From positions 1,937,501 through 2,001,500 of the forward strand of contig NC_014501.1 in the NCBI RefSeq assembly GCF_000147335.1: DNA of 64,000 bases, read 5' to 3'. The translations under genes were made by a program, and so were the position numbers. This document shows, in pieces, positions 1 to 64,000 of the stretch. How positions within the stretch are numbered: the first letter of the stretch is position 1; every line of letters starts with the position of its first letter. The DNA is from Gloeothece verrucosa PCC 7822. Lineage in GTDB: Bacteria > Cyanobacteriota > Cyanobacteriia > Cyanobacteriales > Microcystaceae. The notes beneath the pieces are model-generated. The model was not told where the DNA came from and did no database searches. It saw nothing but the letters and a program-made list of their open reading frames with translations.

Positions 1-607
1 CATCATGAACGGACATATAAAAATCTCGCTCGGTGTCTTCTGCGATTCTTTCGTAGGGTTGACCGGTGTGTTCGGCTAATAGAGAATTTAATCTTTGTTT
101 GATATAGAGGATTTCTTTAGCTTGAATATCGATTTCCACCGCTTGCCCTTGCGCTCCGCCGATGGGTTGATGGATCATTATTCTAGCACTGGGTAAAGCC
201 ATGCGTTTTCCTTTTGTGCCACCGGATAGCAAGAAGGCTCCCATGCTGGCTGCTAGTCCAAAGCAGATGGTGACTACATCAGGACGAATTTGTTGCATGG
301 TATCGTAAATGGCTAGTCCAGCGTACACCGAGCCGCCTGGGGAATTGATATAGAGTTGAATGTCTTTTTCTGGATCTTCAGCATCGAGATACAGCAGTTG
401 AGCCACAATGGAGTCAGCGACATTATCATCAATTGCTGTGCCTAAAAATACGATTCTTTCCCGCAATAAGCGCGAGTAAATATCAAATGCTCTTTCTCCC
501 ATCCCCGATTGTTCTATAACTACCGGCACGATATTCTGAGTGCTGGAGTAGATCTTGGGGGAGCAATAGCTAATGATGGGGTGATCAGGCGATTTTGATT
601 GAACCAT
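1..607 (-). CDS. clpP: ATP-dependent Clp protease proteolytic subunit (3' part outside window)
   Basis: ClpP is the serine peptidase subunit that forms the barrel of the Clp protease with ClpX or ClpC. I translated the reverse strand from the ATG at 605-607; about 202 residues are visible and the C terminus lies beyond the left edge. The catalytic triad is readable: Ser121 in GLAASMGAF, His146 in IMIHQPIG and Asp195 in TERDFYMS. The INSPGGSV strand motif typical of ClpP is near residue 88. It lies downstream of tig on the same strand, an arrangement common in bacteria, often with clpX next, which would fall outside this window. Cyanobacteria carry several ClpP/ClpR paralogues; the intact triad makes this a ClpP, not a ClpR. 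Which numbered paralogue it is cannot be decided here. Confidence 0.95.
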
Positions 608-805
608 AGGATTTGGATGCTGTTTAAAAAAATTTTGCCAGTTACTACTAACTTAGCGTTTTTCCCGCGTTTTCGGCTAGAGTAAGCCAGTTGAGAGATG
701 GTGTTAATCGTTGGTTTTTCAGGTGGAGGCTTGGTAAATTACAATTTTAGTCAATCCTAAGCTTATTTACTAACAAAGGGCCCGTTGGCTCTAGTTTAGG
801 GTTTT

Positions 806-836
806 TTCAAAAGCTCCGCCTTCAGGCTTTTTTGAA
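806..836 (-). terminator. Weak hairpin between tig and clpP
   Basis: The 332-base gap between tig and clpP (608-939) has no credible gene. It holds one imperfect hairpin: arms TTCAAAAGC and GCTTTTTTGAA around a CCGCC-containing loop. It lies 3' of tig and could be an attenuator or partial terminator before clpP. There is no long T tract on the minus strand, so this is tentative. Confidence 0.3.
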
Positions 837-939
837 TAGCCTTAATGGCATTTGGATTGAGGCTACTTCCTCCACCTCAAATCTACCACAAAATTTTCGG
901 TTCTTTGGAACTTTTGCGAGAATTTTGGCTAATTATTTT

Positions 940-2370
940 CTAAGATTCCTCAGAAGTTTCTCGAGAAGACTCAATCGGCTCGGCGAAGGTTTCAATGATA
1001 GTATCTTCTCCTTGGTCTATTTCTGTTTCCTCTTCTTGAGGTGTTGATTTAGGCACTAATTCAACGGTTGCTTTTTCTTGCAGCCATTCGAGAGTTTTTT
1101 GAGTCTGTAATTCTTGGATGATAACTTCTCGTAAACGGTCTAGATCGATGTCTTGCCCTTGTAATTGCTGTTTGAGCTTATTATATCTTTCCTCAATGGC
1201 TTGGTTATCGACTTCAATGGATTCGACTTTAGCCACCTCAGTCAGCACGAGAGTTTGTTTCAATCGCTCCACCGCTTCAGGACGAGCATTATCTCGCATA
1301 CGGCCAATATTTTCTGAAGTAAAGAGGGTTTTGACATCTACTCCCATTTGTTGCATTTGTACAGCAGTTTGTCGCAGTAATTCGGTTATTTCTTCCTGAA
1401 TTAAAGTTTCGGGCAAATCTACGGTACTAATGTTCACTAATTCTTCAATGATGCGAGAGTGGATGCTATTTTTAGTCTCATTTTGGGCTTGTTCTGAGAA
1501 CTGTTTTTCTAGGTATTCACGCCACTCGGCCAGCGTTTCAAATTTTTGTTCGCTGTTTTCACTGATTTGTTCAGCCAACTCGTCATCAAGTTCGGGGAGT
1601 TCTTTAGTTTTAAGTTCCTTGAGGGTAACCGTAAAAATAGCTTCTTTGCCGGCTAATTCTTCTTGAGGATAATCCTCTGGGAAAGTGGCATTAATTTCTT
1701 TGGTTTCATCAGGTTTCATGCCGACAATGCCTTCGACGAATCCACTAATAAAGCGTCCTTCACCGAGTTCTACGCGAAAATCTGTCCCCTGTACGCCGGG
1801 GATAGCTTCTCCGGCTTGAGGTCCGTCGTTGGCTAGTGCGTAGTAATCGATAATTGCCACATCCCCAATTTGAGCGGGACGATCTTCAATGGGAACTAAG
1901 GTGACAAATTTTTCTCGTTGCTGTTCTAGCCACTCATCTATTTTTTGAGGATCATAGACGCTTTCTTCGGCTTTGATCTGAAGATTTTGATAATCTCCGA
2001 GTTGCACTGTAGGGGGAACATCCACCGAGGCTGAGAAAGTGAAGGTTTCTCCGGGGTTAAATTTTTGCAGTAATTCTTCAAAACTCGAGCCTAATTGATA
2101 ATTCCCGATCACTTCAATCGATTCTTGTTTAATAGCTTCTTGCAAACTCGATTGAATGATTTCTTCTAAGGCAGTAGCCTTGATCCGTAGGGACCCTAAC
2201 CGTTGAACTAGGACCTGACGGGGGATTTTTCCCTTGCGAAACCCAGGAATCTGTGTCGTGCGTGCAAGGTTGTTGACCACCGTTTCGTAGGTTTGTTTAG
2301 ATGTTTCTGGGGGAATTTCAATTTCTAACCCGATTTGACTGTCAGGAAGCTTTTCCTGGGTAACTTTCAT
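940..2370 (-). CDS. tig: Trigger factor (ribosome-bound chaperone and prolyl isomerase)
   Basis: Trigger factor binds at the ribosome exit tunnel and shields nascent chains. The 476-residue protein has the family order. An N-terminal ribosome-binding domain contains the GFRKGKIP signature near residue 43. An FKBP-type isomerase domain spans roughly residues 160-250 (IGDVAIIDY ... GFVEGIVGMKP). A long helical C-terminal domain follows. The last ~35 residues are rich in Glu, Asp and Thr, a common acidic tail in cyanobacterial homologues. The start MKVTQEKLPDSQ is the usual one. It precedes clpP on the same strand with a 332-base gap, so the two may be co-transcribed. The family call is very secure. 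Confidence 0.97.
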   Translation of the reverse strand: MKVTQEKLPDSQIGLEIEIPPETSKQTYETVVNNLARTTQIPGFRKGKIPRQVLVQRLGSLRIKATALEEIIQSSLQEAIKQESIEVIGNYQLGSSFEELLQKFNPGETFTFSASVDVPPTVQLGDYQNLQIKAEESVYDPQKIDEWLEQQREKFVTLVPIEDRPAQIGDVAIIDYYALANDGPQAGEAIPGVQGTDFRVELGEGRFISGFVEGIVGMKPDETKEINATFPEDYPQEELAGKEAIFTVTLKELKTKELPELDDELAEQISENSEQKFETLAEWREYLEKQFSEQAQNETKNSIHSRIIEELVNISTVDLPETLIQEEITELLRQTAVQMQQMGVDVKTLFTSENIGRMRDNARPEAVERLKQTLVLTEVAKVESIEVDNQAIEERYNKLKQQLQGQDIDLDRLREVIIQELQTQKTLEWLQEKATVELVPKSTPQEEETEIDQGEDTIIETFAEPIESSRETSEES

Positions 2371-2671
2371 CGATTTCTCTTTCTCAAAACGACTATAAAT
2401 GTATGCTTTGGATTTACTTAAGCTTAGAAATGGGTTTTCCCGTTTTAAGCAGGGTATCCCGATCTTTATATTTTACCCTCGAATTACCAATGTGGATCAA
2501 GCTGGGCGAATGAAAATCCCCTTTTCCATCAAGGCATAAAAATATCAGTCAGGTTGAGCTATGACTGGGGAGGAAGCAAACCGTGCTGTGATCGTCGTTT
2601 TCCACAATGAATCTGAGTAGGAATATTTCTAGCTCCTTGTCTTCCTTTTTCTGACTCCAAATATTCTGACT
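2371..2671. other. Intergenic region upstream of tig
   Basis: About 300 bases that should hold the tig promoter on the minus strand. I see no open reading frame with a ribosome-binding site and no clear sigma-70 hexamer pair. Confidence 0.5.
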
Positions 2672-2706
2672 AAAAAATGGTTGAATAACTCATGAGTTAT
2701 CCAACC
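2672..2706 (-). terminator. Rho-independent terminator of the META-domain gene
   Basis: On the minus strand a 13-bp stem (GGTTGGATAACTC with GAGTTATTCAACC, one mismatch, two-base loop AT) is followed by A then six T. It starts 38 bases past the stop of the gene ending at 2744 and reads in the same direction. This is the cleanest intrinsic terminator in the left half of the window. Confidence 0.8.
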
Positions 2707-2743
2707 CAAATGCTATTACTCTCGCTAATAAACTCTGATAATT

Positions 2744-3172
2744 TTAGGGGTCTTTAACATATTCTAAAGTTTGATTGTTCCCGTCACTAAGTTTTAAATG
2801 TTGCTCACTTACTTCATAGTATTTTGCGGCTTCTAATGCTTGTATATATGCACCTTCTTGCTTCATTATAGCTTGAGGATGACATAACATTTGGGTAGTA
2901 GCTACAGGCCCAATTAAAATGCGATTTTCCGTTGCACAGAAAGACGCAATGTAGCGATTGCAACCAGCACTACCGTAAATTACATTATCAGGTTCATCAT
3001 CAAAGCTTGCTGTGATTTTAGCACTGTTTAAAACCGGCTCATTACCGATAGATACAAGGGTCCAATCTCCTTTAAGCTCTGTCGCGTAACTGGGGTTTTG
3101 AACGGCGAAAGTTAACCCTAAAAATAACAGCCCAAAAATGACAGCTTTTTTGATGGATTTAAAAATGTTCAT
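2744..3172 (-). CDS. Secreted META-domain (HslJ-like) protein
   Basis: A 142-residue protein with an N-terminal signal peptide: a Lys-rich start, a hydrophobic stretch around residues 11-24, and a probable cleavage after SYA near residue 30. The mature part matches the META/HslJ family (formerly DUF306). It has the opening GDWTLVSIGNEP, the central GSAGCNRY motif, and the ATTQMLC segment followed by helices ending in a beta strand. META proteins are small periplasmic or lipoprotein-like domains linked to heat-shock or novobiocin resistance in E. coli (HslJ); the molecular role is unknown. The Cys residues in SAGCNRY, ASFCAT and QMLC may form disulfides. The gene stands alone and has its own terminator. 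Confidence 0.8.
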   Translation of the reverse strand: MNIFKSIKKAVIFGLLFLGLTFAVQNPSYATELKGDWTLVSIGNEPVLNSAKITASFDDEPDNVIYGSAGCNRYIASFCATENRILIGPVATTQMLCHPQAIMKQEGAYIQALEAAKYYEVSEQHLKLSDGNNQTLEYVKDP

Positions 3173-3815
3173 GACTTAACTTTACCTAAAATTGAAGACT
3201 TTTTAAGTCTCTCAGGCTTTTGCCATTAATAGTTCAGTTAAATTTAGGACTTGAACAATAAATAAAATTCAGGAAAATTCAGGAATAAAATTCGGTTTAG
3301 GTCGTTATTATTGAAATAGTTAGTGCTACTGTGACAGATTTACCGACTTAATAATGAGGCGTAACAGCTTATGAACTAGCGCGTTATGCCCAGAAATGAG
3401 TAAGTTTAGGGAAATATTTTTTAACTGTCGTCAGTCCCCTACTCTGGCACCGGTCATAAAACCCCCTTTGGATTAGACCAACCCGCATAGGATGGCGATC
3501 AGATGCCCCAGAAAATCTCATTTGTCGCCCAAGCAGCGAATTAGCCGCCCTCATGACTCACTAGCCAAAAACCTATCGGGGGAACTTGAGCCGCTCAAGT
3601 CGGTCAAACAAGAGCAACAATGCTCGCTCTATGATATGATAACCAAGCTGAAAATATTATTATCTGTTCGGGTTATGATAAAGTAAAGCCATCTTAAACC
3701 TTGAACAGTAAAGTCTTTCTAAACTAAACTAGCCCGTTATAGTAACTTAAGTTTAAATAGATAAAACCATATATCAAAACCCCATCAAAAACCCAGTTCA
3801 AGGTTTAACCAATCT
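3173..3815. other. Intergenic region upstream of asd
   Basis: A 640-base spacer between divergent genes. It has a short direct repeat of AAATTCAGGAA near 3275 and a small perfect stem (ACTTGAG, loop CCG, CTCAAGT) at 3584-3600. A 64-codon frame at 3492-3686 has no ribosome-binding site or recognisable protein and is not called. The promoter of asd should lie here but no convincing hexamers stand out. Confidence 0.5.
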
Positions 3816-3822
3816 AAGGAGG
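3816..3822 (+). promoter_or_regulatory. Strong ribosome-binding site deciding the TTG start of asd
   Basis: AAGGAGG lies eight bases before TTG at 3831. No ATG is available at that spacing, so the non-ATG start is well supported. Confidence 0.85.
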
Positions 3823-3830
3823 AAACTCAA

Positions 3831-4883
3831 TTGACAAAAGAAATTAATGTTGCTATCCTCGGCGCAAGCGGAGCAGTCGGCACAGAACTCATCGAATTAC
3901 TCGAAAGCCACCACTTCCCAGTAGCTAATCTAAAACTACTTGCTTCGGGTCGTTCGGCTGGTAAAACCCTCTTATTTAAAGGCCAGGCCTTAACCATCGA
4001 AGAAGTCAACGAAGGATCATTTAAAGGAATTGATCTCGTTTTAGCCTCGGCAGGCGGCTCAATTTCCAAAGCTTGGGCCAAAACCATCGTCTCCTCGGGT
4101 GCAGTGATGGTAGATAACTCCAGCGCTTTTCGCATGGACCCTAAAGTGCCGCTCATTGTGCCCGAAATCAACCCCCAAGCCGCCGCCGAGCATCAGGGAA
4201 TTATTGCTAACCCCAACTGTACTACCATTATTATGGCGGTAGCCGTATATCCGTTACACAAAGTTCAACCCGTAAAACGGATGGTGGTAGCGACCTATCA
4301 ATCAGCTAGTGGTGCCGGTGCTAGAGCAATGGAAGAAGTCAAAATCCAAGCCCAAGCGATTTTAAATCAGCAAACTCCCACTGCCGAAATTTTACCCTAT
4401 CCTCTGGCCTTTAATCTATTCCCTCACAATTCAGCCCTCAATGAACTGGGATACTGTGAGGAAGAAATGAAAATGATCAATGAAACCCGTAAAATTTTTG
4501 GGGATTCAGAGATCCGCATTAGTGCCACTTGTGTGCGAGTTCCCGTATTGCGGGCCCATTCAGAAGCCGTTAACCTAGAATTTGAGCAACCTTTCCCGGT
4601 CAAAAAAGCCCAAGAAATTTTAGCAAGTGCAGCCGGCGTAAAAGTAGTAGAAGATTGGCAGAAAAATTATTTCCCCATGCCCATAGAAGCAAGCGGCCAA
4701 GATGATGTATTAGTGGGAAGAATTCGTCAAGATCTCTCTCATCCTAATGGTCTAGAATTATGGTTATGTGGAGATCAAATTCGCAAAGGAGCCGCTCTTA
4801 ATGCCATTCAGATTGCAGAATTATTGCTCCAAGAAAATCTACTTCATCCCTCAAAAACCGTAGCCGTTTCTGTGGGACAATAA
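3831..4883 (+). CDS. asd: Aspartate-semialdehyde dehydrogenase
   Basis: It reduces aspartyl phosphate to aspartate semialdehyde with NADPH, the branch point for lysine, threonine and methionine. The 350-residue protein starts with TTG behind a perfect Shine-Dalgarno. The N-terminal nucleotide-binding GASGAVG motif is at residues 11-17, VDNSSAFR is near residue 104, and the catalytic Cys130 sits in NPNCTT. The downstream substrate-binding segment ([13 protein letters not shown]) and the C-terminal [16 protein letters not shown] motif are intact. It precedes dapA by 26 bases, so the two are almost certainly co-transcribed, feeding lysine and diaminopimelate synthesis for the cell wall. Confidence 0.97.
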
Positions 4884-4909
4884 CTGTCAGAACAAGAGAA
4901 AAAATACAG

Positions 4910-5800
4910 ATGAGTGATCAGAATTTTGGAAGGGTAATCACTGCTATGGTGACCCCCTTGGATGAGCAAGGGCAAGTCAATTATGAGGCGGCCGGCGAAT
5001 TAGCTGTCCATTTAGTCAATCAAGGCAGTGATGGGTTAGTGGTGTGTGGAACAACAGGAGAATCGCCCACCCTTAGCTTGGAAGAAAAATGCCAACTCTT
5101 TCAAGTCGTGAAAAAAGCCGTTGGGGATAAAGCCAAAATTATCGCTGGCACCGGCACCAACTCCACAGAAAAATCTATTCAGGCCACTAAAGAAGCTGCT
5201 AAAATAGGAATAGATGGCTCATTGCAGGTGGTTCCCTATTACAATAAACCCCCTCAAGAGGGATTATATCAGCATTTTCGCTCAATCGCCGAAGCTTGTC
5301 CAGAGCTACCGATAATGCTTTACAATGTGCCAGGACGTACAGGGCAAAATCTTCTCCCAGAAACCGTGGCCAAATTAGCAGAAATTGAGAATATTGTTGC
5401 TATAAAAGAAGCCAGTGGGAATATAGAACAAGCCTGTAGAATTCGCAGTTTAACGCCTTCATCTTTTGCAATTTATTCAGGAGAAGATTTTATTACTCTA
5501 CCGTTAATGACAGTGGGAGCCATCGGGGTAGTTAGCGTAGCGAGTCATTTAGTGGGTCAACAGATGCAGGAAATGATTCAAGCGTTTGAAGTTGGCAAAA
5601 ATTCCTTAGCTACAGAAATTCATTTAAAACTTTCTCCACTATTTAAAGCTTTATTTTGTACGACAAATCCCATCCCGGTTAAAGCCGCCTTAAAAATGCA
5701 AGGTTGGAAAGTAGGAGGAGTGCGCCCTCCACTTTGTGAATTGTCTTCCGAGTTACAAAAAAGCTTAGAAACTGTGTTACGAGACCTATCATTAATCTAA
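4910..5800 (+). CDS. dapA: 4-hydroxy-tetrahydrodipicolinate synthase
   Basis: It condenses pyruvate with aspartate semialdehyde, the committed step to diaminopimelate and lysine. The 296-residue TIM barrel shows the [10 protein letters not shown] substrate-binding motif around residue 46, Tyr138 in LYNVPGRTG, and the Schiff-base Lys166 in VAIKEASG. Length and motifs are normal for the family. The start codon is 26 bases after the asd stop, so its substrate is made by the gene immediately upstream. The order asd-dapA-RNase J is seen in many cyanobacteria. Confidence 0.97.
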
Positions 5801-5832
5801 AAAGTGGACAAAAAAAGATTAATGAACTCTAT

Positions 5833-5863
5833 TTGACAACGTATAGATTAAATACGTTACAAT
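5833..5863 (+). promoter_or_regulatory. Candidate rnj promoter with a palindrome filling the spacer
   Basis: TTGACA at 5833-5838 and TACAAT at 5858-5863 are separated by 19 bases. The perfect inverted repeat AACGTAT-N7-ATACGTT (5838-5858) spans exactly the space between them, overlapping each hexamer by one base. It would give an approximately 195-base leader before the RNase J start at 6065. The spacer is longer than the ideal 17, so promoter strength is uncertain; the palindrome looks like an operator. Confidence 0.45.
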
Positions 5864-6064
5864 AATAGTAACAATTTATTAAGAAAAAATTCCTGTGGAG
5901 CAATTAGGCATTAGAAAAGCAGGAAAAATATATTTTTATCTGCATAAAAAAATCTGATTAAGAGACAAAAATTGTTGAAAAAAACCCGTAGCCAAATAAC
6001 TATTAAATTTTTAGGAAAAACTCTAAAAACTCAAACCCAAAATAGCCAATTGTAAAGGAGGCAA

Positions 6065-7900
6065 ATGAGTAACAACGAAACCCAATCTAAATTAAAAATT
6101 ATTCCCCTAGGCGGACTTCATGAAATCGGAAAAAATACTTGTATCTATGAGTATGAAGATGAAATATTAATGGTGGATGCAGGAATCGCTTTTCCCACCG
6201 ATGATATGCACGGGGTTAATATCGTCTTACCCGAAATGACCTATCTACGAGAAAATCATCAGAAAATAAAAGGGATGATTGCTACTCATGGTCATGAAGA
6301 TCATATTGGGGGAATACCTTACCATTTAAAACAATTTGAAATTCCCGTTATTTATGGTCCGCCTCTCGCCATTGCCTTAATAGAGGATAAATTAGAAGAA
6401 GCCGCCGTGACAGGCCGCACCAGCTTAAAAACGGTTCGTTCTCGGGAAATAGTGCGAGTTGGAAAACACTTTTTAGTAGAATTTATCCGTAATACCCACT
6501 CAATGGCCGATAGTTTTACGCTGGCCATTCACACTCCTATCGGCATCCTCATACACACAGGAGACTTTAAAATTGACCATACCCCTATAGATGGTCAACA
6601 TTTTGACTTTCATCGATTAGCCGAATATGGGGAGAAAGGCGTATTATGCTTACTGAGTGACTCCACCAACTCAGAAGTCCCCGGACATACTCCCTCAGAA
6701 GCCAGCGTTTATCCTAATTTAGACCGGATATTTGCTCAGGCCCAGGGGCGAATCATGCTCACCACCTTTGCTTCATCGGTTCACCGTATCAATATCGCCC
6801 TACAGTTATCCCAAAAACACAACCGAAAAGTGGCGGTAGTCGGAAGGTCCATGCTTAATGTCATCGCTCATTGTCGTAACTTAGGCTATATTAAATGTCC
6901 TGATGAGCTATTTGTTCCCATTAAAGCCACCAAAGGATTAGCGGATGAGCGGGTTCTCATTCTCACCACCGGCTCACAAGGAGAACCCTTAGCGGCTATG
7001 ACTCGCATTGCCAACGGAGAACATCCCCTGGTGAAAACTCGTCCAGGAGATACCATTATCTTCTCTGCTAACCCGATACCCGGCAATACCATAGCCGTCG
7101 TTAACTGTATCGATAAACTGATGATGCAAGGAGCAAACGTTATCTATGGACGGGATAAAGGGATTCATGTTTCCGGTCATGGATGTCAGGAAGACCAAAA
7201 AATGATGTTAGCTCTCACCAAACCGAAATTCTTTGTGCCTGTACACGGAGAACATCGGATGTTAGTGCAACACGCTCAAACCGCGCAAAAGATGGGATTT
7301 ACCAAAGAAAACACCGTTATTATTAAAAACGGCGATGTGATTGAGTTAAGCACTGAACGGATACAAGTTGTCGCTCAAGTTCCGGCAGGACTGGAACTGG
7401 TAGACCAAGCCGGCATCGTTCATGAACAGGTGATGGAAGAACGCCAACAGTTAGCCAACGACGGAGTAGTTACTGTAGCGGCTACCGTCAACCAGCAAGG
7501 AAAACTGGTCACTCAACCTCAGCTAAATTTAAGGGGAGTGGTAACCGTTGTCGATAGTGCCTTACTACACCAATTAATTAATCGTTCTATTGAGCAAATT
7601 CTCAGTGAACGTTGGGGAGAGTTTAAAACCCAAAGCGGCATACCCAACTGGACTGGGTTAAGACAAGAAATAGAGAGTTATTTACAACGACTAATTAAAC
7701 GGGAACTCAAAAGCCAACCCTTAGTAGTTTTTGTCCTGCAATGGGCAGATACATCAGAGTCGCCCTTGCAACCTGAACAAGCTCAACAAGCTGAACAACC
7801 TGAACAAGCTGAACAACCTGAACAAGCTGAACAACCTGAAGCCACAACTTCTGGGAGAACTTATCGGCGGAGACGTTCCACTGCTTCGATGGCATCGTAA
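6065..7900 (+). CDS. rnj: Ribonuclease J
   Basis: RNase J is a 5'-to-3' exonuclease and endonuclease of mRNA turnover. The 611-residue protein has the metallo-beta-lactamase core with the zinc-binding His75-Gly-His77-Glu-Asp79-His80 motif. A beta-CASP domain follows in the middle (LLSDSTNSE, MLTTFASSVHRI, TTGSQGEP), with VHGEHRML near residue 397 and a C-terminal domain. AAAGGAGG sits directly before the ATG. The tail (about residues 570-595) is a run of Gln-Pro-Glu-Gln-Ala-Glu repeats encoded by near-identical DNA units. It follows dapA with a 264-base gap and probably has its own promoter. The family is certain; the role of the tail is unknown. Confidence 0.96.
   Translation: MSNNETQSKLKIIPLGGLHEIGKNTCIYEYEDEILMVDAGIAFPTDDMHGVNIVLPEMTYLRENHQKIKGMIATHGHEDHIGGIPYHLKQFEIPVIYGPPLAIALIEDKLEEAAVTGRTSLKTVRSREIVRVGKHFLVEFIRNTHSMADSFTLAIHTPIGILIHTGDFKIDHTPIDGQHFDFHRLAEYGEKGVLCLLSDSTNSEVPGHTPSEASVYPNLDRIFAQAQGRIMLTTFASSVHRINIALQLSQKHNRKVAVVGRSMLNVIAHCRNLGYIKCPDELFVPIKATKGLADERVLILTTGSQGEPLAAMTRIANGEHPLVKTRPGDTIIFSANPIPGNTIAVVNCIDKLMMQGANVIYGRDKGIHVSGHGCQEDQKMMLALTKPKFFVPVHGEHRMLVQHAQTAQKMGFTKENTVIIKNGDVIELSTERIQVVAQVPAGLELVDQAGIVHEQVMEERQQLANDGVVTVAATVNQQGKLVTQPQLNLRGVVTVVDSALLHQLINRSIEQILSERWGEFKTQSGIPNWTGLRQEIESYLQRLIKRELKSQPLVVFVLQWADTSESPLQPEQAQQAEQPEQAEQPEQAEQPEATTSGRTYRRRRSTASMAS
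7772..7840 (+). repeat. 18-bp tandem repeat inside the RNase J coding region
   Basis: About three and a half in-frame copies of CCTGAACAAGCTGAACAA, encoding Pro-Glu-Gln-Ala-Glu-Gln. The copies are almost identical, suggesting recent expansion and likely length variation between strains. Confidence 0.9.
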
Positions 7901-7941
7901 GCTCAAATCCCCTTTGTAACAAATAACCAGAAATCATCATT

Positions 7942-7969
7942 GTAGGGACGTTGCCGGCAACGTCTCTAA
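7942..7969. repeat. GTAGAGACGTT-type hairpin repeat, copy 1
   Basis: The core GACGTTGCCGGCAACGTC is a perfect 18-base palindrome; the outer arms GTAGG and CTCTAA are near matches. It follows the rnj stop by 41 bases and is trailed by AATTTTAATA, so it may act as a weak terminator. It belongs to the same family as the hairpins at 23675, 34044 and 42770. Confidence 0.75.
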
Positions 7970-8130
7970 TTTTAATATCTGAGTGAACAAGATCAACAAA
8001 TTGATCCGAAATTGAAGAATTTATTTAAAGCTTAAGCAAACAGAAAAGATTTTTAAAGTTGTCACAATTAATACACCTATTGCTTCTAAACTAGAAATAA
8101 AGGTACTGATAACATTCATCACAAATCATT

Positions 8131-8889
8131 ATGGTAACAGTAGGTCCTAATTCTGAGTCAAACTCTTCCCTACAACTGCGAGAAATTCAGGAATTGTCCA
8201 TTTCTATTTCTGCCCAAAAACTGAACCCAACAATGTTGAGCGAAGATTTCCTAAAAGCTAGTGGAATAATTCCTAGTGATTGGGAATTAAACAAACAGCC
8301 GGTGTTAAATCCTAATTATGCTCAAGTCAGCTTTCAAAATGGGGTAAGCATCGTTACTCAACCGCGAACCATTACTTTTTTAGAAATGCTCGGAACCAAA
8401 CAATCAACAGAGATAAAATTGCCAGAACTGGTTCACAAATATGTTGAAAAGCTTCCTCTTGCTGAATATCAGGGATTAAGTATTAGTCCAAAAAGTGTGG
8501 TTCCGCTTTCGGGTTCACTGGATGCAGGCAGAAAATTTATTACCGAAACCTTACTCGCTCCCGGCGCTTGGCAAGAATTTGGTAAAGAACCTGTACAAGC
8601 TGGACTAAATTTACTCTATCAGTTAGACAAATGTCAATTTAACTTGACAATTAATGAAGCCAGGTTACAGTTACCCGATCAACAATCTCTTCCAGCTTTA
8701 TTATTTTCTGGTAGCTTTAACTATGATCTGACCAGCAACACCGAAGGGGAGCGTATAGAGAAATTAAATCAAGGCATTGATGAATGGGAAGCCAATTTGG
8801 AAGCTTTTCGAGAAATCGTCAATGAAAGATTTTTAGGACAACAAGGAAGCTTATTCCCCAATCAGTTCATCCCTACCATTGTTCAGTAA
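8131..8889 (+). CDS. Conserved cyanobacterial protein of unknown function
   Basis: A 252-residue soluble protein that I cannot assign to a named family. It has no signal peptide, no membrane segment and no obvious catalytic motif. It starts MVTVGPNSESNSSLQLREIQ and contains alternating amphipathic strands (YAQVSFQNGVSIVTQPRTITFLEML). The C-terminal third contains an acidic helix (EWEANLEAFREIVNERF). The pattern (one strand-rich domain, no Cys cluster) would fit a small binding or assembly protein, but no function is inferred. It stands alone between rnj and a convergent aldehyde dehydrogenase gene. It has normal codon use and looks like a genuine gene. Confidence 0.7.
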   Translation: MVTVGPNSESNSSLQLREIQELSISISAQKLNPTMLSEDFLKASGIIPSDWELNKQPVLNPNYAQVSFQNGVSIVTQPRTITFLEMLGTKQSTEIKLPELVHKYVEKLPLAEYQGLSISPKSVVPLSGSLDAGRKFITETLLAPGAWQEFGKEPVQAGLNLLYQLDKCQFNLTINEARLQLPDQQSLPALLFSGSFNYDLTSNTEGERIEKLNQGIDEWEANLEAFREIVNERFLGQQGSLFPNQFIPTIVQ

Positions 8890-8903
8890 AAGTTAACAGT
8901 TAT

Positions 8904-10409
8904 TTAATTTTCAGTGACAGAACGATTATCAATTTGCGCTCGTTGTAAACGTCCTGAAAAATCGACATAGACTGTTTTCCATTCAGAAAAAACATCTAAC
9001 GCGGTAGTTCCGGCTTCTCTATGTCCATTACCACTTTGTTTAACCCCACCAAAAGCAAGATGTACTTCTGCACCAATGGTGGGGCCATTAATGTATGTAA
9101 TACCGGCTTCAAGGTCTTGCATGGCTTGAAAAGCGCGGTTAATATCTTGGGTATAAATCGAAGAAGATAAGCCGTAGGGAGTATCATTGAGGACTGAAAT
9201 GGCTTCTTCAAAGGAACTCACCTCAATTAAGCCCACCACAGGCCCAAAAATTTCCTCTTGCGCCACCCGCATTTGAGGCGTGACGTGATCTAAAATTGTC
9301 GGTTCAAAGAAAAACCCCGATTTTAAGGCAGAATCTTTAGGGATATCGCCGCCGAGTAAAATTTTAGCGCCTTCTTCCCGAGCCAGATCAATATATTTTT
9401 TCACCTTTTCCCGTTGAGTTGAACTAATGAGAGGCCCGACATCGGTTTTTGGATCAATTCCTGGGCCTAAACGGAGTTGAGCCGTTTTCTCGAGTAACTT
9501 TTCGGTAAATTCCTTTTTGATATCCCGATGTAAAATCAAGCGGCTAGTGGCCGTACATCGTTGTCCTGTAGTGCCAAAAGCTCCCCATAATGCGCCTTCT
9601 AAAGCTAATTCTAAATCGGCATCTTCCATCACAATTTGAGCATTTTTTCCCCCTAATTCCAAACAGACACGCTTATGGATACGTCCGCAAATTTCCCCCA
9701 CTTGAGAACCAATAACAGAAGAACCTGTAAAAGAAACTAAATCGATTCCTGGATGTTCGACTAAATCTTGTCCGATTTCTGGCCCTACGCCATGAACTAA
9801 ATTAACGACTCCTGGCGGAAAGCCGGCTTGCTGGAAAACTTCGACTAATAGGGTGGCACAAGCCGGGGTATCTTTAGCCGGTTTAAGAATAATAGTATTG
9901 CCACAGACTAAGGCCGGTAGAGACTTCCAACAGGGGATAGCCACCGGAAAATTCCAAGGGGTAATTAAAGCACAGACACCCACCGGCATCCGCAGCGTCA
10001 TAGCAAACTTATTGCTGAGTTCTGATGGAGTGGTTTGTCCAAATAAACGCCTTCCTTCCCCAGCATAGTAAAAAGCGCAGTCTATCCCCTCTTGAACATC
10101 CCCCCGAGCTTCAGCGATGGTTTTTCCCATTTCCCGAGTCATCACGGTAGCGAGTTCTTCTTTTCTCTTGGTTAAAATTTGAGCGACTCGTTGAAGATAT
10201 TCCGCTCTTTGGGGTGCAGGGATTTTTCGCCAACTCAAGTAAGCTTTGCGTGCGGCTTCTACTGCGGCATTAACATCGGCCGAAGTGGATAAAGGGAAAG
10301 TCGCTACTACCTCGCTAGAATTGGCAGGGTTGCGGCTTTGTGAAGTTTCGCGCACTTTCGCGGGTACCCATTGACCGTTGATATAATTAAAACAAGTTAA
10401 AGGAGGCAT
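8904..10409 (-). CDS. NAD(P)-dependent aldehyde dehydrogenase (semialdehyde dehydrogenase-like)
   Basis: A 501-residue member of the aldehyde dehydrogenase superfamily, which oxidises aldehydes to acids. The cofactor site TPWNFPVAIP is near residue 150. The FTGSS motif, the catalytic-base Glu in CLELGGKNAQ and the catalytic Cys in GTTGQRCTA follow. The EEIFGPV motif is near residue 390. The overall pattern resembles the 2-oxoglutarate-semialdehyde or succinate-semialdehyde dehydrogenase branch, but substrate cannot be fixed from sequence alone. Length and motifs are complete. It ends convergently, 14 bases from the unknown gene at 8131-8889. Confidence 0.9.
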   Translation of the reverse strand: MPPLTCFNYINGQWVPAKVRETSQSRNPANSSEVVATFPLSTSADVNAAVEAARKAYLSWRKIPAPQRAEYLQRVAQILTKRKEELATVMTREMGKTIAEARGDVQEGIDCAFYYAGEGRRLFGQTTPSELSNKFAMTLRMPVGVCALITPWNFPVAIPCWKSLPALVCGNTIILKPAKDTPACATLLVEVFQQAGFPPGVVNLVHGVGPEIGQDLVEHPGIDLVSFTGSSVIGSQVGEICGRIHKRVCLELGGKNAQIVMEDADLELALEGALWGAFGTTGQRCTATSRLILHRDIKKEFTEKLLEKTAQLRLGPGIDPKTDVGPLISSTQREKVKKYIDLAREEGAKILLGGDIPKDSALKSGFFFEPTILDHVTPQMRVAQEEIFGPVVGLIEVSSFEEAISVLNDTPYGLSSSIYTQDINRAFQAMQDLEAGITYINGPTIGAEVHLAFGGVKQSGNGHREAGTTALDVFSEWKTVYVDFSGRLQRAQIDNRSVTEN

Positions 10410-10719
10410 AGCTGTAAATAGTTAATACTGAACATTTAACAGTTATTAAGTTATCAGTTTATATTTAGTTTATTGTGTATTTCGTTGCATTTTAGCCTTT
10501 TAATTTTAAATTAAAAATTGTTTTAGGGTTTTTCGGTTGCCGGCTATCTAGAACATCGCGCAATTTTGCCACAGCTACTTGACATGACCTGAGAGCCTAG
10601 CCGCTAGTGCAGTGGATAGTTTTCCCCAGACCTACCACTTAAGAGCGAGTCAAGAAATCCCTCTAATGATATAGAATATACGATTAAACTTAGTCTCAAG
10701 TTGTCTCTTGAGTCTTTAA
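10410..10719. other. Intergenic region between divergent genes
   Basis: 310 bases that should carry promoters for the aldehyde dehydrogenase (minus) and the cyclase-like receptor (plus). It is AT-rich near 10440-10520 with no gene. I see no strong hexamer pair or hairpin. Confidence 0.5.
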
Positions 10720-12894
10720 ATGCGATTTCTTAACAAGCTGAGTATTCAATCCAAACTATTACTCATGCTACTGCTAATCAGCATCGCCTTAATTTTCATT
10801 ACAGGCTACATGGATTACAGTAGTGGCAAAACGGCATTTACCAAAACCATCTTTAACCAACTCGTTATCCTACGAAGCGTCAGAGCCAAAGAAATTGAAT
10901 CCTACTTTCAATTTAGCAAAAATCAGATTCTCACCGTCAGCGAATCCCCATCAGCCATTGAAGCAATGAAAACCTTCAAGGCAGCCTACCAAAAATTAGA
11001 AACTCAAACCTTAAACCCCAACCAGCAACAACAGTTAGAGAAATACTACCAAAATGTTTTTATTCCCGAACTCGGGCACAATGTAGTAGATGGAACACCC
11101 ATTGCAGAAACCTACTTACCTCAAACGAGTGTCGCCCAATATCTCCAATACCACTACCTAGCGAAAAATCGCTCTAAACAGAGACAAAATGATTTAGAAA
11201 ATCCTGGAGATGGCAGCGAATATAGTAAAGTTCATCAAAAATACCACCCTTTATTTAGAAATTTACAAAAAAGATTTAAATATAACGATATTTATTTAAT
11301 CGACGTTGATAGCGGCAACATTGTCTACTCCGCAGAAAAACAAGTAGACTTTGCAACTAATATAGGGTTAGGTCCTTACGAAAATACCAACCTAGCCAAA
11401 GCCATCTTATCGATTGAAAAATCGAGAGACCACAGTTTAATCATCATCAAAGACTTTGAACCCTACCGTCCCTCCTATAATAAACCCTCGGCTTTTATCG
11501 CCACCACAATTTTTGATGGGACAGAATTTATCGGTGCTTTGGTGTTTCAACTCCCCATCGAGAAAATCAATGGAATTATGACCTCATCTGGACAGTGGGA
11601 ACAAACCGGACTCGGCCAAACCGGCGAAACCTATTTAGTCGGTCCAGATAACTTGTTACGTTCCCTTCCCCGCCAGTTTGTCGAAAATCCCAACCAATAT
11701 TACCAAGCTCTCGAAAAAAACGGTCTTGATAATAACACCATTGAACGGATACGCCGCTTAAACACACCCATTTTAGTTCAAAAGATAGAATCGAGCGCTT
11801 TAGAACAGGCCATCACCGGTAAGAAAGGAACAGCCATCTATCAAGACTACCGAGGCATTCCCGTACTAGCCGCCTATCAACCCATTCAGGTAGGAGATTT
11901 TAACTGGGGATTAATTGCCCAAATGAGTGCGGATGAAGCCTTTGCTCCCATTAATGAGTTTACCCGTCAATTATTAGTGACTTCTGCTATTCTCGTAGTC
12001 TTTTTCACGCCGCTTTCTAACTGGTTGGCGCGGCTGTTTGTGCGTCCCATTAAGCAGCTTAGGGCAGGAGCTTGTCGCATCGGATCAGGAGAAACCGATG
12101 TTAAGCTAAACATTCAATCAAAAGATGAATTTGGCGAATTAGCAGTAGCTTTTAATTATATGAGCGAGAACTTACATCAAAGAGAGCTACTGATTCAGCA
12201 AATGAAGCAAGAAAACGAAAACCTCTTGCTCAATATTTTGCCAGACCTGATCGCCAAACGCTATAAAAAAGGAGAACAAGCGATTGCCGATACTTTTCCC
12301 AATGTTACTGTTTTATATGCAGAAATAGAGGGTTTTAATGAACTATCTGCTGAATTGCCCCCTGAACAAACTATTAGGTTACTCAATGAAATTGTCAGTG
12401 CTTTTGATGAAGCGGCAGAAGCTTATGGCGTTGAGAAAATGAGAACCATCGGCAATTTATACGTGGCGGTTTGTGGGTTGTCAGTTGCTCGCGTCGATCA
12501 TGTTAAAAGGACGGTAGATTTTGCCTTAGACTTACTCAAATTAATCACCCGTTTTAATCAGCAACAGGGAACAAAATTGAGTTTAGATATTGGTATTCAT
12601 TGCGGTCCGGTAGTGGGGGGAATTGTAGGAAAAACTCGATTTATTTACGCCTTAACCGGAGAAACCATGAGAATTGCCTACGCGATTCATTCCTCACCTC
12701 GGCAAAATGTCATTCAAGTGACCCACAAGGTTTATGAGAGTGTAAAAGATCTTTACCCATTTGAACAGATTGGAGAAGTAGAAATTCCTAAAGCCGGAGT
12801 CATCCCAATTTGGTCGATGAAAATAGGGGGAATTAAATCATCGATTAATGTTAACTCTTCTTTAAACGGAGCAAGCGTCGGCATAATTGATTAA
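10720..12894 (+). CDS. Membrane receptor with degenerate class III cyclase domain
   Basis: A 724-residue protein with a membrane segment at residues 13-30, a large extracytoplasmic sensor (about 35-415, Cache-like, ending FNWGLIAQMSADEAFAPI), and a second membrane segment at 417-435. A HAMP domain (about 440-495) and a C-terminal class III nucleotide cyclase fold (about 525-705) follow. Catalytic positions are altered. The first metal Asp is Glu535 (YAEIEGF), the second is Asn579 (RTIGNLY), and the transition-state Asn and Arg of the usual TVNxAxR motif read Arg651 and Ala655 (GETMRIAYA). I infer little or no cyclase activity, with the domain perhaps acting as a sensor or regulator. The MscS/CNBD channel gene starts 45 bases later, suggesting one operon. 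Confidence 0.85.
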   Translation: MRFLNKLSIQSKLLLMLLLISIALIFITGYMDYSSGKTAFTKTIFNQLVILRSVRAKEIESYFQFSKNQILTVSESPSAIEAMKTFKAAYQKLETQTLNPNQQQQLEKYYQNVFIPELGHNVVDGTPIAETYLPQTSVAQYLQYHYLAKNRSKQRQNDLENPGDGSEYSKVHQKYHPLFRNLQKRFKYNDIYLIDVDSGNIVYSAEKQVDFATNIGLGPYENTNLAKAILSIEKSRDHSLIIIKDFEPYRPSYNKPSAFIATTIFDGTEFIGALVFQLPIEKINGIMTSSGQWEQTGLGQTGETYLVGPDNLLRSLPRQFVENPNQYYQALEKNGLDNNTIERIRRLNTPILVQKIESSALEQAITGKKGTAIYQDYRGIPVLAAYQPIQVGDFNWGLIAQMSADEAFAPINEFTRQLLVTSAILVVFFTPLSNWLARLFVRPIKQLRAGACRIGSGETDVKLNIQSKDEFGELAVAFNYMSENLHQRELLIQQMKQENENLLLNILPDLIAKRYKKGEQAIADTFPNVTVLYAEIEGFNELSAELPPEQTIRLLNEIVSAFDEAAEAYGVEKMRTIGNLYVAVCGLSVARVDHVKRTVDFALDLLKLITRFNQQQGTKLSLDIGIHCGPVVGGIVGKTRFIYALTGETMRIAYAIHSSPRQNVIQVTHKVYESVKDLYPFEQIGEVEIPKAGVIPIWSMKIGGIKSSINVNSSLNGASVGIID

Positions 12895-12939
12895 ACCCCC
12901 TTTTTCATTTCCCTATTCCCAACTGTCAATTAATTTTCT

Positions 12940-14397
12940 ATGACCGACTTTATCATCAAGCAAAATTGGTTTGTATGGACATGGGTATTAATTTTAGGGT
13001 TTCCTATGCTAATGCTGTTGCTTAATGAATTCGTAGTACAGCTAGAAAGGCAACAAAAACCCCTCGTCACGCCTGTCCGTATCCTGCGAAATTTGGTAGT
13101 GCCAACCCTGGCTATTTTTTTGCTTTTGGTTAAGGTCTTACAGCTTGCTGAAGAGGCTATATTAGTTCGCTTAATCGAGACTGTTCTTTGGATTTTTATT
13201 ATTTATGCGGTACTCACTTTAATTAATATCTTACTGTTTGAGCAAGCCAGGCCGGAAAGCTGGCAATCTCAAGTCCCCAAATTATTTCTTGATCTCAGTC
13301 GATTTTTCTTGATCTTGGTAGGAACAGCGCTAGTGTTATCAAGTGTCTGGAAAACAGATTTAGGGGCTTTATTGACCGCCTTGGGCGTGGGATCATTGGT
13401 GATTGGTTTAGCCTTGCAAGACAGCTTAGGCAATATTTTTTCGGGAATTGCTTTGCTTTTTGAGCGCCCCATCAGAAGCGGCGACTGGGTAGAGATTGGG
13501 GATAAAGTGGGCAAAGTGATAGAAGTTACTTGGCGCTCAGTACATTTGCAAACTTGGAACCGAGATCTGCTGGTTATCCCCAATTCCGAACTCGCTAAGA
13601 GTAATTTTAGAAACCTCAGTCGACCAACGGGTCTTCATGTGGAAACTTTTGAGGTAGGCTTTTCTTATGATGACCCTCCCAATCGAGTTAAACAAATTCT
13701 TAAAACTACGGCACGGGAAACTCAAGGGGTATTAAGTGATCCAGAACCTTTTGTCCAAACCACAGGCTATAAAGACTTCTATATCAATTATAAAGTTGGT
13801 CTATTTATTGATGACTACGGACAATCTCGTAAAATTTTAGATGAGTTTATCACCCGTATTTGGTATGCGGCTAAACGTCATCATCTGACGATTCCCTACC
13901 CAATTCAAAACCAATATGAATATCAAGGTGTTGCACCTATCCCAGAAGATCGAGTTCTTCGAATCACAGAAATTTTACGCTCTATTCCGAGTTTAAGTAT
14001 GATCGATCCCCTGCTTCTGGATCAGTTAAATGACAACATCACCACTCAAAAATATGGTAAAGGAGAAATTGTCATTGCTCAGGAGCAGCGTTTGCTAGGA
14101 CTGTATATTATTCTCCAGGGTCGTGTACAGTTATGGGTCCGTGATCGTACCGGTAACACACAGCCGGTTTTAGAACTATCTGAGGGCGATTTTTTTGGGG
14201 TACAAGCATCCTTGTTATCTGATCATCAAAGCGATGTTTCTGTGGAGGCCCTTGAGGACCTAGAAGTTCTCATTTTGGATACAGAAACTCTACAATTGCT
14301 CTTATTGCGATCCCCTCGCTTTGCGCTTGAATTGGGCGAGTTGATGGAATCACGCCGCAAGTTGGTGCAAGCGGCTAAAAGTAGCCTTTTTCAGTGA
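12940..14397 (+). CDS. MscS-family channel with C-terminal cyclic-nucleotide-binding-like domain
   Basis: A 485-residue protein of the bacterial cyclic-nucleotide-gated (bCNG) subgroup of MscS channels. Four or so membrane helices cover residues 10-165. The last carries the Gly/Ala pattern of the MscS pore helix (LGALLTALGVGSLVIGLALQ), followed by the ALQDSLGNIFSG segment and the beta domain (GDWVEIGDKVGKV). A CNBD-like fold fills about residues 350-480. In its phosphate-binding cassette (FFGVQASLL, residues 418-426) the usual Glu after FG and the later Arg before SATV are not present, so binding of cAMP is doubtful. It is 45 bases downstream of the degenerate cyclase gene. The TGA stop is also the first three bases of a repeat element. 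Confidence 0.88.
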   Translation: MTDFIIKQNWFVWTWVLILGFPMLMLLLNEFVVQLERQQKPLVTPVRILRNLVVPTLAIFLLLVKVLQLAEEAILVRLIETVLWIFIIYAVLTLINILLFEQARPESWQSQVPKLFLDLSRFFLILVGTALVLSSVWKTDLGALLTALGVGSLVIGLALQDSLGNIFSGIALLFERPIRSGDWVEIGDKVGKVIEVTWRSVHLQTWNRDLLVIPNSELAKSNFRNLSRPTGLHVETFEVGFSYDDPPNRVKQILKTTARETQGVLSDPEPFVQTTGYKDFYINYKVGLFIDDYGQSRKILDEFITRIWYAAKRHHLTIPYPIQNQYEYQGVAPIPEDRVLRITEILRSIPSLSMIDPLLLDQLNDNITTQKYGKGEIVIAQEQRLLGLYIILQGRVQLWVRDRTGNTQPVLELSEGDFFGVQASLLSDHQSDVSVEALEDLEVLILDTETLQLLLLRSPRFALELGELMESRRKLVQAAKSSLFQ

Positions 14398-14769
14398 CAT
14401 CCTCCCACGCACTCCGTAAACTCCCTGCGGGGCTTCCCTAACTCACGATAGGGCATTCCTGGTTATTCCCTTACGGGGTTTCGCCACTTATCTAAAACTC
14501 GTTGGTACAAGCGATGATGACATCTCCCACCGTTGGTTTCCCGACAGAACGACTCGCTCAGGCGTTTTCGTTTTCCAGAGTCCCTGGATACTTGAGGCAG
14601 TGCGGTCTTGACGGTTACCGTCGAGAGTAACTGCCGTGTCGATTTATTCGATTTTTGTCGTATTTCCCAAGCTCTGGAGGTTCCGCCTAATGACTACCTT
14701 TCACTCTCATCTTGGATGGGTACATCCCAAATTTGGCTCAATTCAGGTTCTTACCTTGCGGCCAATTTT

Positions 14770-14798
14770 AGTATATAGGTACTTGGCTACGCTGTCAA
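14770..14798 (-). promoter_or_regulatory. Near-consensus sigma-70 promoter inside element A
   Basis: On the minus strand, TTGACA, a 17-base spacer, then TATACT. Element C has an equivalent site with TATGAT. It points into the conserved body of the element and toward its 14394 end, so it could make an antisense or guide-type RNA ending against the MscS gene. Confidence 0.6.
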
Positions 14799-14937
14799 CC
14801 ACTGACTCGCTTTCATGAGGACGCGCATCTGCGGTCGCACGGCAGATGATCTGCTCACGTAGTGGCGCGGAGCGCATCGTCCGTCCCTCGAACTCCACTA
14901 CGTTTCGTTCGGGGATTTCCCACTCGGAACTGTTAAA

Positions 14938-14960
14938 AAACCCTGCATCCTAGCAGGGCT
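14938..14960. terminator. Hairpin at the far end of element A
   Basis: CCCTGC-ATCCTA-GCAGGG. On the minus strand it is followed by six T, a good intrinsic terminator that would insulate the internal promoter from read-through. Element C has a hairpin of different sequence but equal position (CCGCC ... GGCGG, then ATTTTT). Confidence 0.6.
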
Positions 14961-15036
14961 TTAATTTTAAGCAAGAGGAGACTCAATCCGTTCACTCAGA
15001 GGTCAACAAGAGAAACTTTGTGAGTCAGTCAGCTAA

Positions 15037-15165
15037 ATTAGTATACGTTGTCGCCACCTTGATGACTTCATCCATCCGGGTGAGAGAGTTTTAGCAAGTC
15101 GGGAACTTATTGCGGTTACTCTCAATCGGTTTATGGAGGATTTATCTGTATTGTTAAGGAGCTAG
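15037..15165 (+). pseudogene. Possible 3' fragment of a lost gene
   Basis: One frame between 15037 and the TAG at 15163 reads like real protein: DDFIHPGERVLASRELIAV, then a helix ending SVLLRS. It has no start codon with a ribosome-binding site and is preceded by an in-frame TAA. It could be the decayed C-terminal end of a gene disrupted when element A arrived. The family is not recognised and the call is tentative. Confidence 0.3.
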
Positions 15166-15372
15166 TCGTTACTGATGTAGCTTCTTATCTCTGTTTCTAT
15201 TGTTAGAATATTAAATCTGACGGGGGATGTCAGTCCCATAATTAAGGGAATTTTTGGCCAAGGAAAGGCTAAAATTTGCTGTTTAAGTAGAAAAATGTAG
15301 AATATTACTTTGAACAACTCAAACTCATTGCTATCGAAATACATCTCTACACATAAAGTTACTGACAAGTAT

Positions 15373-15402
15373 TTCATCTGCGTTCATCTGCGTTTATCTG
15401 CG
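15373..15402. repeat. Three tandem 10-mers covering the end of the kinase gene
   Basis: On the minus strand CGCAGATAAA is followed by two copies of CGCAGATGAA. This unit is a common dispersed spacer repeat in cyanobacteria. Here it encodes the last residues (ADERR) and the stop of the kinase gene, suggesting the original C terminus was replaced or extended by the repeat. Confidence 0.65.
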
Positions 15403-17731
15403 GACAATTATGCAAGAGGTCTATTTTATTAACCTTTTCAACGGGAACAAAATCATATTCGCCGCTAGAACAGGGATTAGAAATCAGAGTCACTAATTGG
15501 ACTGTATTCTCTTGGCGATCACCTTTAATAAAGCTAATTTCTGGGGCGGTCACTCCCTTAGCTTTAAAATTAGGATCAATTAAAGTTTGTTGTAATTGAA
15601 GCCGCTTTTGTTTAGGGTTAAATATCATCATTAAAGATTCCATCCAATTAGGAGAAGGTATTTTATTTAAAGCTTGAGCTAGAGTTATAGTGGCATCATA
15701 GGCCATTGCTGTTCGCCAACTGACTGTTCCTTTCCATTCTTTTTCGGCTTCTTTAGTAAAATCTGGATCGCTACTGGTTAAAGGATGCCAAGGAATAGCA
15801 ATCACTATCCCTTGGGCAAATTTTCGTTGATTTCTAGTAGCCGGGTTAAACAAAGTATCAGACCCAATGATGGGCAGTTTATTATCATTAGCTCTCATTA
15901 AGTCTAAAGCATTGTTAAACGAAAAATCATTAACTCGTCCATCAGGAATTAAAAATAAAGCTTGACTTCCTTGTGTACGCACTTCCTTTATAGCTTGATA
16001 AGCATCAAAATTTTCATTTTTTAAATTATCAAAAACTTGAATACTTCTGCCGGCAAAACTCTTCTCAAAATTATTTTTATAAGACCGACTAAAACTACTA
16101 TCTGGATTATAAAAAACAGCAATTTTTTGAATGTCTTTTTGAATTAAAAATTTAGCAACTTTCTCAGCTTTATTTTGATCGGGTGATACGGTACGGAAAA
16201 AGAAGCGGCTACTATCGGTTAAATCTTCTGATGTGCTAGTGGGGGAAATTAACACTAATTGATGCTGGTCATAAACTGAAACCGATGCTTTAGTTACGTC
16301 GCTGGCGTAGCTTCCTATAACTCCTAAAATATTAGGTACTTTACCTAAAGTATTGGCAATAGTAATAGCTCTTGCGGGTTTATTATCATCATCAGTAATT
16401 ACCACCTGTAACCCATAACCTTTAATAATATTATTCTCATTAATATATTTTTGGGCTTGGGCTACCCCTCTAAGAATTTCTAGTCCGGCATCTGAGCCAT
16501 TATTTCTATCTTTTAAAGGTAAAGAAACAGCAATGCTATAAACCGGAGTTTTATTGAGAATTAATTGGACATTATTTAAATAAATAAGCGTTTCTGGGTC
16601 TCGGGGCTGTTCTTTTCTAGCGTTTTCAAAAAAATCTAATGCCTGTATATAGTTTCCTTTTTCGTAAGCTTCAACGCCGTTTTCCTTAGCGGAAGAGGGA
16701 CTATCATCATTAATGATAACTCCAGCGCAACTGATAAAATCGGATTCTTGAACCGGACAAAAACTTGATTTCTGAGTTGACCATACCAGCCAACCCCCTA
16801 ACACTATAACTCCTAACCCTACACTTAAGGCGACTTTGAGTTTCCAATAGTTAGGAGGATCTGGAGGTAAAGGGGGAGGAGGAGGAATTACAACAGGCTT
16901 ATCCTGTCTAGATAATACACGTAAAGCCTCTAAAACGTCTTGAACTGAACGGTAGCGCTCTTGACAATGATAAGCGGTCATTTTATCGATAATATCTGCT
17001 AAATCTTCCCTTACTTGAGCCTTATTGCGCCAAATAAAATGACGATGAGCCGCATCTAGCTCCCATTGCTCCTGAGTGGGGTTGCTTTTAATCAAAACTT
17101 GTATGGCGATAACTCCCACTGCATAAATATCACTACATAATTGAGGATATCCCATAAACTGCTCTGCTGGTGCATAGCCGGGAGTTCCTAGTGCTAGAGT
17201 TCGAGTGATTTGATTGCTGTTTCTTCTAACTGTAGCCGCGCCAAAATCAATTAAAACAATTTTATTATCACTACTGCGTCGGATTAAATTGGAGGGTTTA
17301 ATATCCCGATGAATCACTCCCTGTTGATGAATATATTGAAGAATGGAGAGGAGATCTTCTAGAAAATTAATAACCGTTTGCTCATAGCAAGGATTGGTTA
17401 ATTCTTCGTTAAGACAATGACCTTGAATATATTCTTGAACCAGATAATATATTCCGTTTTCTTCAAAGTAAGCAAAGATTTGGGGAATTTGGCTGTGTTC
17501 AGTTCCCAGTTGTTCAAGAAGTTTGGCTTCTCGCTGAAACAGTTCTCTAGCTTCTAGGGTAGCATCTGGATCTGTGAGTTGCTTAAGGACTCTTTCTTGA
17601 TTAAGACAATCTAAATCTTCTACTAAATAAGTTATGCCAAATCCCCCTTTTCCCAAAAAGCGAAGGACTTGGTAACGATTGCGGATAATGTCTCCTGGAT
17701 TTAAAGGCATTTTCGTCGGTAACTGAACCAT
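15374..17731 (-). CDS. Ser/Thr protein kinase fused to an extracytoplasmic LivK-like ligand-binding domain
   Basis: A 785-residue receptor kinase of reversed layout. Residues 20-275 are a complete Hanks-type kinase: Gly loop LGKGGFGITY, Lys50, HRDIKPSN with Asp143, and DFG with Asp162. A Pro-rich linker precedes one membrane helix (about 298-318, SVGLGVIVLGGWLVW). A short TPR-like segment (ENGVEAYEKGNYIQALDFF) leads to a periplasmic-binding fold (about 395-745) of the branched-chain amino-acid receptor type, with SPTSTSEDLTD and FRTVSPDQ motifs. I infer a cytoplasmic kinase controlled by an outside ligand. The final residues come from a dispersed repeat. No transporter genes are adjacent. The DUF2207 and pseudokinase genes lie just beyond. 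Confidence 0.88.
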   Translation of the reverse strand: MVQLPTKMPLNPGDIIRNRYQVLRFLGKGGFGITYLVEDLDCLNQERVLKQLTDPDATLEARELFQREAKLLEQLGTEHSQIPQIFAYFEENGIYYLVQEYIQGHCLNEELTNPCYEQTVINFLEDLLSILQYIHQQGVIHRDIKPSNLIRRSSDNKIVLIDFGAATVRRNSNQITRTLALGTPGYAPAEQFMGYPQLCSDIYAVGVIAIQVLIKSNPTQEQWELDAAHRHFIWRNKAQVREDLADIIDKMTAYHCQERYRSVQDVLEALRVLSRQDKPVVIPPPPPLPPDPPNYWKLKVALSVGLGVIVLGGWLVWSTQKSSFCPVQESDFISCAGVIINDDSPSSAKENGVEAYEKGNYIQALDFFENARKEQPRDPETLIYLNNVQLILNKTPVYSIAVSLPLKDRNNGSDAGLEILRGVAQAQKYINENNIIKGYGLQVVITDDDNKPARAITIANTLGKVPNILGVIGSYASDVTKASVSVYDQHQLVLISPTSTSEDLTDSSRFFFRTVSPDQNKAEKVAKFLIQKDIQKIAVFYNPDSSFSRSYKNNFEKSFAGRSIQVFDNLKNENFDAYQAIKEVRTQGSQALFLIPDGRVNDFSFNNALDLMRANDNKLPIIGSDTLFNPATRNQRKFAQGIVIAIPWHPLTSSDPDFTKEAEKEWKGTVSWRTAMAYDATITLAQALNKIPSPNWMESLMMIFNPKQKRLQLQQTLIDPNFKAKGVTAPEISFIKGDRQENTVQLVTLISNPCSSGEYDFVPVEKVNKIDLLHNCPQINADERR

Positions 17732-17840
17732 ATTACGTCACAACAAGGGACTCACTGAAATATATGAGCTTTATTTTGGCACAAAATTCCGGTCTGATCC
17801 GTAATTTTACTAATTATTAGCAAATTTCCTGGGCTGTATC

Positions 17841-17894
17841 AAGTTTATGAAGTTTATGAAGTTTATGAAGTTTATGAACTTTATGAACTTTATG
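17841..17894 (+). repeat. Six tandem 9-mers upstream of the DUF2207 gene
   Basis: Four copies of AAGTTTATG followed by two of AACTTTATG, ending 105 bases before the next gene. The period is nine rather than the seven seen in other repeats of the window. Confidence 0.9.
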
Positions 17895-17998
17895 ACTTTT
17901 CTTTATCAATATATTAATGAAAAATAATAATTTTTTTTTGAATTTATGAATTGAATTTATTTTATTAATAGCTTACCCTAAAAAAAAAAGGGGGTAAA

Positions 17999-18955
<957 letters not shown>

Positions 18956-18995
18956 TCGAGTTTGAGTGGGCATCTTGCCCATCCTACAATTATAT

Positions 18996-20141
18996 TTAAT
19001 CGAGTGGGGAATCAGACAAATTTAATGACTCTAAAGCCAGCATTGCATCCACTGCTGAAGCATAACGTTGCCGAAAATCATAACAGACCATTTTGTCTAA
19101 AATATCCCCTAACTGGGGATTAACTTGTGTTTGTTCGCGCCAGACAATATTTAAGGTATCAGAATCAACTTTAAATTTAGTTGGTTCAATGCCGGTTAAC
19201 GCTTGAATGCCAAGCTTACCAACAGCATAAACATCACTTCTAGGTTGAGGACAACCAACAGCTTGTTCAGGAGCAATATATCCCCGATTACTATTTTGAA
19301 TGGTAATGGTTTGTCCTGTGGCAACTTGTTTAACCGAACCAAAACCCAAGAGAACTATTTTACCGTCAGAATTGCGTTCAATTAAGTTATCCGGGTTAAT
19401 TTCTCGGTGAATAACTTTTTTGTCATGCACAAAAGCCAGGATCGATAAAATGCTTTTTAGAAGATCAACAACCTTAGATTCTGGCCAAGGAGGAGGATTT
19501 AACATTAGTTTTTGGCTTAAATATTGACCTTCAATAAATTGATGCACTATATAATAATAACCGTCTTCTTCAAAGTCAGCTAAAAGTTGGGGAATTTGAT
19601 CATGTTGCCCTAGTTCTCTTAAAGCCCACGCTTCCCTCTGAAAACGTTGCGTCATCGCTTCAGATTGAGTTGTCCATTGTTTAACAATACAAGGAACCGC
19701 CTGAGAAAAGCCAATATCTTCAGCGATATAAGTTGTCGCAAATTCGTTACTAACTAAGTCCTCAATAATTCGATAGCGCCGCAATAGAACTTTATCTAGT
19801 AATCGATTGATCACAGGAATGGGTGCTAGGATTTGCTCACGGGTTTGACTGGCTTTGGCTAAATATTCCCACAGATTAGCCTTACGAACCCTTTCCTCAT
19901 TTTGAATTATGAGTTGTTGTTGAAAAACTTTGGTTAATTTTGACCATAAATTATGAGCAACGTATCGAGCAATATAACTGACATTCAATCCCCGTAACGC
20001 GGGTTCCCCGCTTTTCATTTCTTCATAACTTAATCCTTGTAATGTTCCTTTTATTATTGCTTCTTCTCGGCTGTCTAATGGCTTTAACTCTGCGCTCAAC
20101 ATCCAATTATTGATCAGGGTGATTATTTCTTCTGGATTCAT
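18996..20141 (-). CDS. Pseudokinase with N-terminal vWA-MoxR-associated-type helical domain
   Basis: A 381-residue protein. Residues 1-75 resemble the N-terminal helical/HTH domain seen in vWA-MoxR-associated and other cyanobacterial signalling proteins (a long helix, then ALRGLNVSYIARYVAHNLW). Residues 120-375 have a Hanks kinase fold in which three functional sites are broken. The Gly-rich loop is gone (EDLVSNEFATTYI), the catalytic HRD is His245-Arg-Glu247 (HREINPDN), and the DFG Asp is Gly266 (LLGFGSV). Lys154 and the APE segment (YIAPEQAVG) remain, so the fold is probably intact but catalysis is unlikely. Its leader is made of GGGAACA heptamers. It could scaffold or regulate the active kinase at 15374-17731. 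Confidence 0.88.
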   Translation of the reverse strand: MNPEEIITLINNWMLSAELKPLDSREEAIIKGTLQGLSYEEMKSGEPALRGLNVSYIARYVAHNLWSKLTKVFQQQLIIQNEERVRKANLWEYLAKASQTREQILAPIPVINRLLDKVLLRRYRIIEDLVSNEFATTYIAEDIGFSQAVPCIVKQWTTQSEAMTQRFQREAWALRELGQHDQIPQLLADFEEDGYYYIVHQFIEGQYLSQKLMLNPPPWPESKVVDLLKSILSILAFVHDKKVIHREINPDNLIERNSDGKIVLLGFGSVKQVATGQTITIQNSNRGYIAPEQAVGCPQPRSDVYAVGKLGIQALTGIEPTKFKVDSDTLNIVWREQTQVNPQLGDILDKMVCYDFRQRYASAVDAMLALESLNLSDSPLD

Positions 20142-20156
20142 AGTTGTGTTTTAATA

Positions 20157-20247
20157 GGGAACAGGGAACAGGGAACAGGGAACAGGGAACAGGGAACAGG
20201 GAACAGGGAACAGGGAATAGGGAACAGGGAACAGGGAACAGGGAACA
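20157..20247 (+). repeat. Thirteen tandem GGGAACA heptamers
   Basis: Thirteen units, one of them GGGAATA, followed by GGCCATA twice. The tract begins 15 bases upstream of the pseudokinase start codon and occupies its leader on the minus strand, leaving no recognisable Shine-Dalgarno. This is a short tandemly repeated repetitive sequence of the cyanobacterial type. Confidence 0.95.
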
Positions 20248-20634
20248 GGCCATAGGCCATAGCCCTAATAAATTTCCTATATTTTTTAAAACCTTTATAT
20301 TTGGACAATATGAGTTTAAATTAAATTTTAACATATAAATTTATTATTTTTATCAATATGATTTTTATGAAGAAAATTCTGAAAAATATGAACTTATTTT
20401 AGGACTCAACACTCAAGAATTTATTTAACATATAAGTAAGGTATTTAATAACCGTAAAATCTCTAGGCCAAATTTACTTACATCAATTTGTTATGTTCTT
20501 AAAAAAAGTTTTAATGGGATAAATCTTAAAAAATTCTGCAAATTCATGAGCATCTCAAAAATTTAACGTAGAATGCGAGTTAACTTATAACCAAAATTTA
20601 TAGACTTTACCCGAGCTAAGTTAAAGGGGTAAAA
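20248..20634. other. AT-rich intergenic region upstream of the NfeD-flotillin operon
   Basis: About 390 very AT-rich bases between divergent genes. No gene is seen. A promoter for the NfeD gene should be in the right half; no clear consensus pair is visible. Confidence 0.5.
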
Positions 20635-20988
20635 ATGGATAAAGATCAGTTGGTAATGATAGCTATTACAGTCATAGCTATTGGGGTTATATTAGGAGCT
20701 TTATTTGTCCTATTAGTTAAATGGAAGCGAGGCAATAGGGTTATTAACAGCTTAGTCAGTGTGAATCAAATTGTCGGCTCAATTGGCAGAGTAGAAATAC
20801 CTTTTGATCAAAATAGTAAAGGAAAAGTAAGAGTAGGCATTAAGGGATCTTTAATCGATTTTGTGGCTGTTACCAGTTTACCTTATGAATTTCAGTTAGG
20901 TGAGTCGGTTTTAATTATAGAAATTAAAGAAAACAGAGTTTCGGTAGTTCCCGAAAATTATTTAAGGAAAATACAGGATCAGGAGTAA
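20635..20988 (+). CDS. Short NfeD-like membrane protein
   Basis: A 117-residue protein with one N-terminal membrane helix (about residues 7-28, IAITVIAIGVILGALFVLLV). A C-terminal OB-like beta domain (about 45-105, VGSIGRVEIPFDQNSKGKVR) is typical of NfeD C-terminal domains. NfeD proteins are encoded next to flotillins and are thought to act with them in membrane microdomains. The next gene, a flotillin-like protein, starts four bases after this stop, supporting co-transcription and a joint role. AAAGGGG precedes the ATG. Confidence 0.75.
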   Translation: MDKDQLVMIAITVIAIGVILGALFVLLVKWKRGNRVINSLVSVNQIVGSIGRVEIPFDQNSKGKVRVGIKGSLIDFVAVTSLPYEFQLGESVLIIEIKENRVSVVPENYLRKIQDQE

Positions 20989-20992
20989 AATA

Positions 20993-22354
20993 ATGAACCA
21001 ACAATCTTTACAAACTTCTCAAACAATTATTGCTCAAAGTTTACCCAATGATTACTCGTCACCCGCTTCTCAAAATAATGGGCAGGGTTCAGGGGCAATA
21101 TTGACGGCTTTCCCCATCGCTTTATTAATATTTGGGGGAATTTTATCAGTTTGGTTTATGAAATCATTTTTGTGTATTTGTAAACCGAATGAAGTAGTGA
21201 TTTTATGTGGAAGAAAACGAAAAACCAAAGATAATCAAGAAGTGGGCTATCGGGTAATAACCGGCGGCAGGGCATTGAGAATTCCCATTGTAGAAACGGT
21301 AAAACGAATGGATGTCACCACAACTCCAATTAGAGTAGAAGTGAAAAATGCCTATTCTAAAGGGGGAATACCTTTAAATATTCATGCCATCGCCAATGTT
21401 AAAATTTCTAGTAATCCCGATGTAGTGGGCAACGCAATTGAACGATTTTTAGACCATGATCGCTCGGAAATTATTCGGGTAGCCAAAGAAACCTTAGAGG
21501 GGAATTTACGAGGAGTAGTGGCGACTTTAACGCCCGAACAAGTGAACGAAGATCGACTAAGATTTGCCGAAAAAATCACCTCAGATGTGACCCGAGACCT
21601 AATGAAATTGGGGTTGGAAATTGATGTTTTAAAAATTCAAAACGTCGCCGATGATGTGGACTATCTGAACTCTTTAAGCCGCGAAAGAATTGCTCTCATT
21701 ATCCGAGATGCCGAAATTGGTGAATCGGATGCCCTTAGTGAAGCCGAACAAATAGAAGCCGAATGTGAAGAACAAGCAGAAGTGGCAAAAACTCAGGATC
21801 AAATAATCATTTTAGAAAAAGAAAATGAATTGAGAAAAATTAAAGCAAAATTAGAACAACAAGCGAAATCCGAAGAAGAAATCACCATTGCCGCCGCTAA
21901 AGAAAGACGCGCAAAAGTTGAGCAAAAATTACAAGAAGTCAGAGCAGAATTAGAACGGTTGCGGCTACAAGCGGATGAAGTATTACCAGCCGAAGCTCAA
22001 CGAGAAGCAAAAACCTTAAAAGCTAGAGGAAAAGCCTCTATTCTTGAAGAGAATGCCAAAGCCGCCGCCTTAGTCAATGAAATGTTAGCCGAAGTCTGGC
22101 AGCAAACCGGACGAGATGCGGGCGAAATATTCCTGATTCAACAATTAGAAAGTGTGCTAGAAGAAGCCGTGAAAATTCCCAAGCGGCTGAAGCTTAAACA
22201 GGTGAATGTGGTAGATAACGGCGACGGAAAATCGGTTTCTACTTTAATGAAAGTGTATCCCGAAATTGTGGGGCAATTTTTAGCAAGTGTGGATCAAACC
22301 CTTGGCATTGATGTAGTAGGGACATTAACCCAAAAAAGCGAAAACGAGAACTAA
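20993..22354 (+). CDS. Flotillin-like SPFH/band-7 protein, first copy
   Basis: A 453-residue membrane scaffold protein. A short Gln/Ser-rich N terminus precedes a membrane segment (about 35-55, AFPIALLIFGGILSVWF) and an SPFH domain (about 60-250, CKPNEVVILCGRKRKT, NAYSKGGIPLNIHAIANVKI). A long Glu/Ala/Lys coiled coil (about 255-370) and a C-terminal assembly segment follow. It shares strong similarity with the next gene, with near-identical AYSKGG and AKETLEGNLRGV motifs, so the pair arose by duplication. Flotillins oligomerise under the inner membrane and organise lipid microdomains. It is part of an NfeD-flotillin-flotillin operon. Confidence 0.88.
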   Translation: MNQQSLQTSQTIIAQSLPNDYSSPASQNNGQGSGAILTAFPIALLIFGGILSVWFMKSFLCICKPNEVVILCGRKRKTKDNQEVGYRVITGGRALRIPIVETVKRMDVTTTPIRVEVKNAYSKGGIPLNIHAIANVKISSNPDVVGNAIERFLDHDRSEIIRVAKETLEGNLRGVVATLTPEQVNEDRLRFAEKITSDVTRDLMKLGLEIDVLKIQNVADDVDYLNSLSRERIALIIRDAEIGESDALSEAEQIEAECEEQAEVAKTQDQIIILEKENELRKIKAKLEQQAKSEEEITIAAAKERRAKVEQKLQEVRAELERLRLQADEVLPAEAQREAKTLKARGKASILEENAKAAALVNEMLAEVWQQTGRDAGEIFLIQQLESVLEEAVKIPKRLKLKQVNVVDNGDGKSVSTLMKVYPEIVGQFLASVDQTLGIDVVGTLTQKSENEN

Positions 22355-22366
22355 GGAGAAATAGAG

Positions 22367-23656
22367 ATGGAATTAATTATTATCTTACTAGGATTGTTGG
22401 GTTTAGGCACCGGCGCTTCGATGATGGTAATTCGGAATTATTACTATATTTGTCAGCCGAGTGAAGTGTTAATCTTTGCCGGCAGTCGACAAAAAACCGC
22501 CAACGATCAAACCATTGGTTATCGGTTAGTGAAAGGGGGCAGTAGTATCAAAGTTCCCTTGGTAGAAGAAGTCTTCCGCATGGACTTAACTAATATGATC
22601 ATTGATCTCAAGGTAGTTAATGCCTATTCAAAAGGAGGAGTTCCCCTGATTGTAGAGGGTGTTGCTAATATCAAAATTGCCGGAGAAGAACCCTTAATTC
22701 ACAATGCTATCGAACGATTATTAGGCAAAAAACGCAAGGAAATTGAACAACTGGCGAAAGAAACGTTAGAAGGGAATTTAAGAGGAGTATTAGCCAGCCT
22801 TACTCCTGAAGAAGCCAACGCCGATCAGATCACTTTTGCGAAAATTTTATTAGAAGAAGCCGAAGATGATTTACAACAATTAGGACTGGTATTAGACAGT
22901 CTTCAAATTCAAAAAATTTCTGATGAAGTGCGTTATCTTGATTCCATTGGGCGTAAATCCAGCGCGGAACTTTTTCGAGATGCCCGCATTGGTGAAGCTA
23001 AAGCCAAAGCTGAGTCAATTATTAAAGATTCAGCTAATAAAAGAATTACCGCTCTCAGACGCATTCAACGAGACTTAGAAATTGCTAAAGCTGATGCTGA
23101 AAAACGGGTGCGGGATGCTCAAACTAAGCGAGTGGCTATGATTGCTGAGGTAGAATCTATTGTTATGGCAGAATTGGCTAGGGTAGAGGCAGAGGTTAAG
23201 GTACAGACAGAAAGAATTAAGCAGGTTGAACAACAGTTACAAGCGGATGTTATTGCGCCGGCAGAAGCGGAATGTCAACGAATGATCGCTAATGCTCAGG
23301 GTGAAGCGGCTAAAATTGTTGAAGATGGAAAAGCACAAGCAGAAGGAACGAAAAAATTAGCCGAGTCTTGGAAAGGGGCTGGAAGTAGTGCGAAAGAGAT
23401 TTTCTTGTTCCAAAAGTTAGAATTATTGTTGAAATTGATGGCGGCTAGTGTACCAGAAGTAGCGATTGATAATGTTACAGTGATTGATGGAAATAATGGA
23501 ACTCCGGTGGCGAAAATAGCCTCATTAATGGAACAATTACGACAGGCGACAGGAGTAGATGTGGCGCAAATTGCTGGACAATTGAGTGCCGAGAAACCGA
23601 AAAGTAATGGGGTAGTACATTCCGAAAAACCCTTATTAGATTTGAAAAAGTTGTAA
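22367..23656 (+). CDS. Flotillin-like SPFH/band-7 protein, second copy
   Basis: A 429-residue paralogue of the preceding gene, 12 bases downstream with AAGGAG before its ATG. A membrane segment covers residues 2-20. The SPFH domain follows (about 30-230, CQPSEVLIFAGSRQKT, NAYSKGGVPLIVEGVANIKI), then an Ala/Glu/Lys/Arg coiled coil (about 230-340) and a C-terminal segment. The two copies differ most in the coiled coils and at the C termini, which suggests hetero-oligomers rather than redundancy. A strong terminator follows and ends the operon. Confidence 0.88.
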   Translation: MELIIILLGLLGLGTGASMMVIRNYYYICQPSEVLIFAGSRQKTANDQTIGYRLVKGGSSIKVPLVEEVFRMDLTNMIIDLKVVNAYSKGGVPLIVEGVANIKIAGEEPLIHNAIERLLGKKRKEIEQLAKETLEGNLRGVLASLTPEEANADQITFAKILLEEAEDDLQQLGLVLDSLQIQKISDEVRYLDSIGRKSSAELFRDARIGEAKAKAESIIKDSANKRITALRRIQRDLEIAKADAEKRVRDAQTKRVAMIAEVESIVMAELARVEAEVKVQTERIKQVEQQLQADVIAPAEAECQRMIANAQGEAAKIVEDGKAQAEGTKKLAESWKGAGSSAKEIFLFQKLELLLKLMAASVPEVAIDNVTVIDGNNGTPVAKIASLMEQLRQATGVDVAQIAGQLSAEKPKSNGVVHSEKPLLDLKKL

Positions 23657-23674
23657 GCAAGTCAACCCATAGCT

Positions 23675-23709
23675 GTAGAGGCGTTATCTACAACGTCTCT
23701 ACTTTTTTT
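23675..23709 (+). terminator. Terminator of the NfeD-flotillin operon (hairpin repeat copy 2)
   Basis: GTAGAGGCGTT, loop ATCTAC, AACGTCTCTAC, then seven T. The stem is 11 bp with one wobble pair. It is a member of the same dispersed hairpin family as 7942, 34044 and 42770. Its T run touches the stop codon of jetD on the opposite strand. Confidence 0.8.
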
Positions 23710-24865
23710 ATTTGAATAGGTTTTGTAAATACTCATTAACAAAATTCTGGCTGATGCGTTCTTGTTCTAATCGTTTTTGGTGTTGTTTTAAATATACATA
23801 TAGGTGATATTCTTCGGCTGTAAGATGGGGAATATTTTCTATTTTTGATGTAACACCGCTTACGGTAAATTCTTCAAAACTTTTAAAGGTTTGTTCGTCC
23901 ATCATCACCGAAACTGTATGAGGAAAATAACCTCTAAATTGAGAAAGTATTTCAAACCCATGAGTATCTAAATCACCCCAATAAAAAAGGGGACAGTCAG
24001 CTAACCAACTTACAGATTTTAAAGCTTGTACAGCATAGCCACCGCCCCATATAGCACAAGTATTTATTAAGGGAGGAAGCGTCAAAAAATTCATCAAATT
24101 TTCAGTAATAATAAAGCGATGTGGTTGGAAATTGAGTTCCCTAAATTCAGATATTGGCGTTTGAAAATCAGAAATGGGAAATTTATAGATTTTTTTGATA
24201 CTGTTATCTAAAATCCTTAATCGTATTAGCGGCTCCCGATATTTTAAATAAAATCTTTTTTCAAATGAATGTTCTTTTGGCGATTCCACTGATTGGAGAG
24301 CGTCAGGAGGTAATATATTTTCTAGAAGAGAGCGAATAATTGTTTGATTTTCTTCAATAAATTTAGTATGAACTTGGATTGGTAATTCTCGGATATAAAG
24401 ATTGGGTCTAGGATTTTTTTGAAAGTATTGGCAAACTTTAAGTAAATCTTCCCATTTTTCGGTATGCTGAATAACTTTTAGAGGATTATCATAAATCCAG
24501 TTTTCTAGCTCAGGAACTTTCAGTCTAATTAACTCTATATCTCTCTTAAATTGAGTCAATTCTTTTTCTTTATTAATGAACTTTAAATAATCAATTTCTG
24601 TCTCAATCGTAATCCGTTCTGGTAATGATTGATGACCGTATTTGTGTGTATTACGAGTTTTTAACTCAAGATTATACCCATAACCTAAAGTTTGTTTTGA
24701 TTGTTCAATCAGTACGATAACTTCATTTCGTAAAGCGATAAAATCTTTGGGCAATGTTCCTATAGGAAAGTCTTTAGGAAAAAAACATTCAGCTTTAACT
24801 ACTGCCTTGAGTAAGTCAGGATAAAGACGTTCAGCCTTTTTTTTAATTTCCGAAGGATTGATCAT
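23708..24865 (-). CDS. jetD: Wadjet protein JetD (DUF3322/DUF2220, Toprim nuclease)
   Basis: The nuclease subunit of the Wadjet anti-plasmid system. The 385-residue protein has an N-terminal DUF3322-like arm (about 1-190). The C-terminal DUF2220 Toprim-type domain is marked by CAIWGGGYAVQAL near residue 274 and the acidic pair in FYWGDLDTHGFEIL near residue 295, followed by a helical end with HLTAEEYHLY. In the family JetD cuts closed circular DNA after loop extrusion by JetABC. Its start lies 23 bases inside the 3' end of jetC, so the genes are translationally coupled. It is the last gene of the operon. No truncation or frameshift is visible. Confidence 0.93.
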   Translation of the reverse strand: MINPSEIKKKAERLYPDLLKAVVKAECFFPKDFPIGTLPKDFIALRNEVIVLIEQSKQTLGYGYNLELKTRNTHKYGHQSLPERITIETEIDYLKFINKEKELTQFKRDIELIRLKVPELENWIYDNPLKVIQHTEKWEDLLKVCQYFQKNPRPNLYIRELPIQVHTKFIEENQTIIRSLLENILPPDALQSVESPKEHSFEKRFYLKYREPLIRLRILDNSIKKIYKFPISDFQTPISEFRELNFQPHRFIITENLMNFLTLPPLINTCAIWGGGYAVQALKSVSWLADCPLFYWGDLDTHGFEILSQFRGYFPHTVSVMMDEQTFKSFEEFTVSGVTSKIENIPHLTAEEYHLYVYLKQHQKRLEQERISQNFVNEYLQNLFK

Positions 24866-27800
24866 TAGCTTTGTTTAATACTTGATTGCGTTTTTTTTGA
24901 TATTCTTCAATAGAGATTGAGTGAATCTGAGAATAACTATAATCAGAATTATTACAAACAAAATGTAAATTAATAATATAGGGTTCAATTACATTAATTT
25001 TATCTTTAGGAGTAATAACTAACAGTTGTAAATTTAAGTTTTTAAATAATTCCATTGCATAACGAGCATAATTATCATCTAACTTACTAAACGCTTCATC
25101 AATGACTACAAATCGAAATGATTTACTTCTTGAATCTTCTTGATTAAGACCAAACTGATAGGCAATTGAGGATGCTAAAATTGTATAAGCAAACTTGGCT
25201 TTTTGTCCTCCAGACTTTCCTGAAGAGTCGGTATGATGTTCTTTTTCTGAATGATCTGATCGATAACGCTCACTGACGGAAAAGTTTAACCAGTTGCGTA
25301 CATCTATAACTTTATTTTTCCATCTTTCCTCCTCTTTAAATCGTTTAATGAGACGTTCTTGAATATTTTTAAATCTTTTTTCATTATCCTCAGCACCGTA
25401 TTCTACTATTTTACCTAGACAGATTTTTAAGTCGTTTCTAAATTCTAGAATTTCTGTATCACGGGTCATTTCATAACACAATTCAATATAAGTCGAATCT
25501 GTATAATTAATTTCTCGTAAGCACTGATTCAGTTGATCGATATTATCTTGAATCTCTTCCTCCTGTTTTTCTAAAGAAGTTTTAAACCAAGAAATCTCTT
25601 GTATAACTTTTTCATTCATGAGTTTTTTAAAATTTTCCTCATGACGAGGTAAATCATCACGCTCAATTTTATCTTGCAGAGCCAAATATGCCGGTAAAAA
25701 ATCGACCGAAGTCCCTAAATTTAGAGTAAATTCTGGGAATTCCTTAAGAAATTTGTCAGTCACCCTATAAATTAAGTTTTTACAGCCATTTTGCTTTTCC
25801 TTCTCTCTGTCGATTGTACTTGATACTAACTCGATAATTTCCTTTTCAATTTCAGCAATTGTGTTTATGCTCAGTTCCTTTTTTTTCAGTTGTTTAGTAA
25901 ACCAGGGAATTAATTCATCTATTTCTTGTGGTAAAAACTGACTAAGTTTAAGTTCACACAGGGACTGAGAGAATTGAAAATTTTGCTGCTTAGTTTTTAG
26001 TCTTCCTATTTCTTGCATCAATTGATCCCGTTGTTCAGTTGCATCTTGAATTTGCTGCTTAACCTCTTTAAGTTGTTCTTTTAATTGGTTCAAGTGAGCG
26101 GAACTAGCTTCTAATTCTTTTAGCTGCCGCTCCAGGTCTTGTAATTCAAGATGTACTGAGCGCCAATCAATCTCTATAAAATCTGTAAAAGTCTTAAAAG
26201 CTTGCAACAAAGATTGTTGGTTTTTGTATTGACTGCCCTGATCTTTTAAGTCTTGGATATGTTTTTGAACTTGACCTAACTCTTCGTTAATTTCCTTTAG
26301 TTCTGCTTCAAGCACTTTAATTTTATTCGCATTATTCCAACCTAAGATATAGTGACGACGATCATCAATTCGAGAGCGATCATTTTTTTCATGTTGTTCT
26401 TCCCCATGCTTAATTAACCCATTACGAGTAATGGCGCGAGTTTCGTGCTGAAGCTGTTCTTCACTATCACAGCAAACATAGCTAAAGTGCTGTACTAATT
26501 GTTCCCGTAACCAGTTAAAAAATATATTATTGTCATTCTTAATGTCTAACTTATGAGGAATTTGTTGAAGAGAAAAAGCCCGTGCTGTTGGGTTAGGGGT
26601 TGAGGGTTTAACCCGATAATAGACTAAACGTCCCTTTAAATGATTGGCTTGTACATAGGCATTAACAGCGCGATAGTGTTGCTCTGGAACGAGGATACAC
26701 AACCCAAAACCTCTTAATAGTCGTTCAATAGCTCCCTCCCATTCCTGAGCTTCTAAACGTACTTGCAAGAGTTCTCCGACAAAAGGTAAGTCGGTTTCAT
26801 CTAAATTTAGATGGGCAATAAGGCGCTCACGGATTTGTAAATTTTCTGAGGGAATTTGATTTTTTCGTTGGCGTAAAGATTTTATTTCGTTTTCAAGCGG
26901 CTCTATTTTGCGGTTTAAATCATTTTGTTGGATTTTATGGCCGTCTAATTTATTTCCAATCTCCTCCAAAGCTAATTGAATTGTTTGAGCGAGATCTTCT
27001 GCTTGTTTTTTTGCCCTGTAAAATCCATCTCTATCTAGGTATGTAGGCAACTTTAACGATTTTGCATAGCGATCGTACTTTTCTGCTTGGTGTTTTCTTC
27101 GGTTAACTTCTTTCTGACGTTGCTCGCTTTTTTCCTTGAGTTCATTTAAACGTTGTCCAACGCTGTCATTTTCAATAGCAATTACTAAACGTTGTTCGTT
27201 TTGCCGCAAATCTTTAAGACGGTCATCACATTCTTTCTGATGATCTTGAGATTGATTTAGTTGTCGCTCGATTTTTTCTAGTTCTTCAGTAAGTAGAGCT
27301 AATTTTAGTCTTGCAATATAGGCTGGAGTGAGCTTTTTAAGACGTTGTAAAAATTCAATTTCTTCTGTGGATTTGTGAAGTTTTTTCTCCTCTTCTTTGA
27401 GGGGTTCGAGAATTTCTAATTGTTTTTTTTCTTGGCAAATCGCCTGGTAAGAAACGGTTAAATCTTGATAAAATTCGATTAAGTTATTAATTTTAGTTTG
27501 AATATCAGTTTTTTGTAACATATGATTGCGGATAAAATCATTCAATCCCCCGATTTCTTTAATACTGACTGTTTGATTAAATAAATCTAATGCTTTTTCT
27601 GACTGTAAACCCAAAAGTTTCCGAAAGCGTTGACTGTATTTAATAAATTCCTCAAAAATTTCTGCTCCGGATGCTTTTAAAGCTTTTTTTAACTCGGAAG
27701 TATGCTTAAATTTGCTAAAATGGGAAGTAATACTTAAATTATCATTAGCAATAACAAAAAACTTTTTTAGCGCGCTCTGTTCCATCCATAGCACTTGAGC

Positions 27801-28217
27801 AAGGGTGACTTTTTGTTGAGTGAGTTCATTTAAAAAATAAGCCAGTACAACGGTAAGTTTTCCTTCCTTTCGGAGTAATTTAGATTTAGAACCATAAAAT
27901 TCTTCGTTACGAATCTGACCATAAGCGCCTTGCACGTAGCTTTTTTCATCTCGCTCTTTTTTTCCCGTCATGCTAGAAGCTTGGTTATAGTTACGCTTTT
28001 TGTTAGGTACGAGTAGAGTCAGTAGTCCATCTACTAGAGTCGACTTTCCAGAACCATTTGCCCCTGTTAGTAGTCCTGTTTTGCCGCCTAAATTCACTAC
28101 CCAGGGACGTTGATCAAAAGTTCCCCAGTTATAAACTTCAAACCGTTGTAAGCGAAAACCAGCTAAATCGTCATTGTTGGAATAACCATTTTGTTCAATC
28201 AGGAGAGGAAGTTGCAT
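24843..28217 (-). CDS. jetC: Wadjet protein JetC (SMC/MukB-like ATPase)
   Basis: A 1124-residue condensin-like ATPase that extrudes DNA loops in the Wadjet complex. The N-terminal Walker A is GANGSGKST (residues 52-60). Two long coiled-coil arms (about 280-460 and 640-790) flank a hinge-like region (about 490-600, FVGELLQVRLEAQEWEGAIE). The C-terminal half carries the ABC signature SGGQKAKFAYTILASS and Walker B FVVIDEAFSKLDD. This head-arm-hinge-arm-head layout is that of MukB/JetC. It overlaps jetB by 23 bases and jetD by 23 bases. All ATPase motifs are intact, so the system should be functional. Confidence 0.95.
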   Translation of the reverse strand: MQLPLLIEQNGYSNNDDLAGFRLQRFEVYNWGTFDQRPWVVNLGGKTGLLTGANGSGKSTLVDGLLTLLVPNKKRNYNQASSMTGKKERDEKSYVQGAYGQIRNEEFYGSKSKLLRKEGKLTVVLAYFLNELTQQKVTLAQVLWMEQSALKKFFVIANDNLSITSHFSKFKHTSELKKALKASGAEIFEEFIKYSQRFRKLLGLQSEKALDLFNQTVSIKEIGGLNDFIRNHMLQKTDIQTKINNLIEFYQDLTVSYQAICQEKKQLEILEPLKEEEKKLHKSTEEIEFLQRLKKLTPAYIARLKLALLTEELEKIERQLNQSQDHQKECDDRLKDLRQNEQRLVIAIENDSVGQRLNELKEKSEQRQKEVNRRKHQAEKYDRYAKSLKLPTYLDRDGFYRAKKQAEDLAQTIQLALEEIGNKLDGHKIQQNDLNRKIEPLENEIKSLRQRKNQIPSENLQIRERLIAHLNLDETDLPFVGELLQVRLEAQEWEGAIERLLRGFGLCILVPEQHYRAVNAYVQANHLKGRLVYYRVKPSTPNPTARAFSLQQIPHKLDIKNDNNIFFNWLREQLVQHFSYVCCDSEEQLQHETRAITRNGLIKHGEEQHEKNDRSRIDDRRHYILGWNNANKIKVLEAELKEINEELGQVQKHIQDLKDQGSQYKNQQSLLQAFKTFTDFIEIDWRSVHLELQDLERQLKELEASSAHLNQLKEQLKEVKQQIQDATEQRDQLMQEIGRLKTKQQNFQFSQSLCELKLSQFLPQEIDELIPWFTKQLKKKELSINTIAEIEKEIIELVSSTIDREKEKQNGCKNLIYRVTDKFLKEFPEFTLNLGTSVDFLPAYLALQDKIERDDLPRHEENFKKLMNEKVIQEISWFKTSLEKQEEEIQDNIDQLNQCLREINYTDSTYIELCYEMTRDTEILEFRNDLKICLGKIVEYGAEDNEKRFKNIQERLIKRFKEEERWKNKVIDVRNWLNFSVSERYRSDHSEKEHHTDSSGKSGGQKAKFAYTILASSIAYQFGLNQEDSRSKSFRFVVIDEAFSKLDDNYARYAMELFKNLNLQLLVITPKDKINVIEPYIINLHFVCNNSDYSYSQIHSISIEEYQKKRNQVLNKANDQSFGN

Positions 28218-28773
28218 AAGCTTCTAGCTTTTGTTTTAAGAGAGCGAGTTGATCAGCATCGATTTTGGCTTTAAGAATGGGTAAGACTTGATAGCTTTCG
28301 TCTTCCTGAGAAAGCCGCCTCAAAAATCCTAACTCTCGGACTTTTCCTACTAAGCGCTCAACTTCAAGCCGCAATCTATCTTCATTATTCCCATCTGGCA
28401 GATAAAGTTTTAACATCTCTCGAATTTTTTCGATATTGAGTACCAATTGTCCTGTGGTACTATTAGTGTCAAACTTTCGCCATTCTTCCCGCAGCAATAC
28501 ACACAAAAGGGTTACTCGAAAGGTTAAGGGATTACGTCTCGTCAAACGAGGAAGAGGTTCAGATTTATCCTGCGGATCGGGATCGGGTTGTTCTAAATAA
28601 GCAAATCCATCTGTTTCGTGATTACGAACTTCTAAGCCAATTTGAGCAAAATATTTTTGAATCGCTGTTAGATAAGTTTGTAATTGGTTCCAGTGAACAT
28701 CGTCACTATACATTGCTCCTTGTAAAAGTTTAAGGATAGCAGGAGCGTAGGGTAGTGTTGATTGAGGTAACAT
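28195..28773 (-). CDS. jetB: Wadjet protein JetB (DUF4194, MukE-like)
   Basis: A 192-residue MukE-like adaptor that links the kleisin JetA to the JetC ATPase. It is a small mixed alpha/beta protein with winged-helix character: PYAPAILKLLQGAMY, then FAQIGLEVRNHETDGFAYL, then TRRNPLTFRVTLLCVLLREE. It ends with GKVRELGFLRRL and a beta hairpin. Identification rests on size, motif pattern and position between the DUF3375 and SMC-like genes. It starts two bases after the jetA stop and overlaps jetC by 23 bases, indicating a tightly coupled operon. Confidence 0.9.
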   Translation of the reverse strand: MLPQSTLPYAPAILKLLQGAMYSDDVHWNQLQTYLTAIQKYFAQIGLEVRNHETDGFAYLEQPDPDPQDKSEPLPRLTRRNPLTFRVTLLCVLLREEWRKFDTNSTTGQLVLNIEKIREMLKLYLPDGNNEDRLRLEVERLVGKVRELGFLRRLSQEDESYQVLPILKAKIDADQLALLKQKLEAYATSSPD

Positions 28774-28775
28774 CG

Positions 28776-30242
28776 TTAAAATAAGCGTCTAAAAATTACT
28801 TGTGGGAGCGTAAGCCGCAACTGTTTTTCAGGTTCTAAGCTGGCAACTCGAATAGATTCTTTTATATTATCATTGAGTAAATGTTGCTCAGATTTACTGG
28901 CAATGGCTAAATAGGCCACAATCTCTGATAATCCTTGCTCTACAGGATATATTTCCACTAACTCGGCTAAAGTGACTTGTGGGCGATGCTCTAAAGCTTG
29001 TGCAATACGCCGCTCTAATTCCGTCTCATCTACATACAATTGATGATAAAGCTCGGTTAGTTCTTCATCCAGATTCACTGGCGGCAAATTGTCAAAATTT
29101 AATGAAAAAGTCGGGGGTTTACACTCTTCGAGGTCATGCAAACGACGTTCCATTACTAAATTGACGTTCGGTTCTCCTTCTAATACGAAAAAATCCTCAT
29201 CAAGTGGGGGCTGCTTCGCTACTCTTATGGCAAGACCTTCTATTTCTCTAATTAATTCAGCAACGCGCCTATTTTCGCTTAAATTGCTCTCATCGAGCAT
29301 TTGACGCAGTTTTTCGGCTAGTCGATGGTTGGATTGAATAATCTGTTCTCCTGCATCCATCAAATGACGTTCAATCCGACGTAGTAACCCGTATTTTTGC
29401 ATTAAAGAACGTAACTCGTCTAAGTTATAAACTTCTTGAATTAAAGACTTTAGTTCTCGCTGTTGATCCCCAGACATTAAAAAGTTCCAAAACCCGTAGA
29501 AACTGCGCCCCTGATCCGATTCTTTTATTTCTTGATCAGCATTTAAAACACGGCCCACTACAGAACCTTTATAGGAATTTTCTTGAAGTTGCTCTTCTTG
29601 TATAGTGCGAGTTAGTGCCCGAAACCTTTCTGTTACTTCGGCAAAATCTCCCAACAATTCACTAGCAACATTATTAGCTAGAATAAATTTTTCTTTAATT
29701 TTAGTGCTATCGTAACGAGTCACTACGCCAGTTTGTCGAATCTTGTCAATTTCTTGCTGTATGCGATCGCGTTCCTCTTCGAGTTGCGCTAACCGGGTTT
29801 CTACATCTGTGGTACTGTAATCCCGAATTTCTTTGAGCAAGTCGAAGATATGGTAAAATCGAGATTCAGTTACCACAAATTCAGGCGGTTGTATTAGTTC
29901 TCCCAACCACTTAAGCACTTTTTCAATTGCAGGAGTTAGCTTAAAGACAGGATCATCACTCCCTGGTTCATAAGTTTTTCTTAAATATTGGTCATCACAC
30001 CACTGATTAAGGTATTGTTGAGGCGATTGCGGATAAGCCCCTTCTGCCTCACTTTCTCGAATGAACTCTAAATAATCTTCTAATTTGCTGGTTAATTCTG
30101 AGTTTTTAATGGCAGTTCGCTGATTTTCCTTAAACTGTTTGTGAAGAAAACTTACAATTAAAGGAGCATTTTGACTTCTTAACAGTTGAAGACTAGAAGA
30201 ATGTTTCAATTCATTTTTAATTTGGTCATAGTCCATAAACAT
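28776..30242 (-). CDS. jetA: Wadjet protein JetA (DUF3375, MukF-like kleisin)
   Basis: A 488-residue DUF3375 protein, the kleisin of the Wadjet complex, first gene of the operon. The N-terminal winged-helix part (about 1-130) contains SLQLLRSQNAPLIVSFLHKQF and the EPGSDDPVFKLT segment. The middle is helical and coiled (about 160-340, LAQLEEERDRIQQEIDKI). The C-terminal winged helix (about 400-488) contains VTLAELVEIYPVEQGLSEIVAYL and ends LRLTLPQVIFRR. The gene order jetA-jetB-jetC-jetD is that of the classical Wadjet operon. The upstream region (30243-30556) is AT-rich and must hold the operon promoter. Confidence 0.92.
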   Translation of the reverse strand: MFMDYDQIKNELKHSSSLQLLRSQNAPLIVSFLHKQFKENQRTAIKNSELTSKLEDYLEFIRESEAEGAYPQSPQQYLNQWCDDQYLRKTYEPGSDDPVFKLTPAIEKVLKWLGELIQPPEFVVTESRFYHIFDLLKEIRDYSTTDVETRLAQLEEERDRIQQEIDKIRQTGVVTRYDSTKIKEKFILANNVASELLGDFAEVTERFRALTRTIQEEQLQENSYKGSVVGRVLNADQEIKESDQGRSFYGFWNFLMSGDQQRELKSLIQEVYNLDELRSLMQKYGLLRRIERHLMDAGEQIIQSNHRLAEKLRQMLDESNLSENRRVAELIREIEGLAIRVAKQPPLDEDFFVLEGEPNVNLVMERRLHDLEECKPPTFSLNFDNLPPVNLDEELTELYHQLYVDETELERRIAQALEHRPQVTLAELVEIYPVEQGLSEIVAYLAIASKSEQHLLNDNIKESIRVASLEPEKQLRLTLPQVIFRRLF

Positions 30243-30556
30243 TTAACCCTCATAAATTTAAGCTAATTTTAATTATCTAAACATCCATAATATGTATATA
30301 TTAAAAATATTTTAAGGAATTCTTATTTTTCTCGATTGCCTGCTACCTGTTCCCTTATAATACGATTTCTAGTAATGTGATTGGAGATAGGCTATAATTT
30401 TAGTAGGAATTTAGGGCAATCTATAAATGTAACTCTTTAAATGTTCTCAAAGCAAAAATGAGTCATGGACAAGAGCTATAATCAGGCATTATAAGAGACA
30501 AGAACAGAAGCCTCGGAGCAGTGATCGCATGGTTTCTCTTCTAGAAGTCCTTTAAT
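30243..30556. other. Intergenic region between jetA and homocitrate synthase
   Basis: 314 bases between divergent genes, AT-rich, expected to contain both promoters. It carries no credible ORF and no clear hairpin; a GATCGC near 30524 is a partial HIP1 site. Confidence 0.5.
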
Positions 30557-31792
30557 ATGCAAAATTTCCCTTTAAAGTTGAAACCGTTACCATCAGGACT
30601 AGAACTAATGTCACCGATTCAGTTTGCAATTATTGACAGTACCTTGCGAGAGGGCGAACAATTTTGTAAAGCGAATTTTTCCTCAGATGATAAAGTTGAA
30701 ATTGCCAGAGAACTCGATGCTTTTGGTGTTGAATACATTGAAGTAACATCCCCCTGTGCTTCTCCTCAATCCTTTAGAGATTGCCAACATTTAGCTCAAT
30801 TAGGCTTACAATCTAAACTATTAACTCACATACGCTGTCATCTAGAAGATGCCAAAAAAGCTTTAGATACAGGCGTGAATGGCATCAATTTGTTTTTTGG
30901 AACTTCTAGCCTTTTGCGGGAATTTGGTCATGGGAAAAATATTGATCAAATTGTGGCAATGGCAACCGAAGTAATTACTTTTATACACCAACAAAGCCCC
31001 CTAATTGAGTTACGTTTTTCTACTGAAGATTCTTTTCGCAGTTCCTTTTCAGATTTACTGCGGGTGTATTTGGCTATTGATCGTTTAGGAATTATTACTC
31101 GTTTTGGGATCGCTGATACCGTAGGAGTTGCTACCCCCAATCAAGTTTTTAATCTGGTGCAGACTTTACGTCAGTGTACCGATACAGATATTGAGTTTCA
31201 TGGTCATAATGATACTGGTTGCGCCATCGCTAATAGCTACGCCGCTCTAGAAGCCGGTGCGACTCATATTGATACTACCGTCTTAGGGATTGGTGAGCGC
31301 AATGGGATCACTCCTTTAGCCGGGCTGATTTCGCGCCTTTATACCCTTGATCCCGAACAGTTAGCCCGTAAATACCGCCTACATCAATTGTTACCATTAC
31401 ATCAGCTAGTAGCGGCTCGCGTGGGTATTTCTATCCCGATGGACCACTATATCATTGGCGAAGCGGCTTTTACTCACAAAGCCGGTGTTCATACTCAAGC
31501 TATCCTCAATAATCCTAAAACTTATGAAGCCATTGATCCGGGTGATTTTGGTTTAAAACGTTCATTTTTGATCAATCACAAACTGACAGGAAAACACGCT
31601 ATTGCTCATCGCGCTAATGAACTCGGACTCTGTGTCGATCAAATTCAACTTCAAATCATTGCCCAAAAAATTAAAGCTTTGGCTGATCAGCAACAGCTTA
31701 CTCTCGATCATATCGATGAAATTTTGCAATCTAGCTTTGGGGATCAAACTAATCAAAATTATGCTCAATTAGAACCCCTAGCAGGAAGATAG
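30557..31792 (+). CDS. Homocitrate synthase (Lys20/NifV-like)
   Basis: A member of the DRE-TIM metallolyase family that condenses 2-oxoglutarate with acetyl-CoA. The barrel starts [12 protein letters not shown] (metal- and substrate-binding Arg, Asp/Glu). [10 protein letters not shown] near residue 155 is characteristic of homocitrate synthases rather than isopropylmalate synthases. [13 protein letters not shown] provides the two metal His, and [13 protein letters not shown] follows. The 411-residue length is typical. Homocitrate serves the nitrogenase cofactor or lysine via aminoadipate; no nif or lysine-aminoadipate genes are nearby, so the role is open. An internal ATG at 30608, before [10 protein letters not shown], could be the true start. 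Confidence 0.85.
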
Positions 31793-31806
31793 GAAAAACA
31801 GTATTA

Positions 31807-32334
31807 TTAACTCCCTGATTGCACAAGATGTATACAACAGTGACTACGATGAATTACATAACTACTAACACTTCCTAGTAAGATTTCACTCAGCTTAGAC
31901 TGTCCTCTACGTCCGATAACAATTAGGTCGGTTTTCCATTCACTAGCAAAATGACAAATAGCAGACCCCGGACTGCCATAAACCTGAGTATAATCAGTTT
32001 TAACGCCTTCTTGTTCAGCTTTTTCTTGGTAGTTTTTCAGCTTCTCTTCGCATTCTCGCTGGAATTTTTGCCATTCTTTTTGATATTCTTGTGTGATGAC
32101 AATGTCATAGCCAGTTGCATAAGGGACAAACCTGACAGGACTATCGGAAGCATTTTCTGATAATACGTGCAGTAACATTAACTGGGGTGCGGAACTCGTT
32201 CCGCACTGTGATCCCCAAGATTTAGCTAGAGTCAATCCTACGGTAAAAACCTGCTCTGAGGCCGGGGAATTGTCGAGAGCAACTAAGATTCTTTGATACA
32301 TAGTGCCTCCTATCAAAGGAATGCTTTTACTCAA
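31807..32334 (-). CDS. Universal stress protein (UspA family)
   Basis: A single-domain UspA protein that binds nucleotides and is made under stress. From the internal ATG at 32301 it starts MYQRILVALDNSPASEQVF, the normal family start, and AGGAGG lies four bases upstream of that ATG, so the true product is probably 164 residues and not 175. The C-terminal nucleotide-binding signature is present as VIGRRGQSKLSEILLGSVSSYV (G-x2-G-x9-G-S type). It is convergent with homocitrate synthase, 14 bases apart. Confidence 0.88.
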   Translation of the reverse strand: MSKSIPLIGGTMYQRILVALDNSPASEQVFTVGLTLAKSWGSQCGTSSAPQLMLLHVLSENASDSPVRFVPYATGYDIVITQEYQKEWQKFQRECEEKLKNYQEKAEQEGVKTDYTQVYGSPGSAICHFASEWKTDLIVIGRRGQSKLSEILLGSVSSYVIHRSHCCIHLVQSGS

Positions 32335-32417
32335 GCTCCTATTTACTATTATTGACTCTAGTATGGGTTTTGGAATCGAAAAGAAAACAATCTTAAAACC
32401 TAGTTTGAATCCCTCAA

Positions 32418-33620
32418 TCAGACTTTTGCTTGAGATGGACTCGAGTCCGGAACCGCTTCGGGAGCATGAGAACTTTTAACTCGCTTGGCTAAAAACCCAA
32501 CCAACCAGGGAGCAATTAAAATAATCCCTAGCATCCGCGTTAATTGCATCGCTAACACTAATCCTGTATCTCCCCCTAGCTGCATTACGGTAGCAATCAT
32601 GGCCTCAATACCCCCAGGCGTAAATCCTAAAATAGCGGTTGAAGTTTCCACTCCTGTTAAGACATGAAACTCGTATCCTATTCCCAGACAAATTAAACTT
32701 AAAACGCATACTAAAGCGATCTCGATGTACACAGCTTTTAAGAGTTTTCGGGCCACTTCCCAGTCAAATTGAACCCCGATAGAAATTCCTAATAATAACA
32801 GTCCTCCATTAAAAACAGAGCGAGGAATTTCTATAGAATAAGGAAGTAACCAAAACACGATTAACCCCACAAAAAAAGGCCCTAAAAATCCTGCCGAGGG
32901 AAATTTTAACCGTTTTCCTAGCCAGATTCCTAAGCCGCCACAGATAGCCACGATTAATAAATTGAGATATAGAGGTAAGGTTGAAAGATCGGTTGTAGCT
33001 GCAACATTTGCTGCGGTTTGAGCCTCTAATTGAACAGGAAATAAAAAAGTTGCTGTAGCGGGCAATAGCAAAACCACCAATAAAACACGAATGTATTGAA
33101 TCAAAGCCACAGCGATCGCATCTGCGCCCATTTCTTCACTCATAGCAACAATGCTAGAAGCAGCACCCGGAATAAACCCTAAAAAACCTGTGGCCTGATC
33201 AATTCCCGCCCAACGACTTAATAAGTAGCCGTTAAACATACTCAAGCCTCCTGTGGCACAAACACACAACAGCAAAGGAATAAAATAAGTTTTCGCTATC
33301 ATTACTGTTTCTAGCGAAAAGCGGCTAGCTGTAACCATGCCTATGATAATTTGCGCTATCAATTTAAAATAAGGCGGTAAGGGTTGACGGCTACCTTGCT
33401 TAATTGCATAAGCAATTCCTGCCAACATTGGACCTAATAACCAACCGACCGGAATTTTTAGCCAAGAACATACCCAGCCGGCTAATAGGGCTATCACTAG
33501 CTGTCCGATAATTTTTTGCGTCTTTGGCCAGGAAACGGTTATTTTTTCTTTGAGTTGAAGGTAGCTATGGGGATAAGCTACAACGTAAGCGTCTGGTAAA
33601 AGGGAAATTTTGAAAATCAC
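32418..33620 (-). CDS. AbrB-family inner membrane protein
   Basis: A 400-residue polytopic membrane protein with about ten helices. It belongs to the duplicated AbrB-type membrane family (often mislabelled AbrB transcriptional regulator, or ammonia monooxygenase-like). Each half carries the pattern of Gly/Pro-rich helices: VGWLLGPMLAGIAYAIKQG in the first and GFLGPFFVGLIVFWLLPYS in the second. FIPGAASSIVAMSEEMGAD and FTPGGIEAMIATVMQLGGD form an internal repeat. Its transport role is unknown. The first ~30 residues before the first helix are of low conservation, so the start could be further in. Confidence 0.8.
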   Translation of the reverse strand: MIFKISLLPDAYVVAYPHSYLQLKEKITVSWPKTQKIIGQLVIALLAGWVCSWLKIPVGWLLGPMLAGIAYAIKQGSRQPLPPYFKLIAQIIIGMVTASRFSLETVMIAKTYFIPLLLCVCATGGLSMFNGYLLSRWAGIDQATGFLGFIPGAASSIVAMSEEMGADAIAVALIQYIRVLLVVLLLPATATFLFPVQLEAQTAANVAATTDLSTLPLYLNLLIVAICGGLGIWLGKRLKFPSAGFLGPFFVGLIVFWLLPYSIEIPRSVFNGGLLLLGISIGVQFDWEVARKLLKAVYIEIALVCVLSLICLGIGYEFHVLTGVETSTAILGFTPGGIEAMIATVMQLGGDTGLVLAMQLTRMLGIILIAPWLVGFLAKRVKSSHAPEAVPDSSPSQAKV

Positions 33621-34043
33621 AGAACTATTGAGAAACTATGGGAAATTTTTTTTATTAAGGAATAGCTTGAAAAACTCAAAATTATCAGTTTTTTAGCTTA
33701 ATAATCTGGGTTTTTCTCAAAAATTAGTCGTATTTTATTTTTATATTTTTTGAGCTTGGATTAAAAAAACTTATTTTAATCATAAGATTTTTAAGTTTTT
33801 TTGTTTAAGAATTTGTACTCAGTTTTATTTTAGAAGTTTGTCTGCTATTTTTGCAACAAAACTTTAAAAAATTTCCCTAGCGCAAATTTCCAAAACAGTT
33901 CCTTTCGCTCAGATTTTGAGGCCTTAATCCCATTTGCGAAAGACTTATCCCTTTTCCTATGCTATCAGAATTTTGTAGCAAAATTTACAAAAACTTTAAA
34001 AGTCATCAAATTTTGACTCAAGGGCTTTTAGCAAAAACCCCCA
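33621..34043. other. AT-rich intergenic region upstream of the AbrB-family gene
   Basis: About 420 AT-rich bases. A 73-codon plus-strand frame from 33959 runs into the GTPase gene and has no protein character. Nothing else is seen. Confidence 0.5.
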
Positions 34044-34071
34044 GTAGAGACGTGGTATGTTACATCTCTAC
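34044..34071. repeat. GTAGAGACGT-type hairpin repeat, copy 3
   Basis: GTAGAGACGT, loop GGTATGTT, ACATCTCTAC: a 10-bp stem with one wobble. It lies 40 bases past the stop of the minus-strand GTPase gene; on that strand it is followed by TGGGGGTTTTT, so it may terminate that transcript. Confidence 0.7.
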
Positions 34072-34110
34072 TAGATTTAACATACATGGATATTTATTGA
34101 TGCCGACCGT

Positions 34111-35532
34111 TCAGGAAGAAACCACCGGTAAACGCCCTAGCGCAACTTTAACAAACTCTTGTAAAAAAGCTGTTCTTTGATTTTGGTCAAAAACTTGTTT
34201 TAATTTCTCGGTGAATTTCTCTAAATTGAATACTTTTCCTGATGTAATACTTACCTCTTGTTCTTGAAAATATTCAATCAAGCTTAAACCCGCTATGCGA
34301 GTTAAATAAGCCGCGCTTACCCCTTGTATAACTCCCCCGGCTACAAAAGTAACCAGATGACTTTTTAATAAACTCCCAAGCGTTTGAGTGGATAACTCTA
34401 CTAAGCCTAACTTTACCATCAATTTTCCCACAGTTCCCGAGGTGGCTTGAGCTTGAGAAAGAGAAAATTGTTGCTGATAAATTTTGCTCAGATCCACGAT
34501 CATTTGAGCATTAATAGCAGCCGTTGCCAGTAAATCTAATGCCGCTACCGGGTTAGCAAAAGCACTTGCTGCCACTATCCATTGATATTGTTCCACCACC
34601 GGCATCGCCCTTGTGCGTCTTACCCCATTTAATTTTTGTTTGCCTTGTTGTTTCAATTGCATGGCTTCTCGCCAAATCGTTCCCCATATCAATTGCTCTC
34701 TTTCTTGGGCAATAATTTGACTTAAGCGGCTTTCTAATATTTCTAAGTTAGCTGTCTGTTTTTCCATCCATTCTTGTACCGAGCCATCTTTTTGATATTG
34801 GCGAACTTTAACATCATTGGGAGCCGCAGAAATGGCCATTACATCTTCTTCTCCCATTAGCGGCTGCACTCGGCTTTTTAATTGCTGTACAATCAGGGCT
34901 TTTTCTTCAGGTAAATATTGGTCCTGTTTGTTAAAAATGAGGAGAAAACGCTGATAATTTTGTTTATACTCTCCTAAAATTCGCCATTGGGAATCTGTCA
35001 AATCTCCATTTACTAAGAACAGCACTAAATCTGAACTTGAAGCGACTTGTTTAGCCGCTATTTCTGTTGTTACTGTTTCGCTACCTAAAGGTTCTGTCTC
35101 AACAAAACTGAGATTGGCAGCAATTTTTTCGCTGGCTAAAACTTCTATCAGACTGCTTTTTCCCACTTTTCGCCCACCAGTAACGGCAATTTGTAAGGTT
35201 TGCCGCTTAAATCCTTCGGATAACTGAGCAATTTGTTGTTTCAGCACAGAAATATCTTCAAGGGGGGCTTCTGTTTCCAAATCTACCTTAATTTTAAGGG
35301 CCTGGCCAATTGCCTCCTCTACGGTTTCTCGTTTTAGAGGCGACAAATAGGACAAGCTGATTTTAGGAGACTTCTGATGCAAAAACCAAAATCCTCCGCC
35401 GAGGGCGATCGCACCTAATAGCCCCCATTCTCCCACTTCCATGATTTCATCAGATACGTTATCCCACAACCACAGTAAAAATGATAAGCCAATTCCCGCG
35501 ACTAAAATCGGCTTGTTTAATTTAACAGCCAT
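34111..35532 (-). CDS. Membrane-associated GTPase with C-terminal DUF697-like region
   Basis: A 473-residue protein with two N-terminal hydrophobic helices (about 8-22 and 37-50). A P-loop GTPase domain (about 110-270) follows with the Walker A GGRKVGKSSL (G1), a dispersed G3 region (DLVLFLVNGD) and NKQD as G4. A C-terminal helical part (about 310-470, AAINAQMIVDLSKIYQQQFS) resembles the DUF697 domain of YcjF-type proteins. Such proteins are common in cyanobacteria and poorly characterised; a role at the membrane or in stress is suggested only by homology. It stands alone. Confidence 0.78.
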   Translation of the reverse strand: MAVKLNKPILVAGIGLSFLLWLWDNVSDEIMEVGEWGLLGAIALGGGFWFLHQKSPKISLSYLSPLKRETVEEAIGQALKIKVDLETEAPLEDISVLKQQIAQLSEGFKRQTLQIAVTGGRKVGKSSLIEVLASEKIAANLSFVETEPLGSETVTTEIAAKQVASSSDLVLFLVNGDLTDSQWRILGEYKQNYQRFLLIFNKQDQYLPEEKALIVQQLKSRVQPLMGEEDVMAISAAPNDVKVRQYQKDGSVQEWMEKQTANLEILESRLSQIIAQEREQLIWGTIWREAMQLKQQGKQKLNGVRRTRAMPVVEQYQWIVAASAFANPVAALDLLATAAINAQMIVDLSKIYQQQFSLSQAQATSGTVGKLMVKLGLVELSTQTLGSLLKSHLVTFVAGGVIQGVSAAYLTRIAGLSLIEYFQEQEVSITSGKVFNLEKFTEKLKQVFDQNQRTAFLQEFVKVALGRLPVVSS

Positions 35533-35763
35533 CTTTTTCTTCCTCGGAGCTACCCTCGCCTAGATTTTATTGCCTGTTGGCAATGCTTTGTCTATATGTA
35601 TACTAAGCTGTCGGGCCTTGAGCGGCTAGTGCTTTGTTGAAAGAATTTACTTAGCCGTTGTCAGCTATAAGCTGTTACGCATCTAAATTATTAGTTGAGA
35701 TCAAGAACCAGGAAAGGGAAAAGAATTCAACGTTTTTCCCAAAATTAAACTTATAAAAATTAT

Positions 35764-36621
35764 TCATTGCAGAAATAAACTCCCAATGGATTCAATCAAT
35801 CGTCGTTTAGCAATTTCACAATAGTCTAAGTCTAGTTCTACTCCTATTCCTCTCCTCTTATTTCTATAAGCTTCTAACAAGGTTGTAGCACTCCCACAAA
35901 AGGGATCAAAGACTAAATCATCTACATAACTAAATAATTTAATACATCTATGAGGTAATTCCCGAGGAAAAGGAGCCGGATGACCGATTCTTTTTTTACT
36001 TTCTCCGTTAAATGTCCAGAGTCCATTAGTCCACTCCATAAATTCTTCTTTTTTTAAATCTGATTGTTTAGTGCCATTGGTTTTCTTCCATTGCTCTTTA
36101 TAAAAAACGACAATTAATTCAACGGGGGCAATAACAAAAGGAGCCGAGGCCGATAACCATGAACCCCAAGCCGTTCTTCGGGAAATATTTCCTTCATTCC
36201 AAACGATGGTTGATTGATATTTCCATCCTACTTGTTGAGCAATTGTTGTTAAATCTGCCCCCACACTTCGATTGCCTCCTTTGTTTTTATCTAAGGGAAT
36301 ATTTAAGACAAATCTAGCTTGAGTTTTACTCCAGCGATAGCAATTAGACATCCATTGATGACTAAAATCCAAATAATCTTGATAAGAAAGTTCATCATTG
36401 TTAGAGTTATAATTTATCCCTACGTTATAAGGCGGAGAAGTGACGATTAAATCAATAAATTCTTCATCAAACAAATTTTCTAGCGTGCTATCCCCTTGAT
36501 AAAGGGTTATTTGCTCATGTTCAAAATATTTGGATTTTAGGGCTGTATCGATTTTAGCCCCCCCCATAGGGCTATTAATTGTTGTTTGTTCTGTCTTTTC
36601 TTGTTTCTCTTTGGCGGTCAC
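35764..36621 (-). CDS. Orphan DNA methyltransferase (N4-cytosine or N6-adenine, beta-class)
   Basis: A 285-residue site-specific methyltransferase. Catalytic motif IV is VTSPPYNVG near residue 63; a Ser before PPY is more typical of N4-cytosine enzymes than the DPPY of most N6-adenine enzymes. The SAM-binding motif I is VFDPFCGSATTL near residue 240, followed by GIGVELDLDYCEIAKRRL. Motif IV precedes motif I, so it is beta-type. No restriction endonuclease is adjacent, so it is an orphan or a remnant of a restriction-modification system. It sits just beyond the 3' end of the initiator tRNA gene, a place where islands often insert, but no attachment repeat was seen. Confidence 0.85.
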   Translation of the reverse strand: MTAKEKQEKTEQTTINSPMGGAKIDTALKSKYFEHEQITLYQGDSTLENLFDEEFIDLIVTSPPYNVGINYNSNNDELSYQDYLDFSHQWMSNCYRWSKTQARFVLNIPLDKNKGGNRSVGADLTTIAQQVGWKYQSTIVWNEGNISRRTAWGSWLSASAPFVIAPVELIVVFYKEQWKKTNGTKQSDLKKEEFMEWTNGLWTFNGESKKRIGHPAPFPRELPHRCIKLFSYVDDLVFDPFCGSATTLLEAYRNKRRGIGVELDLDYCEIAKRRLIESIGSLFLQ

Positions 36622-36703
36622 GTTAATCTAGAAAACTTACTATCAATACAATAAAGCCTCACTAAGATAACTTCTAGCAAGGCCTCATGTTTATTTAATT
36701 AAG

Positions 36704-36777
<74 letters not shown>

Positions 36778-36844
36778 TCGCCTTTTCTAGTATAACCCTA
36801 AAGTTCTCTAGATAACAAGTTTTTTGCGAAAAATTTTTTTGACT

Positions 36845-37834
36845 CTATAAACGCCCTAAAGCGATGGCGGCTAAAATGGCTATACCAAAGGCTAACCGAT
36901 ACCAAACAAACACCCAGGTACTCTGCTTTTGCAAATAACGGATCAGCCAAGCGATCGCCAGATAGGAAAAAATGGCGGCTGAAATAACTCCCACGACTAA
37001 AGGCACAATTTCACTTTGTCCCACCTTTTCATCGAAAACATCTTTCAACTCTACTAACCCGGCTAAGGTAATGGCGGGAATGCCCAACAAAAAAGAAAAA
37101 CGAGCCGCCGTCGCCCGTTCTAAATTCATAAATAAACCCGCCGTTAGAGTTGAACCCGAACGAGATACCCCAGGAATAAGGGCTAATGATTGAGCGAGTC
37201 CCATTAATAACCCGTCTTGCCAGCGCAATCGTTCAAATTTGCGTTTACGTTGTCCGACTCGTTCCGCTAAAGCTAATAATAAAGACATAACGATGGAAGC
37301 CACCGCGATCGTGCCCATACTCCGTAGAGATGAATGATCTAAATCTGGTACTAAAATTTTTAATAAAAATCCAAAAAAGACAATAGGCAGAGTTCCTATA
37401 AGAATTCCGATCCCTAGACGAAATTCTAAACATTTATAATCAGATTTTTGGATAGCAAAAAACATTCCTGTGGTAATTTGCCGTAAATCGGCCCAAAAAT
37501 ACCATAATACGGCTGCTATACTGCCGAGTTGGATGATAGCGGTAAAAGCGACCCCAGGATCACCCCATCCTAAAAGCACAGGAATGGCTTTTAAATGAGC
37601 CGTGCTACTGATGGGCAAAAATTCGGTTAATCCCTGTACTATTCCCAAGATAATCGCCTGAAAAACGTTAATTTGTGACATTAATGTTTCAGGATGGGTC
37701 TGAGGAGAGGATTGGGCTAGAATTACGCGACTATTGGCTAAGGTTAAACTTACACCTAGAACAATGGCACTCAAAAAGGCTAACCTTCGGTGTTTTAGTT
37801 TACTCATGTAAAAAACCACTTCTAAACACTTCAT
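36845..37834 (-). CDS. uppP: Undecaprenyl-diphosphate phosphatase (BacA family)
   Basis: Recycles the C55 lipid carrier of cell-wall synthesis. The 329-residue protein contains the family motifs: GIVQGLTEFLPISSTAHL (res. about 63-80, catalytic Glu and Ser), and PGVSRSGSTLTAGLFM (about 220). Several helices complete the fold, ending in YRLAFGIAIL. It is 50-60 residues longer than most homologues because of an N-terminal extension with a hydrophobic, signal-like segment (about 18-33) before the usual start MSQINVFQ (ATG at 37681). No ribosome-binding site favours that inner start, so the extension is probably real. It follows its own divergent promoter region. Confidence 0.93.
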   Translation of the reverse strand: MKCLEVVFYMSKLKHRRLAFLSAIVLGVSLTLANSRVILAQSSPQTHPETLMSQINVFQAIILGIVQGLTEFLPISSTAHLKAIPVLLGWGDPGVAFTAIIQLGSIAAVLWYFWADLRQITTGMFFAIQKSDYKCLEFRLGIGILIGTLPIVFFGFLLKILVPDLDHSSLRSMGTIAVASIVMSLLLALAERVGQRKRKFERLRWQDGLLMGLAQSLALIPGVSRSGSTLTAGLFMNLERATAARFSFLLGIPAITLAGLVELKDVFDEKVGQSEIVPLVVGVISAAIFSYLAIAWLIRYLQKQSTWVFVWYRLAFGIAILAAIALGRL

Positions 37835-37993
37835 CTCAGTCTATCTGATGAGTGTTATTTATAGCTGTATATGATTTTGTTATTTTTTTAAGAATTTGTT
37901 TATCATGTATCCCCCCAGGGGGCATATCATAGAGTTATGCTATAGTATGTATTAGAAATGTAAAGATAAGTAAAGAAGAATTAAGGAAAAATT
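37835..37993. promoter_or_regulatory. Divergent promoter region with a CCCCCAGGGGG palindrome
   Basis: The 159 bases between uppP and the DUF3120 gene contain CCCCCAGGGGG at 37912-37922 within an imperfect longer palindrome (ATG-AT ... AT-CAT). The one-base centre excludes an RNA hairpin, so a protein-binding site is more likely. TATAGT at 37941-37946 is a possible -10 for the plus-strand gene, without a good -35. Confidence 0.3.
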
Positions 37994-38725
37994 TTGCTAA
38001 ACCACACCTTGTTTTCAACTACCTCGACAGCGACCCTGAGTTATCTCCAGCAAATAAAAAGCAAGGCCTTGTCACGCTGGAACAGTGAACAGCGCTCTTT
38101 GGGATTAACATTCTTAGCCGCCGGATTTTTAGTCTCTGTACCGGTTTTTGTTCAAGCGCCGTTAGTGCGGCTTTGGCCAGCCTTAAGCTTACTGATAACC
38201 GTCTTGTGGGTGTGCCTGGGGATGATGCTTCTCAAACGTCCTAAAACTCATCTATGGGGAGATTTAATTTTAGGATTTAGCTGGAGTTGGTTGGCCGGTT
38301 CCATCTATTGGGGATGGTATCGAAGCGAACCGACTATTCATCTTCCTATTGAGGCCATTGGTCTACCGTTTGCTTTGTGGGGATTAAGAAAAGGAAACCT
38401 TAAAGTAGGAAACTTATTTTATTTAGGGTCTTTGTTGGGAACAGGGGTAACCGATCTCTATTTTTATTTAACCGGTTTAATCGAACATTGGCGGCAAATC
38501 ATGCTGGTTGATCCCGCTTTAGCCACTCCGATTTTACAAAGCGCGATCGCTATTGTGCAAACGCCTTGGGGGATCAGTTGGGCGATCGTCTTAGCGAATC
38601 TACTGCTGGCGATAGGATTATGGTCACTGCAAAAACAACAATCCCATTGGTGGGGATTTAGTGGGGCTGTTTTGAGTACAATTTTAGTGGATAGTTTATT
38701 TTGGTTAGCGACTTCTCTGCTGTGA
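37994..38725 (+). CDS. DUF3120 membrane protein
   Basis: A 243-residue cyanobacterial membrane protein of the DUF3120 type with about six helices (for example GLTFLAAGFLVSVPVFVQA, LWPALSLLITVLWVCLGMML). The start shown is a TTG at 37994 preceded by AAGGA at a short distance; no upstream ATG is in frame. Function is unknown. The TGA stop is shared with the first bases of repeat element B (GTGACATTCTCCC), exactly as for the MscS gene and element A. Confidence 0.72.
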   Translation: MLNHTLFSTTSTATLSYLQQIKSKALSRWNSEQRSLGLTFLAAGFLVSVPVFVQAPLVRLWPALSLLITVLWVCLGMMLLKRPKTHLWGDLILGFSWSWLAGSIYWGWYRSEPTIHLPIEAIGLPFALWGLRKGNLKVGNLFYLGSLLGTGVTDLYFYLTGLIEHWRQIMLVDPALATPILQSAIAIVQTPWGISWAIVLANLLLAIGLWSLQKQQSHWWGFSGAVLSTILVDSLFWLATSLL

Positions 38726-39160
38726 CATTCTCCCGACTCCGACCTGCGGTACGGAGCGGGCTTCCTAACCTCGTCCTGAGCTTGCGAAGGATCAGGCATT
38801 TCTAGTTACTCCCATTGCTGGGCTTTCGCCACTTATCTAGAACTCGCATTCTACAAACGTATGACACCTCCCACCGTTGGTTCCCCGATAGCCCGACTGC
38901 ATAGACTTTTTCCTTCCCCAGAGTCCCTGGGTAGTTTCTGCAAAGATTTTTGCGGAAAGCGTGACCTACTTACGGTCAAGTTTTTACCCAGACACCGAGA
39001 GTCAACCGATGACTCTAATTTCTGTCTGGAACCCTATAACTTGAGTTGTCAAGGTGCTGTACCGTTCCCAGAGTTTGGAGGTTCCGAATCAATGCCTACC
39101 TTTTACTCTCAATCTGGTCAGTGGTTAGCTGATAGAATCATTGTACCATACTGGTAGATC
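38722..39160. mobile_element. IS200/IS605-type element remnant with OMEGA/HEARO-like RNA end (copy B)
   Basis: Starts GTGACATTCTCCCG on the stop codon of the DUF3120 gene and matches copy A over about 300 bases: CGCCACTTATCTA, CCTCCCACCGTTGGTT, CAGAGTCCCTGG, and GGAGGTTCCG followed by ATG 10 bases after GGAGG. The minus-strand reading ends in a hairpin (CCCG-CTCCG ... CGGAG-CGGG) and AGAATGTCA. Similarity to copies A and C stops around the internal promoter: CCAGTATG with a TACAAT remains but the -35 is missing, so this copy seems truncated there. No transposase or nuclease frame remains. Confidence 0.6.
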
Positions 39161-39449
39161 AGATGACCGAAAAAGATTTGCACGTAAGAATTTCCGTCTC
39201 GGAGATGAAAAAACTTGAGCGTTACTGCAAGAGAACAAATTAGTTAAAACTTGACACTGTGGATTAAAAACAAGGTTTTAAGAAAAATTTTCTCACAGCC
39301 AGCCATTAAAATCTGAGCGGGAAAGTTAGCCAATTTCTCCTGTGGTGAACAATAGTTGCGCCGTTTCCAAAGAAATTAGTAAGTTGACAGAGATCTTGTT
39401 CGACTCTTGTCAGTCCTCATCCGGCCTGACTCATCTATAATTAACCCCC

Positions 39450-39866
39450 ATCAAGATGCTACAATATTTTCTGGGTATAGGTTAAAACACCTCTCCTGTA
39501 CTAGATCCATCCATCTGGCAGCGCGTCAAAAAAATACTACGATTGTCAGGCTTTGTATAGGCAAAATAGAAAACCCAAGTGGCTAACTATTTCCTCTATT
39601 AAGAAGCTCGCAGTCCTAGGCAACGCAGCCAATGGGGTAGATTAACAAAAAGCTCATGGCCGTAAGGCCGGTAAGGTGAGACACACCTGAACCTCTCCTA
39701 ATGAGGAGAAACGCTTGAAAAGCCATCCAAACCTCTGACAGTAGTTAAATAACTAAGACTAGCGTTGGGATGGGACATAACAATTTAAAACCCAAAATAG
39801 GGGCAACTCTATGAGGAGAATTGTTAGCTCAAGAATCCGTCATCATCTAGGTAGCGGAGTGTCACA
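39450..39866. mobile_element. Distant, inverted member of the same element family (copy D)
   Basis: Read on the minus strand it starts GTGACACTCCG at 39865. The region includes a short hairpin (CCG ... CGG), then GGATTCTTGAGCTAAC, then ATGTCCCATCCCAACG, which aligns with ATGACACCTCCCACCGTTGG of copy B. Its outer end carries CTGTCAACTT, comparable to the GTCAAC of A and C, but other parts are unrecognisable. It faces copy B across about 300 bases. It also lies in the leader of the FHA-cyclase gene at 39901. The inner limit is uncertain. Confidence 0.4.
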
Positions 39867-39900
39867 ATGAAAATGTTCCTTAATAATTGCTTATGCGACT

Positions 39901-40902
39901 GTGGAGAAACACGAATCTACTCCCCACTTACTGTTTTCCTCCGAAAAGGGTAAACGTTATTTCTATCTCAGCAGCGATAACCCTAATACCCTAAAAAGTT
40001 GCTGGACGGTTGGTCGAGGACACGAAAATGATTTAGTCCTTAGAGATCAATGGATTTCTCGGAATCACGCGATCTTACAAACCACAGAAACCGGAGAGTT
40101 TTACTTAATCGATTTGGGAAGCCGCAATGGAACCTTTGTCAATGGACGCAGAGTAGGTATTCCTGTCACCTTACATAATGGTGATCAGATTACATTTGGA
40201 AAAACCGAAGTACAGTATTATTGTCCGTCTGAAGAAGCTTCTGTAGGAGGTAAATTCGGCAATTTAGATTTTGTTACCCTCACCGCTACCCTACATGAAC
40301 GGCAATTAACCTCGGTGGTCGTCGTGGATATGAGAAACTTTACCGTCTTAACACGACAGCTAGATGAAACCATTCTTTCCACTCTAATTGGCAGTTGGTT
40401 TAGAGAAGCGGGCGAGATTATTCGTGAAGCCGGCAGTTGGGTTGATAAATACATTGGGGATGCCATAATGGCCATCTGGTTTCACGGTTCTAAAGAAGTT
40501 AACCGCAGTGATATTCTCAAGATTTTCCAAGCCGTCAGTAAGTTGAATAAAATGACTCAAAAATTAAGTCGTGAATATCCTGTCCCCTTTGAACTACGTA
40601 TTGGCGCAGGGATTAATACCGGCTATGCGATGGTGGGCAATACGGGCAGTGGAGATCACCCGGATTATACAGCCATTGGAGATACCGTTAATGCTGCCTT
40701 TCGCTTAGAATCAGCCACCAAAGAAATTGGGGCAGATGTAGCCATCGGAGAGAAAACCTATAGCTATTTAGGTGATATAGAAGACGCACAGCAACACTTT
40801 CATGAAAATACAGTCCACCTCAAAGGCTATGATACTCCCACCATCACCTATGGAACCACCTTTGAAGAGTTAGATTGTTTCTTAGAAGAAACTAACCCTT
40901 AA
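39901..40902 (+). CDS. FHA domain-adenylate cyclase
   Basis: A 333-residue cytoplasmic protein that starts with GTG. An N-terminal FHA phosphothreonine-binding domain (about 25-110, TVGRGHENDLVL, RNHAIL, DLGSRNGTFVNG) is joined to a class III cyclase domain (about 135-320). Catalytic residues are intact: metal-binding Asp143 (VVDMRNFT) and Asp187 (KYIGDAIM), and Asn264/Arg268 (DTVNAAFRLE). It should therefore make cAMP, controlled by binding to a phosphoprotein, likely a target of a Ser/Thr kinase. This contrasts with the degenerate cyclase at 10720. Its upstream region is occupied by element D. Confidence 0.92.
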   Translation: MEKHESTPHLLFSSEKGKRYFYLSSDNPNTLKSCWTVGRGHENDLVLRDQWISRNHAILQTTETGEFYLIDLGSRNGTFVNGRRVGIPVTLHNGDQITFGKTEVQYYCPSEEASVGGKFGNLDFVTLTATLHERQLTSVVVVDMRNFTVLTRQLDETILSTLIGSWFREAGEIIREAGSWVDKYIGDAIMAIWFHGSKEVNRSDILKIFQAVSKLNKMTQKLSREYPVPFELRIGAGINTGYAMVGNTGSGDHPDYTAIGDTVNAAFRLESATKEIGADVAIGEKTYSYLGDIEDAQQHFHENTVHLKGYDTPTITYGTTFEELDCFLEETNP

Positions 40903-40918
40903 AGGAGGACAAACACCG

Positions 40919-41563
40919 CTAAAATTCTTCCCTTAACTCCACTTCAAAAACCTGGGAAAAAGCTTTTTTGAGGTCTTGACGAACTTGCTCTAGGCTAATT
41001 TTCTCAATAAAATCGGCTAAACTTCCTACCGGTCGATCCTCGATGCCACAGGGAACAATGCACTCAAAGCCGCTTAAATCCGGGCAAACATTGAGAGCAA
41101 AGCCGTGCATCGTGATCCAACGACTCACCTTAATACCGATGGCCGCCACTTTGTACCCTTTTAACCAAACCCCTGTCAACCCCTCAAGACGTTCTCCATT
41201 CAGCCCATACATTTTAAGAAGCTCAATAATAACCTCTTCAAGTTGCCGTAAATACCAGTGTAAATCCTGTTTGTAGAAGCGTAAATTCAAAATCGGATAA
41301 CCCACTAACTGCCCCGGACAATGATAAGTCACTTCACCCCCTCGTTCAATGCGATGAACTTCTATTGGGGAGTCATCAGGGTTAAATTTGAGAAATTTGA
41401 GATTAGCACCAGTTCCCAAGGTATAGACCGGAGGATGCTCCAGTAATAAAAGAATATCCTCTAAATTGGGATTTTGGAGTCTTTCTTGCACCAGTGCTTG
41501 CTGAATAGTCCAGGCTACAGGATAAGAAACCAAACCTAAATTCTTCAATAAGCACTTTCTCAT
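40919..41563 (-). CDS. lipB: Octanoyltransferase (lipoate biosynthesis)
   Basis: LipB moves octanoyl groups from acyl carrier protein to apo-lipoyl domains before LipA inserts sulfur. The 214-residue protein has the family signature [19 protein letters not shown] (about residues 84-102), Lys138 in GYKVAAIGI, and the catalytic Cys172 in [13 protein letters not shown]. Length is usual. It ends convergently with the FHA-cyclase gene, 16 bases apart. No lipA is in the window. Confidence 0.95.
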
Positions 41564-42115
41564 AAAAATATTAAGTTATGTCAAGGGATGCAAAGGAAAA
41601 TAAAAAGACAAGGGAAGGTTATGTTTTAAACAATACTAAGATGTTAATCTAAAAGTAGGGAATCATGAACGGAGGTCACACACAACTCAAAAAAATCTCC
41701 TGATATGACATCGCTCTTGAACAGCCTTCATTGGTCATTTTCTGATGAACCCAACCGATAAAGAGGTGTCATCACTGAGAAATTTAATAAATAGACCAAC
41801 GGTTTTATTGTAAGCTAATGTCAGAGGAAGAGTCAAAACCCAAATCAAAACAGCAACCCAGCTTATCACCCTAGTAACTTATCTTGTAAGATCATTCAAC
41901 TATCTTAATGAAGAAGAGTTCCTACAAGCAATCTACGATTATTTTTGACATTAGTAATAAGGAAAAAGCGATGTTCGCTCGTCGGAAAAGTCCGTAAACT
42001 TTTCTGAATCAGATCACCACACCAACAACATTCCTATTGCGATGGAAGCCTAAGCAGTAATTGCCGGCACGAAATTTTTTATTTACATTCAGTCAGATTA
42101 GATGGAGCAGTCAGT
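41564..42115. promoter_or_regulatory. Long leader/upstream region of the hibernation factor gene
   Basis: 552 bases without a credible gene. Cyanobacterial lrtA is known for a long untranslated leader that controls transcript stability in light and dark, and this spacer is of suitable size. I cannot place the transcription start; no clear hexamer pair or strong hairpin was found. Confidence 0.4.
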
Positions 42116-42715
42116 ATGAAGCTTTTAATTCAGGGGAATAATATCACTGTTACTGAAGCAATTCATGATTATGTACAAGAAAAATTAGAAAAAGCCGTTA
42201 AGCATTTTCAGGCCATTACCACTAAAGTCGACGTTCATCTATCTGTCGCTAAAAATGGACGAGTACAGAATAAACATAAAGCCGAAGTGACAGTCTATGC
42301 TAATGGGGCTGTGATTCGAGCGCAGGAAGGAAGTGAAAATTTATATGCCAGCATTGATTTAGTATCAGATAAAATTGCTCGTCAGCTACGGAAATATAAA
42401 GAAAGAAGATTAGAACAAAAAGCCTATTCTCCCGTCAAAACAGGAGATGTGGTTCAAGACCAACCCGTTGAGGGAAATTTAATTGGCGATCGTCAGCCAG
42501 AACTTCCGCCAGAAGTGGTGCGGATGAAATATTTTGCTATGCCTCTAATGAGCATTGAAGAAGCTCTAGAACAACTTCAGTTAGTCGATCACGACTTTTA
42601 TATGTTCCGCAACCGAAACACCAATGAAATTAATGTCATTTATATTCGAAATCACGGCGGCTATGGAGTGATTCAACCTCGGCCGACTAATGACAATGGT
42701 CATGAACCCAATTGA
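42116..42715 (+). CDS. hpf: Ribosome hibernation promoting factor, long form (LrtA)
   Basis: A 199-residue long HPF, which makes inactive 100S ribosome dimers; cyanobacterial members are called LrtA (light-repressed). The N-terminal ribosome-binding domain (about 1-105) starts [20 protein letters not shown] and has the basic [14 protein letters not shown] helix. A linker leads to the C-terminal dimerisation domain (about 140-195, [40 protein letters not shown]). It follows a 550-base leader region. A hairpin 55 bases downstream is probably the terminator. Confidence 0.95.
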
Positions 42716-42769
42716 ATCAATGCGGCATCAATCCCCCATCTGATCCCAAATCTTCTTGATTAACCCCCT

Positions 42770-42805
42770 CAAAGTAAAGACGTTACCCAAAACGCCTCTA
42801 CTTTG
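42770..42805 (+). terminator. Hairpin repeat copy 4, probable hpf terminator
   Basis: CAAAGTAAAGACGTT, loop ACCCAA, AACGCCTCTACTTTG: a 15-base stem with two mismatches, of the GTAGAGACGTT family. It is followed by TATTTG. Element C starts four bases later. Confidence 0.6.
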
Positions 42806-42809
42806 TATT

Positions 42810-43365
42810 TGACAACTCCCGCGCACTCCGTAAACTAGGCTTCGCCTCGCTATGCTACGCAGCACTTCGTGTCCGCGCACGTGCGGGGATTCTCGGGCTG
42901 ACCACTGCCTCGACTAACCTATGACCCTTCGCAAGCTCAGGGCTTCGGTTTTGGTCTTACACGGTCATAACTGACTCGATTACACCTTTTTAGGGCAAAC
43001 CTCTTAGCGAGCCACTCCCACAAGCGTGACTTTCGATGTGTCCCACCGTAGTTGCTATTTCTTTGTGTTCCGTTTCGACTTATCCACGCAAGGGATAGCG
43101 GTCTTCGGGTTCCCAGATCTGCCGATGTTGCTGCGCCGTTGGTTATCCCAAGCTTTGATGTTAGGCTGTCTGTAAGTCCATGCGGTCTGGTGGGTTCAAT
43201 AAACCAGTAAAATCATACTGGTTTTAGGCTACGTTGTCAACTTTGCTCGCTCTCATCCCTTCACTATCGCTCAGGACAAGCCCACGAACTTCGTTCCTCG
43301 TTCGGGGATTTCACAGCGAAGAACTGTTAAAAATCCGCCAGTATTTTAATCGGCGGAAAAGTTAC
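42810..43365. mobile_element. ORF-less IS200/IS605-type element (copy C)
   Basis: Starts TGACAACTCCCGCGCACTCCG, close to copy A (TGACATCCTCCCACGCACTCC). It ends with GTTCGGGGATTTC, AACTGTTAAAAA and a hairpin (CCGCC ... GGCGG, 43336-43356), also as in A. The middle retains TGTCCCACCGT and CCCAAGCTTTG. Minus-strand reading ends in a hairpin and GCGGGAGTTGTCA. The longest frame is 65 codons and meaningless. With both ends kept and the coding part lost, A and C look like miniature non-autonomous elements. It fills the gap between hpf and pilC. Confidence 0.55.
43212..43240 (-). promoter_or_regulatory. Near-consensus sigma-70 promoter inside element C
   Basis: Minus strand: TTGACA, exactly 17 bases, TATGAT. 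The -35 flank TTGACA-N-CGTAGCC is the same as in element A, so the promoter is part of the element. Confidence 0.6.
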
Positions 43366-43387
43366 TTGATCTTTTTTGGCTGCCCAA

Positions 43388-44602
43388 TTAACCCAGAGCA
43401 TCAAATACAGCAAACATGGGAAGATACATAGATAACAAAATTGTCCCTACCATCCCTGCGATAAAAACCATCATTAAAGGTTCTATGACACTTGTTAAAG
43501 CTTTAACAGCTTGTTCTACTTCATCTTCATAAAAGTCGGCTACCTTCATCATCATCGCATCTAATTCCCCTGTTTCTTCTCCAATACTAATCATCTGAAT
43601 GGCTAATGCGGGAAAAACATTGGCTTTTTGTAAAGCAATACTCATCATTCCACCCTGTTGAATTTCTGAGACAGCACCGGCAATGGCATTGGCAATCACT
43701 TGATTTCCCACTGTATTACAGACGATTTCTAAAGAACTGAGAATCGGTACACCCGAACGAGTTAAAGTGCCAAAAACTCGACAAAAACGGGCTACGGCTG
43801 ATTTCTCATTTAAGTCTCCAAACAAAGGCATTTTTAACATAAAACCATCTATTTGCAGTCGGCCGGCTGGTGTTTTGTAATATTGTTTCAGCAAGAAAAC
43901 CACACCCATAACAGTTCCGATAGGAATAAAAATTTTCCAACTTCTCATTACACCACTCAAGAACAGCATAAACTTGGTGAGTGCAGGCAGTTCAACCTTC
44001 AAATCTAAGAAAATTTTCGCAAAAACCGGAATTAGAAAAACCGTCATCGCAAAAAAGACAATAACGGCTAAAATTCCCACAGCAACCGGATAAGCCATCG
44101 CTGATTTAATTTGATTTTTTAGTCGTGCCATATCTTCGAGTAGCTTGGCTAGTCGAGCCAGAACTTCATCGAGAACCCCCCCGGTTTCCCCTGCTTCTAC
44201 CATACTGACATATAGCTGATCAAAACAGTCAGGATATTTAGCCATCGCTTCCGATAAAGGACTACCCTGTTGCACCTCACTGCTAATCCCCGCCAACGCT
44301 TTTTTTAATTTCTTATTGCCACATTGGTCAGACAATACACCTAAGCATCTAACAATGGCTACTCCTGCATTAATCATTACAGAAAATTGACGAGAAAAAA
44401 CGGCTTTGTCTTTAATCGTTATATTATTAAGAAAACCCTCTATGAAAGATAAATCTAATTCCATGCCGGCTTTTTTGATTTTGCCCACAGCAGGATATCG
44501 ATTTCTTAAAATTGTTCGAGCTTGTTGGGGAGAATTCGCTTCGATTTTTTCTTGCAAAATTTTCCCAGAACTATTTTTAACTTGAGCAATAAAAGTAGGC
44601 AT
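43388..44602 (-). CDS. pilC: Type IV pilus inner-membrane platform protein
   Basis: A 404-residue GspF/PilC family protein that anchors the pilus motors. Two repeated GspF domains are seen: about residues 70-190 (FSRQFSVMINAGVAIVRCL, YVSMVEAGETGGVLDEVL) and about 270-395 (VARFCRVFGTLTRSGVPILSS, QMISIGEETGELDAMM). Three membrane helices are near 170-195, 215-235 and 375-395. The Gly-Glu-x-x-Gly motifs of both domains are intact. It is the third gene of the pilB-pilT-pilC set, 135 bases after pilT, which drives twitching motility and DNA uptake in cyanobacteria. Confidence 0.95.
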   Translation of the reverse strand: MPTFIAQVKNSSGKILQEKIEANSPQQARTILRNRYPAVGKIKKAGMELDLSFIEGFLNNITIKDKAVFSRQFSVMINAGVAIVRCLGVLSDQCGNKKLKKALAGISSEVQQGSPLSEAMAKYPDCFDQLYVSMVEAGETGGVLDEVLARLAKLLEDMARLKNQIKSAMAYPVAVGILAVIVFFAMTVFLIPVFAKIFLDLKVELPALTKFMLFLSGVMRSWKIFIPIGTVMGVVFLLKQYYKTPAGRLQIDGFMLKMPLFGDLNEKSAVARFCRVFGTLTRSGVPILSSLEIVCNTVGNQVIANAIAGAVSEIQQGGMMSIALQKANVFPALAIQMISIGEETGELDAMMMKVADFYEDEVEQAVKALTSVIEPLMMVFIAGMVGTILLSMYLPMFAVFDALG

Positions 44603-44737
44603 AGCTTAAAAAAATATCCTAATACAGTAAAGGAAAATTATTGTTAAACCCGAAAAGTGATCCGTGAGCAGTCTCTCGCTCGGAACGATTAACGTGGAGG
44701 CAACCCCCACGCCGATTCACTAATGTGCGGACTCAAT

Positions 44738-45862
44738 TTAAGGCCGACCTTTAGATTTATTGTTCATACCACTCCCAACTTGCGCCCCACTCACCAGGCG
44801 TTGTAATTCATCAGGTTTACCACTCTTAGACATTCCTTCTTCAAAAGAAATTACTCCGTTAATAATAAAATTCGCTAACGCTTGCTCCATCGTTTGCATT
44901 CCTAATTTCAGCCCAGTTTGAATAGATGAGTAAATTTGAGGGGCTTTTCCCTCTCTAATCAAGTTAGCAATTGCTGGAGTAATTACCATGATTTCTTGAG
45001 CCATTGCTCGTCCAAATTCGCCGGGTTTAGGATTTTTCTTTTTGACTAAACATTGACTAAATACAGCTAATAAAGAATTAGATAACATGGCTCGGATTTG
45101 AGCTTGTTGGTTAGCGGGAAATACATCAATAATCCGGTCAATCGTACCGGCGGCTGAACTGGTATGTAAGGTTCCAAAAACTAAGTGCCCTGTTTCGGCG
45201 GCTGAAATCGCCAAAGAAATTGTTTCTAAATCCCGCATTTCACCTACCAGAATAATATCCGGATCTTCCCGTAAGGCGGCCCTGAGCGCATTGGCAAAAC
45301 ACTTAGTATCTTCTCCTTTTTGACGTTGATGAAATAAACTTTTAATATTAGGAAAAACATATTCTATCGGGTCTTCTACCGTTAAAATATGTTCAGAACG
45401 AGTTCGATTAATTAAATCTAAAATAGCGGCTAAAGTCGTTGTTTTACCTGAGCCGGTTTGTCCAGTCACTAACACCAATCCTCTTGGTCTTTCTGACATT
45501 TCCCGAACAATATCCGGTAAAGCTAACTGTTCAAAATTAGGAATTTTAGAAGACAAAGCCCTTAAACAAGCGGCATAACATCCCCGCTCTTTATAAACAT
45601 TCACCCGAAAACGGGCTAAACCCTTAACCCCATAAGAACAATCCAGTTCCCAGTTCTGCTCTAACTCTTTACGCTGTGTATTATTCAGCATACTAAAAAT
45701 TAATTTTTGACTGTCTTGAGGAGAGAGAACTTCTTCGTCAATTGGGCTGAGTTTTCCACTGATCCGAAAGTAAATAGGCGCACCCGCTTGAATGTGCATA
45801 TCAGAACCCCCCATTTCCACGAGTTGTTCCATTAAATCTTCAATCATCACCTCTATTGGCAT
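44738..45862 (-). CDS. pilT: Type IV pilus retraction ATPase
   Basis: A 374-residue PilT hexameric ATPase that retracts pili. N-terminal PAS-like domain (about 1-105, GGSDMHIQAGAPIYFRISG), Walker A GQTGSGKTTT (about 137-146), Asp box (EDPIEY), Walker B (DPDIILVGEMRD) and His box (ETGHLVFGTLHTSSA) are complete. The AIRAMLSN-type segment of PilT appears as AQIRAMLSNSLLAVFSQ, separating it from PilB. A run of TTAGTCA heptamers lies just before its ribosome-binding site. Confidence 0.95.
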   Translation of the reverse strand: MPIEVMIEDLMEQLVEMGGSDMHIQAGAPIYFRISGKLSPIDEEVLSPQDSQKLIFSMLNNTQRKELEQNWELDCSYGVKGLARFRVNVYKERGCYAACLRALSSKIPNFEQLALPDIVREMSERPRGLVLVTGQTGSGKTTTLAAILDLINRTRSEHILTVEDPIEYVFPNIKSLFHQRQKGEDTKCFANALRAALREDPDIILVGEMRDLETISLAISAAETGHLVFGTLHTSSAAGTIDRIIDVFPANQQAQIRAMLSNSLLAVFSQCLVKKKNPKPGEFGRAMAQEIMVITPAIANLIREGKAPQIYSSIQTGLKLGMQTMEQALANFIINGVISFEEGMSKSGKPDELQRLVSGAQVGSGMNNKSKGRP

Positions 45863-45876
45863 TGCTTGATCTCCTA

Positions 45877-45919
45877 TTAGTCGTTAGTTATTGGTCATTA
45901 GTCATTAGTTATTAGTCAT
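45877..45919 (+). repeat. Six TTAGTCA-type heptamers upstream of pilT
   Basis: TTAGTCG, TTAGTTA, TTGGTCA, TTAGTCA, TTAGTTA and TTAGTCA in tandem, between pilB and pilT and just before AGGAG of pilT. The same family is much longer before larB at 55531-55638. Confidence 0.85.
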
Positions 45920-45956
45920 GTTGGCTTTTGCCTTCTACCTCCTGCTTCCTGCCTCA

Positions 45957-47987
45957 TTAATCACTAAAACGAGCAGTCATACAATAAGGACAATCGAGCC
46001 ATTCAGGAACTAATTCAGCCTTACAAGTGCGGCAAGTGAGTCCGCTTTTCCGTTTAGCCTTCAGTTCAGCTTCTAAACCCGAATCGGTAAAAGTTACCCG
46101 TTCGACTTCTTCTAAAGTGGTGTAACCTTCTCGTACCAGATTCAAGCTATAAGCTAATAGAGTGGTCATTCCCTCTTCTACAGCCGCGTCTTTAATCCGA
46201 TCAGTGGTGGCTCCTTCATTAATTAATTTTTGTAGCCGCTCACTGTTCTGCATGACTTCATAAACCCCAACTCGTCCCTTGTAACCTTTCCCGCCACATT
46301 TAGCACAAACAGAGCCTTGCTGTTTAGCTTCAGCCAGTTCATCAGATGTTAAAGTATTGGCTTTGTAGAAGGTCACTTCGTCTTCATTAGAGGCCGATAA
46401 ACCAAAGCGAGCCAATTCCGCTTTGCTCGGGTTGTAGGCTACACGGCACTCTGAGCAGACTCGCCGCATTAAGCGTTGAGCCAAAACCCCAAGTAACGCC
46501 CCAGAAACCATAAAAGGTTCGATTCCCATTTCATCAAGACGGGCGATCGCGCCAGCCGCATCATTGGTATGAAGCGTCGTTAAAACCAGGTGACCGGTTA
46601 AAGCCGCTTCAATTGCCGTTTTAGCCGTTTCTTTGTCGCGAGTTTCTCCCACAAGGATCACATCAGGGTCTTGACGCATAAAAGCCCGCAGAATCGAAGA
46701 AAAATCCATCCCTTTTTCGCGAATAACCTGAACTTGGGTGATGCCGGGTAAAGAATACTCAATCGGGTCTTCTGCGGTGCTGATATTAACCCCAGGGTGA
46801 TTGCGTTCAGCTAAAACCGAATACAAACTGGTCGACTTACCCGAACCAGTGGGCCCCGTTACCAAAAGTAAACCAAAAGGACGACTAGCAAGCTCTCTGA
46901 CAATTTGTAAAGTTCTTTGGTCAGTAATGAGCTTATCTAACCCTAACTGCGTGGCTGAGTTATCTAAAATCCGTAAACAGACTTTCTCCCCATAGCGACT
47001 CGGTAAAGTATTAACCCGAAAATCCACTTTACGACCTTGGAACATACGGCGAATCTTACCATCTTGAGGCAGTCGTCTTTCAGCAATATCTAAATCGGCC
47101 ATGATTTTAAAACGAGCAATCACGGCGGGCGTAATTTGTCGCGGCAGGGGGTCAAACGCTTGATGAAGTACCCCGTCCTTACGAAAACGAACCCGTAAAT
47201 GTTCTTCTTGAGGTTCAACGTGAATGTCGGAAGTGCCTTCTTGGAGAGCTTTAGCAAGAATTTTATTGACTAAATTAATCACAGGAGCTTTACCCGCATC
47301 ATCGGCTCCTAGATCATCGGTGGCATCTTCGCCAACATCTTGAACAGCACCCAGATCAATACTGTCAACAATATCAGTTAAATTTCCTAATTTTTCAAGC
47401 TCTTTCTCTTTAGCTAAACGTTGTTTCTCTTCTTCAAGTACAGACTGAGCATCATGGAATTTTTCCAGCAATTGCTCATAATCTTGTTGGGTAATGACCT
47501 GACGGTGTAAAGTTAAATTGCGAGGACGTAAAATGCGATTAACATCATCAATGGCATCCAAATTATCTGGATCGACCATAGCCACTAAGATGCCAACAGG
47601 TTCAGTTTCAATTTTTTTTAAAGGAATTATCTTATAGCGCCGACAAACATCAATGGGGATTAAAGTATCTACCAGTCTTGCCATTTCGGCTTCATCGAAC
47701 TGGCTAATTTCTGGATCAATACAGTCAACGCCGTAGACCACCTTAAGCTCAAACAGTTGATGTTTTTTGTAAGAACGCTGCAAGTCAGGAGGCATCTGTC
47801 GTCCTGTAAGCGCTTGTAGAACCTCAACGAGGGTGCGGCCTGACTTACGGGTTTCAATCAACGCTTGCTGCATTTGGTCTGGGCCAACATAGCCAGCTTG
47901 AACCAGCTTGTTCCCGATGGGGGTCAACTGAGAAACCCCACTTTTGATTAGCGCTCGGCTTTTCTTGGAGGATGTAGAATAAGTCAT
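45957..47987 (-). CDS. pilB: Type IV pilus assembly ATPase
   Basis: A 676-residue PilB/GspE motor. N-terminal MshEN-like domain (about 20-160), a GspE_N2 region, then the ATPase (about 220-590) with Walker A GPTGSGKSTS, EDPIEY, DPDVILVGETRD and TGHLVLTTLHTNDA. A tetracysteine zinc site (CSECRVAY ... CAKCGGKG) lies near residue 510-560. A further C-terminal zinc-ribbon pair (CRTCKAEL ... CPYC, residues 650-670) is a cyanobacterial-style addition. It heads the pilB-pilT-pilC operon. Confidence 0.95.
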   Translation of the reverse strand: MTYSTSSKKSRALIKSGVSQLTPIGNKLVQAGYVGPDQMQQALIETRKSGRTLVEVLQALTGRQMPPDLQRSYKKHQLFELKVVYGVDCIDPEISQFDEAEMARLVDTLIPIDVCRRYKIIPLKKIETEPVGILVAMVDPDNLDAIDDVNRILRPRNLTLHRQVITQQDYEQLLEKFHDAQSVLEEEKQRLAKEKELEKLGNLTDIVDSIDLGAVQDVGEDATDDLGADDAGKAPVINLVNKILAKALQEGTSDIHVEPQEEHLRVRFRKDGVLHQAFDPLPRQITPAVIARFKIMADLDIAERRLPQDGKIRRMFQGRKVDFRVNTLPSRYGEKVCLRILDNSATQLGLDKLITDQRTLQIVRELASRPFGLLLVTGPTGSGKSTSLYSVLAERNHPGVNISTAEDPIEYSLPGITQVQVIREKGMDFSSILRAFMRQDPDVILVGETRDKETAKTAIEAALTGHLVLTTLHTNDAAGAIARLDEMGIEPFMVSGALLGVLAQRLMRRVCSECRVAYNPSKAELARFGLSASNEDEVTFYKANTLTSDELAEAKQQGSVCAKCGGKGYKGRVGVYEVMQNSERLQKLINEGATTDRIKDAAVEEGMTTLLAYSLNLVREGYTTLEEVERVTFTDSGLEAELKAKRKSGLTCRTCKAELVPEWLDCPYCMTARFSD

Positions 47988-48227
47988 AAAACCATGATGT
48001 TGTCTCCACTACTACCAAGTGTTCCCCTTTTGGAAAAAAAAATTAATATAGAAGCCCAAAAATTTTCCTGCTTGGGAGTTGTGGCGAGCTTTCTGAGGTG
48101 CTTTATCGGTTTTCCCAGAAAATGTTACAGTGGGTAACAGAGGATTAGCTCAAAATCAAAAGCTATAACTTAACTTAAAATCCAAGAGTTAAAGAGCAAC
48201 ATCTCTTGTCCATAGATTTAGAGTCCT

Positions 48228-49091
48228 ATGAGTGAAGATAACAAACAGCTAGAAGAACACTTAGATAATCAGGTACAAAATTCACAAAAACCTGAATCTC
48301 TAATAGAAGAAAATGCCAATCACCGAAACAGCTACTCGAATCAGCCGTTTAATGATTCAGTCTCGTCAACGACAAAAGAAACCGCAACGACAGCCGAGCA
48401 AATCCCTGGTGATTCTCAACTGAACGAGACTTCATTACAGATTGGAGAAATTGTAGCTGCCCTAGCCACGCTTTTACAAGGAAATCAACGTGGCAGTGAA
48501 CTCTTAAGTCAGTTACAGCAAATAATCGGCTCTTTAGTAGAGCATCATCAAATGCTTCTTCAAGCTAATGAAAGTTTTTCTGAACAACTAGAAGAGCAAA
48601 ACCAACAATTAGAAACCACAAAAAGACGATATGTAGGTTTAGCGGCTGAGTTTGATAATTTCCGCAAACGAACCCAAAGAGAAAAAGAAGACCTGGAAAA
48701 ACAGGTTAAGCGAAAAACCTTAAATGAATTATTAGAAGTGGTGGATAACTTTGAGCGAGCCAGAGTCCAAATTAAACCCACCAATGATGGGGAAATGGAA
48801 ATTCACAAAAGTTATCAAGGAGTTTATAATAATTTAGTCAAAGGACTCAAACGTTTGGGAGTCTCAGCCATGCGCCCAGAAGGAGAACCTTTCGACCCAA
48901 TGTATCATGAGGCAATCTACAGAGAGCCGACCAATGAATATCCTGAAGGAACTGTAATCGAGCAACTGGTTAGAGGATATTTACTTGATGATCAAATTTT
49001 GCGGCATGCTATGGTCAAAGTAGCCGCCCCCCCTGAGCCTGAAAGCGATCAAAGTGAACCCACACCAGAGGCAATCTCAGATGCTCAATAG
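48228..49091 (+). CDS. grpE: GrpE nucleotide exchange factor
   Basis: Co-chaperone that releases ADP from DnaK. The 287-residue protein is longer than E. coli GrpE because of a ~110-residue polar N-terminal extension rich in Asn, Gln, Ser and Thr. The long dimerisation helix (about 105-165, [39 protein letters not shown]) and the C-terminal beta domain ([36 protein letters not shown]) are normal. It is divergent from pilB and 482 bases before dnaK on the same strand. Confidence 0.95.
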
Positions 49092-49573
49092 TCTAATACT
49101 TAAGAATTGTTATTTAGAGGATTATGTTTTTGCGAGACATTAGGGATGACCTTCTGTCAAAATCTGCTATAGACTAGATAGTAGATTCCTCGTTGTTCTC
49201 CTAACCTAAACCCACCTATAACAGTTAAACCCCTGCTGTAAACAAGTTAAAAAAGCAGCTAATTGTTTTAAATTAGTCTATCTTGTGGAATTGAACCATC
49301 AGTAGGCTGGCATTGGCTAAATTCAGTAGGGAAAGAGGAATTAAATCTTAGGTGTGATGCGAATAAGGGTTAATTACACCTAAGAAGTTTAGTCAAAGGT
49401 AGGATCAGTCGGGAAAATTCGTGTTTGTTCTTAAGTAATAATCGAGTATTTAAAGACCCGATAAAGTTGAGTCAACCAACGAATAGTCTTTACCCAAGAC
49501 CAAAAAGCCTAGATTGCTCCTAACTGCTTATCACAGTTTCAGTCTCACATAACACAAGTGTTGCCGAAGCGCT
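49092..49573. other. Intergenic region between grpE and dnaK
   Basis: 482 bases with no credible gene. No CIRCE element (TTAGCACTC-N9-GAGTGCTAA) is seen, so regulation by HrcA at this site is not supported. The size suggests dnaK has its own promoter. Confidence 0.5.
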
Positions 49574-51751
49574 ATGGGAAAAGTCATTGGGATAGACCTA
49601 GGGACGACCAATAGTTGCGTCGCTGTTCTCGAAGGGGGTCAGCCGATTATTGTCCCTAATTCAGAAGGGGGACGCACAACCCCGAGTATTGTTGGATTTA
49701 CTAAAGGTTCGCAGCGCCTAGTAGGTCAGTTAGCTAAACGTCAGGCGGTTACCAACGCAGAAAATACAGTTTACAGTATTAAGCGATTTATTGGACGTCG
49801 TTGGGATGAGACTGAAATTGAGCGCTCTCGAGTCTCTTACAACTGTGCTAAAGGCCGAGATGATACGGTCAATGTTCGCATTCGAGATAAAGATTACACC
49901 TCTCAAGAAATTTCGGCAATGATTTTGCAAAAGCTTAAAGCCGATGCCGAAGCCTATTTGGGAGAACCGGTTAGCGAAGCCGTAATTACAACTCCCGCCT
50001 ATTTTACGGACGCTCAACGACAAGCCACAAAAGATGCAGGCACCATCGCCGGGTTAGAAGTGTTACGAATTATTAATGAACCGACGGCGGCGGCTTTGGC
50101 CTACGGACTTGATAAACAAAATGAAGAGCAAAATATTTTAGTCTTTGACTTAGGAGGAGGAACCTTTGACGTTTCTATTCTCCAGTTGGGAAATGGCGTA
50201 TTTGAAGTTAAAGCCACTGCCGGAAATAATCACTTAGGAGGCGATGATTTTGATAATCTGATCGTCCGTTGGATGATAGATAATTTTAAAACCACTGAAG
50301 GAATTAATTTGGGAACCGATAAAATGGCCGTTCAACGGCTGCGAGAAGCGGCAGAAAAGGCCAAGATAGAACTCTCGAGTATGCTATCCACCTCGATTAA
50401 CTTACCCTTCATTACAGCCGATGAAACCGGACCTAAACATTTAGAAACCGAATTGTCTAGAGCCAAATTTGAAGAATTAAGTCGTGGTCTTGTAGAATCT
50501 ACCCTAGAACCCGTACGCCAAGCACTCAAAGATTGTGGCCTCAGTCCCAGTGAAATTAATCGAGTAATTTTAGTAGGAGGCTCTACTCGCATTCCTGCGG
50601 TTCAAAAAACCATTCAACAAGTATTTTCCAGTAGTCAACTTGATCGCTCCATTAACCCTGATGAAGCTGTCGCTTTAGGAGCCGCTATTCAAGGAGGAGT
50701 CTTAGGGGGTGAAGTAGAAGATGTTTTGCTACTCGATGTCACCCCTTTGTCCTTGGGAATTGAAACATTAGGAGAGGTGTTTACCCGCATCATAGAACGC
50801 AATACCACTATCCCCACCAGTAAATCAGAAGTTTTCTCCACCGCCACAGACGGACAAACCTCAGTAGAAATTCATATTCTACAAGGGGAACGGGCTATGG
50901 CTAAAGATAATAAAACTCTAGGCAAATTCTTATTGGCGGGCATTCCGGCCGCGCCTCGGGGTGTGCCTCAAATTGAAGTGACTTTTGAAATTGATGTCAA
51001 TGGTATTCTCAAGGTCGGTGCTTGCGATCAAGGAACAGGCCGAGAACAAAGTATTTTAATTAGCCATACAGGAGGCTTAAAACCGAGTGAAATTGAAAAA
51101 ATGAGAGAAGAAGCCGAAAAATATCGGCAATATGATGAAAAACGAAAACAATTTGTTGAAATCAGAAATCAGGCTGACAGCTTAATCCACGACTACGAAA
51201 ATATTATTAAAGAGCATAGCCGCTTAGTGCCTGAACCTCTCAAGCAGAAAAGTCAGAAGAAGCAGGAAACGCTCGCTATAGCTTTGCGGGATAACTCCAT
51301 TAGTATAGACCAACTCAGTAGAATTTTAGAAGAATTTCGCCAAAGCGTTCTGGAAATGGGCACCATCATCCACCAAGGAGCCGGAACAGCCAGAGGGACA
51401 ATGTCATCTTTTGATAATATTTCAGAAGATTTTGACCTGATCAGCGAAACAGACTTTAAAACACAGACTCAACCACCAGTAACCAACTATACCTTTACTG
51501 ACACCATTGACAATAGTAAGTCAACTTCATCGTATACTTCATCCTCAAAAACTTTTACTCAGACGGGGGTAGGAAACACCTCATTCCCAACCGACGTAAC
51601 CCAACGCTATACACAAACCGAGCTAACAAACTCATTCAACGATAAAACCAAGCCTTACACTGAAACAGATTTTCCTCAAAGCGATGATGATTTTGATTAT
51701 GATCAAAACGAAACTTTCCCAGGAGATTATGAAGTGATAGAAGAGGGCTAA
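49574..51751 (+). CDS. dnaK: Hsp70 chaperone, DnaK1 type
   Basis: A 725-residue Hsp70. The ATPase domain (about 1-385) starts [20 protein letters not shown] and has [13 protein letters not shown] and [10 protein letters not shown] motifs; the substrate-binding domain is about 390-600. The segment [18 protein letters not shown] and the [18 protein letters not shown] insert match cyanobacterial DnaK1 rather than DnaK2. The last ~110 residues are a Ser/Thr-rich then acidic tail (about 630-725), ending GDYEVIEEG instead of the EEVD/acidic end of DnaK2. The grpE gene lies upstream; no dnaJ is present. Confidence 0.93.
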
Positions 51752-51888
51752 CAACAGCTAATATCGGCACTGGGTAGCTTAGATTCTTTTTCCAGTAAGA
51801 TTACCCATATTTAAAACTTCCGTTTAAAATTAGCTACAAGAAATAGTGAAACAGTCTCAAGAGAGAAATAAACGGGAGGAAAATAGAC

Positions 51889-52326
51889 ATGAACGCATCA
51901 GAACAAGCAAAAGGTCTAGATGTAGCCACAAAAATCGCTGCGATCGTTAACCTCTTTAAATCTCAATTTCCTGATGCTAAAGCCGATCTCAAGCCTTGGC
52001 GTAATGATCCTGATACCCAAGACTTAGTAGATCCTCAATCAATTGATATTGGTTTTCACTTACCCGGCTGGAGCAGACGAGTTCAAAGTCGTAGCATTCT
52101 GGTTCAAATTCGCTTTCATCTTGATCCGGTGGAGCAGACGAAACGTTTAATTGGCATAGAAACAGTAGGATTTAACCATCAGGGAGAAGCTTGGCGGCTC
52201 TCAACTATCGAAAATTGGCAATTGGTTGGGAGATATCAGCCAGTGACTGAGGTAGAAGAAAAACTCAAATATTTTTGTCGTCAGGTTTTTGAAGTATTTA
52301 ACTCGACTCAGGGAAAATCCTATTAA
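51889..52326 (+). CDS. Conserved cyanobacterial protein of unknown function
   Basis: A 145-residue soluble protein, not recognised as a named family. It begins with a helix (GLDVATKIAAIVNLFKSQFP) and continues with DPQSIDIGFHLPGWSRRVQS, then beta strands (SILVQIRFHL) and a C-terminal helix (KLKYFCRQVFEVFN). GGGAGGAA lies 14-7 bases before the ATG. It sits 137 bases after dnaK on the same strand, so it could be a chaperone-linked gene, but this is position only. Confidence 0.65.
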   Translation: MNASEQAKGLDVATKIAAIVNLFKSQFPDAKADLKPWRNDPDTQDLVDPQSIDIGFHLPGWSRRVQSRSILVQIRFHLDPVEQTKRLIGIETVGFNHQGEAWRLSTIENWQLVGRYQPVTEVEEKLKYFCRQVFEVFNSTQGKSY

Positions 52327-52453
52327 TGTCCCAGAGGAGGTTACTCGTTGGATGGATAGAAAAAGCATGGGAAAAATTATCGCTTTTTTATCTAATCAAA
52401 GTGAAAATTTAAAATGAGGACAGCCTCTTGCCAGCTTGGTTGGTTAAAACAAT

Positions 52454-52636
52454 CTATCGATTCGCTTTTGGTGGCTCACAGGGGTCTTTTTCATCTCCTT
52501 TACAGCCATCACCACCATTGACTATAGTTAGTTTTTGAACCTGATTATGGTCAACATTGGTAGCGGTAGCCCATGAGCTTACACTGGAGATTAACACAAA
52601 AGCTAAAGTCATTGTGATTGTCATGGTTCTTTTCAT
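52454..52636 (-). CDS. Small secreted peptide with two cysteines
   Basis: A 60-residue protein starting at the ATG at 52636, with AAGGAG seven bases upstream; an upstream GTG giving six more residues overlaps that site and is unlikely. Residues 1-25 form a signal peptide (MKRTMTITMTLAFVLISSVS, cleavage after ATA). The short mature part of about 35 residues is polar and contains GDGCKGDEKDPCEPP, with two Cys that may pair. It resembles small exported peptides rather than an enzyme. No family recognised. The good ribosome-binding site and signal peptide argue it is real. Confidence 0.6.
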   Translation of the reverse strand: MKRTMTITMTLAFVLISSVSSWATATNVDHNQVQKLTIVNGGDGCKGDEKDPCEPPKANR

Positions 52637-52785
52637 AATCGATCTCCTTTGCACACGGTTCTACTTACCCATAACGGGCTATTTTTAGGGTAATCTCTTT
52701 AGCTTGTTCATGTCAGTCCCCCGACTGATTGAGTCAAAGTAGAAAATAATGGAAATAAGTAGAATAGAACTGACGCACTCACCTA

Positions 52786-54180
52786 TTGAAGTCTCCTAGG
52801 CAAAAACAGATGAAACCAAAAGGTTGGGATGAATTCCTCAAACAAATTGCCCATGACTACGACCTTCATGGAAAACTCAAAGAAATTTTTTTAGTGCGCT
52901 TTGCTTATGAAAACTGGCGTAAGCCGGATAAAGAAGTCTGGGAATTAGCTGAAGCCGCCAGTCATGAAACGTACAAAAAACAAATGACGGAAGTTTATAG
53001 CTACTTTGCCAGCGATAAACCGAATGGTTGTCTTGAAATTCGACCCGGCAGTAAAGGCCCGGGTAAATTTCAAATTCTACGAGAATGGCTTAAAGAACTT
53101 AAATATCCTGAGTGGAAATCGGCTGGGGCTATCCCCCAAAATAACGCGCTGACAACTTTTGAAGTGCGAGTACCTCCCCCTTCCGATGGTGCGGTGTATA
53201 TTCCTCGTCCTCCCATTGAATCCGACTGTTCTCAAGAAATTTTAAAGCCGGGTGCTTTGATTCGCATTAAAGCGCCTGAAAAAATGGGAAAAACTTCTCT
53301 GGTTAAACTGATTCTGTCTCATGCTGATGCTTGTGGTTGTCGGAGTGTGTATTTAAATCTACGAGAAGCCGAAGGGGCAATGCTGACCACTTTAGATAAG
53401 TTTTTGAGGTGGTTTTGTGCCAACATTAGCCGAGAATTAGGACTTAAACCCATGTTAGATGATTATTGGGATGAAGAGCTTTTTGGCAGTTTGGTCAGTT
53501 GTAAAACCTATTTTCAAGGATATCTTTTAGAACAGTTAGATAGTCCTTTAGTATTAGGGCTAGATAATTTAGATCGGGTATTTGAATATCCTGAAATTGC
53601 TAAAGACTTTTTACCTATGTTGCGCTATTGGCATGAAGAAGCTAACAATTTAGAAATTTGGCAGAATTTACGTCTAGTTATTGCTAATTCTACTGAAATT
53701 TACATACAATTAGATGCTAATCAATCTCCATTTAATGTAGGTAAACAGGTTAAATTACCAGGATTTAATACAGAACAGGTAGAAACTTTAGCACACTCTT
53801 ATGGATTGGATGGCAATCATGATCCCCAGATGCAAGAGTTTTTGGAAAATTTAAATCTTATGGTTGGAGGACATCCTTATCTGCTTAAGTTAGCTTTTGA
53901 AGCTCTTGCTAGTACCAGTATTACCCAAGAAAAGTTATTGCAAGAAGCTCCTACCCAAGGAGGAATTTATGGCTCTCATTTGCGTCGTCATTGGGATAAT
54001 TTACAAAAACAACCCGAGTTAGCCGCCGCCATGAAAACAGTGGTAAATTCTGATGAAGGGGTACAATTAGAACCCACTTTAGCCTATAAATTAGAGAGTA
54101 TGGGGCTAGTAACCTTAGAAGGCGATCATGTAAAATCGAGTTGTGAATTATATCAACGGTATTTTAGTGATAATTTGTAA
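52786..54180 (+). CDS. AAA_35-type ATPase (STAND-like) protein
   Basis: A 464-residue protein (456 if the ATG at 52810 is used rather than the TTG at 52786). An N-terminal helical domain (about 15-110, EFLKQIAHDYDLHGKLKEIF) precedes an AAA_35 ATPase domain (about 130-400). This has YIPRPPIESDC, Walker A APEKMGKTSL, LDKFLRWFCANIS and Walker B PLVLGLDNLD. It then has GGHPYLLKLAFE as sensor-like region and a C-terminal winged helix (LRRHWDNLQ, LESMGLVTLEGDHV). AAA_35 proteins are abundant in cyanobacteria, usually as signalling or NTPase modules; here there is no C-terminal effector. No partner gene is evident. Confidence 0.75.
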   Translation: MKSPRQKQMKPKGWDEFLKQIAHDYDLHGKLKEIFLVRFAYENWRKPDKEVWELAEAASHETYKKQMTEVYSYFASDKPNGCLEIRPGSKGPGKFQILREWLKELKYPEWKSAGAIPQNNALTTFEVRVPPPSDGAVYIPRPPIESDCSQEILKPGALIRIKAPEKMGKTSLVKLILSHADACGCRSVYLNLREAEGAMLTTLDKFLRWFCANISRELGLKPMLDDYWDEELFGSLVSCKTYFQGYLLEQLDSPLVLGLDNLDRVFEYPEIAKDFLPMLRYWHEEANNLEIWQNLRLVIANSTEIYIQLDANQSPFNVGKQVKLPGFNTEQVETLAHSYGLDGNHDPQMQEFLENLNLMVGGHPYLLKLAFEALASTSITQEKLLQEAPTQGGIYGSHLRRHWDNLQKQPELAAAMKTVVNSDEGVQLEPTLAYKLESMGLVTLEGDHVKSSCELYQRYFSDNL

Positions 54181-54262
54181 TTAGATTATGGCTCATACCC
54201 AGCCCTAACCGACTGGTGCTAATTTAACTTGCTCGAATTTAATCAGTAATTTCTCTGTAGCG

Positions 54263-55378
54263 ATGACACTCACCAACAAGCTATCATTAAAACAACTATA
54301 TAAACAGGCGTATTTTTCTCCTGTGAAAAACTTTAGTAAAGATCCCTGGTTAGCAGTTAACCTTTCCATGTTTTTTCCCGGTATGGGGCAGCTATACGCG
54401 GGAAAACTGAGCCGAGGATTTTTGTTAATAGTCTTGCAAATATTTGTAATATTTTATGCCTTAGAGTCGATTTTTAGTCCTCAAGGCAAAATTATGACAG
54501 GCTTGATCTGTCTTTTCTTGAGTGTAGTCATTTATGGTGCTAGTATTCTTGATGCGCTTCTCTGTGTTTACTATCAGCAAGAAGACACCACTGGCGAAAG
54601 AATTCCTCGCAAGAATAAAAACCCTTGGTTTGCTGTTTTTGCTTCTCGGATTTTACCTGGCTTGGGGCAATTATATAATCAAAACGTATTATGGGGAATG
54701 GTTTTTTTATCGGCTTTCCTCATTTGTTGGAAGTTAGAAGGGTTGTTTCCGAGTCTGTTGTCTATTCCTCCCACTCTAGCCGCTATCGCCACCTATCACG
54801 CCTACATCAGTTTTCCTTACCCTAATCAACGCTTTCATCTTTCTCAAAGATCTTTACTCGCTATAATAGTAGGCTTAATTTTTGCTTGGGGACTGATCAG
54901 TAGTTATATTCCTATATGGATTAATCAAAAGATAGAATTATTTATCATTCCTAGCGAGTCAATGCAGCCAACTTTACAGGTAGGTGATCGCGTTTTTGTT
55001 TCTAAATCGAAAACCTATCAGCCTCAACGCGGCGATGTTGTTGTTTTTAGACCTTCTGATGAAATTAAAGCCGTCGATCCCAAAGCTGAATTTTATATTA
55101 AACGATTAATTGGTAAACCTGGAGACAAAGTTCTGATTGATCATGGCATAGTTTCTATTAATGATCAACCCTTAAAAGAAAACTATATTGCCCAGCCGCC
55201 TAATTATCAATGGGGGCCTGCTATTATTCCTTCTGGACAATATTTTGTCTTAGGAGATAACCGCAACAACAGTTTTGATTCTCATGCTTGGGGATTTTTG
55301 CCTAAAGAGGATATCTTTGGTCAGGCTTACAAAATCTATTGGCCGATGAACAGGGTAAAATCATTAATTAGGGAGTAG
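54263..55378 (+). CDS. lepB: Signal peptidase I with duplicated N-terminal membrane domain
   Basis: A 371-residue fusion. Residues 28-105 and 120-180 are two copies of a membrane unit: DPWLAVNLSMFFPGMGQLYA and NPWFAVFASRILPGLGQLYN, each followed by a hydrophobic helix. Residues 200-371 are signal peptidase I (S26A): an anchor helix (LLAIIVGLIFAWGLISSYI), catalytic Ser233 in IPSESMQPT, catalytic Lys280 in YIKRLIGKPG, and the GDNRNNSFDSHAWG box. It removes signal peptides at the outer face of the membrane. The PGxGQ-type repeats resemble the small TM2/DUF5683-like domain. The added part may hold or sort substrates; this is inference. Confidence 0.88.
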   Translation: MTLTNKLSLKQLYKQAYFSPVKNFSKDPWLAVNLSMFFPGMGQLYAGKLSRGFLLIVLQIFVIFYALESIFSPQGKIMTGLICLFLSVVIYGASILDALLCVYYQQEDTTGERIPRKNKNPWFAVFASRILPGLGQLYNQNVLWGMVFLSAFLICWKLEGLFPSLLSIPPTLAAIATYHAYISFPYPNQRFHLSQRSLLAIIVGLIFAWGLISSYIPIWINQKIELFIIPSESMQPTLQVGDRVFVSKSKTYQPQRGDVVVFRPSDEIKAVDPKAEFYIKRLIGKPGDKVLIDHGIVSINDQPLKENYIAQPPNYQWGPAIIPSGQYFVLGDNRNNSFDSHAWGFLPKEDIFGQAYKIYWPMNRVKSLIRE

Positions 55379-55530
55379 TCATCAGTCATTAGTCATTAGT
55401 CCTTAGTTCAATAGTTAATCCCTAACTTTCTGCAATCAACAAGAAACAAGGGGTTAACAACAGCCTAAAATTAGCTAAATTTACCCATATCTCTCTAAAT
55501 AATAGGTAATAGATAATCGCTCAATTTAGA

Positions 55531-55638
55531 CTAATAACTAATAAGTAATGACTAATGACTAATAACTAATGACTAATGACTAATGACTAATGACTAATAA
55601 CTAATGACTAATGACTAATAACTAATGATTAATAACCC
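55531..55638 (+). repeat. About fifteen TGACTAA heptamers leading into the larB start
   Basis: A heptamer tract of TAATGAC/TAATAAC units ends right before the larB ATG (ATGACT, itself like the unit). A smaller block of the same family (TTAGTCA) is at 55376-55415, just after lepB. Every unit carries ATG and TAA, so the leader contains many start-stop micro-frames, and no Shine-Dalgarno is present. Confidence 0.9.
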
Positions 55639-56424
55639 ATGACTCAACCTGAAACTTTGCAAAACCTTCTTGAAGCCATTGCTAAGGGAGAAGTTAGTCC
55701 CGCAACAGCTTTAGAACAACTCAAACACCTCAGTTTTGAACCTCTGGAAGAATTTGCTAAAATAGACCATCATCGCCAATTAAGGACAGGTTTTCCGGAG
55801 GTGATCTGGGGTCCGGGCAAAACCCCTGAACAAATTGCCCAAATTATGAAGGCGATGCGCCAACATTATCCTGTCGTCATGGCGACTCGTATTGAATCTG
55901 AAGTTGCTGAAGATTTAGAAGAACTTGTTCCGGGTTTAATTTACTACCCGGTTGCCCGAATTTGTGCCCTCAAAACGGGAACACTGAAGATCAACGCCAC
56001 AGGCATTATTTCTATCCTAACGGCAGGAACAGCCGATATTCCCGTCGCCGAGGAAGCCGCCATAACGGGAGAACTGTGTGGGTTTGAGGTAAAACGTCTT
56101 TGGGATGTAGGAGTCGCCGGCATTCACCGCTTATTAAGTCATCGTCACTTGATTTCCCATGCAGATGTATTAATTGTGGTGGCCGGAATGGAGGGAGCAT
56201 TACCGAGTGTGGTGGCAGGAATGGCGGATTGTCCGGTGATTGCCGTACCCACTAGCATCGGTTATGGGGTGAGTTTTGGTGGAGTGGCTCCGCTATTGAC
56301 AATGCTTAATTCTTGTGCTACAGGAATCGGAGTGGTGAATATTGATAATGGTTTTGGTGCGGCTATTTTAGCCGGTCAAATTCTTCGCAGCGCTGAAAAA
56401 TTAGCGAAAAAAATAAATGGATAA
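55639..56424 (+). CDS. larB: Nickel-pincer cofactor biosynthesis protein LarB
   Basis: A 261-residue LarB, which carboxylates and hydrolyses nicotinic acid adenine dinucleotide in the first step of the nickel-pincer cofactor. N-terminal helical part (about 1-60, EAIAKGEVSPATALEQLKHL) and a C-terminal PurE-like AIR-carboxylase domain (about 120-255) with SILTAGTADIPVAEEAA, VGVAGIHRLLSH, AGMEGALPSVVAGM and PTSIGYGVSFGG. LarC and LarE are not adjacent. Many cyanobacteria carry lar genes without obvious lactate racemase; the target enzyme is not shown here. Confidence 0.93.
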   Translation: MTQPETLQNLLEAIAKGEVSPATALEQLKHLSFEPLEEFAKIDHHRQLRTGFPEVIWGPGKTPEQIAQIMKAMRQHYPVVMATRIESEVAEDLEELVPGLIYYPVARICALKTGTLKINATGIISILTAGTADIPVAEEAAITGELCGFEVKRLWDVGVAGIHRLLSHRHLISHADVLIVVAGMEGALPSVVAGMADCPVIAVPTSIGYGVSFGGVAPLLTMLNSCATGIGVVNIDNGFGAAILAGQILRSAEKLAKKING

Positions 56425-56462
56425 ACAAATCCTATAAGGGGGACACTTTAGAGGCAGCTTTG

Positions 56463-56478
56463 GCACTGCCCCTATAAT
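56463..56478 (+). repeat. 16-bp direct repeat, copy 1
   Basis: GCACTGCCCCTATAAT, also at 56982-56997. Each is preceded at a short distance by GCAGC. The pair brackets the small gene at 56495-56662. Confidence 0.7.
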
Positions 56479-56494
56479 CATGGTTTCACAGGGT

Positions 56495-56662
56495 TTACTT
56501 AAAATTGCCCGGACTATTTTCGGTAAAAATTAGGGATTTATCATCAAAATCTAGCGAGTCGTTTAAATTTTCTATTAGCCGATTTAACATCGATAATTGT
56601 CTACGTTCAGCACGAAGACGCGCTTTAGTTAATAACAGTCTGGCTTGTTTTTGAATAGCCAT
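56495..56662 (-). CDS. Small 55-residue protein with strong ribosome-binding site
   Basis: Reading the minus strand from the ATG at 56662 gives MAIQKQARLLLTKARLRAER, then a leucine-rich amphipathic helix and an acidic stretch (LDFDDKSLIF), ending NSPGNFK before TAA. AAGGAG stands seven bases before the ATG. The first 35 residues are a strongly basic helix. No family recognised. The clear start signals and amphipathic pattern support it as a real small gene. Its surroundings (56425-57005) hold nothing else beyond the direct repeats. Confidence 0.5.
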   Translation of the reverse strand: MAIQKQARLLLTKARLRAERRQLSMLNRLIENLNDSLDFDDKSLIFTENSPGNFK

Positions 56663-56981
56663 AATTTAACTCCTTCGAGGCTGATAGCAATTAACAAAAT
56701 TTCCTGTATAAATTTATAATATTTTTATTATGTCAAGGCTGTGAAGAAAATATGACAATCTGGTGAAAATAGCCTTAAAATTAGAAAATTTTTAGATTAA
56801 AATTGAGAATTTATCGGCATCTATCTAAAGAATTATTAGGCAATTTTAAAAAATTAATACTAGAAATAAATTATTTGTTTACGGTGATGTTAAGATTTAA
56901 GCTTTTCAAAAATGCTTATAATATCATCATCACATCCAGAATTGCTCAAAAATCAATAAACTTGGAGGAGCAGCCGAGTAA
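56663..56981. other. AT-rich intergenic region downstream of NTRC gene
   Basis: About 320 AT-rich bases. A 75-codon plus-strand frame from 56803 starts with TTG, lacks a ribosome-binding site and overlaps the NTRC 3' end; not called. It should carry the promoter of the small minus-strand gene. Confidence 0.5.
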
Positions 56982-56997
56982 GCACTGCCCCTATAAT
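56982..56997 (+). repeat. 16-bp direct repeat, copy 2
   Basis: Second copy of GCACTGCCCCTATAAT, immediately downstream of the NTRC gene (which ends at 57006 on the minus strand). Confidence 0.7.
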
Positions 56998-57005
56998 TTG
57001 GAAAA

Positions 57006-58388
57006 CTATTTAACTCCTGCTGGTAAATAACTCTCGATCACACTACGAAAGTCACTCTTTTGTTTAACGCCGCGCATTTCTTTTAAAAATTGTTTATCTT
57101 TAAAGAATTGAACGGTAGGCGTACCCACTACGCCGCCAGTTTTAGCAATCTCTGGGTCAGCATCGATATCAATTTCGACAAAGTGGATTTTTCCCTCATA
57201 TTCATCCACCACTTTATCTAAAATTGGTTTAAGAGTCTTACAAGGCCCACAAGTAGGAGAAACATATTTAACCATGATTAAGCGATCACTATCATGGAAT
57301 AATTTCCGTAAAGCATAGCCTCCCACATAGCGAGTTTTATTAATATCAAAAGTCTCTTCGGTATCAGCCACAACAGTAGCAGCTTTTTCTGTGGGGGTAT
57401 ATTCTTCTGATTTCGGGGTTTGACGGTATTCTTGAATTAAATTATGCTCAGATAACCAGCGCTCTGCCGCTAAGGCCGCCATACAACCGGTTCCGGCTGC
57501 GGTGATCGCCTGACGGTATTCATGGTCCTGTACATCTCCGGCAGCATAAACCCCTTCTACAGAAGTTTGTACTGTGCCGGGTTTGACGACAATATAACCC
57601 ACTTGATCGAGTTCTAATTTTCCTTTAAATAACTCAGTATTGGGGTTATGACCAATGGCATAAAATAATCCGCCGACTTTAATTTCTGTTTTTTCCCCTG
57701 TCAAATTGTTGATCAGTTTTACTCCTTCGAGGTGGTCACTGCCAAACACATCTTCGGCTTCAGTGTTCCAGTGAACCGTAATTTTAGGGTTATTTAAGAC
57801 CCGGTCCTGCATGGCTTTTGATGCCCGCATTTCGTCCCGACGTACTAATAAATGAATATGGCTGCCATATTTAGTTAAAAATACTGCTTCCTCTGCGGCA
57901 GAGTCTCCAGCACCAATAACCACTAATTCTTGTCCTCTAAATAAAGGACTAGCCCCATCACAAATGGCACAAGCCGAAATCCCATAATTCCAATATTTCT
58001 CCTCACTAGGCAACCCTAAGCGCTTGGCTGTAGCGCCTGTCGCTATAATAATACTATTAGCTTTAATTTCTCTTTCTGTAGAACGAATCGTAAAAGGACG
58101 TTGAGATAGATCGACTTCGGTTACATCTTCGGTATGACATTCTGTTCCCCAACGTTCCGCTTGGGCTTTCATGCGTTCCATTAATTGAGGTCCTGTAATT
58201 CCTTCTGGGAAACCGGGGAAGTTTTCCACTTCTGTTGTCGTCATCAGTTGTCCCCCTGGAATACCCCCTTTTTGAAACCCCTCAAACATGACAGGCTTTA
58301 AGTTTGCTCTCGCTGCGTAAATCGCTGCTGTGTATCCAGCCGGACCAGAACCAATAATGACTAAATTTTCTATATGCGGGGTTGTCAT
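57006..58388 (-). CDS. trxB: NADPH-thioredoxin reductase/thioredoxin fusion (NTRC)
   Basis: A 460-residue two-domain redox enzyme, known from plant chloroplasts and cyanobacteria as NTRC. The reductase (about 5-315) has FAD-binding [12 protein letters not shown], the redox-active Cys140-Ala-Ile-Cys143 (SACAICDG), NADPH-binding [14 protein letters not shown], and [11 protein letters not shown] linker leads to the thioredoxin domain (about 355-460) with Cys380-Gly-Pro-Cys383 and [10 protein letters not shown]. It reduces 2-Cys peroxiredoxins with NADPH, useful in the dark. It stands alone, in its own transcription unit. Confidence 0.95.
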
Positions 58389-58495
58389 AGTAATTATACA
58401 AACTCATAACGACTACGTATAATAGTATAGCGCATAAAAGCGGCAACAGAGAGAGTGTCCAAAAACAGAGCTTTTTCGAGTTGGGAAGTGTGCCC

Positions 58496-59098
58496 TTAAT
58501 GAATAACTAAAATTAAAAAATACTTTAAAAAATTTTCTCCTGTAGAACCAGTCATTAACCATAACAAGGCTCTGGCTCCATCGCGTAAACATTTTTTAAA
58601 AGATTCTGGTCGGGCGTGGGAAGGAACGGCAAGGGGTTTAATGACAATTCCTCGACTGCCAAAAACAATCTCACCCACAATCCAAGCGCGGCGCATATGG
58701 TTTTCTGAAGTGATTAAATAAACACTATCAATGCCTTGTGCTTTTAATTGATCGACCAAAGTGGTAAAATTTGTTACCGTATCTTTGGCTTTATAATCGA
58801 GATGAAGGCGAGTGCTATTTACTCCTGCTTTAGCAAAGATCCGTTTAACATAATTAGAAGGACTTCCAGAAGAAACCCAGATGGGTAATGTGGGGTTTTT
58901 TGAGGCTAAATGAGCGGCATAGCGTTCTCGCTCTTCATGTCCTCCTAAAACAACGATTGCCTCTGGTTTAACCAGATAGCTTTGAATTTCGTTATAACTC
59001 CACCAACCCCCCACAGAGACAACCGGCAATAGATAAATTATTTGCCGAAGTAGAGTAAGAGGGGATTTTTGTTTAGGTCGCGTCAGCTTTAAAACCAT
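58496..59098 (-). CDS. YdcF/SanA-family (DUF218) membrane protein
   Basis: A 200-residue protein of the YdcF/ElyC/SanA family: one N-terminal membrane helix (about 15-32, LLRQIIYLLPVVSVGGWW) and a Rossmann-like domain (about 45-195). The latter starts AIVVLGGHEERERYAAHLAS and has the conserved SSGSPSNYV, KDTVTNFTTL and YLITSENHMRRA segments. Family members affect cell-envelope polysaccharide metabolism; the reaction is not known. The start codon is AGATGG-preceded only weakly. It is transcribed away from the ammonium transporter. Confidence 0.8.
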   Translation of the reverse strand: MVLKLTRPKQKSPLTLLRQIIYLLPVVSVGGWWSYNEIQSYLVKPEAIVVLGGHEERERYAAHLASKNPTLPIWVSSGSPSNYVKRIFAKAGVNSTRLHLDYKAKDTVTNFTTLVDQLKAQGIDSVYLITSENHMRRAWIVGEIVFGSRGIVIKPLAVPSHARPESFKKCLRDGARALLWLMTGSTGENFLKYFLILVIH

Positions 59099-59394
59099 CT
59101 ACACAATACTCACACCACAATTAGCCAAATTACACGGAGTTACTCAACAAAAAAAATGTCAATTCGTTGATCAATCGACAGATGATGTAACGTTTGAAGA
59201 TTGAATTTCAGATTAGACCAGCACTGGGTATAAACCGACTATCAACCATGACGACAAAAAAAATTTTATGCTCCCAAGAATGTTAATGATTATCTTAAAA
59301 AGGAGGTTCCCAAGTCAAAAGTCCCTAAAAATGCCTACCTTAGCCGAAATACTGTATTAAGATTAAGAAGCATCCTTTAGAAGAAATAATAAAG

Positions 59395-61140
59395 ATGAAT
59401 AGCTATTGGAAATCAAGATATTGGCTTTTTTTCCTGTTTTTAGTGGCTGTGTTAGTTTCAGTGGGAGTGAAAGGGGTAGCGCAAAATAGCCCTTTAAATG
59501 ACCCGCTATACCAGTTAAACAATAAAGTAGACAGCCTAATCGATAACCAGGAAAGCCTGAACATTTTTATCAACTCACTATGGCTGGTCATTGCTGGAGC
59601 ATTAGTTTTTTTTATGAATGCTGGCTTTGCATTACTAGAGGCAGGGTCTTGCACCAGAAAAAGCTTAATTAATATCTTAGCTAAAAATGTGGTGGTTTTT
59701 TGTATTGGGACGCTTGCTTTTTGGCTGTTAGGATTTAATGTGATGTTTGGCGATGGTGTAAATCTCTTAAACAATCAATCTTATACCTGTCCGCTACCAA
59801 ACACTAATATCCAAACCCATACAGGCAGATGGGCTTTAGGTTTTGAGTTATCTTTTCCTACTCTTGTTGACCCTTCTGTTACCGGGGTGCAAAATAGCAA
59901 CAAAGGTAGCAATCCTCTTGGATTTCCTGAGAATGGCTTTTCTTGCTTGAAACAGATGTGGCCTAATCGTTCTTTTGCCGCCTTATTTTTCTTTCAGTTG
60001 GTTTTTGCTGATACGGCGGCTACCATAGTCTCGGGAGCGGTGGCTGAACGAGTTAAGTTTAATGCTTTTTTTATTTTTAGCTTTGTCCTTATTCTGTTTA
60101 TCTATCCTATCGTTGGACAATGGGCTTGGGGACCTTTTGGCTGGTTGTATCAGCTTAATTTTAGGGATTTTGCTGGCTCAACCGTTGTTCATTCTGTGGG
60201 AGGGACAGCCGCCTTGATGGGAGCTTGGTTACTCGGCCCAAGATGGACTCAATTTGATTACGATCCCCAAAAAGAAATAAGGCAAGGCAATAGCACGTCC
60301 GTTGAATACTCTGCGCCAGAGGATCATACAAATAAGTTGAATATAGCTCATAGTCCCGGATTCGTAACCCTAGGCGGCTTTATTTTATGGCTTGGTTGGA
60401 TTGGTTTTAACGGAGGTTCGACGACTTACTTATCTTATGTTCCTCATATCGTCGTAACCACAATGATAGCATCGGCGGCAGGTGGAATTACAGCCATATT
60501 CATCGTTCAAGGTTTAGCAGACCAAGATCCATCTCTGGGAACTTTTATTAATGGTATATTAGGGGGATTAGTGGCGATCACCGCATCATCGGCCTATGTC
60601 CGGATTGAACAAGCTTTGGTGATAGGCTGCGGCAGTGCCATATTTGTTGTTGTTGGTGAAGCATTTATTTTGCCGAAACTGAAAATTGACGATCCAGTCG
60701 GTGCGATACCTGTTCATCTAGGGTGCGGTTTTTGGGGGACTTTGGCAGTGGGTTTTTTTGCTAACCCAAATTCTTTGCCATATGGCGGTATAGATGGAAC
60801 TAACTTACCACAGCGATTACAGATGATCTCGATTCAGTTGCTAGGATGGGTTGTGATCTGTGGATTTACTGCCTTAGCTAGTTGGTTGGCTTGGGTTGCT
60901 ATAGGTTATGGTATTTTTCAGTTTGAATCTTTTAATACCCGACGACAGATCCTCCGACAACAAGGGTCTAACAGATTAATTCCTCTTCGTGCTAGGCATG
61001 GAATAAGGTTATCAATTGTAGATGAGTATGCGGGGACTTATAAGCTTTTTAAAGATTCTGAACGCGACGAGAGGAAGAAAACACTAACTAAAAGACCGAT
61101 GAATGTTAAGGTTGATCGGCAGGACAGCGAGAAAGGTTGA
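59395..61140 (+). CDS. amt: Ammonium transporter (Amt family)
   Basis: A 581-residue Amt protein, about 100-150 residues longer than usual. An N-terminal signal-like helix (about 8-28) is followed by a hydrophilic segment, then eleven helices. Family marks: MNAGFALLEAGSCTRKS, FADTAATIVSGAVAER, STVVHSVGGTAALMGAWLLG (first pore His) and PVHLGCGFWGTLAVGFF (second pore His). A larger outside loop with CPLPNTN ... CLKQMW may be disulfide-bonded. The cytoplasmic tail is basic (ARHGIRLSIVDEYAG, EREDERKK-like). No glnK/glnB gene is adjacent. Its 3' end overlaps the convergent gene by 35 bases. Confidence 0.92.
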   Translation: MNSYWKSRYWLFFLFLVAVLVSVGVKGVAQNSPLNDPLYQLNNKVDSLIDNQESLNIFINSLWLVIAGALVFFMNAGFALLEAGSCTRKSLINILAKNVVVFCIGTLAFWLLGFNVMFGDGVNLLNNQSYTCPLPNTNIQTHTGRWALGFELSFPTLVDPSVTGVQNSNKGSNPLGFPENGFSCLKQMWPNRSFAALFFFQLVFADTAATIVSGAVAERVKFNAFFIFSFVLILFIYPIVGQWAWGPFGWLYQLNFRDFAGSTVVHSVGGTAALMGAWLLGPRWTQFDYDPQKEIRQGNSTSVEYSAPEDHTNKLNIAHSPGFVTLGGFILWLGWIGFNGGSTTYLSYVPHIVVTTMIASAAGGITAIFIVQGLADQDPSLGTFINGILGGLVAITASSAYVRIEQALVIGCGSAIFVVVGEAFILPKLKIDDPVGAIPVHLGCGFWGTLAVGFFANPNSLPYGGIDGTNLPQRLQMISIQLLGWVVICGFTALASWLAWVAIGYGIFQFESFNTRRQILRQQGSNRLIPLRARHGIRLSIVDEYAGTYKLFKDSERDERKKTLTKRPMNVKVDRQDSEKG

Positions 61141-62272
61141 CTCTTCCTTTTTCTTGTTGTATTAGCTCTATTTCTGCTTCTACTTGTTTTTTTACTGTTT
61201 CTATGGTGCGCCAGCCCGACATTAGGTTTATTACTTTTTTTTTCAATTCTGGATCTAGATCAAGTGCTGTTTGTGAGATGAGGCATAGAGATCTGACGGC
61301 TCCATATTTACCACTTGGAAGTGACGAATTTCCTACGTAGATTTTTTCCTCGGCCAGTCGGCTCGCCTGTGTATATAATACTTCAGCAAACTTTATTTCT
61401 AAGTCTTTATCATCACAAAGCTCTTGAAGGGACTTTTTAGAATGCAGATTTAAGGAATCTGCTATCTGTTGAATAATTTTGTCTCTTTCGTCTCGAAGTT
61501 CATTTCGATCTTCGATTAGACCTGTGTTAAACACTCGATTTTTAAAGTCTTTGCACAGTGAAACTGTTGGCTGTATTGATCGGTCTGGAAAAAAAATAGA
61601 CTTAACACAGCCATAAAACATAAGAAAAATTATTCCTATGAAAATAGTTAAAGATAGAGGTCGAGACAATCCTTTTTGATGTGGTGGCGGGGGTGGCAAG
61701 CTGGTTCCGTCAAGTGGATTCGGCGGAGAGGAATCTGTTCCCCTTACGGTGGGAATTTCTTTTAAGTCAAATAAATCTTGATAAATCCAGCTAAAGGGTA
61801 TTAGCTTTCCTTTTGAATCTTTTTTTATTAATCCTATATTCAATAATTCTTCTACTAAGGAATGGTTTTCATCTTCTTCTCGTATTGGTTCGGTAGAATT
61901 CCAAATTTTTTCAAGTAAATCCAACAACTCCCGAGGGGAATAATTGTTGTTATTTATAATTTTTTGTTTTAATTCTTCTAACCTTTCTTTAAATTGATTT
62001 TTTATTTCAGGATTTTGCGTTAATTTTTCTTTAATTATTTCTTTAATATTTGGCAAATTTTCCTCAGATAAACTAGGAAAAATTTCAGAATTATCACGAA
62101 TAATATTTACCAATATTTTTGCCAGAGCAATATCTTGTTTGTTAGTCCAATCGAAAATTTGCTTGTAAAATAATTTCCCATCCTTCCTAGGTTGGGCTAA
62201 GTTTTCCCATTCCTCTAACCAATCATCCACCAGATCAATAAATTCTTGTTCAAGGTCATTATTATTCTGCAT
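61106..62272 (-). CDS. Membrane protein of unknown function paired with a Ser/Thr kinase
   Basis: A 388-residue protein not recognised as a known family. The N-terminal cytoplasmic part (about 1-190) is acidic, helical and Asn/Glu/Lys-rich (DLVDDWLEEWENLAQPRKD, IKEKLTQNPEIKNQFKERLE), a style seen in cyanobacterial effector-associated modules. A Pro-rich linker (TSLPPPPPHQKG) precedes one membrane helix (about 206-222, LTIFIGIIFLMFYGCV). The outer part (about 225-388) is helical with several Cys. It starts 41 bases after the kinase gene on the same strand, so the two form an operon, and the protein may be a target or partner of the kinase. Confidence 0.7.
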   Translation of the reverse strand: MQNNNDLEQEFIDLVDDWLEEWENLAQPRKDGKLFYKQIFDWTNKQDIALAKILVNIIRDNSEIFPSLSEENLPNIKEIIKEKLTQNPEIKNQFKERLEELKQKIINNNNYSPRELLDLLEKIWNSTEPIREEDENHSLVEELLNIGLIKKDSKGKLIPFSWIYQDLFDLKEIPTVRGTDSSPPNPLDGTSLPPPPPHQKGLSRPLSLTIFIGIIFLMFYGCVKSIFFPDRSIQPTVSLCKDFKNRVFNTGLIEDRNELRDERDKIIQQIADSLNLHSKKSLQELCDDKDLEIKFAEVLYTQASRLAEEKIYVGNSSLPSGKYGAVRSLCLISQTALDLDPELKKKVINLMSGWRTIETVKKQVEAEIELIQQEKGRVNLSRCPADQP

Positions 62273-62312
62273 AAAAACTCCTATGAATAAAGTGAAGCAT
62301 AAAAATTATTTA

Positions 62313-63635
62313 TTAATTTGTGTTTTCGTAATCTCTTGAAATTTCTTCCCTTCTTTGTTTTTTATGTTCTTTTTGACTTTGTTGTATAAATTTATTTTGT
62401 TTATTAGTTAATTTTTGAGGCAACTCGGGATCAGATTTAATAGCTCTCAAAAAATCATTACTTAACAGCCAAATATTATCCCCATAGGCATACCATGCCT
62501 CTGTACTAGCATCCAAAAGGGCTTCAATGGCAGTCTTATATCGTTTATTTGGAAAAAAACGTGACATTTTTTCTAGAATTGGATAGATATTAGGAGCTTT
62601 TTTCTCTATTTCCAACATCCATTTATTCCACTCATTATCTGATGGATTCCAACGATAACAAGAATGAAGTTTTGAGGGACTTTTAATAAGAAGGCTAAAC
62701 ATAGTTACAGCTAATGAATAAAGATCCCTTGTCCACATAAAAGTCTCTAATTGCTTATTGTCATAAAAAAAATTCATTAACAATTCATAGCAGTATCTGT
62801 CCTCCTTTGATAATTGTAATTTACTACTTAAAGTTTCTGGAGGTGCGTAAAGAATTGTTGACGAATAATTTATAGTAAAATATGGATTTTTGATAGGGAC
62901 AAGCTTGGAAGAGCCGAAATCTACTAAGTATAGCTGTAGATTTTGTTCATGCTCATCCTGAGAGTTCGTCTTAACCTTTCTACAAATAATGTTAAGAGGT
63001 TTTATATCTCTATGAAGAACTTGATTGCGGTAAAGTAAGTGAAGATCTTTCAGCATTTCTATTAAATAATTGAAAACCCTTCGTTCTTCAAACAGAAGAG
63101 TTGGATTCCCGATGGTAATCTTCTGTTGCTCCTGCTGTAATATCTTCTCAAGATTATCTCCTTCAATAAATTCCTGAACTAAAAAAAAATAACTATGTTG
63201 CTCATTAGTATTTTGAGCATCAGGATAATAATGGTCAATATATTTAGGGACTCTGGCTCCTGCATTATAAGCTTGTTGAAGACCCTCAATTTCACGGTCT
63301 AATTGCTTTCGAGACTCTTCAAGATTATTACTATTATCTCGTAAAATTTTTATGGCATACCCCTCCTCAAATCTTTTATCTGTTAAGTTGTACTTGTAAG
63401 CCTTATATATACTTCCGCCTCCTCCCTTTCCTATATGGCCTCTCAAAAAATAAATATTGCCGTTCTTGCTTTTCCATCCTAGATTCCATGCTGACGTAAC
63501 GTTGCATGGGCAAGAAAAACCTTCGGATTTTACATTTTTGGCTTCTAGGTTGTGGACGGGCCAATCATTATTATTATTAACCGCACAGTCGGGATTAATA
63601 CAGATAACGGAAGCAGAGGTTCCTATAATATTCAT
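62313..63635 (-). CDS. Ser/Thr protein kinase with N-terminal cysteine motif
   Basis: A 440-residue Hanks-type kinase. Residues 10-45 hold a small cysteine motif (ICINPDC ... SCPCNV), like the zinc-ribbon starts of several cyanobacterial Spk kinases. The kinase domain (about 62-370) has an intact Gly loop (HIGKGGGGSIYKAY), the Lys of YAIKIL, the HRDIKPLN loop (Asp active) and the DFG Asp in YLVDFGSSKLV. An activation-segment PPE (YAPPETL) is present. The C-terminal part (about 370-440) is helical and basic (KEHKKQRREEISRDYE). It is cytoplasmic, with no membrane segment; the membrane protein of the next gene may localise it. Confidence 0.9.
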   Translation of the reverse strand: MNIIGTSASVICINPDCAVNNNNDWPVHNLEAKNVKSEGFSCPCNVTSAWNLGWKSKNGNIYFLRGHIGKGGGGSIYKAYKYNLTDKRFEEGYAIKILRDNSNNLEESRKQLDREIEGLQQAYNAGARVPKYIDHYYPDAQNTNEQHSYFFLVQEFIEGDNLEKILQQEQQKITIGNPTLLFEERRVFNYLIEMLKDLHLLYRNQVLHRDIKPLNIICRKVKTNSQDEHEQNLQLYLVDFGSSKLVPIKNPYFTINYSSTILYAPPETLSSKLQLSKEDRYCYELLMNFFYDNKQLETFMWTRDLYSLAVTMFSLLIKSPSKLHSCYRWNPSDNEWNKWMLEIEKKAPNIYPILEKMSRFFPNKRYKTAIEALLDASTEAWYAYGDNIWLLSNDFLRAIKSDPELPQKLTNKQNKFIQQSQKEHKKQRREEISRDYENTN

Positions 63636-63870
63636 AGCTCCCTGTTATTATCAAAGTTAGTATCGTGCCATATTTTGTATTTTCTGTCATAACTTACCCA
63701 TCGACTCTCAGAGAAAAAGAAGCGGCTTTATCGCTAGTGAGAAAGGAATAGTATATTAGTTCTATGAACACCAGCAATAAAGTCTATATAAAATTATATA
63801 GCGCAAAAACTGTTTAAAGAGAAGAAAGAAACGATTAAACTGAGAATTTATAAGCTCAATACCCTAACAA
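63636..63870. other. Intergenic region upstream of the kinase gene
   Basis: About 235 bases without a gene. It should contain the promoter of the kinase-membrane protein pair on the minus strand; no strong hexamer pair is visible. Confidence 0.45.
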
Positions 63871-63875
63871 CGCTT

Positions 63876-63909
63876 AAAAAAAACCACATCTGCCTGTTTA
63901 ACAGATGTG
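63876..63909 (-). terminator. Rho-independent terminator of a gene entering from the right
   Basis: Minus strand: CACATCTG, loop TTAAACAGG, CAGATGTG, then G and eight T. It is 62 bases beyond the stop of the partial gene at the right edge and reads in the same direction. Confidence 0.8.
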
Positions 63910-63971
63910 AGAGCCTACTCTTAAAACAACTTTTTAGTTGTATAACTTTGAAGTAGTAACAAGACAATTAT

Positions 63972-64000
63972 TTAAGCGGTATCCATGACCGTGAATATTT
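63972..64000 (-). CDS. C-terminal end of a gene cut by the right edge
   Basis: On the minus strand a frame reads IFTVMDTA then TAA (63972-63974). Only eight codons are visible. It is supported mainly by the good terminator 62 bases downstream in the same direction. Function cannot be told. Confidence 0.35.

Follow-up and report, generated by a model that had tools for sequence, protein, structure and literature searches.

How could a receptor with a cyclase fold and a channel with a cyclic nucleotide-binding domain (CNBD) work together when both appear to have left cAMP chemistry? This question is raised by two adjacent genes in the window, the stretch of 64,000 nucleotides of the Gloeothece verrucosa PCC 7822 genome that we analyzed. 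The original prediction described a degenerate cyclase receptor followed, 45 bases downstream, by a degenerate MscS-type channel with a CNBD, and this description was borne out by the open reading frames (ORFs), Pfam domains, AlphaFold models and residue alignment (Table 1). Both ORFs, P0001 and P0002, are full length and have no internal stops, and the HAMP, cyclase, MscS and cNMP_binding matches of Pfam in them were all above the curated cut-offs. In a scan around the spacer, promoter-like matches were no commoner than in shuffled sequences.

Table 1. Features of the receptor-channel pair, in window positions.
Feature	Positions	Strand	Basis
P0001, dCache-type receptor with HAMP and degenerate class III cyclase domain, 724 aa	10720..12894	+	intact ORF, Pfam, AlphaFold fold match
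dCache-like sensor region, predicted periplasmic, residues ~35-410 (limits approximate)	10822..11949	+	AlphaFold secondary structure; dCache_1 in relatives; membrane helices by eye
HAMP domain of P0001, residues 435-487	12022..12180	+	PF00672, E 6.4e-15
Pseudo-cyclase domain of P0001 (Guanylate_cyc), residues 525-690	12292..12789	+	PF00211, E 6.2e-39; fold match to 3r5g and 5o5k
E535, first metal-Asp position	12322..12324	+	alignment to 5o5k
R575, base-Lys position; N579, second metal-Asp position	12442..12456	+	alignment to 5o5k
A644, base-Asp position; R651, transition-state Asn position; A655, transition-state Arg position	12649..12684	+	alignment to 5o5k
Intergenic spacer, 45 bp	12895..12939	+	ORF ends
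P0002, MscS-type channel with C-terminal CNBD, 485 aa	12940..14397	+	intact ORF, Pfam, Foldseek, AlphaFold fold match
MscS core of P0002 (TM2/3, beta and C-terminal cage domains), residues 119-317	13294..13890	+	PF21088, PF00924, PF21082; Foldseek to MscS
CNBD fold of P0002, residues ~340-482	13957..14385	+	PF00027 (cNMP_binding, 370-455); 5bv6
Altered phosphate-binding cassette of P0002, residues 416-437	14185..14250	+	Glu position V421/Q422, Arg position S431

The sensor region of P0001 reached no Pfam name at E 0.01; the dCache_1 domain was found in 44 of the 46 members of the alignment of relatives (A2), the window member being outside those 44. The suggestion that the receptor senses envelope stress found no support; the input domain looks to be of the dCache type. 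The HAMP domain follows the second membrane helix, which was judged by eye from the sequence and the model, and matches to histidine-kinase models fall around this region. Pfam and structure comparison of the AlphaFold model both gave a class III cyclase fold for the output domain, with a Z score of 26.1 and an rmsd of 1.8 over 182 residues for CyaB (3r5g), and a Z score of 25.8 and an rmsd of 3.6 over 215 residues for 5o5k. All six catalytic residues of 5o5k (D, K, D, D, N and R), whose roles we took as described for Rv1625c in the available part of PMC4174876, are changed in P0001, to E535, R575, N579, A644, R651 and A655, respectively. Judged from these changes, the output domain probably has no usable active site and, as both half-sites are missing, it would not form a complete one even as a heterodimer.

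The phosphate-binding cassette of P0002 reads GDFFGVQASLLSDHQSDVSVEA and lies in a CNBD whose AlphaFold model resembles the CNB-B domain of PKG II (5bv6; Z score of 20.5, rmsd of 2.1 over 148 residues). As had been predicted, the Glu and the Arg that are canonical in cAMP-binding CNBDs are both missing: the Arg position is S431, and the Glu position is V421 or Q422, depending on the placement of a one-residue insertion. The same genome also encodes a stand-alone MscS-CNBD protein with a canonical cassette (locus L153). The extent of these changes could mean that the pair in the window is a relic in decay, since P0001 is among the 13 of 91 receptors in which no catalytic residue is left and carries further private changes (such as Thr at residue 646, where the family has a conserved Trp), and P0002 has lost the cassette Glu as well. 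We regard such decay as extremely improbable, given that both ORFs are uninterrupted, that most of the fold-defining columns of P0001 are intact (G586, Y581, D563, G629 and G647), and that relatives with equally few canonical residues show low dN/dS.

The pair is not confined to this genome. Among 291 genomes of the order, we found the channel in 64, a receptor match (E<=1e-60) in 67 and both in 63, and receptor-channel pairs were also present in five other phyla, which rejects the idea that the pairing occurs only here and upholds the view that sensor and channel form a unit, both halves of which have left cAMP chemistry. Because the same gene pair with the same domain order is found in dozens of genomes, a chance pattern is ruled out. 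In three of the four receptor-only genomes the match runs to the end of the contig on the side where the channel is expected; the fourth was rejected as a counter-example, its match being a dCache-HAMP-MCP chemoreceptor that shares the sensor and HAMP alone. For the 75 two-domain channel rows of the order, the window included, the receptor immediately precedes the channel on the same strand (gap of -60 to 600 bp) in 63, lies 0.6-13 kb upstream in 6 and is divergent in 1, while 3 are truncated where the contig stops and 2 have none. ORF starts were set at the first start codon, so that small overlaps may be overstated, and three loci (L237, L241 and L263) were reassigned by hand from no receptor to a pair, since a long ORF, called from its first start, ran into the receptor gene there.

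Across both locus sets, one of which comprised the best 80 of at least 582 confirmed stretches, a close receptor on the same strand accompanied 124 of 153 channel rows in several phyla, with some contigs counted twice because they occur in both sets (e.g. L072 and L202). Besides the pair itself and antisense ORFs recognized by their coordinates, no gene family recurred in more than 20 of 121 loci; thus, no obvious ligand-making gene accompanies the pair. PstS-like binding proteins were seen downstream of the module in the same part of the tree as receptors with a C-terminal globin; the degenerate receptors tested for it, which share one part of the tree and were chosen after earlier globin matches, had the globin in 5 of 5 cases. 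Tandem receptors ahead of one channel occurred in another part of the tree.

For the comparison of cassettes we left out channel ORFs in which either of the two domains was missing and collapsed near copies at >=88% identity, which reduced 159 channel rows to 117; the fused-ORF copies L094 and L219 were left out of the tree. The cassette Arg was present in 0 of the 93 receptor-linked channels among these rows, whereas all 31 stand-alone MscS-CNBD ORFs (from the 30 best-scoring loci, with 1.5-kb flanks) have it, as do 9 of 10 nearer relatives outside the paired clade that are without this receptor. At a control locus, L181, a cyclase-like ORF (25% identity) lies directly upstream of a channel that retains both Glu and Arg, and one channel from an Eisenbacteria MAG (L266) has neither the Arg nor a receptor in its flank. 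On the tree, the Arg changed once, at the root of the paired clade or shortly before it; as this was one event, its agreement with pairing has no independent replicate. The position is occupied by Ser in 81 of the 93 channels and ranks 9th in conservation among 142 CNBD columns, which indicates that the replacement of Arg is constrained. One could still suppose that P0002 is an ordinary tension-gated MscS channel with a vestigial CNBD, next to a separate receptor co-located by descent, as the MscS core is intact and three channels of the clade (L068, L144 and L215) have no receptor inside the fetched flank. This seems quite improbable to us in view of the frequent close pairing in several phyla, the conserved Ser, and the dN/dS well below 1 of both proteins in the close pairs compared.

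The cassette Glu behaved differently from the Arg: it was retained in 72 of the 93 paired channels, and its losses amounted to 12 changes on the tree. Such retention would suit a ligand-binding pocket and, together with the prevalence of Ser at the Arg position, may indicate that the CNBD is still gated by a ligand, either one without a cyclic phosphate or one held differently, with the receptor supplying this ligand or else modulating the response alone. There is a precedent in the regulatory CNBD of trypanosomatid PKA, where, according to the available part of PMC10959531, the Arg was traded for a polar residue and the protein responds to nucleosides. However, in that nucleoside cassette a further Glu takes the place of the Ala two positions past the conserved one, a substitution that the family consensus FFGEMAL does not show; P0002 itself is without the cassette Glu, and the 121 loci yielded no evident gene for making the ligand. 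We therefore consider gating by another ligand rather unlikely.

On the receptor side (the receptor of L199 was left out for a gap at a catalytic column), at least one catalytic residue was lost in 84 of 91 receptors; all six were kept in 7, all within one clade, and both metal Asps in 27. The tree required 8-13 changes per catalytic residue. These residues were thus lost repeatedly among the receptors, after the Arg change. The catalytic columns ranked 73, 74, 100, 125, 127 and 159 of 171 in conservation, four of them below the domain median and two slightly above it; in control cyclases all six residues were present in 28 of 28, although these were the top-scoring PF00211 matches and hence biased toward canonical sites. 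Despite the catalytic losses, the receptor cyclase domain is under purifying selection, with a dN/dS of 0.07-0.29 for non-canonical domains in 8 comparisons and saturation in a ninth, the window pair not being among them.

Since 7 of the 91 receptors have a full site, some pairs may still produce a cyclic nucleotide. It could then be proposed that a cyclic nucleotide is still the link throughout, made by receptors with residual sites and bound weakly, at high local concentration, by the Arg-less CNBD; in the window genome it would be supplied by another cyclase, and two further cyclase-domain proteins are indeed encoded there, one of them inside the window. We find this proposal improbable, because the P0001 domain is devoid of the whole catalytic set, because the full-site receptors likewise adjoin Arg-less channels while stand-alone channels keep the Arg, and because four of the six catalytic columns fall below the domain median in conservation.

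The original prediction had also held that both halves drifted from cAMP chemistry together. Both are indeed off this chemistry, but the absence of Arg is clade-wide and goes back to one change, whereas the catalytic losses are many. Nor was a correlated loss of the cassette Glu and the metal Asp found: among 11 independent pairs differing in Glu, on average 2 differed in the same way in the Asp, 0 in the other way and 9 not at all, which was not significant. With no significant link between loss of the Glu and decay of the cyclase, the claim of a joint drift is right in part only.

Taken as a whole, we see an even chance that the window pair belongs to a conserved module of two genes, receptor and channel, in which the receptor acts on the channel through protein contact, the route that we consider most likely. 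Our best reading is that the module was built from parts of cAMP signaling and that the cyclase fold is now a coupling domain. The dCache-HAMP receptor would read an extracytoplasmic ligand, as its domains suggest, and its output domain retains the class III cyclase fold, in this genome presumably with no usable active site. The channel retains the MscS pore domains and the CNBD fold, but the cassette Arg, which would hold a cyclic phosphate, gave way, mostly to the conserved Ser, where the paired clade arose or shortly earlier. A dimer of the pseudo-cyclase, driven by HAMP, may then dock on the CNBDs or on the cage and bias opening. More tentatively, and with somewhat less than even confidence, we propose a widespread class of bacterial receptor-operated channels, in which an extracellular ligand acts through dCache, HAMP and the pseudo-cyclase, a former cyclase turned mechanical output, to gate MscS via an Arg-to-Ser CNBD without a second messenger, and to which PstS-like proteins, globins and tandem receptors would have been added later as inputs.

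Among the matches listed in our literature search, which took in the available part of a review of cyanobacterial second messengers (PMC4284465), such a receptor-channel pair was not described. As the pair recurs in many bacteria, its receptor may control the channel without the usual messenger. If true, bacteria would here have obtained a receptor-gated channel from a cyclase and CNBD pair by dropping its messenger, and this would give pseudo-cyclases a testable role, nature having provided receptor variants from full-site through fully dead, all adjoining one kind of channel. For many of these genes, annotation as an 'adenylate cyclase' or a 'cyclic nucleotide-gated channel' is probably incorrect.

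Several known systems share parts with the pair. The bCNG channels, associated with Caldwell (2010) and Malcolm (2012), reportedly belong to the MscS superfamily and have a pore and a C-terminal CNBD; P0002 is like them in that its MscS core is followed by a CNBD fold at the C terminus, whereas the receptor-linked channels are without the cassette Arg, form their own clade and have a fixed partner receptor. In the CNB-homology domain of EAG/hERG-type channels, a C-terminal segment fills the pocket as an intrinsic ligand. Pycsar systems consist of a cyclase and a CNBD effector, and adjacent cyclase-fold and CNBD genes are found in both Pycsar and the window pair, but the latter has a transmembrane receptor and an apparently dead site; membership was rejected, since the PADLOC profile matches were weak (PycC, E 1.2e-4; PycTIR, E 4.7e-5) and the catalytic residues are absent. 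Class III adenylate cyclases of the Rv1625c and 5o5k type share the fold of P0001 (34% identity to 5o5k over the domain), but the paired receptors have a dCache-HAMP input and have lost catalytic residues. As far as the available account of trypanosomatid PKA goes, the cassette Arg is replaced by a polar residue there as in P0002, although one protein is a kinase subunit and the other an ion channel; the nucleoside signature, Glu at the position of PKA Ala202, was sought in P0002 and in the family consensus and rejected for both. In Planctomycetota, four loci (L238, L242, L252 and L253) carry a related MscS-CNBD channel with another cyclase gene ~1.2-1.6 kb upstream. Unlike the window pair, these loci keep the full DKDTNR site and the cassette Arg, and both cyclases tested (L242 and L253) have a CHASE2 sensor; judged by these residues, they look like a cAMP-competent relative of the pair.

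The receptor and the channel form a conserved pair. In every receptor-linked channel examined the cassette Arg is missing, cyclase residues have been lost repeatedly, and the cyclase domain is under purifying selection. In the window, which is carried by a 6.1-Mb contig of a genome totalling 7.84 Mb in seven contigs, both ORFs were intact and on the same strand, with the spacing of 45 bp that the original prediction had given. A HAMP and a class III cyclase domain were found in the receptor (P0001), and an MscS channel with a CNBD at the C-terminus in P0002. The sensor region matched dCache_1 in 44 of 46 aligned members of the receptor family; the window receptor was not matched by dCache_1 at E 0.01. 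In the AlphaFold models (mean pLDDT: receptor 85.4, channel 85.5) the C-terminal end of each protein adopts a known fold: the CNBD superposes on 5bv6 (Z 20.5, rmsd 2.1, 148 aligned), and 3r5g matches the cyclase domain (Z 26.1, rmsd 1.8, 182 aligned).

Features of the window, and loci with a PstS-like gene
Feature	Position or loci	Strand	Remark
Receptor gene (P0001)	10720-12894	+	724 aa
Channel gene (P0002)	12940-14397	+	485 aa
Non-coding stretch after channel gene	14398-15373		
785-aa protein	15374-17731	-	reads as Ser/Thr kinase + periplasmic-binding-protein-like domain; translation only
Second cyclase-domain protein, 333 aa	39901-40902	+	PF00211 match
PstS-like gene directly downstream of channel	L115, L117, L118, L122, L123, L127, L138, L139, L141, L145, L147, L275		

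The non-coding stretch had no match in Rfam at the gathering threshold. By eye, the N-terminal part of the second cyclase-domain protein is FHA-like; K, D, T, N and R are present by alignment, and its first Asp was read by eye.

Both halves carry the alterations predicted earlier. The six catalytic residues of the reference 5o5k, D K D D N R, correspond in P0001 to E535 R575 N579 A644 R651 A655, with roles assigned as for Rv1625c (PMC4174876). Since neither half-site survives, we infer that this domain would be unable to complete an active site even in a heterodimer. In the cassette of P0002, the Glu is replaced by V/Q and the Arg by S431.

The predicted adjacency proved to be widely conserved. 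Among the 291 genomes of the order (E<=1e-60), the channel was found in 64, a receptor match in 67 and both in 63, the last being the overlap of the two genome lists. We fetched 80 loci, which took in every channel match listed for genomes other than that of the window, and two receptor contigs. With the window included, 75 channel rows had both domains, and in 63 of them the receptor was directly upstream on the same strand; the other 12 had the receptor further upstream (six, two of them second tandem channels) or divergent (one), were cut by a contig end (three), or had none (two). In the named genome contigs, where one scan gave at least 582 stretches and the best 80 were used, relatives were mostly cyanobacterial, and 61 of 78 two-domain rows were pairs, 11 were not and six were cut. 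Going by record titles, pairs also come from Planctomycetota, Saprospiraceae (Bacteroidota), Poribacteria and Verrucomicrobia, most of these being MAGs; Frondihabitans sucicola (Actinomycetota), whose genome is complete, has the pair as well. Over the 121 rows first called pairs, the median gap was 30 bp (range -58 to 432 bp).

After removal of near copies, 117 channels were kept. The cassette Arg was present in 0 of 93 receptor-linked rows and in 17 of the 24 others (eight stand-alone channels and nine nearer relatives). Of the seven unlinked rows lacking Arg, four are truncated at a contig end; the others are L266 and, from genomes that have a receptor elsewhere, L068 and L144. Among the 30 best-scoring stand-alone loci, Glu and Arg were retained in all 31 ORFs, and one of the 30 loci (L181) had a cyclase-like neighbour (25% identity) within 1.5 kb; this family occurs once in the window genome (L153). 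On a maximum-likelihood channel tree (cassette columns omitted, quick search, no bootstrap), a single 99-row group (SH-aLRT 99) contained all receptor-linked rows, and Arg versus not-Arg required one change. The Arg loss is old and common to the receptor-linked channels; because it is a single event, its match with pairing has no replicate. It may have preceded pairing, since L266, with neither Arg nor a receptor in its flank, branches from an unresolved fork just outside this group. At the Arg position, 81 of 93 receptor-linked channels have Ser, and the column ranks 9th of 142 in the CNBD for conservation; thus, Ser for Arg is a constrained replacement, not free decay. The Glu position (Glu in 72/93) ranks 26th, below the Ser column.

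On the receptor side, all six residues were present in seven of 91 receptors, both metal Asps in 27 and none in 13, with 8-13 changes on the receptor tree for each residue. Out of 171 columns ranked by conservation, the catalytic ones stand at 73, 74, 100, 125, 127 and 159, two of them slightly above the domain median and four below it; a number of glycines and core residues hardly vary at all. In a control biased towards top-scoring sequences, 28 of 28 ordinary cyclases from the order kept the six residues. By Nei-Gojobori, dN/dS of the cyclase region was 0.07-0.29 when receptors lacking the full set were compared two by two (eight comparisons; in a ninth dS was saturated), 0.10-0.17 in three full-site comparisons and 0.17 in one pair missing only Arg; some comparisons share a member, and in HNxxYS receptors the region apparently takes in part of an added C-terminal domain. 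Low dN/dS together with repeated loss means that purifying selection retains the cyclase fold, and often not its chemistry.

That the halves drifted together holds only loosely: Arg changed once, and the Glu 12 times. Glu channels stood beside 24 of 27 receptors with both metal Asps and 46 of 64 without, an association not significant in a tree-aware test, and three of seven full-site receptors (L131, L133, L224) had Glu-less channels.

In a related ARRANGEMENTS, four Arg-bearing planctomycete channels (L238, L242, L252, L253) have, ~1.2-1.6 kb upstream, a different cyclase whose DKDTNR site is complete, with CHASE2 in both tested; these loci look like relatives that would be cAMP-competent. 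The gene for a PstS-like lipoprotein occurs in 16 of the 121 loci examined, all from a single part of the tree, where it is likely a third component; in 15 of them (three being contigs fetched twice) it starts within ~110 bp of the channel end on the same strand, and PBP_like_2 was found in 4/4 tested. A C-terminal globin was found there in five tested degenerate receptors (L137, L138, L139, L143, L147), chosen after earlier domain matches. In L115, L117 and L118 the receptor is preceded by a same-strand gene that reads by eye as a glutaminase. Three tandem receptors precede one channel in L112 and L113, and L125 and L126 have tandem channels. A 906-aa ORF on one 5.6-kb MAG contig (L094, identical to L219), fusing sensor-HAMP to MscS-CNBD without a cyclase domain, may be an assembly error. 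The dCache-HAMP-MCP chemoreceptor at L311:2794-5238 has the same sensor region as the receptor.

These observations are consistent with a mechanism in which the dCache region would sense a ligand, the signal would couple through HAMP, and the pseudo-cyclase would act as an output domain contacting the channel. The predicted role in envelope stress found no support, because the histidine-kinase-model matches of P0001 fall around the HAMP region. The main alternative is that the CNBD responds to another ligand: trypanosomatid PKA (PMC10959531) shows that a CNBD can give up the Arg and take another ligand; however, the second signature residue of the PKA domain is absent from P0002 and from the family consensus.

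No description of the receptor-channel pair was found in the literature searched. By architecture, P0002 is a channel of the bCNG kind; it differs from that class in its cassette, where the canonical residues are replaced.
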